Shown: one piece after another, positions 1 to 27,087 of the stretch
How positions within the stretch are numbered: position 1 is the first letter of the stretch
Layout of the letters: every line of letters starts with the position of its first letter
Origin: a virus
Virus record (IMG/VR): IMGVR_UViG_3300030119_000874
Span: 1-27,087 of that record
Strand: one strand, 5' to 3'
Length of the DNA stretch: 27,087 nucleotides
Notes under the pieces: generated by a model
Database searches by the model: none
The model's input: only the letters and a program-made list of their open reading frames with translations
Told to the model about the DNA's origin: nothing
Translations under genes and position numbers: made by a program

Positions 1-138
1 GTCCTATGCCACAAAGTGGCGGGGCGGTCCGTTTGACTGGCCTTCTCATGGCCGGGGAAAGGAATCCAACGTGGTCCAGAATATGCGATATGTGTCAGTC
101 ATAGTACTGACGCGTCGTGTCGTTGCCGTCATTCATTC

Positions 139-143
139 GGAGG
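139..143 (+). promoter_or_regulatory. Ribosome binding site deciding the GTG start at 150
   Basis: GGAGG ends 6 nt before GTG 150. The longer frame starting at GTG 117 has no purine-rich site; instead a small hairpin (GTCAGT 94-99 with ACTGAC 106-111) lies just upstream of it. Confidence 0.5.
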
Positions 144-149
144 GTGTTG

Positions 150-1127
150 GTGCCGGGAATGGTGAGGTTTTGGGAGTGGCTTGAGTCACGTCCCGACCGC
201 ACCGCTGCTATGGACGAATGGCAGCAAGTTTTGGGGGGCGGGGAATCGAGATCGGTAGCACAGCGATTCCTCAAACCCCTCGAAACACCTTCAACCGCAT
301 ACCCTAATTCCCGCCGCCGTGGTTTTCCGTTGAAATATGCGTGTCAACGGGACGGTGATATTCTTGTCAGAGACGAAACGGATAACCAGGCGGGCTCAAG
401 CCTGCTTGCCGGGGATGTCGTTCGATATCGACTTTGCCTCCATGCACTCAGATCGTCACTTGCTAACGCGTTGAATAGGGTATGCGTCTCCAGGACACCA
501 GTGGATCAAGATGCACGCACGATTCAGATTGGGAACTGGGAACCGAAGAAGTCCGCGATGTTTCCCGTTCACCTGCTGATCCACACCTCGACAGACGATC
601 TGAAAAATGAGGTGTACGAACAGATCATTTTCGGTAAGCGTCGTGGTGCCATTCTACTCACACCGACACGCATGCACTGGTGTGAAAAAATCATTGATGC
701 GGTCCAACTCCACAACACGCTGCTGGTTCCGTTATGCGAAGTGGTCGAAGCGAGCGGCGACGCCTTGCGCCAAACGCCGGAATGGGATCAGTATTTGAAG
801 AGCTTTGCCGAGATGATCAGTCTCAAGTTGCCCAGCAATTACCAGTACAAGGAGCCACTGCCCAAGCGTGCGACATTGATGGCCAAGACCGAGAAGGTCA
901 AGCATGCACTTGTCGATCATATCCGTTCGGCCCGGTCCGGCGTCGTGGCCAATCTGGATGCAGGCAACGGCGCAACGCTGGTGAAATTCCTCACCAAGAC
1001 GCAGTTGGGCAATCTGGCAGGCCTCGAACCCTATCACATCACGCGATGCCTCAACGCTGACCCGCAGCTCAGGCTGCTCTACGAGATTGCCAACGATCCG
1101 GAGCAGCTATTGCGTTACGGCAAGTAG
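150..1127 (+). CDS. Hypothetical protein, possible C-terminal helix-turn-helix
   Basis: Unrecognised soluble protein of about 325 residues. The frame is open from an upstream GTG at 117, but that start has no ribosome site. A GGAGG at 139-143 sits 6 nt before a GTG at 150, so I prefer 150; an ATG at 159 is the other option. There is no signal peptide, membrane segment or Cys cluster. The last 80 residues are basic and helical and end in a TKTQLGNLAGLEPYHITRCL stretch that resembles a winged-helix recognition element, so DNA binding is possible. It is the first gene of the window and is separated from the sigma-like gene by 203 bp of repeat-rich DNA. The reading frame is sound; function is unknown. 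Confidence 0.7.
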   Translation: MPGMVRFWEWLESRPDRTAAMDEWQQVLGGGESRSVAQRFLKPLETPSTAYPNSRRRGFPLKYACQRDGDILVRDETDNQAGSSLLAGDVVRYRLCLHALRSSLANALNRVCVSRTPVDQDARTIQIGNWEPKKSAMFPVHLLIHTSTDDLKNEVYEQIIFGKRRGAILLTPTRMHWCEKIIDAVQLHNTLLVPLCEVVEASGDALRQTPEWDQYLKSFAEMISLKLPSNYQYKEPLPKRATLMAKTEKVKHALVDHIRSARSGVVANLDAGNGATLVKFLTKTQLGNLAGLEPYHITRCLNADPQLRLLYEIANDPEQLLRYGK

Positions 1128-1150
1128 CGATTTCATTCACAATTCCAACG

Positions 1151-1266
1151 TCTTTTGCAGTTACACCCAGGATGCGCAACTGCAAAAGATTTTTTTATGC
1201 GCATAAATGGATTTTAAATAAGCATTTGCACTTTTTGCAGTTTGCGTTACGCCGTTAACTGCAAAA
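1151..1266. repeat. Four half-sites in two inverted pairs upstream of the sigma-like gene
   Basis: The decamer AACTGCAAAA or its complement TTTTGCAGTT occurs at 1153-1162, 1178-1187, 1233-1242 and 1257-1266. The first pair forms a perfect 12-bp inverted repeat (1151-1162 with 1178-1189) followed by seven T (1190-1196), so it could be the intrinsic terminator of the upstream gene. The second pair has almost the same arms and spacing (14-15 nt) but no T run, which points to a protein-binding site instead. A separate perfect 14-bp palindrome, TTTATGCGCATAAA, lies at 1194-1207. This fills most of the 203-bp gap before the ATG at 1331. Likely an operator region for the early operon; the binding protein is unknown. 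Confidence 0.65.
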
Positions 1267-1330
1267 GCCCCGGTGGTTGGTGCGGCCTGATGTGGGCCGC
1301 GAACGCAACCCTCCATTCGGGAGATATCGT

Positions 1331-1975
1331 ATGACGCAAACGTCCTCATTACTCACTTCCACAGCCCCTCAACATGACATTATCGATGAATATGCATTGG
1401 ACCGAATCCGGTTTCGCATTCGGCAACTCGACAGCCAGTTCGAGTTGTCGGATGAGGATCGGGAAGACCTCCACAACGACATGGTGCGGGAATTGCTCAA
1501 TGCATTCAGGCGATTCAATCCGCTGCTCGCCCAGCGGCAGACGTTCATCAGCCGTGTGTTGGATCGGTTTGTCCTGTACGCCATGCGTCAGTATTGCATG
1601 AAGCAGGAACGCGATTTTGAAAATCCCGTCGGCTTTGAACAGATCCATGTGGGCTATGAGCCAAGAATCAACAATCCCAGTCAAGGCGAACTGGATGAAC
1701 GTGATCGCAGTGATCTGCGCATGGATGTGATCCAGATCGTTTCGGAACTGCCGGAGGATCTGCAGCGAGTCTGTCGCGTCTTGATGGAACAGTCCGGTCG
1801 TTCTGCTGCAAGGGAATTGGGTATGAGTAAATCCACGCTCTATCGGGCCATTGCTCAGATACGAGAACACTTTGTCGAGCGGGGCTATGCCGACTTTTTT
1901 CAAAATTCTTGGGACACTTTTGGCTCGACTGCAGATATAGACAGTGCGGGAAATGAAAGCGAGGAATCCCAATGA
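1331..1975 (+). CDS. Sigma-70 family-like RNA polymerase sigma factor
   Basis: Protein of 214 residues, ECF-sized. Residues 40-95 (LSDEDREDLHNDM, RFNPLLAQRQTFISRVLDRF, YAMRQ) have the helical pattern of sigma region 2. Residues 138-180 (SELPEDLQRVCRVLMEQSGRSAAREL, then GMSKSTLYRAIAQIREHF) form a good region-4 helix-turn-helix. The frame is open from 1277, but ATG 1331 has a GGGAG site at 1319-1323 and gives a normal N-terminus. Its stop overlaps the next ATG by 4 bp, so it heads or joins the recombination operon. By family it would bind core polymerase and direct it to phage promoters, or act as a sigma-like repressor. Region 2 is degenerate, so true promoter-melting activity is not assured. 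Confidence 0.8.
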   Translation: MTQTSSLLTSTAPQHDIIDEYALDRIRFRIRQLDSQFELSDEDREDLHNDMVRELLNAFRRFNPLLAQRQTFISRVLDRFVLYAMRQYCMKQERDFENPVGFEQIHVGYEPRINNPSQGELDERDRSDLRMDVIQIVSELPEDLQRVCRVLMEQSGRSAARELGMSKSTLYRAIAQIREHFVERGYADFFQNSWDTFGSTADIDSAGNESEESQ

Positions 1976-2787
1976 ATGACGACATGCTCAATATCGACTT
2001 AAGTATTTTGGAAATTGAACCGGCAGATGAATATCACAACAAGGCAGGCAAGTATCTAAGCAGTCATCAACTGATCGATTTCATGCAGTGCCCGTGGCTG
2101 CATTTCAAAAAGCGCAGCGGCTTGATCCAGAACAAGGAGTCTGCATCGTATCTGGTGGGGCGTGCAGCACACTGTCGTGTGTTGGAAGGTCGCGATGTAT
2201 ATGAATCGCAATTCGCGTTGGGCGGTCCGATCAATCCGCAAACGTGTCGGCCATTCGGTGCCAATACCCAAGCCTACAAAAAATGGGCGGTCACTGTTGG
2301 TAAGCCGATTCTCTCGTACGATCAGGTTGAAAAAATCGAGAATATGGCCAGCGGTATCTTGATGAACGACGAAGCAGTTGATTTGCTTTTGGATGGTCAG
2401 GCTGAAGGCGTGGTACGTGCTGAATACCAGGATATTCCTTGTCAGATCAGGATCGATTGGACCCATCCAAACCGTGGATTGGTGGACCTGAAGACTTGTG
2501 ACGATCTGACCTGGTTCGAATCGGATGCACGAAAATATCGTTACTTCAATCAGCTTGCCTTTTACCAGGCTGTGCTTGCTCAAGTCATTGGTCAAAGCGT
2601 TCCGGTTCACATCGTGGCAGTTGAGAAAAGAGAGCCTTTCCGTTGCGGTGTCTGGCAATTGACTCCGGCATCCCTCTCGATGGCTCAGCAGGAAAATCAA
2701 GCTGCCATCAAGCGTTTGAAGGCGTGTCAGCAAAACGATGACTGGCCTACCGGCTACGAATCCATTCGCATGCTCAACGCTTCATAA
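1972..2787 (+). CDS. RecE-like PD-(D/E)XK exonuclease (DUF3799 type)
   Basis: Protein of 271 residues matching the exodeoxyribonuclease VIII C-terminal nuclease pattern. Visible motifs are GRAAHCRVLE (His67), QIRIDW (Asp162), VDLKT (Asp172 and Lys174) and a later YFNQLAFY (Gln194), the usual order H...E...D...DxK...Q. It would resect double-stranded DNA ends to leave 3' single strands for annealing. The start is an ATGA overlap with the sigma-like gene, with GAGGA at 1961-1965. The neighbours (AAA_24 ATPase, DUF669, RusA) make a full recombination module. Family assignment is confident; processivity and polarity cannot be read from the sequence. Confidence 0.85.
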   Translation: MNDDMLNIDLSILEIEPADEYHNKAGKYLSSHQLIDFMQCPWLHFKKRSGLIQNKESASYLVGRAAHCRVLEGRDVYESQFALGGPINPQTCRPFGANTQAYKKWAVTVGKPILSYDQVEKIENMASGILMNDEAVDLLLDGQAEGVVRAEYQDIPCQIRIDWTHPNRGLVDLKTCDDLTWFESDARKYRYFNQLAFYQAVLAQVIGQSVPVHIVAVEKREPFRCGVWQLTPASLSMAQQENQAAIKRLKACQQNDDWPTGYESIRMLNAS

Positions 2788-2882
2788 CCCCCGGAAGTTA
2801 CCCCCCGGAAGTTTTCATCGAAATGTCACCTCTCCCCGCCCCTGGGAGTGTTCAGGGGCGGGGAGTTCGGAGCCCCCCGGAA
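2788..2882. repeat. Local cluster of the dispersed CCCCCGGAA motif
   Basis: Three copies of CCCCCGGAA lie at 2788-2796, 2802-2810 and 2874-2882 in the gap between the nuclease and ATPase genes. Further exact copies (either strand) are at 4316, 10018, 11439, 17339, 18115, 18422, 20827, 22050, 23637 and 26263. One-mismatch relatives occur at 3904, 21171, 21181, 22281 and 26029. Many continue as CCCCCGGAAGT. About 0.2 copies would be expected by chance for a given 9-mer on both strands of 27 kb at even base composition. Copies occur in genes, in different frames, and between genes. Confidence 0.75.
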
Positions 2883-2888
2883 GGTGAC
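2825..2888. repeat. Strong GC-rich hairpin with interrupted outer arms
   Basis: CTCCCCGCCCCTG (2832-2844) pairs perfectly with 2853-2865 around an 8-nt loop. The flanking arms GTCACCT (2825-2831) and AGGTGAC (2882-2888) also match, but 16 nt carrying a CCCCCCGG motif lie between the inner and outer right arms, as if something had been inserted in a longer palindrome. There is no T run, so it is not a clear intrinsic terminator. It may separate the nuclease and ATPase transcripts or protect a processed 3' end. No gene is visible in 2788-2930. Confidence 0.6.
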
Positions 2889-2930
2889 TGTTTGTATTGA
2901 TCACGATCATCATATACAGGAATTTAATTC

Positions 2931-3728
2931 ATGTCCCTATTGCAACAAGTTCACACTGGCAAACGTCAATCGCCACCGCGCATCATCCTCTATGGCACCG
3001 AAGGTATCGGTAAATCCACCACGGCTTCGCAGGCTCCCAATCCCATTTTTATCCAAACCGAAGACGGCCTTGATCAAATCGATTGTGCGAGTTTTCCACT
3101 GGCAACGAAGTTCGATGATGTCATCAATGCCATTGACTCGTTGATCAAGGAACAGCACGAATACCAGACGTTAGTAATCGATTCCCTCGACTGGCTCGAA
3201 CGGTTGATTTGGGATCGACTGTGTAAAGACTACGGTGTTAACAGCATTGAAAAGGTCGATGGTGGTTACGCTCGTGGTTACACGCATGCGTTGACCCACT
3301 GGCGTATGTTACTCACCGGTCTCGATACGCTTCGCACTAAACGTAGCATGTGCATCATCCTTTTGGCTCACGCCAAGGTCGAAACCTTCTCCGATCCGGA
3401 GGTTGGGGCTTATGACCGTTTTTCTCCGCGACTACACAAGCATGCTAATGCAGTGATCACCGAGTGGGCTGACGCGGTGTTGTTTGCGACACGCAAGATC
3501 ATCACCAAGACCGAAGACGCGGGATTCAACCGCAATCGCACATTGGCTTCTGGCTTGGGCAAAGATGGTGGCGAGCGCGTCATGCGTTGTGTCGGCAGTC
3601 CTGCCTGTATTGCCAAGAACCGTTATGGCTTGCCAACGGAGTTGCCGTTGTCATGGTACGCCTTGATGGAAGCGATGGTTCAGGCTGACAAACCCACGTC
3701 CAATCAAACCACCAAACACAAACATTAA
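2931..3728 (+). CDS. AAA_24-family ATPase, Sak4-like recombination protein
   Basis: Protein of 265 residues with Walker A GTEGIGKS (residues 22-29) and the family-typical IFIQTEDGLD following it, then Walker B LVIDS (81-85) and a sensor-like IILLAHAK (142-149). This is the pattern of phage P-loop proteins of the AAA_24 type, some of which (Sak4) are RecA-core single-strand annealing or strand-exchange proteins. It sits between a RecE-like nuclease and a DUF669 protein, the usual company. CAGGAA at 2917-2922 is 8 nt before the ATG. It probably loads on single-stranded DNA made by the nuclease. Annealing activity is inferred from family and context only. Confidence 0.85.
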   Translation: MSLLQQVHTGKRQSPPRIILYGTEGIGKSTTASQAPNPIFIQTEDGLDQIDCASFPLATKFDDVINAIDSLIKEQHEYQTLVIDSLDWLERLIWDRLCKDYGVNSIEKVDGGYARGYTHALTHWRMLLTGLDTLRTKRSMCIILLAHAKVETFSDPEVGAYDRFSPRLHKHANAVITEWADAVLFATRKIITKTEDAGFNRNRTLASGLGKDGGERVMRCVGSPACIAKNRYGLPTELPLSWYALMEAMVQADKPTSNQTTKHKH

Positions 3729-3787
3729 CCCATAAAACACAGTCTTTTTGTCAACAACCATTTTTTAATTGATGGAGGAATATCTCT

Positions 3788-4252
3788 ATGGCTAATCTCA
3801 ATGGCTTTAACGCAAATGATGTCGAACCCAACAGTTCGTTTGAACCAATCCCGGCAGGCAAGTACCTGGCAGCGATCACCGCATCGGAAACCAAACCCAC
3901 AAAATCCGGGGGCGGCAGCTTTTTGGAGTTGACCTTTTCGATTCTGGAAGGGGACTACCAAGGGCGCTTGCTCTGGGCTCGCTTGAACCTGGACAACCCC
4001 AACGCCACCGCGGTCAAAATTGCTCGTGGTGATCTGTCAGCCATCTGTCGCGCGGTCAATGTCATGCAGCCCAAGGACAGCACCGATCTTCATAACTTGC
4101 CGTTGGTCGTCAATGTGAAGCTGAAAAAGCGGCCTGACACAGGTGATTTGAGCAACGAAATCCGTGGCTTTGAGCCTAAGCAATCCACTGGAACTTCCAA
4201 CGCTACGTCTCAGCAACCGGTGTCCGATGGTCCTTCACCGTGGAAGCGCTAA
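3788..4252 (+). CDS. DUF669 family protein, probable phage ssDNA-binding protein
   Basis: Protein of 154 residues. The N-terminal two thirds (PAGKYLAAI, then GGGSFLELTFSILEGDYQGRLLW) follow the DUF669 pattern: a compact beta domain with a GxYxAxI start and a GRxxW core. The C-terminal 35 residues are a flexible Ser/Thr/Gln-rich tail ending in PSPWKR. DUF669 genes regularly sit beside AAA_24 ATPases and RusA and are thought to act as single-strand binding proteins. GGAGGA at 3774-3779 precedes the ATG. The neighbouring RusA start is only 12 nt downstream, so the genes are co-transcribed. The tail lacks the acidic SSB tip, which instead appears on the helicase further down. Confidence 0.8.
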   Translation: MANLNGFNANDVEPNSSFEPIPAGKYLAAITASETKPTKSGGGSFLELTFSILEGDYQGRLLWARLNLDNPNATAVKIARGDLSAICRAVNVMQPKDSTDLHNLPLVVNVKLKKRPDTGDLSNEIRGFEPKQSTGTSNATSQQPVSDGPSPWKR

Positions 4253-4264
4253 GGGGGGTGTTGC

Positions 4265-4678
4265 ATGGAATTAGTCTTACCTTACCCACCGTCGGTGAAT
4301 CACTACTGGCGACACTTCCGGGGGCGAACGCTCATCAGCCGTCAAGGTCGTGCGTATCGACAGCAGGTCAAAACACAGTGCCAGGGGATGGGCGGCCAGC
4401 CACCTCGTGATGGTCGTTTGGCCGTGGCGATGGATGCGTTTCCACCGGATCGACGCAGACGCGATCTGGACAACATTCAGAAAGCATCACTCGATTCGAT
4501 GCAGCATGCAGGCATCTATCTTGATGATTCGCAAGTGGACATGTTGGTTGTGCAACGTCGCCTCCCGATCCCCGGTGGCCAACTTGTCGTGCGAATCCAA
4601 GAGTACCCACTTCATCGTTGCCCGTTGTGCGGTAGTCCGATGTCCAGCCTTGAAAGTGAATACATCAATGACAACTAA
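4265..4678 (+). CDS. rusA: RusA-like Holliday junction resolvase
   Basis: Protein of 137 residues with the N-terminal LPYPPSVNHYWRH typical of RusA and the catalytic pattern DRRRRDLDN...K...LD...DDSQVD: Asp67, Asp69, Lys73, Asp87, Asp88 and Asp92 match the conserved metal-binding and catalytic positions of E. coli RusA. It would cut four-way junctions made during recombination or replication. A G-rich site precedes the ATG. The C-terminus carries an extra HRCPLCGSP (a single CxxC) not needed for the fold; two such peptides could share a zinc in the dimer, which is speculation. The end overlaps the start of the ParB-HTH gene by 11 nt. Confidence 0.9.
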   Translation: MELVLPYPPSVNHYWRHFRGRTLISRQGRAYRQQVKTQCQGMGGQPPRDGRLAVAMDAFPPDRRRRDLDNIQKASLDSMQHAGIYLDDSQVDMLVVQRRLPIPGGQLVVRIQEYPLHRCPLCGSPMSSLESEYINDN

Positions 4679-5648
4679 AACCCAGACACTCAAGATCGAT
4701 CAAATCCGTATCGATGGTGGCACGCAACCACGTGTGGCTATTGATGAAGATGTCGTGGTCGAATATGCCGACCTGTACGTTGAAGGTGTCGATCTGCCGC
4801 CCGTCACTGTTTTTCATGACGGTTCAACCTATTGGTTAGCTGATGGCTTCCATCGCTATTGGGCCAGCAAACAAACCGAACGTGAAGCGATTGCGGTTGA
4901 TGTCCAACAAGGCACACGCCGCGATGCGATCCTTTATTCAGTCGGTGCCAATGCGACGCATGGTCTGCGTCGGAGCAATGCAGATAAACGCAAAGCCGTG
5001 TTGACCATGTTGCAGGATGATGAATGGTCCCAGTACTCGGATCACGAGATTGCCAGACAATGCAACGTGACGCAGCCAACTGTCGGTCGACACCGCGCCT
5101 CACTAAAACAATTTATTAGTGAGAACACACCGGCGACCGATCAAACAGCCCCCCAACCCGAATCCTCACTAAAACAATTTATTAGTGAGGATGGCTCAAA
5201 GTCGACTCAAATCGCTGAAAAATCTACTTCCAAGCTACCACAGAATGATGGCAGCAGCCTGCCATCCCAACAGCGTACCTACAAGACCAAGCATGGCACC
5301 GTTTCCAGCATGAAAACGGGCAAGATTGGTCGCACGTCTAAGTCGAAAACATCCAAAACGCCGCGTTTTGGCAAAAACGCGTATCGTCCCAAAGCCTGTC
5401 ACAGTGAAGACGGCCCCGTTCCCATGCGGGCCATCTCGTTACCTCTGAAAAATCCCATCCAAGCAGCCCGGAGCATGATCAGCATTTACGGCGATGACTA
5501 CATGCGCCAGGTTGCAACTGAACTGAATCGAATTTTCCAATCCCAGAAAGGACTCTCAAATGATTGCACAGCCCACGAACCACACGGAACCGCAGATTCA
5601 GACCACCTTCATGAACGTCACACCGGACATTGCCAGCCAGTGGCTTGA
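4668..5648 (+). CDS. ParB-like protein with helix-turn-helix domain
   Basis: Protein of 326 residues. The N-terminus is a ParB/Srx-type domain (KIDQIRIDGGTQPR, then LADGFHR at 57-63). Residues 103-147 hold a helix-turn-helix (DDEWSQYSDHEIARQCNVTQ, then PTVGRHRASL). A long basic linker with RTYKTKHGT and KIGR follows, a layout common in phage ParB-like regulators. ATG 4668 is chosen because the upstream frame lies inside rusA; there is no strong ribosome site, so coupling to the rusA stop is likely. The octapeptide SLKQFISE occurs twice, at 145 and 167, because a 25-nt palindrome is duplicated in the gene. The last 30 codons overlap the next gene by 89 nt. Role: DNA-binding regulator or partition-like protein. 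Confidence 0.8.
   Translation: MTTKTQTLKIDQIRIDGGTQPRVAIDEDVVVEYADLYVEGVDLPPVTVFHDGSTYWLADGFHRYWASKQTEREAIAVDVQQGTRRDAILYSVGANATHGLRRSNADKRKAVLTMLQDDEWSQYSDHEIARQCNVTQPTVGRHRASLKQFISENTPATDQTAPQPESSLKQFISEDGSKSTQIAEKSTSKLPQNDGSSLPSQQRTYKTKHGTVSSMKTGKIGRTSKSKTSKTPRFGKNAYRPKACHSEDGPVPMRAISLPLKNPIQAARSMISIYGDDYMRQVATELNRIFQSQKGLSNDCTAHEPHGTADSDHLHERHTGHCQPVA
5099..5189 (+). repeat. Duplicated 25-nt palindromic element inside the ParB-HTH gene
   Basis: An identical 25-nt segment occurs at 5099-5123 and 5165-5189, 66 nt apart and so in the same frame. Each copy is an inverted repeat with arms CTCACTAA and TTAGTGAG around 9 nt. In the protein it reads SLKQFISE twice, straight after the helix-turn-helix. 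Identity at every base, silent positions included, suggests selection on DNA or RNA, or a recent duplication. Confidence 0.85.
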
Positions 5649-6390
5649 GGGTAATGTGCGTAACCGTCGCATTGACCAGAAACATGTCGAATGCCTTGCT
5701 CAGGAAATGTTGGCTGGCCGCTGGAACATCACGCATCAGGGCATCGCCTTCGACACCAATGGTACGTTAGTCGATGGCCAGCACCGACTCTGGGCCATTT
5801 TGCAGGCAGGGTGTGCCATTCGCATGGCCGTGTCGTTCGGCGTCCCGGCAGGCAACATTGATGCCATCGATGGCATGAAGGCCCGACGGGTCGTGGATCG
5901 AATGTCTCTCACCGGCACGTTCGGCACCGAGGGTGTGACGTCCTACCACGCATCGACCTTGCGTGAAATGTACCAGTGCCTCAATCCCGGTCGCAAGCTG
6001 CCGTATCACGAGGAGATGGAGTTGATGACCATGCACATCAACGCCATCCGCTTTGCGACGGCCCATGTGGCAACCAAGGCCAGGGGTATTGCGGTGGCCC
6101 ATGTCCGTGCCGTGATCGCGCGGGCCTGGTACTCGGTTGACCATGATCAACTGGCCCAATTCTGCCGGGTGCTCTCCACCGGCATGCTGGAAACCACCTG
6201 CGACGCGACCATCATCAAGCTGCGTGACCAACTCATGGCAACTGGCAGTACGCGCAATCGCACAATCCAGAAGGAACTTTACGGCAAGGTCGAACGCGTC
6301 CTCACCCACTGGCTCAACGGTGAAACCCGCTCGGTCCTGCGCCCGGTGACCAGTGAACAATTCATGCTGCCCGAGGAGGTGATCGATTGA
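5560..6390 (+). CDS. DGQHRL-motif (ParB/Srx-like fold) protein
   Basis: Protein of 276 residues. Residues 19-80 carry the core of a ParB-superfamily domain: VTPDIASQWLEGNVRNRRID, WNITHQGIAFDTNGTLVDGQ and HRLWAILQAG, with the DGQHRL box at 72-77. The rest is alpha-helical with no recognised motif. Proteins of this type are common in phages near replication genes; their activity is not established, although the DGQHR box in related folds binds or hydrolyses nucleotides. AAAGGA at 5547-5552 is 7 nt before the ATG. The start lies inside the ParB-HTH frame (89-nt overlap), and the stop overlaps the helicase TTG start. Confidence 0.7.
   Translation: MIAQPTNHTEPQIQTTFMNVTPDIASQWLEGNVRNRRIDQKHVECLAQEMLAGRWNITHQGIAFDTNGTLVDGQHRLWAILQAGCAIRMAVSFGVPAGNIDAIDGMKARRVVDRMSLTGTFGTEGVTSYHASTLREMYQCLNPGRKLPYHEEMELMTMHINAIRFATAHVATKARGIAVAHVRAVIARAWYSVDHDQLAQFCRVLSTGMLETTCDATIIKLRDQLMATGSTRNRTIQKELYGKVERVLTHWLNGETRSVLRPVTSEQFMLPEEVID
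6373..6380 (+). promoter_or_regulatory. Strong ribosome site supporting a TTG start
   Basis: GAGGAGGT ends 6 nt before TTG 6387. This near-perfect anti-16S match, plus a TTGA overlap with the upstream stop, supports TTG as the real start of the helicase. It also suggests the host has a canonical anti-Shine-Dalgarno sequence. Confidence 0.75.
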
Positions 6391-8141
6391 TACAGGCTTG
6401 TGCCCAACAACCTGTGATCACCCTGCGCCCGTATCAGGCCGAGGCGGTGGACGCTGTGTACGAGCATCTGCGCTGTCGGGATGACAACCCCTGTGTTGTC
6501 ATCCCGACAGCTGGGGGCAAGACACCCATCATGGCGACCATCTGCCGTGACGCTGTGTCGAAGTGGGGTGGTCGCGTGCTCATTCTGGCCCACGTCAAGG
6601 AATTGATCGAGCAGGCAGTGGACAAGCTTCATGCGATGGCACCGGATCTGTGGTATCGAATCGGGTGCTATTCTGCGGGGCTCAAGAGCCGGGATACGGA
6701 GCATGACATCATTGTGGCTGGCATTCAATCGGTGTATCGCAAGGCTGCGGAACTGGATCGTTTTGATCTCATCCTTGTGGATGAATGCCACATGCTCCCA
6801 CCCAATGGTGAGGGGATGTACCAGCAGTTCCTCAACGAGGCGAAGATCGTTAATCCCAATGTGCGCTTGATCGGTTTGACGGCCACACCGTATCGCATGA
6901 CCAGCGGCACCATCTGTGGCCCAGCCCCGGAACATCTGCTTAACCATGTGTGTTACGAGGTGGGTGTTCGTGAGTTGATTGCTCAAGGTTACCTGTGCCC
7001 ACTCAAGACCAAAGCAGGCAGGCGTAAGGCGGACACATCAGGATTGCACATCCGTGCCGGTGAATTCATTGCTGGTGAAGTCGAAGCCCTGATGGACGAT
7101 GACTCGCTGGTTCATTCAGCTTGTCGGGAAATCGTTGAGCAGACAAAAGATCGGCATTCGGTTCTGATCTTTGCTTCAAGCGTGCAACATGCCCAGCATG
7201 TGCATCGCGTCCTGAGTGAGATGGGCCATGAATGTGGATTTGTCTGCGGTGACAGTTCGGGCATCTTCCGTGATGACATTCTACGTCGGTTCAAAGAAGG
7301 TGATCTCAAGTATCTGGTCAACGTCAATGTACTGACCACCGGCTTCGACGCGCCAAACATTGATTGTGTCGCACTGCTACGTCCAACCAATTCTCCAGGA
7401 CTTTATTACCAGATGCTGGGTCGGGGATTCCGACTGCATCCGGCCAAGACCAACTGCCAGGTGTTGGACTTCGGTGGCAACATATTGCGGCATGGGCCAG
7501 TGGATGCCTTGCAGATCAAAGACAAATCGGATCGGAAAAGCAGTTCCGAAGCACCAGCCAAAGAGTGTCCCAACTGCCAGGCATTGATCCATGCGTCATA
7601 CAGTATCTGCCCAGATTGTGGCCATGAGTTCCCACCACCGGAGCGAGACAAGCACGATGGTAGCGCTTCGACAGCAGGTGTGCTATCCGGTGAAGTAACT
7701 GAAACCGATTACGACGTGTCGTCAGTGTATTACAGCATCCACACCAAACGTGGTGCGCCACCCGAACATCCCAAAACCTTGCGTGTCGATTACCGCTGCG
7801 GATTCAACGAATACCACAGCGAATGGATCTGTGTCGCCCATCCCAAAGGCAGTTATGCCTGGCAAAAAGCCAGTACATGGTGGCAGGCGCGATCCAATGA
7901 ACCCATGCCCGACACCGTGGAACAGGCAGTCGAACTGGCTGAAGCCGGTGCCTTGGCCCAACCATTATCCATCACCGTGCGTTCCGTCACCGGCGAAAAA
8001 TTCGACCGCATTACCAATTACGAATTGGGATCCATTCCACCGCGCGTGGACGGTAGCGATGAACGTGAAACGGTAGCTAGTACGACATCGCCCGATCAAC
8101 CGTGGACCGAATGGCCCGATGACGATGACATTCCTTTTTGA
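6387..8141 (+). CDS. SF2 DEAD/DEAH-box helicase with zinc ribbon and SSB-like tail
   Basis: Protein of 584 residues. The Q-motif region is LRPYQAEAVDAV (13-24), motif I PTAGGKTP (40-47), motif II DECH (132-135), motif III TATP (165-168), motif V LTTGFDAPNID (316-326) and motif VI QMLGRGFR (342-349). After the helicase core a zinc ribbon has Cys394, 397, 408 and 411 (CPNC and CPDC). The last 40 residues are disordered and acidic and end in PDDDDIPF, almost the same as the C-terminal tip of bacterial SSB. It would unwind DNA, perhaps branched intermediates or the origin. The TTG start is fixed by an excellent ribosome site. It lies in one operon with the recombination genes. Confidence 0.9.
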   Translation: MIQACAQQPVITLRPYQAEAVDAVYEHLRCRDDNPCVVIPTAGGKTPIMATICRDAVSKWGGRVLILAHVKELIEQAVDKLHAMAPDLWYRIGCYSAGLKSRDTEHDIIVAGIQSVYRKAAELDRFDLILVDECHMLPPNGEGMYQQFLNEAKIVNPNVRLIGLTATPYRMTSGTICGPAPEHLLNHVCYEVGVRELIAQGYLCPLKTKAGRRKADTSGLHIRAGEFIAGEVEALMDDDSLVHSACREIVEQTKDRHSVLIFASSVQHAQHVHRVLSEMGHECGFVCGDSSGIFRDDILRRFKEGDLKYLVNVNVLTTGFDAPNIDCVALLRPTNSPGLYYQMLGRGFRLHPAKTNCQVLDFGGNILRHGPVDALQIKDKSDRKSSSEAPAKECPNCQALIHASYSICPDCGHEFPPPERDKHDGSASTAGVLSGEVTETDYDVSSVYYSIHTKRGAPPEHPKTLRVDYRCGFNEYHSEWICVAHPKGSYAWQKASTWWQARSNEPMPDTVEQAVELAEAGALAQPLSITVRSVTGEKFDRITNYELGSIPPRVDGSDERETVASTTSPDQPWTEWPDDDDIPF

Positions 8142-8152
8142 AAGATTAGCTT

Positions 8153-9298
8153 ATGAATACAACATGTCTTGAAAACAATCCCGCTGTCCTCGACGCGTCT
8201 TTGAGCGTTGTTATTGATGATGAATTCCAGAGCCTTATTCCTCCGTTAACGGACGAGGAACTCACTGGCTTGGAAGAGAATCTGTTGCGCGACGGCTGTA
8301 TCGATCCTCTGATCGTGTGGGCGGAACAATGCATTCTGCTGGATGGTCACAATCGCAAAGCCATCTGTGATCGGTATGGCATCGATTATGAATTGCATAC
8401 GGTCAGTTTGCCGGATCGTGCAGCTGCTGCGGACTGGATCGACACCCATCAATTGGGGCGACGTAATTTATCACCTGAACAAATGAGTCTGCTGCGTGGG
8501 CGACGATATAACCGGCTGAAAATGCCACGTGGCGGAGACAGACGAAGTGATTTTTCAAAGGACCAATGTGGTCCTTTGAAATCTGCTGGGAAATTGGCAG
8601 AGGAACATGGCGTTTCACCAACGACACTTAAACGCGACGGACGATTCGCAGATGCCGTGGACCGACTTGATTTACAGCGTGAAATCGCCAGTGGACAGAT
8701 CAAGCCTGCTCGCAACGAAGTGGTGCAGGCAGCGCGTTCCCTGCCTGAGAATCCAACGCCATCGCAAATCCAGCAAGCACGCGAGTCGGTGACCAAACCT
8801 CATGTGGCCAACAACACTGGCGACAACGAATGGTATACCCCGGCACAATACATCGAGCGTGCAACGGATGTGATGGGTGGGATCGATCTTGATCCAGCGT
8901 CCTGCGTTGCAGCCAACAAGGTCGTCGGTGCGACGCATATTTACACGGCAGAAGATGATGGCTTGCAACAAACGTGGCGTGGCCGTGTGTTCATGAACCC
9001 ACCATACGCTCAACCGCTGATCCAACAGTTCTGTGACAAACTCGTTGAAGAATTTAAGTCCGGCAATGTCACACAATCCATCGTCCTGGTGAACAACGCA
9101 ACAGAGACCAAGTGGTTTCATGCATTATTGTCCGTCGCATCGGCAGTGTGCTTCCCCGTTGGCCGTGTGCGTTTCTGGCACCCAGACAAAACCTCCGCGC
9201 CATTGCAGGGGCAGGCAGTGTTGTACATTGGCAACAACATCGATGGATTCACCAACGCGTTCGAAGACTTGGGGGATGTGTTCTATGCTGCCAAGTAA
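8153..9298 (+). CDS. ParB-like domain fused to Dam-type adenine methyltransferase
   Basis: Protein of 381 residues. Residues 15-100 are a ParB-like domain (LTGLEENLLRDGCIDPLIVW, ILLDGHNR at 61-68). Residues 140-170 are a helix-turn-helix (SAGKLAEEHGVSPTTLKRDG). Residues 224-381 match the DNA N6-adenine methyltransferase family of phages: DNEWYTP (224-230), IDLDPAS (244-250) for AdoMet binding, and catalytic FMNPPY (280-285). It would methylate adenine in a short site, protecting phage DNA or marking the origin, with the ParB-HTH part giving targeting. The ATG has only a weak site (GAAAG). A 29-nt perfect palindrome lies in the gene just before the HTH codons. Its end overlaps the next gene by 14 nt. 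Confidence 0.85.
   Translation: MNTTCLENNPAVLDASLSVVIDDEFQSLIPPLTDEELTGLEENLLRDGCIDPLIVWAEQCILLDGHNRKAICDRYGIDYELHTVSLPDRAAAADWIDTHQLGRRNLSPEQMSLLRGRRYNRLKMPRGGDRRSDFSKDQCGPLKSAGKLAEEHGVSPTTLKRDGRFADAVDRLDLQREIASGQIKPARNEVVQAARSLPENPTPSQIQQARESVTKPHVANNTGDNEWYTPAQYIERATDVMGGIDLDPASCVAANKVVGATHIYTAEDDGLQQTWRGRVFMNPPYAQPLIQQFCDKLVEEFKSGNVTQSIVLVNNATETKWFHALLSVASAVCFPVGRVRFWHPDKTSAPLQGQAVLYIGNNIDGFTNAFEDLGDVFYAAK
8553..8581 (+). repeat. 29-nt palindrome inside the ParB-Dam gene
   Basis: TTTCAAAGGACCA at 8553-8565 is followed by 3 nt and its exact complement at 8569-8581. It lies within the codons for DFSKDQCGPLKS, immediately before the helix-turn-helix. It could be a DNA-binding site or a very stable mRNA hairpin. 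Confidence 0.85.
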
Positions 9299-9719
9299 CG
9301 GGTACAACCCCATGCTCTGGAATTGTGATCGGCAGGGCTGCTTCAATCTCAAGAAACGCCCCAAGATTGAATTGTTTGCCGATTGTCTGCCGGGACGAAT
9401 CGCCTTCAGCGACATCGACGCCGTGACGGAAATCAGTGGCAACCTGCTGTTCCTCGAGTGGAAAGAGCATCAAAACATCAGCGTTGGCCAGAAGATTCTG
9501 TTTGAACGGCTGACACGATTATGTCCAGCCACCGTGTTGATCATCGAAGGCGATGCTGAATTGATGACAGTCGAGAGCATTCGCACAGCCTGGAAGGGAA
9601 AAATCTCATCGCCTCAACCGGCAGATATCAACCAACTGCGGCGGGAAATTGCCGCGTGGAAAGACTGGGCCTTAGCCAACTCCGCCTTGAATCAAACAAA
9701 GGAAATCATGTGCAACTGA
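9285..9719 (+). CDS. Small PD-(D/E)XK-like nuclease family protein
   Basis: About 144 residues. The core SDIDAVTEISGNLLFLEWKE, followed by a GQKILFERLTRL segment, has the D...ExK...Q arrangement of PD-(D/E)XK folds: Asp43 or Asp45, Glu58-x-Lys60 and Gln69. Similar small phage proteins with an LxWK-(x)n-GQ pattern are usually left as hypothetical. The N-terminus has CDRQGC, which may help to bind metal. ATG 9285 is preferred because GGGGG at 9271-9275 is 9 nt upstream; ATG 9312 is possible. It overlaps the methyltransferase by 14 nt and abuts the primase. Nuclease activity is inferred from the motif only. Confidence 0.6.
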   Translation: MLPSNGYNPMLWNCDRQGCFNLKKRPKIELFADCLPGRIAFSDIDAVTEISGNLLFLEWKEHQNISVGQKILFERLTRLCPATVLIIEGDAELMTVESIRTAWKGKISSPQPADINQLRREIAAWKDWALANSALNQTKEIMCN

Positions 9720-12040
9720 TGAATGAACCATTAATGAATATCGCTCAAAACTACTTGAATACAGGCTTATCCGTCCTGCCTGCTATCCGTGCAGAAAAGC
9801 GTCCTGCCATCGGCAAGTGGAAACAATATCAGCAACGATTACCACTGGATACCGAACTTACCTCATGGCCATTTAATGATTCGTTATGCGTTATCTGCGG
9901 CACTGTCTCTGGCAACCTGGAGATCATCGACTTTGACGGTGGTGGTGAATTGTTCCCTGCATGGATGGATCGTATCGATCCTGATCTGCGTGACCATCTG
10001 GTCATCGAAACGACACCTTCCGGGGGGATGCATGTGATTTACCGTTGCGATGTTCCCGTCTGCGGCAACATCAAACTGTCTCAACGCAAGGTTGATGACA
10101 AGATTCAAACCCTCATCGAAACCCGTGGTGAAGGGGGGCTGTTCCTCTGCTCACCGACACCGGGTTATGAAATGATGCAAGGCGACTTGTGCGACTTGCC
10201 CATTCTCACTGAATACCAACGCGACACCTTACTGCGAACGGCATGGGAACTCAACGAGTATTTTCCACCAGTGATTGATGGTACGAATGTCGGCCAGGCC
10301 GCGTCGCATAATTCGAACATGTGCTGCACATCGGCCCACAGTTCGCACATGTGCCAAATGTCTGCGGACAATGGCCCTGGTGCGACGGATAATTCGCATA
10401 ACAACCGACATCTGGCAGACAATGTCCACAGACCGGGCGACGATTTCAACAAGCGTGGTGATGTGAAGGACCTGCTGCAAACGCACGGTTGGACACTGGT
10501 AGCGCCCGGTGAAAACGAATACTGGCGTCGACCTGGCAAGGACACCGGCTGGTCAGCCACGCTCAAGGATCGGGTGTTCTACGTCTTCTCCTCCAACGCT
10601 GATCCCTTCGAACCCAATCGCGGTTACTCACCCTTCGCTGTGTACGCGTTGTTGGAACATGGTGGTGACTTTAATGCTGCGACCCGCACGTTAGCTCAAT
10701 ACGGGTTCGGTGATGATCTCAATGATCAGTGTCTTTCCGGCGTGGATTTGTCTGGCATTCTGGCAGGTGACGATCAGGATGATTCGGAACCCGTGATTCC
10801 CGATCCCGGCCCGATTCCCGAGCATCTGTTTCGTGTGCCAGGCTTCGTTGAACAAGTGATGGATTTTACGTTAACCAACGCGCCCTATCCCAACGTTGGC
10901 CTGGCATTCTGTGGTGCGATGGCTCTTCAATCCTTCCTCTGTGGCCGCAAGGTTTGCGATGCCGGTGACCTTCGTCCCAATATTTACCTGCTTGCATTAG
11001 CCAGCAGCGGAACTGGCAAAGACTTCCCACGCAAGGTCAATTCCAGTGTCCTGTTCGAAACCAATCAGGTCGCGTCGTTGGGTGATAAATTCGCCAGTGG
11101 TGAAGGGATTCAGGATGCCTTGGCTCGCACCAGTGCGATGCTATTCCAGAACGATGAAATGGATGGTGTGCTGCGTCAGATCAATATGGACCGGGAAAAC
11201 CGGCGTGAATCCATCCCCAATGTGTTGTTGACACTGTACACCTCAGCCAACGACGTGTACCCGTTGCGTGTCAAAGCTGGCCAGAAGGAAGCATCACACA
11301 TTGATCAGCCGCATCTGACATTGTTTGGCACAGCCACGCCGCAGTATTTTTACGAGTCGTTATCGCAACGCATGCTCACCAATGGCTTCTTTGCTCGGTT
11401 AATCATCGTTGATATCGGCAAACGAGGTGAAGGCCAAACCCCCGGAAGTGCGCGTAACTTACCTGAACCGATTATCCAGGCAGCACGTTGGTGGTCCGAA
11501 TTCCAACCGGGTACGCGGCAGGGCAACCTGATGGACATTCATCCCGAACCGGTTGTTGTGTCCCGCACACCCGAAGCTGAGGAAGCCATTGCTGATCTGC
11601 AACGTTTGACGGAACAGGAATACGACGATGCACATCATCGCAATGATGAAGTGGCACGTGTCGCCTGGTCACGCACCCATGAAAACGCCATGAAGTTGGC
11701 ATTGATTTACGCATGCAGTGTTGATCATGAAAACCCGACCATCGACATCCAAGGTGTCGAATGGGCCAAGGCATTTGCCATGCATCAAACTCGTCGCCAA
11801 CTTTTCCTGGCACAGTGTTACGTTGCAGCTAATCCGTTCCACGCCGATTGCCTCAAGCTCATACGCAAGTTGCGTGAAACCTCTGACCAGCAGATGGAGC
11901 ACAGTCCGTTGCTCAAGGCGATGCACATGAAGGCAGCAGACTTCAAGGAACTGATTCAGACGCTCATGCAGCAAGGGGAATTAGCCACCATCAAGGAACC
12001 ACGTGCCGGGGCATCCAAAGTGATTTACAAACTGATTTGA
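9710..12040 (+). CDS. Prim-pol primase/polymerase fused to DUF3987-type helicase
   Basis: About 776 residues. The N-terminal prim-pol (archaeo-eukaryotic primase) domain shows IIDFDGGG (two metal Asp), TPSGGMHVIYR and TRGEGGLFLCSP, the normal catalytic series. A His/Ser/Asn-rich linker (about 10280-10440) follows, then a domain with the pattern HGWTLV...GENEYWRRPGKD. The C-terminal ATPase has Walker A ASSGTGKD (near 11000-11025) and Walker B-like LFQNDEMD (near 11143-11166), as in DUF3987 phage helicases. It would prime and unwind at the phage origin. AAGGAAA at 9698-9704 fits GTG 9710 (6 nt); ATG 9719, overlapping the previous stop as TGATG, is the alternative. The probable origin lies straight downstream. 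Confidence 0.85.
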   Translation: MQLMNEPLMNIAQNYLNTGLSVLPAIRAEKRPAIGKWKQYQQRLPLDTELTSWPFNDSLCVICGTVSGNLEIIDFDGGGELFPAWMDRIDPDLRDHLVIETTPSGGMHVIYRCDVPVCGNIKLSQRKVDDKIQTLIETRGEGGLFLCSPTPGYEMMQGDLCDLPILTEYQRDTLLRTAWELNEYFPPVIDGTNVGQAASHNSNMCCTSAHSSHMCQMSADNGPGATDNSHNNRHLADNVHRPGDDFNKRGDVKDLLQTHGWTLVAPGENEYWRRPGKDTGWSATLKDRVFYVFSSNADPFEPNRGYSPFAVYALLEHGGDFNAATRTLAQYGFGDDLNDQCLSGVDLSGILAGDDQDDSEPVIPDPGPIPEHLFRVPGFVEQVMDFTLTNAPYPNVGLAFCGAMALQSFLCGRKVCDAGDLRPNIYLLALASSGTGKDFPRKVNSSVLFETNQVASLGDKFASGEGIQDALARTSAMLFQNDEMDGVLRQINMDRENRRESIPNVLLTLYTSANDVYPLRVKAGQKEASHIDQPHLTLFGTATPQYFYESLSQRMLTNGFFARLIIVDIGKRGEGQTPGSARNLPEPIIQAARWWSEFQPGTRQGNLMDIHPEPVVVSRTPEAEEAIADLQRLTEQEYDDAHHRNDEVARVAWSRTHENAMKLALIYACSVDHENPTIDIQGVEWAKAFAMHQTRRQLFLAQCYVAANPFHADCLKLIRKLRETSDQQMEHSPLLKAMHMKAADFKELIQTLMQQGELATIKEPRAGASKVIYKLI

Positions 12041-12048
12041 TGATTTTC

Positions 12049-12285
12049 ATGTTTCCCACACGTTTCCCAAGGTTGTGAAACATGACCCCTGATTTTGCCA
12101 AAAACTGCCTGATTTGAGCTTCACGTTTCGCACGTTTCCCACCACGTTTCACAAGGTTTTGCGAAACGTGAGAATTGCAAAAATGCCTATAAAAGTAGCT
12201 ATATATTTAAACAAACACTCTCTCTTCACACATATATATAAATGTCGCGCGCAATAGTATTTTGCGCCCGTGTGCGCGCGAGGGG
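12049..12285. other. Candidate replication origin: half-site array, AT-rich tract, CG-alternating tract
   Basis: The 290-bp gap after the primase holds no gene. GTTTC-type half-sites lie at 12051, 12062, 12125, 12134 and 12146 (GTTTCNCA), with reversed GAAAC at 12077 and 12163. They fall in two clusters, each ending in a reversed copy. The second cluster contains a near-perfect inverted repeat, CACGTTTC (12143-12150) with GAAACGTG (12163-12170). An AT-rich stretch follows at about 12185-12244, then CGCGCGCA (12246-12253) with its complement TGCGCGCG at 12273-12280. Iteron-like sites next to an easily melted tract beside a primase-helicase gene fit an origin. The half-site also resembles the TGTTTC arm of bacterial parS, so a partition or operator site is possible. 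Confidence 0.5.
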
Positions 12286-12330
12286 GGTGTGTGAAAGGTG
12301 ATGTGGAAATTTTAGCCTGAAAGGATTCAT

Positions 12331-12615
12331 ATGAAAGATGTGCCTTATTGTTTTGCCTGTCAATTTTTTGTTCCTGAAGGCATGCTCCACAACGAATTGG
12401 AGGATGCAGACGACGACAGATACATGACAACGGACGGCGAATGCCATTGTGAATGTCCGAAGTTGGTAACGCAGGTAATCCACGATGATGGTTACACGCG
12501 ACGTGAACATACCGGCCAATGGCCGATGGTTCAGGGATTCCAATGGTGCGGGCAATTCAGTCCGAAGCATCATTCGACACCATCTGATCATCCGACACTC
12601 AAAATCACATCGTGA
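12331..12615 (+). CDS. Small Cys-rich protein, probable zinc binder
   Basis: 94 residues. It begins YCFACQFF (Cys7, Cys10), followed by GECHCECP and QWPMVQGFQWCGQFSP. Small phage and prophage proteins with the order CxxCxxF...G-x-CH...P...WCGEF are widespread and unnamed; the four conserved Cys probably bind one zinc. AAAGGA lies about 6-8 nt before the ATG, so expression is likely. It is the first gene after the origin-like gap and lies upstream of the ParB-methyltransferase. The function is unknown; a protein-protein or nucleic-acid adaptor is a guess. Confidence 0.65.
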   Translation: MKDVPYCFACQFFVPEGMLHNELEDADDDRYMTTDGECHCECPKLVTQVIHDDGYTRREHTGQWPMVQGFQWCGQFSPKHHSTPSDHPTLKITS

Positions 12616-12800
12616 TAACCGAAACGCATGCCCTGTATCGCCACACGTTGGCGCCTGTGGCGTCTGAGCTTCGGGCGTTGTATGGGTGTAGCCAAGGCCG
12701 AGATCGGCCACAGACGGCGACCAGGCAATGGTTCCTTCCCCCTAAGGACCTTTTCGATGGCGGCGGAACGAGCCACATTATTAGGCACAGTTTGTTGTGA
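12612..12800 (+). CDS. Doubtful small ORF
   Basis: 62 codons from a GTG that overlaps the previous stop as GTGA, which is the only argument for it. The predicted peptide has no recognisable motif. The interval also holds a hairpin (CGCCACA 12639-12645 with TGTGGCG 12656-12662) and the near-palindrome GGCCGAGATCGGCC at 12696-12709, so it may instead be a non-coding or decayed segment. Confidence 0.25.
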   Translation: MITETHALYRHTLAPVASELRALYGCSQGRDRPQTATRQWFLPPKDLFDGGGTSHIIRHSLL

Positions 12801-12850
12801 ACGTGCCGCAACATTTTCAGCAATTTAACCAACAGTCGTATGGAGATTTT

Positions 12851-14221
12851 ATGACCGCAACTCAGGACATCGTCACTTCCAATTTCAAGGTCGAGCTTCG
12901 CAAGATCGAGGACGTCAAGCCCTACGAACGTAATCCACGTCTCAATGACAAAGCCGTGGATGCCGTGGCCGCGTCACTGTCGGAGTTTGGATTCAGGCAG
13001 CCTATTGTCGTGGATGAAGACGGTGTGATCATCGCAGGCCACACGCGCTGGAAAGCTGCCAAGCAACTCGGCCTAATCAAAGTGCCGGTGCATGTCGCCA
13101 CTGATCTGACACCCGAGCAGGTTCGCGCGTATCGCCTGGCTGACAACCGCACCGGTGAACTCGCCGAGTGGGACATGTCGATCTTACCTATTGAACTCAA
13201 CGATCTGCGTGAAGGTGGATTCGACATGGACATTCTGGCCTTTGACGAAGAGGAACTTGGCAAGCTCATCAATGAAGCCCAAGGTGTGTCGGAAGGTTTA
13301 ACCGATCCTGATTCGATTCCCGAGCCACCCGATGCTGCGACTACCCAACCCGGTGACATTTGGGTGTTGGGCAACCATCGTTTGATGTGCGGTGACAGCT
13401 CATCGCCGGAGGATTTGGACCGCCTGTTGGATGGCGCAACTATTGATCTGTTTTCCAGTGATCCGCCGTACAACGTGAAAGTTGAGCCTCGCAGTAACAC
13501 CGCTATAGCAGCGGGTTTAAGCTCATTTGGAGATAAGAAAACCCAGCTTCATCACCAAAGTTTTGACAAAGCACGTGGCGCCACCGACGGCAAAAAAGCC
13601 AAGCAAAAAATGCGGGCCAAGGATCGCCCCTTGGCCAACGACTTTGTCAGTGACGAGGATTTTGACAACATGCTGCTGGCCTGGTTTGCCAACGCGTCAC
13701 GTGTCATGAAGCCCGGGGCGTCGTTCTACATCTGGGGCGGTTATGCCAATCTTGGCAACTATCCTGCTCCGATCAAAGCTGCGGGACTCTACTTTTCACA
13801 AGGTGTGATATGGGATAAGCAGCATCCTGTTCTTACCCGCAAGGATTTTATGGGGGCTTTTGAAATTTGCTTCTATGGCTGGAAAGAGGGCGCAGGTCAC
13901 CATTTCTACGGGCCAAACAATGCTACCGACCTATGGCATGTGAAAAAGGTCAATCCACAAGCCATGGTGCATTTGACGGAGAAACCTGTCGAGTTGGCTG
14001 TTCGCTGCATCCAGTATTCATCCAAGCCCGGTGAGAACGTTCTTGACCTCTTCGGTGGCAGCGGTTCAACCCTCATGGGCTGCGAGCAGACCGACCGTCA
14101 TGCATTTCTGATGGAGCTAGACGAATTGTACTGCGATGTCATCGTCAAACGCTGGGAGGCATTCACCGGAAAGCAAGCCAAGCGCATTGCAGCCAAACAG
14201 TCACCCGCTACACAAGCATGA
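12851..14221 (+). CDS. ParB-like domain fused to N4/N6 DNA methyltransferase
   Basis: 456 residues. Residues 12-100 are a ParB domain (ELRKIEDVKPYERNPR, IIAGHTRWKAA, RAYRLADNRTGELAEWD). Residues 165-440 are a DNA methyltransferase with DPPY at 204-207 before FGGSGST at 401-407, the beta-class order, for N4-cytosine or N6-adenine. GDIWVLGNHRLMCGDS is the typical bridge between the two parts. ATG 12851 is chosen over an upstream TTG-type start because of GGAGA at 12842-12846. It probably modifies phage DNA against host restriction. It is the last plus-strand gene before the minus-strand block and faces hepT tail to tail with a 56-bp gap. Confidence 0.9.
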   Translation: MTATQDIVTSNFKVELRKIEDVKPYERNPRLNDKAVDAVAASLSEFGFRQPIVVDEDGVIIAGHTRWKAAKQLGLIKVPVHVATDLTPEQVRAYRLADNRTGELAEWDMSILPIELNDLREGGFDMDILAFDEEELGKLINEAQGVSEGLTDPDSIPEPPDAATTQPGDIWVLGNHRLMCGDSSSPEDLDRLLDGATIDLFSSDPPYNVKVEPRSNTAIAAGLSSFGDKKTQLHHQSFDKARGATDGKKAKQKMRAKDRPLANDFVSDEDFDNMLLAWFANASRVMKPGASFYIWGGYANLGNYPAPIKAAGLYFSQGVIWDKQHPVLTRKDFMGAFEICFYGWKEGAGHHFYGPNNATDLWHVKKVNPQAMVHLTEKPVELAVRCIQYSSKPGENVLDLFGGSGSTLMGCEQTDRHAFLMELDELYCDVIVKRWEAFTGKQAKRIAAKQSPATQA

Positions 14222-14277
14222 TGACTGTGCATTCTTATTGAACGATTCATTTCTTTGGGAATAGCTCAATGGCAGAC

Positions 14278-14610
14278 TCAAATGGTCTTAAGCAAATATT
14301 CGACCGCTTCTTTAAGCGGCACCACGTCCCGTTCAATCACAGCCCATACTCGATTGAAATTGATCCCCATGTAGTTGTGGATCAGGACGTCTCGCAAACC
14401 GGCAATATCACGCCAGCGAATTTCAGGGCGAAGGGCTTTGGCTGCTTCACTCAGCTGTTTTACTGCTTCGCCAATGATTTCAAAATTGCGTACCACTGCA
14501 TCTTGGGTTTTTTCATCGTGCATGAAATGCACTTTGCCGTCGGTGGTATAGGCCTGAATTTTTTCGATGGCCTGCAAAATATGTTCAAGGTAAGGTCGGT
14601 CGCTTTTCAC
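14278..14610 (-). CDS. hepT: HepT-like HEPN ribonuclease toxin
   Basis: 110 residues, all alpha-helical, of the DUF86/HepT type. The catalytic RX4HXY motif is intact as RDVLIHNY (Arg73, His78, Tyr80), preceded by RNFEIIGEAVKQLSEA, the other conserved stretch. HepT proteins cut RNA; the partner MntA silences them by adding AMP to the Tyr of this motif. The start overlaps the mntA stop by 4 bp, the normal order for this pair. An intact active site suggests a working toxin. In a phage it would act as an accessory module: stabilisation, or defence against other phages. Confidence 0.9.
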   Translation of the reverse strand: MKSDRPYLEHILQAIEKIQAYTTDGKVHFMHDEKTQDAVVRNFEIIGEAVKQLSEAAKALRPEIRWRDIAGLRDVLIHNYMGINFNRVWAVIERDVVPLKEAVEYLLKTI

Positions 14611-14897
14611 AAGTCCACCGCCTGCGTAAGAATACTCTGTCGGAGACTCGGCGAAACCGCCTGGTCATCGACGACGTCTACCTTGCATTGCAGCAAATCT
14701 TGCAAATCATTGGTCAAGGCAATCTGGTCAAGCAATGATCGATCCTCTTCCAGATCGACAAGCAGATCAATATCACTGTCGGGCTTCTGGCTACCATCGA
14801 CAACTGATCCGAATACGCGGACATGCCGAGCACCGTAGCGATCCGCGATAGCCAGAATGGCCTGACGGCGGCTTTGAATGTCACTCATGGTAACCAT
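14607..14897 (-). CDS. mntA: MntA-like nucleotidyltransferase antitoxin
   Basis: 96 residues, a minimal nucleotidyltransferase. The signature GSX10DXD is present: Gly30-Ser31, then Asp42-Ile-Asp44 inside SDIDLLVD, with a possible third metal ligand in KVDVVD (near 74). By family it AMPylates the HepT tyrosine and so neutralises it. Two in-frame ATGs, at 14897 and 14888, are possible. The promoter predicted just upstream would start RNA almost exactly at 14897, so translation may be leaderless. Together with hepT it forms a self-contained cassette opposite in direction to the flanking plus-strand genes. Confidence 0.9.
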   Translation of the reverse strand: MVTMSDIQSRRQAILAIADRYGARHVRVFGSVVDGSQKPDSDIDLLVDLEEDRSLLDQIALTNDLQDLLQCKVDVVDDQAVSPSLRQSILTQAVDL

Positions 14898-14903
14898 GCC
14901 GTG

Positions 14904-14932
14904 ATTATACCTCCGGATTTTCCAACTCCCAA
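14904..14932 (-). promoter_or_regulatory. Sigma-70 promoter for mntA-hepT
   Basis: On the minus strand TTGGGA (14932-14927) and a perfect TATAAT (14909-14904) are separated by 17 nt. Start of transcription is expected near 14897, at or next to the mntA ATG. GGAGG lies inside the spacer and so would not be in the mRNA. Confidence 0.7.
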
Positions 14933-14949
14933 ATCGATCAACGAGAAAC

Positions 14950-14967
14950 CCCCGACAGATGCCGGGG
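14950..14967 (-). terminator. Probable intrinsic terminator of the minus-strand operon
   Basis: On the minus strand CCCCG, an 8-nt loop and CGGGG are followed by G and TTT. It is 26 nt past the last operon gene and just before the mntA promoter. The short T run lowers confidence. Confidence 0.5.
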
Positions 14968-14992
14968 TGAAGGGTGAGGTTGTTGAATGTAC

Positions 14993-15337
14993 TCAGTGAT
15001 CAGTCAAATGCATAAATTCAATCATGGCGTCTTCATACACAATGTCCGATGCCGGGAAAGTGCGGCGATGGCGAATCTCGACACATCCTCGCTCCTTCAT
15101 GAAGGCCAGAGCGACGTTGACCTGTGTGTACGGTGCGTCGATGACATCGACGATTTGTTCAAGGGTGGTGCCGCCTGCGGCATGGTCTTCGATGGCATAG
15201 GCGACCTCGCGGAAGATGTCGCGCGTGCATCGGTGGACGTAGTTGCGATTCGGTTGGTGCGCAAAGGTAACGTGCATCTCCAAGTGATCGTTCTGCACGC
15301 GGAACGTCACGTCGCGTTGTTGTTGAGGGCGTGGCAT
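14993..15337 (-). CDS. Hypothetical protein with winged-helix-like C-terminus
   Basis: 114 residues. Residues 50-95 (GGTTLEQIVDVIDAPYTQVN, then VALAFMKERGCVEIRHRRTF) look like a winged helix: two helices, a recognition helix and a basic beta wing. The N-terminus is a short beta segment with no known motif. AGGGAA upstream of the ATG supports the start. It follows the HARE-HTH gene with a 3-nt gap, so the two are co-translated and may work together as DNA-binding proteins. It is the last gene of the five-gene minus operon. The family is not recognised. Confidence 0.65.
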   Translation of the reverse strand: MPRPQQQRDVTFRVQNDHLEMHVTFAHQPNRNYVHRCTRDIFREVAYAIEDHAAGGTTLEQIVDVIDAPYTQVNVALAFMKERGCVEIRHRRTFPASDIVYEDAMIEFMHLTDH

Positions 15338-15340
15338 ATC

Positions 15341-15901
15341 TTATGTTCCCTGCTTTTTGAGGGTGAACATGCCGCGTTCGGCTTTGATGAATCGGCTTTC
15401 GTTGCCCTTGGTTTTGATCTCTCTACCGATCGCAGCGTAAAGGGTGCTGGCTGGTGTGAGACCTTTGCCGAGTTGCCAGAGTTTTTGTTCAATGGCCTGC
15501 TCAACGATGTCTTTGCAACGCATGGGCTTTGGGGCATCTTGAGAAAGGATGTGAGCCGCTGCATTGATCAGGCTCATGGGCTTGCCAGTGTCCTGGTTGC
15601 CACCTGTCGCCATAGGTTTACCTGTGTCGTGTTTGGGAATGACCTTGGTATCTGTCGTCGCTTTGGGTTTGCGATTGCTCTGTTGGGCGGCAGGCTTGGT
15701 AGTGTCGCCGACCTGTTTGTCGTCGCTGGCCTTTCGATGAATCCGTTGGGCAGATCGGATTGTGATCTGCTTGCCAGTCTTCACCGTCTGGCCAATCCAG
15801 CCTTTGCCCGATGGGTGATTCTCGGTGATCAACACCGGGACCAAGTTGCCTGCGAGGCCGACCAGGTACGTGACGCCGATTTGAATGTCTTCTTGTTTCA
15901 T
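15341..15901 (-). CDS. HARE-HTH domain protein
   Basis: 186 residues. The C-terminal 75 (110-184; SLINAAAHILSQDAPKPMRC, KDIVEQAIEQKLWQL, TPASTLYAAIGREI, then RFIKAERGMFTLK) match the HARE-HTH winged helix shared by RNA polymerase delta, restriction enzymes and chromatin proteins. The N-terminal 55 residues form a small beta domain (ITYLVGLAGNLVPVLIT-like pattern), and a Lys/Thr/Pro-rich linker contains DTGKPM twice. AGGA is 7 nt before ATG 15901; an upstream in-frame ATG at 15931 lacks a site. It probably binds DNA, perhaps sensing modified bases as proposed for this domain, which would suit a genome with two methyltransferases. Confidence 0.8.
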   Translation of the reverse strand: MKQEDIQIGVTYLVGLAGNLVPVLITENHPSGKGWIGQTVKTGKQITIRSAQRIHRKASDDKQVGDTTKPAAQQSNRKPKATTDTKVIPKHDTGKPMATGGNQDTGKPMSLINAAAHILSQDAPKPMRCKDIVEQAIEQKLWQLGKGLTPASTLYAAIGREIKTKGNESRFIKAERGMFTLKKQGT

Positions 15902-15937
15902 GATTTTGTCCTTGTGGTAATGGTTAAACAAAAATGC

Positions 15938-16180
15938 TCAGCGACATTCGCTGAGCAGGTCTTCGATTTCATGTTGTTCGCTGTGGGAGAGCGAGGTCAG
16001 TGCCTCTATCAATTGTTGTCGAGTGAGTTGAAGGTCTCCTGCCATCGCCCAGTTGTCGATCTTGCCTTTGGCGTTGACTCGGTGTTTTTCCAGTTCGAGT
16101 TCCAGCCAGAGCATCAGGCTGGTGATGTCTTTTCGGTGTTGGGTGTAGGCGTCTTGGGCAGTTTGTTTTTTCGTTGCCAT
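15938..16180 (-). CDS. Small hypothetical helical protein
   Basis: 80 residues, almost entirely charged alpha helix (LMLWLELELEKHRVNAKGKI, then LQLTRQQLIEALTSLSHSEQ). No signal peptide, Cys or known motif. GAGGAAA upstream of the ATG gives a good ribosome site. It is the middle gene of the minus operon, 37 nt before the HARE-HTH start. Function unknown. Confidence 0.7.
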   Translation of the reverse strand: MATKKQTAQDAYTQHRKDITSLMLWLELELEKHRVNAKGKIDNWAMAGDLQLTRQQLIEALTSLSHSEQHEIEDLLSECR

Positions 16181-16192
16181 TGTGGTGTTTCC

Positions 16193-16453
16193 TCAAATTC
16201 CGATGTCGCTGATGCACAGCAGTGGGTTGTAGTAACAGGCGGCCTCTTGCATCGTGCCTTGGTAACCGTCGAGCAGTTCCTGCAGGAATACGGCCATGGC
16301 AAAGAGTTCGTCTTCGTCGTCGGCTTTCACCCAATGGGTGCCTTCCTTGTTGGGTTGCAGAATTTCAATCTCGATCTGCTTGGCTTCATGGGGTCGTTTG
16401 ATGATGGCGAAGATGCCTGTTCGTCCGGCAAATTCAATTCGTGTGATTCGCAT
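16193..16453 (-). CDS. Small hypothetical protein
   Basis: 86 residues. The pattern RITRIEFAGRTGIFAIIKR, then IEIEILQP, a DDEDELFAMAVFLQELLDGY segment and GT looks like a short beta sheet packed on one helix. Similar small proteins occur in minus-strand or early regions of environmental prophages without a known role. AGGAG lies 8 nt before ATG 16453; the frame is open further upstream but without a ribosome site and through the previous gene. It ends 12 nt before the next gene. Confidence 0.7.
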   Translation of the reverse strand: MRITRIEFAGRTGIFAIIKRPHEAKQIEIEILQPNKEGTHWVKADDEDELFAMAVFLQELLDGYQGTMQEAACYYNPLLCISDIGI

Positions 16454-16475
16454 GTGTTTCTCCTGTTGCGAATGG

Positions 16476-16670
16476 TTACTGGTCTGCCTTGCGTCCTGCC
16501 TCAAAGGCGGCTTCCAACGCCTCCTTGATGTTCCAAACAGCGACGTCGTGAAAATCCAATGAATCGCTTTTGCGTGTCTGCAAGGTGTCAATTCCAAGGA
16601 TGCGTTGTGCGATCTCATTGACTGTTGCGTCCTTGTATGCCTGTTTACGTTTGGTGGTTTTGGCTTTCAT
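16476..16670 (-). CDS. DUF6900-like small protein
   Basis: 64 residues. The core NEIAQRILGIDTLQTRKSDS followed by LDFHDVAVWNIKEALEAAF fits the pattern I associate with DUF6900 proteins (LGIxTLxTRxxDSLDFHDxAVW), found in phages and mobile elements and of unknown function. AAAGGA is about 7 nt before ATG 16670. It is the first gene of the minus operon, divergent from the packaging genes across a gap of about 100 bp (16671-16771) that must carry promoters for both directions; I see no convincing -35/-10 pair there. Confidence 0.65.
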   Translation of the reverse strand: MKAKTTKRKQAYKDATVNEIAQRILGIDTLQTRKSDSLDFHDVAVWNIKEALEAAFEAGRKADQ

Positions 16671-16771
16671 GTTGATGTCCTTTCTATAGACACATGAAGC
16701 CATCATTCGAGACGGATTACAAGCGAATAATGTGACTTTTACCCTTGTTTATAAGGTGTTTTTGAAAATTG

Positions 16772-16993
16772 ATGACACAACCTACAGATAGTCCAAAAAC
16801 ATTGAGAATGACGGCGGTCACCGTGCCGCAGACGGCTCAGATTCTGTCCAAAGCATTTAATCGCAGGATCGATGAAAAGCAGATTCAGCAAGTGGTTGAT
16901 GATGGTCAGTTACTTCGCGCCGATGGCACATTCAGCCTGATTGATTACGTGGCATTCCTGGCACGACCTGAGATGGAGGCAGACGATGAGTAA
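16772..16993 (+). CDS. Small HTH-like protein before the terminase
   Basis: About 73 residues. TVPQTAQILSKAFNRRIDEK, then QIQQVVDDGQLLRADGTFSL, resembles a compact helix-turn-helix with a wing, and the position directly before the large terminase suits a reduced small-subunit or accessory packaging protein. It is much shorter than usual small terminases (about 150 residues), so that role is unproven. ATG 16772 is chosen; a TTG at 16769 and an ATG at 16808 are other options and none has a strong site. It overlaps the terminase start by 8 nt. Confidence 0.55.
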   Translation: MTQPTDSPKTLRMTAVTVPQTAQILSKAFNRRIDEKQIQQVVDDGQLLRADGTFSLIDYVAFLARPEMEADDE

Positions 16994-19280
16994 GAAGTCA
17001 TTCAACCCACGCCAGCTTCGACCTGCGGATTTGTTGCGGATCGTCAATGCCATCGACATTCCAAATGCTGAGCCATTGACGGAATTCCAACTGCGTCGGC
17101 ACCGTAACCGTGCGGGTTACAGCATCAGCGATCCATCCAATCCGCAGTCGGTTGATTTGTTTCGGTATGCCGCATGGCTGACGTTGGAATCGGTTAAGCC
17201 CATGTCCGGGCCGTTGAGTTACGACGAACAAAAGGCAAGGCAGGCCGAACGTAATGCCGATGCCGTGCGCTCGGCACAGGACATCGGCGAAATACCGGCA
17301 GTTGTCGATCCGGATCGTAAGGCCCGCTGCATGGCAATTTCCGGGGGGTTCCGGGCGTTTTGTGAGACGTATTTTGCTGAGGTGTTCTATTTACAGTGGT
17401 CAGACGATCACCTTCGCGTGATTGAGAAGATCGAGAAAGCTGTCCGCACCGGTGGCCTGTTTGCCATGGCGATGCCGCGCGGAAGTGGAAAGACGGTTTG
17501 TTGCCAGACAGCGGTGTTGTGGGCAGCGTTAATCGGAGCGTCTCCATTTATCTGCCTGGTTGCTGCGAGTGCCGAACGCGCTCGTGACCTGCTGGAGAAT
17601 ATCAAAATCTGGTTGGAGACCAACCCGCTTCTGCATGAAGATTTTCCCGAGGTGACGTATCCGATCAGGTGTCTGGAACGGATCACCAATCGTCAGAAGG
17701 GGCAGAAGTATAAAGGTGAACCGACGCGCATCGATTGGTCGTCTGATCGTGTGGTATTGCCGGTGATCGAGGGCAGTCTTTCATCGGGCATCGTCATATC
17801 AAGCAGCGGCATGAAGGGCAGCGACATTCGTGGGCAGAACTATGCACGAGCCGACGGGCAGGTGGTGCGTCCGCAACTCGTTCTGGTCGATGACCCGCAG
17901 ACGACTGAATCCGCATGGTCACCCTCTCAAAGCCAACGCCGCGAAGCGATCCTGGCCGGAGACGTGCTGGGCATGGCAGGGCCGGGTAAAAAGATCGCTG
18001 GGTTGATGGCCTGCACCGTGATCCGACCTGGGGATATGGCTGACAATATTCTCGATCGCGACAAACATCCTGAGTGGCAGGGCGAGCGGACGAAGATGGT
18101 TTATTCATTTCCTGCCCCCGGAAGTGATCTGCTCTGGGCCAAGTATGCAGAGATACGCGCCGACAGTCTGCGTAATGATGGTGATGGTTCGCAGGCAACG
18201 GAGTTTTACCGAAGCAACCGTGAAGCAATGGATGCTGGCAGTATCGTCGCTTGGCCGCAACGGTATAACGAAGACGAACTATCAGCTTTGCAACACGCGA
18301 TGAACCTGCGTCTGCGGGATGAAGCTGCGTTCTTTGCTGAATATCAAAATGAACCCATCATTGAATCGGTTGGCGAGGAGATGCTGGCCGCCGATGCCAT
18401 CGCTGCTAAAACCAATGGCCACCCCCGGAATGTGATTCCCCAAGTATGTAACCATCTGACCATGTTCATCGACGTGCAGCAGAAGGTTTTGTTCTGGATG
18501 CTCTGCGGCTGGGAAGAAAATTTTACCGGCTACATCATCGATTATGGCACGTGGCCCGAACAGAAACGCGCGTATTACACATTGCGTGACATCCGATCCA
18601 CGATTAGTCGTGCAGCGCCGTGTGCAGGACTCGAAGGGCAAATCTACGCGGGGCTCGACATACTCACCGCTGAAAAACTTGCAGCAACGTATCACCGAGA
18701 CGATGGTGCAGAGATGCGCATCGACCGCTGTTTGATCGATGCTAACTGGGGGCAGTCCACCGACGTGGTGTATCAGTTCTGTCGGCAAAGCCAACACGCA
18801 GGTTTGCTGTTACCCAGTCATGGTCGCTACGTCGGTGCCTCAAGTATTCCCTTCAGTGAATACAAGCGTAAGCGTGGGGATCGTGTGGGTCTGCATTGGC
18901 GTATCCCCAACACGGTCGGCAAGCGCCAGGTGCGCCACGCACTGATTGACACCAATTACTGGAAAACATTTGTGCATGCGCGTCTGTCCGTATCCATGGG
19001 TGATCCAGGCTGCCTGTCCCTATACGGGCACGATGAAAAATCGCATCGGCTCATCGCCGATCATCTGACAGCTGAATACCGCGTCAAATCTCAAGCTCAA
19101 GGCCGCACAGTCGATGAGTGGAAGTTGCGTGCTACGCGCCCCGACAACCATTGGCTGGATTGCTTGGTGGGTTGTGCGGTTGGGGCGTCTATGCAGGGCG
19201 CCGTGCTGCTTGGTACGGATATGAAAGTAAGTATGAAACGCAAACCCATACGTTTGTCCGATCTGCAACATAGTAAGTAG
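16986..19280 (+). CDS. terL: Terminase large subunit
   Basis: 764 residues. The ATPase has Walker A MPRGSGKT (163-170) and Walker B LVLVDD (298-303), with LVAASAERARDLL between. The nuclease, an RNase H fold, has conserved Asp in TMFIDVQ (Asp496), LIDANW (Asp585) and HWLDCLVG (Asp725). It packages DNA into the prohead and cuts it. The N-terminal 130 residues before the ATPase are longer than usual and contain an HTH-like stretch (RPADLLRIVNA...), which might take over DNA recognition since no normal small subunit is seen. GGAGG in the upstream gene precedes ATG 16986. Two exact copies of CCCCCGGAA lie inside, plus one reverse copy. Confidence 0.95.
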   Translation: MSKKSFNPRQLRPADLLRIVNAIDIPNAEPLTEFQLRRHRNRAGYSISDPSNPQSVDLFRYAAWLTLESVKPMSGPLSYDEQKARQAERNADAVRSAQDIGEIPAVVDPDRKARCMAISGGFRAFCETYFAEVFYLQWSDDHLRVIEKIEKAVRTGGLFAMAMPRGSGKTVCCQTAVLWAALIGASPFICLVAASAERARDLLENIKIWLETNPLLHEDFPEVTYPIRCLERITNRQKGQKYKGEPTRIDWSSDRVVLPVIEGSLSSGIVISSSGMKGSDIRGQNYARADGQVVRPQLVLVDDPQTTESAWSPSQSQRREAILAGDVLGMAGPGKKIAGLMACTVIRPGDMADNILDRDKHPEWQGERTKMVYSFPAPGSDLLWAKYAEIRADSLRNDGDGSQATEFYRSNREAMDAGSIVAWPQRYNEDELSALQHAMNLRLRDEAAFFAEYQNEPIIESVGEEMLAADAIAAKTNGHPRNVIPQVCNHLTMFIDVQQKVLFWMLCGWEENFTGYIIDYGTWPEQKRAYYTLRDIRSTISRAAPCAGLEGQIYAGLDILTAEKLAATYHRDDGAEMRIDRCLIDANWGQSTDVVYQFCRQSQHAGLLLPSHGRYVGASSIPFSEYKRKRGDRVGLHWRIPNTVGKRQVRHALIDTNYWKTFVHARLSVSMGDPGCLSLYGHDEKSHRLIADHLTAEYRVKSQAQGRTVDEWKLRATRPDNHWLDCLVGCAVGASMQGAVLLGTDMKVSMKRKPIRLSDLQHSK

Positions 19281-19344
19281 TGACGTTTGAAACTAAGTAT
19301 GTTTGTAGGTTTTTTAACTATTTTCGTATTTTCCTTCAAAATTG

Positions 19345-19374
19345 CTGACAGTTTTGCTCGGCGCCGGTTATGTA
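19345..19374 (+). promoter_or_regulatory. Possible promoter before the head genes
   Basis: CTGACA (19345-19350) and TATGTA (19369-19374) are 18 nt apart in the only real gap (19281-19417) of the morphogenesis region. The match is imperfect and no terminator precedes it, so this is weak. Confidence 0.3.
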
Positions 19375-19417
19375 ATAAGTGGGCGGGAATCATTTTTTGT
19401 TGATTTTGGAAATTCAT

Positions 19418-19618
19418 ATGTCTGATGACACCACAAAAAACAACATCGAAGAAAACGCGAACGCACCGGCTGAAGTGTCGGTTGACGGTCAGCACGTTAA
19501 ACAGCATTCACTCAAGGATCAAATCGCTGTGGATCGTTACCTGGCATCCAAGAAAGCTGCTCAGTCTAAGGGACTGGGCGTGAAGATTTTCAAGATCAAT
19601 CCTGGGGGTTCGGTTTAA
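19418..19618 (+). CDS. Small protein in the head-tail joining position
   Basis: 66 residues. The N-terminal half is acidic and disordered; the C-terminal half (SLKDQIAVDRYLASKKAAQS, then GLGVKIFKINPGGSV) has one helix and a strand. It lies between terL and portal, where lambda has gpW, and is the same size, but there is no sequence likeness I can defend. The ATG follows a short TTTTGGAAATTC leader. Its stop overlaps the portal ATG by one base, so the two are translationally coupled. Confidence 0.6.
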   Translation: MSDDTTKNNIEENANAPAEVSVDGQHVKQHSLKDQIAVDRYLASKKAAQSKGLGVKIFKINPGGSV

Positions 19619-21120
19619 TGCAATTGCGTAATTGGTTCAAAAAATCCCAATCCAAGCAGCAGGCGCAGCGTCAATTGCCGATGGCCAACGTGGTGCGGGC
19701 GCGTTATGACGCAGCGCAGACCACTGCTGATAATGCCCGACACTGGGCGATGGCTGACGCAATGTCAGCGGATTGCGCTGCATCAGCAGACATTCGCAAG
19801 AAATTGCGGGAACGCGCCCGGTACGAGGTGGCCAACAACAGTTATGCCAAAGGCATCGTGCTGACACTGGCTAATGATTGCATCGGTACTGGGCCACGCC
19901 TTCAGCTGCTCACCAAGCATGATGAACTTAACCGGCAGATCGAAGATGCCTTTGCTCAATGGAGCAAAGCTGTCAGTCTGGCTTCCAAACTTCGCACCAT
20001 GCGTATGGCCAAGAGTACGGACGGCGAATCATTCGGTGTTTTGAACTTCAACCCCAATATTGATTCACCAGTAGCTTTGGACCTGCAACTGGTGGAAGCC
20101 GACCGCATCGCATCGTCATCGTCGGTGATGTTGCCGACACGCAATGATGTCGATGGTGTGATCCTCGATTCATTCGGCAACCCGCAGTTTTACTCGATCC
20201 TGCGTCAACATCCAGGCGGCTTAGGTAACTACGGCACATGGATGTCGCAGTGTGACGAAGTGCCTGCCAGTTCTGTGATTCACTGGTATCGTGCGGATCG
20301 GCCTGAACAGCATCGCGGCATTCCAGAAATCACACCGGCGTTGCCGCTGTTTGCCCAACTTCGTCGCTACACTTTGGCCGTGATCGCCGCTGCGGAAACC
20401 GCCGCCGATTTTGCTGCGGTGCTGTACACCGACTCGCCTGCCAATGGTGAAGCTCAACCGCTCGATCCGATGGACATCGTCAATCTTGAGAAACGCATGG
20501 CCACGGTGTTGCCCGACGGCTGGAGACTTGGTCAGATCGATTCGCAGCAACCGGCCACCACATATGCCGAGTTCAAACATGAAATTCTCAATGAAATTGC
20601 GCGAGCTTTAAACCTTCCGTACAACGTGGCCGTCGGAAACTCCGCCGGATACAACTATGCCTCTGGGCGGCTTGACCATCAGACTTACTACAAATCCATC
20701 CGCGTTGAACAAGCACACCTTGCTGAAATCGTGCTGGATCAAATCTTCAATGCTTGGATACGCGAGGCCATGCTAACGCCGGAGTTCTCAATGCTCCGCA
20801 CTGTTCGTCCTGCTGGCCTGCTTAACTTCCGGGGGTGGTTTTTTGACGGGACGGAGCATGTTGATCCGGCCAAGGAAGCCAACGCTCAAGCCAAACGCCT
20901 AACCAGTCACACCACCACCCTGGCCGCTGAATATGCCCGTCAGGGCAAGGACTGGGAAACCGAGCTTCGCCAGCGTGCCAAGGAAACCCGACTCATGCAA
21001 ACACTGGGGCTGACCGTTTCAGAGAGTCAGCCCAATCAATCTTCTTCTTCATCATCTTCAAATTCTCAGGAGACCAACGTACATGACGATGACACTGTTG
21101 CCAACTCAACAACTGCCTGA
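19618..21120 (+). CDS. Portal protein (lambda type)
   Basis: 500 residues. Conserved features of lambda gpB-like portals are visible: RARYEVANNSYAKGIVLTLA, DLQLVEADRI, VIHWYRADRPEQHRGIPEIT, the helix PALPLFAQLRRYTLAVIAAA, and SAGYNYASGRLDHQTYYKSI (wing and stem), then the KEANAQAKRLTSHTTTLAAE helix. Twelve copies form the DNA entry ring at one vertex. The last 40 residues are a Ser/Asn-rich tail (seven Ser in a row) that overlaps the next gene by 38 nt. It is of normal length and intact. Confidence 0.95.
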   Translation: MQLRNWFKKSQSKQQAQRQLPMANVVRARYDAAQTTADNARHWAMADAMSADCAASADIRKKLRERARYEVANNSYAKGIVLTLANDCIGTGPRLQLLTKHDELNRQIEDAFAQWSKAVSLASKLRTMRMAKSTDGESFGVLNFNPNIDSPVALDLQLVEADRIASSSSVMLPTRNDVDGVILDSFGNPQFYSILRQHPGGLGNYGTWMSQCDEVPASSVIHWYRADRPEQHRGIPEITPALPLFAQLRRYTLAVIAAAETAADFAAVLYTDSPANGEAQPLDPMDIVNLEKRMATVLPDGWRLGQIDSQQPATTYAEFKHEILNEIARALNLPYNVAVGNSAGYNYASGRLDHQTYYKSIRVEQAHLAEIVLDQIFNAWIREAMLTPEFSMLRTVRPAGLLNFRGWFFDGTEHVDPAKEANAQAKRLTSHTTTLAAEYARQGKDWETELRQRAKETRLMQTLGLTVSESQPNQSSSSSSSNSQETNVHDDDTVANSTTA

Positions 21121-23176
21121 CCAACTCACGTTCATCTGCCCGCTGACCATCGAAGCTGCCGGGGAAAAATCTTCCGGGGCATCCGGGGGCGGAAGTGTTC
21201 CTCAGTTCCGCATGGTGGCTTATACTGGCGGCTTGATGCGGATCGAAGGATTCCCGCACCCCGTCGTGGTGGACTTGGAAGGTCTGGCCATCGACAGGCA
21301 AGATATTCCCGTTCGCCTGGACCACCAATCGCGTCAAGGTGTCGGCCACACCCAGCGCGTCGCGGTGGAAAACGGCAGCCTCATCGCCGAGGGCCTCGTC
21401 AGCCGCGACACCAGTTGGGCACGCGACGTGATCCGCAGTGGCCAGAACGGATTCCCCTGGCAGGCCAGCATCGGCGCAGCCGTCATCGATGCCCAGTTCA
21501 TTCCCAACGGCCAGAACGTCACCGTCAATGGCCGCACCTTCGACGGGCCCATCCACGTCGTCCGCAAAGCAACCCTCAAAGAAATCTCATTCGTTGATAA
21601 CGGGGCAGACTCGTCTACGTCTGCCCGCATCGCAGCCAACAGCAAGGAGCAATCGTCTATGCCGCATGGTACACAAAGCCAAGCAACCACCGTCGTCACC
21701 GATCCCAAACCAGTCACACCTTCGACCACTGAACCCACGGCGCCCAAAGCGCCGACCTCGGATTCCCCGTCGCCCGCACGTCCTGCCACCCTCGCCGCGC
21801 GTGCAACGGAAGATGTTTCGGATGCACCGCGCCGGGATGATCAGAATGCACCAATGATGCAGATGCGCAAGCAGATGGCTGAGGAAACCCGTCGCATCCA
21901 AGCTATCCGTAGCACCTGCGACGGCAAACACCCGGACATCGAAGCCCAGGCCATCGAAGAAGGTTGGGATGTCACCAAGACCGAGCTTCATGTGCTGCGT
22001 GCATCGCGCCCGCAAGTGCCGGTGGCAATGCAAGGTGCTGGTTCAAGGCTTCCGGGGGCGGGGGGCAATCCGCAGGTGTTCGAAGCTGTCGCACTGATGG
22101 CCAGTGGCCTGCCCAGCAGCCGGGTACAGGCGCTGTATGCCGAACCGGTACTGGAAGCTGCCGACAAACTCCGTGGTATCGGCGTGCAGGAGTTCTGCGA
22201 AATGGCCTGTGGCCAGCAACTGCCGCGCTTCCGTCGTGATGCCACCGGATGGTTGCAGGCGGCCTTCAGCAGTGCATCGCTTCCGGGAGTGCTTTCCAAC
22301 ATCGCCAACAAGATGCTGCTGGAGGGCTACAACTACGTCGAGGACGCTTGGCGTCGCATCGCCAAGATTGCCAGCGTCAACGACTTTAAGGAACACACGC
22401 GTTACCGCATGACCGGTTCGTTCAAGTTCCAGCAAGTTGGCCCCGATGGCGAAATCAAGCATGGCCAACTTGATGAACAGCAGTTCGGGCAAAAGGCTGA
22501 TACGCATGGCATCATGTTCGCGCTGACCCGCCAGATGATCATCAATGATGACCTCGGTGCGTTTACCGACATTCCCCGCCAGATCGGCATGGGTGCTGCC
22601 GAGTCAATCGCCGAAGCGGTGTGGAGTCTGTGGTTGCGCAATCCTCTGCAATCCGATGGCAAAGCGTTCTTCCATGCGGATCACAACAACTACAGCGAAG
22701 GTGCCGACACCGCACTGTCCATCGACGGCCTTACTGCTGCCGAAGTTCTCTTCGCTCAACAAGTCAAACCCAATGGCAAACCCCTTGGCATCATGCCTTC
22801 GTTGCTACTGGTGCCACCAGGTTTGAAGGTCGCCGCTGAGATGCTCATGAAGAGCCTGCAACTCAACGAGACCACCACGACCAACAAAGCCAAGCCTGCA
22901 ACCAATCCGCATGCCGGTAAGTTCGACGTGGTGTCCAGCGTCTACCTTTCCAACACCAGTTTTGCCAATGCGTCGAACAAGGCGTGGTATCTGCTGTCTG
23001 ATCCGAATCGTTTGTCGGCCATCGAAGTCGCCTTCCTCAACGGCGTGGACCGTCCCACAGTCGAAAAAACCGACGCAGATTTTTCAACACTCGGGGTGCA
23101 ATTTCGCGGCTTTATCGACTTTGGCGTGCGTGAACAGGACCATCGCGGTGCGGTGAAATTCAAAGGCGAAAGTTAA
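21083..23176 (+). CDS. Prohead protease fused to gpT-like major capsid protein
   Basis: 697 residues. Residues 40-180 look like a prohead protease of the herpesvirus-protease clan: RLDHQ with His81, WQASIGA with Ser129 and a final KEISFVDNGAD. Residues 190-260 are a Pro/Thr/Ala linker, and 260-300 a charged helix (MMQMRKQMAEETRRIQAIRS), probably scaffold. Residues 330-697 resemble Mu gpT-type major heads (FTDIPRQIGMGAAESIAEAV, KAFFHADHNNYSEG, LLLVPPGLKVAAEML, VEKTDADFSTLGVQFRGFID). One chain thus carries protease, scaffold and capsid. AGGAG at 21068-21072 precedes the ATG. An internal ATG at 21659 with its own AAGGAG could make capsid without protease. Confidence 0.9.
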   Translation: MTMTLLPTQQLPDQLTFICPLTIEAAGEKSSGASGGGSVPQFRMVAYTGGLMRIEGFPHPVVVDLEGLAIDRQDIPVRLDHQSRQGVGHTQRVAVENGSLIAEGLVSRDTSWARDVIRSGQNGFPWQASIGAAVIDAQFIPNGQNVTVNGRTFDGPIHVVRKATLKEISFVDNGADSSTSARIAANSKEQSSMPHGTQSQATTVVTDPKPVTPSTTEPTAPKAPTSDSPSPARPATLAARATEDVSDAPRRDDQNAPMMQMRKQMAEETRRIQAIRSTCDGKHPDIEAQAIEEGWDVTKTELHVLRASRPQVPVAMQGAGSRLPGAGGNPQVFEAVALMASGLPSSRVQALYAEPVLEAADKLRGIGVQEFCEMACGQQLPRFRRDATGWLQAAFSSASLPGVLSNIANKMLLEGYNYVEDAWRRIAKIASVNDFKEHTRYRMTGSFKFQQVGPDGEIKHGQLDEQQFGQKADTHGIMFALTRQMIINDDLGAFTDIPRQIGMGAAESIAEAVWSLWLRNPLQSDGKAFFHADHNNYSEGADTALSIDGLTAAEVLFAQQVKPNGKPLGIMPSLLLVPPGLKVAAEMLMKSLQLNETTTTNKAKPATNPHAGKFDVVSSVYLSNTSFANASNKAWYLLSDPNRLSAIEVAFLNGVDRPTVEKTDADFSTLGVQFRGFIDFGVREQDHRGAVKFKGES
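21603..21661 (+). promoter_or_regulatory. Hairpin and internal ribosome site in the protease-capsid gene
   Basis: GGGCAGAC (21603-21610) pairs perfectly with GTCTGCCC (21619-21626). AAGGAG (21644-21649) then lies 9 nt before an in-frame ATG (21659-21661, Met193). This is the exact junction of the protease and linker. Initiation here would give a 505-residue scaffold-capsid protein. Confidence 0.55.
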
Positions 23177-23288
23177 CCCCCCGAAACCTCCGGAAGTTTT
23201 TTTCGAAGGTTCTTCGAAAAGTATTCATTGTTTTCCCCTTAAAAACAAGTCGTTTTAATCTTTTTCTTCTCACAGGAGTATTTTTTAC

Positions 23289-23621
23289 ATGATCGCAACA
23301 TTCGTTCACAAAGGTGACAGCATCGATTACACCCCAGCCGCTGATGTTGCCGCTGGTGATGTCGTTGTCCAGGAAGATTTGGTGGGTATTGCCAAACTCG
23401 ACATCGCTGCCAACACGCTGGGCAGTCTGTCGGTGACCGGCATCTTTGATGTCCCCAAGATCGGTGGCCCGGGCATGGCCATCACCACCGGCACCAAGCT
23501 CTACTGGGACTCGGCCAACCAATACGCAACGCCCACCGAAATCGAAGGCAAGTACATGGGCAAGGCTGTGGCCGATGCGGGTGACAACGATGCCACTATT
23601 CGCGTCAAACTCACTGCCTAA
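23289..23621 (+). CDS. DUF2190 capsid decoration protein
   Basis: 110 residues. MIATFVHKGDSIDYTPAADV, AAGDVVVQEDLVGIA and ITTGTKLYWDSANQ are typical of DUF2190 proteins that follow major capsid genes and are thought to stabilise the capsid surface. CAGGAG lies well placed before the ATG. The 112-bp gap upstream holds a 9-bp hairpin, TTTTCGAAG with CTTCGAAAA, after a T-rich run; it may be a processing or partial termination site that separates capsid from decoration expression. No other gene is seen in the gap. Confidence 0.8.
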   Translation: MIATFVHKGDSIDYTPAADVAAGDVVVQEDLVGIAKLDIAANTLGSLSVTGIFDVPKIGGPGMAITTGTKLYWDSANQYATPTEIEGKYMGKAVADAGDNDATIRVKLTA

Positions 23622-23655
23622 ACTCCCGGTCTAAACTTCCGGGGGGAAGGAAAAC

Positions 23656-24021
23656 ATGGCCAGAGACTACATGAAAGAAGGCATGCAGTGGCTCGCCAGG
23701 GTGAGGGCGGGATGGTGTACGCAGGAGGTTGCCTATCAACAAGGTGACGCCTCGTACACCATCCATGCCTCGCCGGGCATCAGTAAGTATGAAAAATCCA
23801 CGGTCGGTGGCGTGACTATCGAATCAAGCATGTGGGATTTTTTAGTCAATGCTGATGACTTCCCGGCGGAGTTCGAGCCCACACCCGGTGATGTCCTGAC
23901 GATGGATGACAAGCAATACGAGATCACCAACTTTGGTGACGACGGATGTTTTAGGTATTGCGATCCGTACCACACCACACTCCGCATTCACACCCGTTTA
24001 CTGGGAGACGCAAGTTCATGA
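23656..24021 (+). CDS. Putative head-tail connector protein
   Basis: 121 residues, mostly beta: VAYQQGDASYTIHASPG, VTIESSMWDFLVNADDFPAE, EFEPTPGDVLTMDDKQYEIT and HTTLRIHTRLL. The pattern WDFLV...F.P..GD.......YE......R..D.....RIHT is that of head-completion (stopper) proteins found after the capsid genes in lambda-like phages. A TTCCGGGGG motif copy and GGGAAGGAAAA, serving as ribosome site, lie just upstream. Its stop overlaps the next ATG by 4 bp. Role assigned by position and general pattern only. Confidence 0.6.
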   Translation: MARDYMKEGMQWLARVRAGWCTQEVAYQQGDASYTIHASPGISKYEKSTVGGVTIESSMWDFLVNADDFPAEFEPTPGDVLTMDDKQYEITNFGDDGCFRYCDPYHTTLRIHTRLLGDASS

Positions 24022-24251
24022 CCAACCCAACGCATCAAGTATGCGATTCCAGTTGCTCGCAGTTCGATGAACTGCACAACAAACTCGACCGGCTCGATCA
24101 TGCCATCCGTGGCAATGGTGAACCGGGCATCAACATTCGTCTGGATCGCCTGGAACAAAATGCGATCCGCCATGCACGTTGGATGTGGCTGATTGCTGGT
24201 GCAGGTGTGACGAGTTTGGTGAACATTCTTTTCAGTTTACTACGGGGGTAA
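24018..24251 (+). CDS. Coiled-coil protein with C-terminal membrane segment
   Basis: 77 residues. Residues 15-50 form a heptad-like helix (FDELHNKLDRLDHAIR, INIRLDRLEQNAIRHAR), and 55-75 (MWLIAGAGVTSLVNILFSLL) form one transmembrane helix ending RG. This is the layout of XhlA-type proteins, which assist holins, and of some small phage membrane proteins. The start overlaps the preceding gene by 4 bp (ATGA). It sits in the middle of the head-tail genes instead of a lysis cassette, which is unusual. It might be a holin partner or an exclusion protein; the evidence does not choose. Confidence 0.7.
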   Translation: MTNPTHQVCDSSCSQFDELHNKLDRLDHAIRGNGEPGINIRLDRLEQNAIRHARWMWLIAGAGVTSLVNILFSLLRG

Positions 24252-24253
24252 CT

Positions 24254-24685
24254 ATGCAAATGACCATTGATCTGGCTGATGCAGTAACAAGTCAGGTAAA
24301 CCAGTCCGGTATCGTCACCAATGCTAAGCGGATGGTGTTGCCCATTCACGATCTGTCACAGCTAAGGGAACTGACGATTAGCGTTGTACCACGTGGCGTG
24401 CAGGTTCAAAGTATCACGCGAAAGCTCAGTCAGTACGACTGCCAGGTGGACATCGGCGTGCAGCAAAAACTCACCGTCACGCAGGACCAAATCGACACTG
24501 CTGTTGCTGGCTTGTGTCAGTTGGTGCAGCAGATTGCAGAATACCTGCAACGCCAACCGTTGAACGACATGCCGTATGCGATCTGGATCAAGATTGAGAA
24601 CGACCCGGTGTATGCCGCCGATCATCTGGCCCAACAGCGGGTGTTCACATCGGTGCTGACGTTGACCTACCGGATCACCAAGTGA
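24254..24685 (+). CDS. Putative tail terminator or minor tail protein
   Basis: 143 residues. DLADAVTSQVNQS..., then KRMVLPIHDLSQLRELTISV, DQIDTAVAGLCQLVQQIAEYLQ-type helix and VFTSVLTLTYRI: a mixed alpha/beta fold with the order expected for tail-terminator (lambda gpU-like) proteins placed between connector and tube genes. GGGGGTAACT upstream of ATG 24254 serves as a ribosome site; the frame is open further upstream but runs through the membrane-protein gene. Only 2 nt separate it from that gene, so it is co-translated. Confidence 0.55.
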   Translation: MQMTIDLADAVTSQVNQSGIVTNAKRMVLPIHDLSQLRELTISVVPRGVQVQSITRKLSQYDCQVDIGVQQKLTVTQDQIDTAVAGLCQLVQQIAEYLQRQPLNDMPYAIWIKIENDPVYAADHLAQQRVFTSVLTLTYRITK

Positions 24686-24692
24686 GGTCTAA

Positions 24693-25088
24693 ATGCTGCG
24701 TGTTCGTTTCAAACCACCAGGTGGGCTCAACAAAAAACTGCTCCAGCAAAAAATGGCCCAGGCGAGTTTCCAAAGCCTGGGCCATGCCGGGGCGGCGATT
24801 CGGTTGACGGCCCGGCGGAGCATTCGCGTCAGCAAACGGTATGCGTTGCCCGGTTCGCCACCGCGTACACGACACGGCCAACTGCGGCGTGCCATCGTCT
24901 ATGCCCGCGAGGGCAACGACCGCGTGTTGATCGGCCCCGGATTCGCCCACGTTGGCCCGTCGGCGATGGCCCATGAATTTGGTGGTCGCTTCCGCAAATC
25001 CAATTATCGTGCCAGGCCATTCATGGGTCCGGCCTTGAGTAAAAACCTACCGCGTCTGCCTCGTTTTTGGGCAGGCTCGATTCGATAG
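24693..25088 (+). CDS. HK97 gp10-like tail completion protein
   Basis: 131 residues, very basic. RLTARRSIRVSKRYALPGSP, PRTRHGQLRRAIVYA, VLIGP and HEFGGRFR lead to RARPFMGPAL, the RPFMxPAL ending that marks the HK97 gp10 family of neck and tail completion proteins. It would help join the tail to the head. It starts 7 nt after the previous stop, with GAGG close by. Length is normal for the family. Confidence 0.75.
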   Translation: MLRVRFKPPGGLNKKLLQQKMAQASFQSLGHAGAAIRLTARRSIRVSKRYALPGSPPRTRHGQLRRAIVYAREGNDRVLIGPGFAHVGPSAMAHEFGGRFRKSNYRARPFMGPALSKNLPRLPRFWAGSIR

Positions 25089-25126
25089 ATAGTTCGTTTT
25101 AAAACTACATTTACAGGAGATTTTTT

Positions 25127-25555
25127 ATGTCCATCCGTTTAGGGATGCAGGCCAAGCTATACCACGGCACGGCCGGCGCAACTGCAACCACCGAGCTGAC
25201 CAACGTCAAGGACGTCACGCTCAACCTGGAAACTGGCGAGGCGGATATTTCCGTCCGCGCCAGTCAAGGTTGGCGTGCCACTGTCGCCACCCTCAAGAAC
25301 GGCAGTGTTGAATTCACAATGTTATGGGATTCGGCCGACGCGGGCTTCACGGCCATTAAGGACGCCTACTTCAACAACACAGCCATTGCTCTTGCAGTGC
25401 TCGATGGTGAAGGTGGTAGTGGTTTGGATGCCGACTTCTCGGTGACCAACTTCACACGCAACGAGCCGCTCGAAGAAGCCATCACCGTCAACGTGACTGT
25501 GAAGCCAACCTATGTCACCCGCGCTCCGACTTGGGTGGATGGAGGTGGCAGCTAA
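25127..25555 (+). CDS. Major tail tube protein
   Basis: 142 residues, beta-rich: AKLYHGTAGATATTELTNVK, DVTLNLETGEADISVRASQG, FTMLWDSADAGFTAIKDAYF, and IALAVLDGEGGSGLDADFSV. The pattern T.L.NVKDV.L......E.D...R...G, followed by an acidic loop and VTVKPTY, is that of siphovirus tail tube proteins. AGGAGATTTTTT before the ATG is a strong ribosome site, as expected for an abundant protein. Its stop shares one base with the next ATG. Confidence 0.85.
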   Translation: MSIRLGMQAKLYHGTAGATATTELTNVKDVTLNLETGEADISVRASQGWRATVATLKNGSVEFTMLWDSADAGFTAIKDAYFNNTAIALAVLDGEGGSGLDADFSVTNFTRNEPLEEAITVNVTVKPTYVTRAPTWVDGGGS

Positions 25556-25998
25556 TGCAAACCTTCAATGACCAAGCAAACTGCGTATGGACTGTGCAGA
25601 TTACCGTGGCCACCATCAAACGTGTCCAGGCACTCGTTGATGTCAACCTGCTGGATGTCTTGGACAGTAAATCCCATCTGCTGGAAAAACTCTCCACCGA
25701 TCCGATCCTGCTTTGTGATGTGTTGTACGCCATCTGCCAGCAGCAAGCCCAATCGGCCAATGTCAGCGATGAGGAGTTTGGCCAGGCACTGGCAGGTGAT
25801 GTGATTGACCATGCCACCACGGCATTGCTCCAGGAGTTGGCAGATTTTTTCCCCGCAGCGAAGCGGCAAGTGCTACGCAAGGCATTAGCAAAGCTTCGCG
25901 AGGTGGAAGAGAAGGCGCTTCAAATCGCCAGTGCCCAACTGGACAGTCCAGAACTCCAGCAGCAACTCGAACACCTGCTGCAACCTGCCAAGACATGA
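25555..25998 (+). CDS. Tail assembly chaperone, G-like
   Basis: 147 residues, all helical after a short beta start (CVWTVQITVATIKRVQALVD, LLDVL, DPILLCDVLYAICQQQAQSA, FFPAAKRQVLRKALAKLREV). Position between tail tube and tape measure, and a following short ORF overlapping by 4 bp, fit the lambda G and T chaperone pair that wraps the tape measure during tail assembly. An in-frame slippery heptamer T-TTT-TTC lies at 25845-25851. The frame is open from 25555; the upstream in-frame ATG at 25531 lies inside the tube gene. Confidence 0.75.
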   Translation: MQTFNDQANCVWTVQITVATIKRVQALVDVNLLDVLDSKSHLLEKLSTDPILLCDVLYAICQQQAQSANVSDEEFGQALAGDVIDHATTALLQELADFFPAAKRQVLRKALAKLREVEEKALQIASAQLDSPELQQQLEHLLQPAKT

Positions 25999-26294
25999 TC
26001 TGGCAATTGGCTGGCATCCTCGGTGTCCACCCCGGAAGTTTTACCTTGCGGGAGTTGTACGAGATGGCCCAGTCCCGCCAGAAACAGGATTGGCAACACA
26101 CATCCAACCTGATGGCCTTGCTTGCAAATCTGCTGACCTTCAATCGTTCCCATACGTTCAAGGCAGCGGACTTTGATCCGTTTGCTCAAAGCCAGACATC
26201 TTCGGTGATTCCTCTGGACACCGAAGATGCGATGGCACTACTCAAACGCACTTTCATTCCTTCCCCCGGAACCTCAAGGAGAAAATCTTTATGA
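25995..26294 (+). CDS. Tail assembly chaperone, T-like ORF
   Basis: 99 residues in the -1 frame relative to the G-like gene. IWQLAGILGVHPGSFTLREL, YEMAQSRQKQDWQHTSNLMA and LLANLL follow the pattern WxxAGxxGxxPxxxTLxELxxMxxxRxxxxWxxxSxLxAL of second chaperone ORFs in many phages. It may be made by restart at ATGA 25995-25998, or as a G-T fusion by frameshifting. A CCCCGGAAG motif encodes the HPGS turn. Its stop overlaps the lipoprotein ATG by 4 bp. Confidence 0.75.
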   Translation: MIWQLAGILGVHPGSFTLRELYEMAQSRQKQDWQHTSNLMALLANLLTFNRSHTFKAADFDPFAQSQTSSVIPLDTEDAMALLKRTFIPSPGTSRRKSL

Positions 26295-26746
26295 AAACCA
26301 ATCACCTGATCTTCCTGTTCATTCTCACCTTCCTCGTGCTGGGCCTGCTGAGTTTTGCAGGCTGCGACATGGGCGACATGATTCACGTCAAGACGCCTAA
26401 CACCATTCAGCAGCAGACGGGCCTTGCCAGCATCATCACGCTCAACGAGGCCGAGAGCGAATATCAACTCTGGTATCAACATATGCAAACCGCTGGCAGT
26501 CAGTGGAAATCCAACATCGAACATGCCAACGAAATTCGCAACATGATCAATCAGCTCTCGCTGTCCGCGCTGGATCAAGTGGGCCCGACGGTGGCTGGTG
26601 TCCCCATGCTCGGCCCGTTGCTGCCTGCAGCTTCGGGTTTACTCGGCCTGTTCCTGGGTGCCAGCAAACTCCGTAAGGAAAAAGAAGACTCCTTCAACAA
26701 GGGCCTGGACGAAGGTCGCAAGACCACAACCGCTGCACTTACCTGA
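26291..26746 (+). CDS. Predicted inner-membrane lipoprotein
   Basis: 151 residues. Residues 5-24 form a hydrophobic signal ending FAG before Cys25, an acceptable lipobox. The next residue is Asp26, the signal that keeps lipoproteins in the inner membrane of Gram-negative bacteria. Residues 45-95 are a helical, coiled-coil-like stretch; 101-124 (AGVPMLGPLLPAASGLLGLF) form a second membrane segment, followed by a basic and acidic tail. It lies between chaperone and tape measure with ATGA coupling. It could be a superinfection-exclusion protein or a membrane factor for DNA entry; no family is recognised. Confidence 0.7.
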   Translation: MKTNHLIFLFILTFLVLGLLSFAGCDMGDMIHVKTPNTIQQQTGLASIITLNEAESEYQLWYQHMQTAGSQWKSNIEHANEIRNMINQLSLSALDQVGPTVAGVPMLGPLLPAASGLLGLFLGASKLRKEKEDSFNKGLDEGRKTTTAALT

Positions 26747-26754
26747 TTGTTTGA

Positions 26755-26866
26755 ACCGCCAAGACGCCAAGCCCCCGGGGGCGTCAAGTCCAGGCAAGTT
26801 TTTTAATCAGTTTTTTCAATCATGTTTCATCTCATCCGACCTTGGCGTCCTTGGCGTCTTGGCGGT
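26755..26866. repeat. Extragenic REP-like inverted repeat
   Basis: ACCGCCAAGACGCCAAG (26755-26771) is the exact complement of 26850-26866, with 78 nt between. An extra CTTGGCGTC unit at 26841-26849 makes the right side a tandem repeat. In the left arm the matching unit is replaced by CCCCCGGGGG (26771-26780). The CTTGGCGTC/GACGCCAAG type of repeat is common between genes of many environmental bacteria. It fills the 137-bp gap before the tape measure and may stabilise or end transcripts. Confidence 0.8.
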
Positions 26867-26883
26867 AAATAAAAAGGTTTAGC

Positions 26884-27087
26884 ATGTCGCCAGGTATCGC
26901 CAACAGTCGAAACATTCGTGCCGGGGCTGCGTACATTGAACTGACCACGCAGGACAGCAAGCTCGTGCGTGGACTTGATCAGGCGCAGAAGCGCATCAAA
27001 GCCTTCGGCAAGTCTGTGGGCGAGATTGGCAAGCGACTCACCGCTGTGTCGGCCGTGGCGGCGGTGCCTCTGCTCTCTGGCCTGAAA
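26884..27087 (+). CDS. Tail tape measure protein, N-terminal part
   Basis: The first 68 codons only; the gene runs off the window. RAGAAYIELTTQDSKLVRGL, then DQAQKRIKAFGKSVGEIGKR and a hydrophobic Ala/Val stretch, is a typical tape measure start: a short beta element, a long heptad helix, then membrane-like segments. AAAAAGG lies about 7 nt upstream of ATG 26884. The full protein would set tail length and enter the host envelope during DNA injection. Confidence 0.85.
   Translation, partial: MSPGIANSRNIRAGAAYIELTTQDSKLVRGLDQAQKRIKAFGKSVGEIGKRLTAVSAVAAVPLLSGLK

Follow-up and report, generated by a model that had tools for sequence, protein, structure and literature searches.

A hypervariable palindrome behind the helix-turn-helix codons of ParB-like phage and plasmid genes as a putative binding site of the encoded protein

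Sites that lie inside the gene of the protein that binds them are already known from lambda O and from parS-359, and dispersed sites that diversify are known from the stoperators. Phage lambda carries iterons in the middle of the O gene, each of them an inverted repeat, which together form ori-lambda (PMC7466680, PMC4488673), and B. subtilis ParB (Spo0J) has one of its sites, parS-359, inside parB (PMC4442127). In ParB and Noc, a few residues at the DNA interface set specificity, and switching of specificity is achieved through them (PMC7383237). KorB of plasmid RK2, likewise a ParB-fold DNA binder, regulates genes of its own replicon from OB operators (PMC11790492), and the stoperators of cluster A mycobacteriophages are dispersed regulator sites, 13 bp long and directional, whose specificities diversify together with those of the regulators (PMC6550527). 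StrR-like ParB-fold activators (PMC10886168) resemble the present family by database annotation alone, some homologues being named streptomycin biosynthesis regulators. A 2025 survey of the ParB fold describes phage ParB fusions, its text making no mention of palindromes (PMC12704722). No description was found in the literature of in-gene sites linked to the helix-turn-helix (HTH) in this ParB-like phage and plasmid family. For StrR, too, no in-gene self-sites tied to the HTH are known to us.

The locus described here shares something with several of these systems. As in lambda O, repeated inverted-repeat sites lie in the middle of a gene of a phage replication module and extra copies add residues to the protein, binding here being read from covariation; unlike lambda O, the protein has a ParB fold, the site is usually single and without an adjacent AT-rich region, more than 100 covarying specificities follow a readable residue-base code, and some members lie outside replication modules. 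As with B. subtilis ParB and parS-359, a ParB-fold protein is paired with a palindromic site in its own gene and few interface residues decide specificity, whereas canonical parS is conserved and used with ParA, and the site described here is hypervariable, keeps a set position relative to the HTH codons and was seen without ParA. KorB differs in that OB lies upstream of promoters, has one specificity and works with KorA (PMC11790492). The stoperators find a parallel in the dispersed sites of some Nostoc genomes, but the sites here are palindromes of 20-25 bp, usually one per element and inside the gene of the binder. What appears to be new is the combination of a hypervariable palindrome, its fixed place behind the HTH codons, and base-by-residue covariation across bacterial phyla and mobile elements.

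The window, by which is meant the whole stretch of 27,087 nucleotides of viral DNA, an IMG/VR contig, that was analysed, contains one such gene with the following features.

4668-5648, + strand: coding sequence of the ParB-like HTH protein, 326 aa (phrog_1033, profile and model)
5034-5096, + strand: HTH codons, aa 123-143, YSDHEIARQCNVTQPTVGRHR (family HMM alignment; model helices 125-132 and 136-153)
5043-5081, + strand: codons of the putative base-reading residues His126, Thr135, Gln136, Pro137 and Thr138 (highest covariation with the palindrome)
5099-5123, no strand assigned: palindrome copy 1, CTCACTAAAACAATTTATTAGTGAG, putative binding site of the same gene's protein
5124-5164, + strand: spacer separating copy 1 from copy 2, which matches the stretch behind copy 2 at 16/41 positions
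5165-5189, no strand assigned: palindrome copy 2, identical to copy 1 and 66 nt downstream
5269-5331, + strand: conserved peptide beyond the palindrome, QQRTYKTKHGTVSSMKTGKIG, common to most homologues

The encoded protein consists of a ParB/Srx-fold N domain, the HTH, a linker encoded by the palindromes, an RTYKTKHG motif and a helical C-terminal part, and the succession of ParB/Srx-fold N domain and HTH places it in the ParB superfamily. It matches phrog_1033, the ParB-like PHROG, with E=1.4e-20, and the family profile reaches ParB/Spo0J structures at 4e-6 to 1e-5. The AlphaFold model has a mean pLDDT of 78, mostly about 85-97 in the N domain and HTH and low in the stretch after the palindrome; Foldseek returned Noc, ParB and KorB as its top structural matches (best about 5e-8). 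Pfam ParB_N was found in 9 of 27 family members; in the window protein it was absent at E<=0.01, and Pfam gave no name. A 100% match to the protein comes from the Phycisphaerales MAG UBA7800. The ParA-binding motif (L/F/I)G(K/R)G(L/F/I) is absent from the N-terminus, MTTKTQTLKIDQIRI, and no ParA-type ATPase was found among the window ORFs scanned. The counterparts of the GERR and ENxxR motifs are GFHR and GANAxHGxRR, which keep the Gly, Arg and Asn, the Glu of ENxxR being replaced by Ala.

Within the window, CTCACTAAAACAATTTATTAGTGAG occurs exactly twice, in both cases inside the ParB-HTH gene, and no further match was found in the 27,087 bases with up to 3 mismatches, shuffles giving an expectation of 0. 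The copies are identical over 25 nt, or 26 nt with the preceding C, start 66 nt (22 codons) apart, and both lie in frame, encoding the peptide SLKQFISE. Each pairs at 10 of 12 positions, with perfect outer arms of 8 bp around an AT-rich, partly unpaired middle of 9 nt. The sequence-only reading had reported a duplicated in-frame palindrome after the HTH; the duplication holds at 25/25 positions and these are the only two matches, although the palindrome itself is imperfect. None of 20,000 synonymous-codon shuffles of the gene produced identical copies, and 30 of 20,000 reached the 10/12 pairs of copy 1. The last HTH codon, Arg143, occupies 5094-5096, so that copy 1 begins 3 nt later. The 41-nt spacers that follow the two copies have fallen to 16/41 identity, indicating that the spacer is not conserved, while the palindromes are still identical at 25/25.

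A collection of homologues out of viral contigs, genomes and plasmids gave 182 distinct genes in which the end of the HTH could be mapped; the phage records in GenBank held few relatives, all of them distant. With a strong site defined as an inverted repeat of score >=8 located <=120 nt after the HTH, 135 of the 182 have one; the corresponding figures are 1.6% for windows upstream, 6% for windows downstream and 2.7% for synonymous-codon shuffles. Counting weaker consensus-type sites raises the number to 153. At this relaxed threshold 29 of the 182 are without a clear in-gene site, and a few, such as L144 and L181-L184, have none by any measure applied. The 135 strong sites comprise 118 different palindromes, so that the different palindrome at the same place in each homologue, which had been proposed as a check on the window gene, was recovered, and the conserved sequence expected of parS was not, the palindromes being tied instead to the sequence of the HTH. 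The commonest half-site is roughly C-W-H-W-C-T-[G/T]-N-N-R-A-N, in which CT at arm positions 8-7 is nearly fixed and positions 3-6 differ among genes and are complementary within each gene. Some genes hold several copies: two in the window gene, three in L083 (66-nt spacing) and five in L159 (48-nt spacing). In L152 the palindrome lies in the N-terminal codons, ahead of the ParB domain, and still fits the L152 HTH.

Two further arrangements were seen among the homologues. L139 and L157 have two adjacent palindromes of differing specificity just behind the HTH codons, of which the residue-base code fits only one to the gene's own HTH. In L023, L043, L123, L129, L135, L268 and L359, the cassette of ParB domain, HTH and palindrome is fused to sequences that resemble, or are annotated as, DNA methyltransferases (in L123 the site was not found), and RuvC is the name given at the match in some plasmid records.

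Inverted repeats in a coding sequence can fold as RNA, and a hairpin governing translation or transcript stability is thus one explanation to be weighed; counts of G-T, A-C and other mismatches in the aligned arms make it highly improbable. At arm positions 3-9, pairs are Watson-Crick in nearly all genes, with one G-T among >800 pairs; across positions 1-12 there are 18 G-T pairs against 39 A-C, so that the G-U excess of a hairpin is missing. Nor would a hairpin explain the covariation with HTH residues or the dispersed intergenic copies described below, and pair statistics and recognition code together largely refute it. A repeat conserved for its peptide was also considered and is ruled out, since the palindrome is read in all three codon frames: the conserved CT falls in each of the three codon phases (67/38/14), and the palindrome codons give peptides as unrelated as SLKQFISE, LSGGNRQID and ICDKNADT. 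What is conserved is therefore DNA and not peptide.

Which residues go with which bases was examined by an unbiased scan in which the mutual information of every arm position with each of 138 protein columns was expressed as a Z-score from permutations. The top-ranked columns, 131, 132, 130, 135, 121, 120, 136 and 133, all belong to the HTH, and the pairings are largely position-specific, column 121 being tied to base 6 alone and column 131 chiefly to base 5, column 132 to both base 4 and base 3, column 130 to base 3 and column 133 to base 1. The individual associations are R121 with G6 (77/78), E/D131 with C5 (30/30), H131 with G5 (42/47), Q131 with A5 (10/12), K/R132 with G4 (27/28), D/E132 with C4 (13/13) and T133 with A1 (24/25), with Fisher p values of about 1e-9 to 1e-26 that are approximate owing to related sequences. 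Preferences of Arg for G, Glu or Asp for C, His for G and Gln for A are the known ones of direct DNA readout. The window residues His126 (family column 121) and Thr135, Gln136, Pro137 and Thr138 (columns 130-133) stand in the columns with top covariation to arm positions 6, 3, 5, 3/4 and 1, respectively, and the gene fits the code, with A5 for Gln136, A3 for Pro137 and A1 for Thr138.

Plain linkage of neighbouring codons is rejected as the cause, because columns just downstream of the palindrome, which are closely linked too, show no such covariation (maximum 6.9, against 39.7 for HTH columns and 8.8 for the N domain). When half of the clades were used to choose columns and the other half for the test, 73% of bases were predicted, compared with 47% by the majority base. 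The code also holds for the most part in four plasmid homologues that were not in the data set: L354 fits at all bases checked and L359 and L360 at most; L357 is a misfit at base 5. Judged from these sequence patterns, binding of the ParB-like protein to the palindrome of its own gene is almost certain. The sequence-only reading had taken DNA or RNA to be what is conserved and had proposed that the protein binds these sites; codon frames, Watson-Crick arms and HTH covariation bear out the DNA half of the first claim, homologue palindromes and HTH-base covariation lend support to the second, and the translation-controlling hairpin offered as its alternative fares badly against the lack of G-U excess, the use of all codon frames and covariation with DNA-reading residues.

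The specificity so encoded changes as a unit. Nearly identical N domains can go with quite different HTHs and palindromes: L045 and L048 are 98.7% identical over 1,365 bp, and nearly all of their 16 in-gene differences fall in the HTH and the palindrome, both arms of which have changed in a matching way. In L347 and L350, which belong to the dozen or so copies of the gene on one Planctomycetes chromosome, regions of 87% and 98% identity flank a divergent stretch of 54% identity or less. The HTHs of the window gene and L083 differ at two residues, and the change of His126 to Asn accompanies that of A6 to T6. The reading of HTH and palindrome as a hypervariable specificity cassette within an otherwise conserved gene is well supported by such comparisons. 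The site follows the HTH codons at a distance of about 10 nt, which links address to reader and lets the two change or be swapped jointly. Mutual exclusion of specificities among the many copies of one Planctomycetes genome was considered and dropped, as some copies share one specificity.

The number of sites per element bears on what the site does. In 1.5 Mb of loci, mostly 4-10 kb on each side of the gene, 18 extra cognate sites were found against about 6 expected by chance, so that most genes are usually without extra sites nearby. Whole genomes of Brasilonema, Rhizonema and Symploca relatives (several of 6-9 Mb), as well as plasmids of 283 kb and 55 kb, have one cognate site per gene copy, in the gene, and in such single-site replicons the in-gene site must therefore suffice for its role. 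Dispersed stoperator-like sites were found neither in the window nor in the other single-site genomes searched.

Other arrangements exist. Five Nostoc genomes of 8-9 Mb (L373-L380 in G002 and G003; G005-G007) have 7-10 cognate sites over one prophage-like region of 60-67 kb and almost none outside it; in the two examined, most of the dispersed sites are in short intergenic gaps, in one genome mostly 34-51 nt before a start codon. One palindrome copy in the Nostoc regions is in frame in another gene (KLSGGIRQIDE). The 20,293-base contig of L268 has cognate sites about 3.65 kb apart, at 5937, 9581 and 13265, of which the one at 13265 is in the gene. Two elements of one Planctomycetes genome, L381 (near 3343385) and L382 (near 5713453-5713484), have in common a cluster of three neighbouring intergenic palindromes, each of a different specificity, and one of them matches each element's own protein.

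Rickettsia palindromic elements are mobile palindromes that insert in frame into coding sequence. An element of this kind would account for palindromes in frame and for the copies in another gene and in gaps of the Nostoc prophage-like regions; it is a very remote prospect given 118 different sequences at one locus that are tied to the HTH, a genome-wide copy number that is usually one, and no gene-independent scatter of palindromes in the genomes searched.

The preferred reading, to which a probability of roughly 0.8 is given, is that the protein of each gene binds the palindromes of that gene as double-stranded DNA, and that the palindromes act in cis as self-sites. The identity of the site, selection at the DNA level, the recognition code and joint change appear well supported by comparison of sequences; dimer binding and the output of the site are more conjectural. 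A dimer of the ParB-like HTH protein would bind with each HTH reading one half-site, column 121 contacting arm base 6, 131 base 5, 132 bases 4 and 3, 130 base 3, and 133 base 1, and HTH and site, linked in the gene, would change or be exchanged as a hypervariable unit. The bound protein, possibly clamp-forming, would obstruct or silence transcription of its own gene and operon. In some elements additional copies may spread this effect across the whole prophage in the manner of stoperators, and diversification of specificities might avoid cross-talk with co-resident or superinfecting relatives. Because a lone in-gene copy suffices in phages, plasmids and chromosomes, the simplest output would be negative feedback on the gene or operon by roadblock or silencing, a tentative proposal whose chances are put a little below even: many family members lie in mid-operon next to replication genes, and the in-gene site would need to act as roadblock or silencer, unlike a classical promoter operator.

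A parS-like loading function shares the binding step with this explanation and differs in output: the ParB-fold protein would bind the in-gene palindrome, close as an NTP-dependent clamp and spread over its own genome, which would thereby be silenced, marked, condensed or segregated, as with KorB, Noc or ParB. The structural matches to these three proteins speak for it, as do the retained Gly and Arg of GERR and Asn of ENxxR (in GFHR and GAN), the 7-10 sites over the 60-67 kb regions of five Nostoc genomes and the precedent of parS-359 within parB (PMC4442127). It is nonetheless considered unlikely, with no ParA among the window genes examined, Ala in place of the ENxxR Glu, and the in-gene site alone in most elements examined.

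Downstream of the ParB-HTH gene, the window contains two further genes on the same strand.

5560-6390, + strand: downstream neighbour, PHROG match to phrog_5931
6387-8141, + strand: SF2 helicase (ResIII/DEAD)

On the other side the gene is flanked by RusA, and the same module includes a PD-(D/E)XK-like nuclease, an AAA_24 ATPase, DUF669, Prim-Pol/DUF3987 and methyltransferases. The protein encoded at 8153-9298 is a Dam methyltransferase with an N-terminal half that looks ParB-like by eye, and that at 12797-14221 is a fusion of ParB_N with an N6/N4 methyltransferase; no such palindrome was found in either gene. At 14278-14897 on the - strand, a HepT-like ribonuclease and an MNT-type nucleotidyltransferase form a pair that is a candidate toxin-antitoxin module of the phage.

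This setting raises the possibility of an origin inside an initiator gene, with the palindromes as iterons, the protein as initiator and the helicase next to it. The anatomy is that of ori-lambda with its inverted-repeat iterons in mid-O (PMC7466680, PMC4488673), 49 of the 119 homologous loci have a relative of the SF2 helicase downstream, usually at +1 or +2, primase-polymerase, DUF669 and RusA are close by, and GC skew rises over the site in 20 of 21 helicase-linked loci. The skew step, however, does not reach significance when plus-strand genes are tested at their third codon positions (p=0.26), no AT-rich unwinding region adjoins the site (mean A+T 50-250 nt after it does not exceed the locus average), the site is usually single, and large plasmids also carry the cassette in settings unrelated to replication, such as next to NRPS genes. 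An origin is accordingly judged rather improbable.

A broader proposal, speculative and on balance somewhat unlikely, is that of a self-address cassette of mobile elements, in which the protein would load on its own DNA in whatever place the gene reaches and spread or deliver fused activities such as DNA methyltransferases in cis, the cassette being swapped or diversified under selection for distinct types of immunity or incompatibility. If true, the family would be a natural library of >100 matched reader-site pairs. The family is widespread in phages and plasmids, address and reader travelling together, and constitutes a natural experiment in protein-DNA co-evolution. Because each gene records both reader and target, one gene is enough to tell the binding specificity, and no assay is needed to obtain a residue-to-base code. 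The family offers candidate orthogonal reader-site pairs, gives orphan ParB-like phage proteins a testable role and may allow the prediction of immunity or incompatibility groups, and it shows how specificity and target stay together through recombination when the site lies within the coding sequence.

Follow-up and report, generated by a model that had tools for sequence, protein, structure and literature searches.

Palindromes beside the HTH codons of phage ParB-like genes as putative, co-evolving cognate sites of the encoded proteins

In Bacillus subtilis, parS-359 is one of several sites of nearly invariant sequence. It is located inside the parB (spo0J) gene (PMC4442127). Sites internal to the gene of the binding protein are also described for replication initiators: ori lambda lies inside the O gene of phage lambda (PMC3985674, PMC7466680), and oriV of repABC inside repC (PMC9040568). 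In ParB and Noc, half-site preference depends on a small number of residues in the DNA-binding domain, as worked out by mutation for two specificities, parS and NBS (PMC7383237). Phage fusions of a ParB fold with a DNA methyltransferase are likewise known and are prophage-associated (PNAS 2025 survey, PMC12704722).

The locus analyzed here lies in a virus record of 27,087 bases, referred to below as the window. Like Spo0J/ParB with parS-359, it pairs a ParB-type HTH protein of the same overall fold with a palindromic site within its own gene; unlike parS-359, the phage site lies by the HTH codons in the linker, occurs only once, and varies among close relatives along with the recognition helix. 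With lambda O/ori and repC/oriV it shares the mid-gene position of a cis site of a phage or plasmid protein, but those systems combine an iteron-repeat origin with an initiator, whereas the phage gene has one palindrome, a ParB-type fold and no sign of an origin; the single palindrome at 8553-8581 does not meet the lambda O-type criterion of several iterons in an initiator gene. In contrast to the switching between ParB and Noc specificities, dozens of natural helix-site pairs are found, each in or next to one gene. The protein resembles the surveyed fusions in joining a ParB-CTPase-type fold to a methyltransferase and differs from them in that its N domain is out of reach of Pfam ParB_N and the fused domain is Dam-type (PF05869). 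The word stem 'palindrom' is absent from the text of that survey (PMC12704722), and open-licence full texts gave no account of ParB-like genes in which variable, HTH-adjacent palindromes and the HTH evolve together. This absence is weak evidence, because only open-licence papers were covered. Sites within the binder's own gene are thus already known, and a family-wide co-evolving cassette appears to be undescribed.

The host gene and its palindrome

The gene and the parts of its product are as follows:
8153..9298, + strand: ParB-like/HTH/Dam-methyltransferase gene, 381-aa product (from the ORF, Pfam, AlphaFold and structure matches)
Residues 1-123 of the product: ParB-like N domain
8522..8575, + strand: linker, residues 124-141, disordered (low-confidence in AlphaFold), housing most of the palindrome
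8553..8581, no strand: perfect palindrome TTTCAAAGGACCA-ATG-TGGTCCTTTGAAA, 13-nt arms and 3-nt centre, putative cognate (parS-like) site
Residues 142-215: HTH and helical domain, with the HTH motif LAEEHGVSPTTLKRDG starting at codon 148 (nt 8594)
8618..8665, + strand: recognition helix of the HTH, residues 156-171 (P156 T157 T158 L159 K160 R161...)
Residues 225-348: Dam-type N6-adenine methyltransferase (Pfam PF05869, E 4.8e-15, above the curated cut-off)

A replication/recombination module surrounds the gene (RusA, ResIII helicase, Prim-Pol/DUF3987). The Pfam match satisfies the criterion for a Dam domain. The ParB fold was missed by sequence search alone and seen by structure: a Pfam search did not find ParB_N in the protein, and a PDB-sequence profile search with it returned nothing useful. 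From the single sequence, AlphaFold modeled the full-length protein poorly (pLDDT 41); with an alignment of 63 relatives, residues 1-216 gave a model with a mean pLDDT of 88.6. The top Foldseek matches of this model were pNOB8-like ParB-N, Noc, Spo0J and ParB (E 1.5e-4 to 9e-4), KorB was also among its solved-structure matches, and comparison with VIA gave Z 9.8 with an rmsd of 5.1 over 191 residues. The modeled protein has an N domain of the ParB type and, after it, an HTH domain, and so meets the criterion for the ParB superfamily. Residues D64, G65, H66 and R68 together with Q100, R104 and N105 are invariant in the 63 relatives and occupy plausible Box II and Box III places, with no nucleotide-binding data. 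In the linker, pLDDT averages about 49 at residues 131-140 and is below 50 at 130-132.

The earlier note described 13-nt perfect arms around a 3-nt centre just before the HTH, and re-reading of the sequence found this to be exact. The palindrome occupies codons 134-143, encodes FSKDQCGPLK at the border of linker and HTH, and stops four codons upstream of the HTH motif. When the complete 27-kb window was shuffled 60 times under a first-order Markov model, arms of at least 13 nt arose twice, so arm length alone is modest evidence; the palindrome by itself is not compelling, and the case therefore rests on its position and conservation in homologues. No second copy was found in the 27-kb window. 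The cores of two related phage contigs, of 39.9 kb (L002) and 20.8 kb (L003), have no extra copies there and are single-copy as well. The canonical 16-bp parS (TGTTTCACGTGAAACA) is absent from the window, where its best match has 5 mismatches.

Linker palindromes across relatives and their match to helix 3

Five viral homologues share 72-86% identity with the 8153-9298 product. Three of them carry linker palindromes that differ in sequence from one another and keep their symmetry, namely TTTTCAAATCCTCA-AAA-TGAGGATTTGAAAA in L002, ATTTCAAAGGCTCA-AAA-TGAGCCTTTGAAAT in L003 and GCAACCGtgCCTCA-AAA-TGAGGatCGGTTGC in L004. The relative at 72% identity (L005) has no palindrome and no CTCANNNTGAG site anywhere in its locus. 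Compared with the window, the palindrome-bearing relatives are 87-95% identical in the N domain, 82-92% in the Dam domain, 8-67% in the linker and 65-83% in the HTH, and the HTH of L005 falls below this last range. A further homologue (L091) has an HTH identical to that of the window and nearly the same palindrome. Judged from sequence comparison, the divergence looks cassette-like, and swapping of a whole cassette is not distinguished from in-place co-evolution of site and helix. Nine homologues occur on one chromosome of Planctomycetes bacterium syqfu (CP087563), and those with a linker palindrome represent several helix-and-palindrome types, as expected if co-resident elements avoid cross-talk. 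Absence or randomness of the palindrome in close homologues would have spoken against the idea of a self-encoded site; the palindrome persists, with compensated changes, in close and distant homologues alike.

To extend the comparison, loci were gathered from viral contigs, genome contigs and whole genomes, yielding 194 non-redundant homologues, and the 96 nt upstream of the HTH were scanned for dyads (match +1, mismatch -2). A linker dyad scoring at least 8 was present in 47% of these genes, whereas the 1595 same-size control windows from other parts of these genes and the synonymous-codon shuffles of the linkers each gave 0.9%. At a score of at least 10, the respective values were 25%, 0.1% and none; the first set, of 109 genes, gave the same picture. 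In about 38% of homologues, no dyad in the linker scores 6 or higher, and many of those without a linker dyad also lack a flanking palindrome in the DNA examined. The dyad centre fell on the first base of a codon in 83 of 97 cases, the other 14 being in other phases or even-centred. The form GGACA-NNN-TGTCC, accompanied by an EKT or AKT helix, is read in phase 0 (SGQNV, SGQNVHF) or in phase 2 (VDKMS, VDNLS or similar), and GGAAACAATTTCC, accompanied by VSDRTVKNAE, occurs in two reading phases (L300, L351). Mismatches within dyads were A.C in 36 instances and G.T in 12. Because reading frames vary and A.C mismatches exceed G.U, what is conserved is neither a peptide nor an RNA hairpin.

A helix-site code was tabulated from 106 genes with a dyad score of at least 7, a selection made before tabulation, with half-site bases counted outward from the 3-nt centre; the code is derived from the same alignments that it describes. 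The positions of the window helix coupled to the half-site are P156, T157, K160 and R161, which in the AlphaFold model share one helix face in the first turns (i, i+1, i+4, i+5). Residue 161 was consistent with base 2 in 106/106 genes (R with G in 93/93, N with T in 9/9, S with T in 3/3, A with C in 1/1). K or R at residue 157 went with C at base 4 in 68/68 genes, as against 3/38 for other residues, and E at residue 160 went with G at base 5 in 11/12, while K, R or Q there went mostly with C. The leading mutual-information pairs were HTH column 13 with site position 2 (z 24.5), column 9 with position 4 (z 19.6) and column 12 with position 5 (z 14.8), and a scan of all columns ranked 161-base 2, 157-base 4 and 160-base 5 top for their bases. 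Over bases 2-6, the best N-domain column explained at most 0.23 of the site entropy and the best HTH column 0.33 to 0.95. Outer base 8 tracks an N-domain column near the linker (z 16.9), so the outer arms are not accounted for by the helix alone. Base 7 tracks a residue five upstream of the HTH, near the palindrome's own codons, and this correlation may be trivial.

The coupling survives control for relatedness. In a partial Mantel test, helix 3 and site were correlated given the N domain (r=0.50; exceeded in 0/500 permutations, of which the largest reached 0.12), and the N domain was not correlated with the site given helix 3 (r=-0.04). Among pairs with an N-domain distance above 0.6, the mean site distance was 0.10 for equal and 0.46 for different helix codes. 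On a maximum-likelihood tree of the N domain, the two main residue-base pairs change 10 and 22 times, and independent contrasts agree in 7/7 (p=0.016) and about 12/12 cases (p=0.0005); contrasts for three control columns in the same HTH were not significant. A homologue of the Bacteroidota set (L680), only 34% identical to the window protein, shares with it both Thr at the T157 position and the core GGACCA-NNN-TGGTCC. A lack of covariation with the HTH, which the earlier note had named as grounds for refutation, is not what is observed, the covariation being strong and specific to helix residues.

Where the linker dyad is missing, as it is mainly in relatives of the Bacteroidota set, one to three strong palindromes often stand right after the stop codon. 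These flanking palindromes provided the sole hold-out test of the code and fit it at base 2 by residue 161 in 27/33 and at base 4 by residue 157 in 27/31; several of the failures resemble AT-rich terminators. The 34-kb record of plasmid pEMTOL05 has a single GGACA-NNN-TGTCC, which falls within the gene that follows parA; the 298-aa product of this gene is too short for a methyltransferase fusion, and a separate replication initiator is annotated near parA. A ParA-type Walker motif was detected near 45/148 cellular loci vs 2/77 viral loci, and none was found in the 27-kb window, although the contig may be incomplete. Partition proper is therefore unproven for the phage, and the window element is not filed as a ParABS system, since the criterion of a linked ParA is not met. 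As a separate observation, several Bacteroidota relatives (L142, L154, L694, L143, L696 and others) have two or three long palindromes, with arms of up to 41 nt, within about 230 nt past the stop codon, with one core per helix type. These arrays are candidate parS arrays of uncharacterised partition systems.

Interpretation of the element and competing readings

The computational evidence establishes a symmetric, conserved, helix-matched and frame-independent DNA element in or beside a gene whose product has a ParB-type fold. That helix 3 and the half-site co-evolve is a strong indication, in the absence of a binding assay, that the HTH would recognize the palindrome. We infer with great confidence that the palindrome is the cognate site of the protein of its own gene; that this cognate site has a parS-like or operator-like use is highly probable. 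The proposal that each ParB-like protein carries its own cognate site thus gains support from the persistence of the palindrome, its covariation with the helix and the second family described below, although physical binding has not been shown.

In the mechanism we propose, the two HTH domains of a ParB-type dimer would read the two half-sites, as ParB reads parS. The site would be placed in the codons of a disordered linker, which leaves its DNA free to change; because the palindrome adjoins the recognition-helix codons, site and reader would be co-inherited and co-diverge. By analogy with ParB/Noc (PMC7383237) and ParB clamps, binding may load a ParB-type NTP clamp, the function of parS. Clamp loading is an inference, and we regard a role as parS-like loading site as fairly probable. 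The clamp would then mark or handle the phage's own DNA in cis and could possibly carry the fused Dam methyltransferase along it, an inference from the fusion, which suggests cis action in a phage where no ParA is seen. Such delivery of the methyltransferase from the palindrome is put forward only tentatively. Divergence may be driven by avoidance of cross-talk with co-resident related elements, which is again inferred. The full hypothesis holds that mobile-element ParB-like proteins are self-addressed: loading site and helix form one evolvable cassette, the clamp loads in cis, slides the methyltransferase, marks self DNA and separates co-resident relatives, and the code predicts the sites. 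We consider it possible and would not yet call it probable.

A large natural set of matched helices and DNA sites, in which pairs are marked by gene position, makes the recognition code of ParB-type HTH domains readable, and a simple helix-base code, if true, would let sites be predicted from sequence. The arrangement would explain how specificity changes in phage and plasmid ParB-like proteins without loss of the site, and it offers a testable idea for phage ParB-methyltransferase fusions, namely cis action on the encoding DNA. With it, two gene families of one phage would join the short list of genes that hold their own product's site.

The same self-recognition evidence could serve an intragenic operator used for autoregulation only, where the protein, once bound, would stop transcription of the gene that encodes it and would have no centromere or clamp-loading role. 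Neither the window nor the related contigs contain a second copy of the palindrome, a protein bound within the gene would be a roadblock, and a ParA motif is missing from the window and rare near viral relatives; nevertheless, the fold is ParB-type, and the code-matching palindromes past the stop codon in Bacteroidota suit parS and are less suited to repression, which leaves autoregulation alone an unlikely account. Still more doubtful is a role in replication, in which an initiator would bind the palindrome as an origin element, as lambda O does at ori inside its gene. The location within the phage replication/recombination module (RusA, ResIII helicase, Prim-Pol/DUF3987) agrees with it, but a single palindrome takes the place of several iterons, the fold is again ParB-type, and the pEMTOL05 relative has its separate annotated initiator near parA. 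Both accounts require the same self-recognition as a cognate site and differ only downstream of binding.

Readings that dispense with recognition by the protein fare worse. Transcribed into RNA, the arms would pair as a perfect 13-bp stem closed by a 3-nt loop, and the palindrome could then act as a translational or stability element of the mRNA with the protein irrelevant; yet its changes track recognition-helix residues, sites that match the code can also occur beyond the coding region, and the excess of A.C (36) over G.T (12) mismatches fails the G.U tolerance expected of an RNA stem. The hairpin is rejected on these mismatch types, and we give it scarcely any credence. Other genomes are known to contain in-frame palindromic inserts, and a QN-containing motif is common in the linkers, as a conserved peptide with symmetric codons might produce. 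Chance is rejected by the family statistics (47% vs 0.9% and 0.9%), peptide constraint by the codon shuffles (0.9% vs 47%) and by the same DNA being read in different frames, and a mobile insert is disfavoured by the fixed position and by the single copy in the tested records; helix coupling speaks against all three, for which practically no room remains. Separately, the palindrome as a target of the Dam domain is disfavoured, since the pEMTOL05 gene has a like site without the fusion and the coupling is to helix 3.

The first ParB-like gene and further palindromes

A separate family of the same design is represented upstream in the window:
4662..5648, + strand: first ParB-like gene, phrog_1033 'ParB-like partition protein'
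5037..5096, + strand: HTH of its product (SDHEIARQCNVTQPTVGRHR)
5099..5123, no strand: palindrome copy 1, CTCACTAAAACAATTTATTAGTGAG, directly 3' of the HTH codons
5162..5192, no strand: palindrome copy 2, extended, ATCCTCACTAAAACAATTTATTAGTGAGGAT, encoding the repeated peptide SLKQFISE

The sequence TCACTAAAACAATTTATTAGTGA occurs twice in this gene, at 5100-5122 and 5166-5188. The palindromes of the two ParB genes had been called unrelated in sequence, with which we agree, and alike in location relative to the HTH, which holds only in part: both adjoin the HTH, but those of the first gene lie after it, not before. Among 76 relatives of the first gene, a dyad scoring at least 8 follows the HTH in 72%, vs 2.5% of control windows; in an earlier set with a stricter centre, the values were 61% vs 0.8%. 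The outer arms (TCACT or ATCT) are conserved, and the inner bases vary with the HTH. Without correction for relatedness, D or E as the first residue of helix 3 goes mostly with C, H mostly with G and Q mostly with A, and P at the second position goes with A in 12/12. Two ParB-like families of one phage therefore share the design of dyads beside the HTH, placed before it in one family and after it in the other. Some relatives of the first gene are annotated as regulators of the streptomycin operon.

Repeated palindromic units are also seen in the linkers of two homologues of the 8153-9298 gene (L651, L645), for example AGGTGGACAATTTGTCCACCT and AGGTGGACAAATTGTCCACCT in one L651 linker, suggesting intragenic duplication of the site as in the first ParB-like gene. 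A third ParB-like group (L088, L114, L067, L100) has HTHs such as VSHDTIAKAE and VSRDTISKAD, preceded by linkers with even palindromes around CAGAATTCTG, e.g., CGGCCTTGTCAGAATTCTGACAAGGCCG and AACCCTGTGCAGAATTCTGCACAGGGTT. The phage itself encodes a third ParB-N gene (12797-14221), fused to an N6_N4 DNA methylase (PF02195 + PF01555).

Two further palindromes of the window lie outside ParB-like genes. One, with 17-bp arms (GCTGTCGGGATGACAACCCCTGTGTTGTCATCCCGACAGC, 6472-6511), is located in the ResIII/DEAD helicase gene just upstream of Walker A, and of 77 relatives, 38% have a dyad scoring at least 9 at this spot, compared with 1% of control windows. Its arms encode the conserved RDDNPCVVIP, and no claim is therefore made without a codon-shuffle control. 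The other is a GC-rich intergenic hairpin, CTCCCCGCCCCTGGGAGTGTTCAGGGGCGGGGAG, located at 2832-2865 between the PDDEXK and AAA genes.
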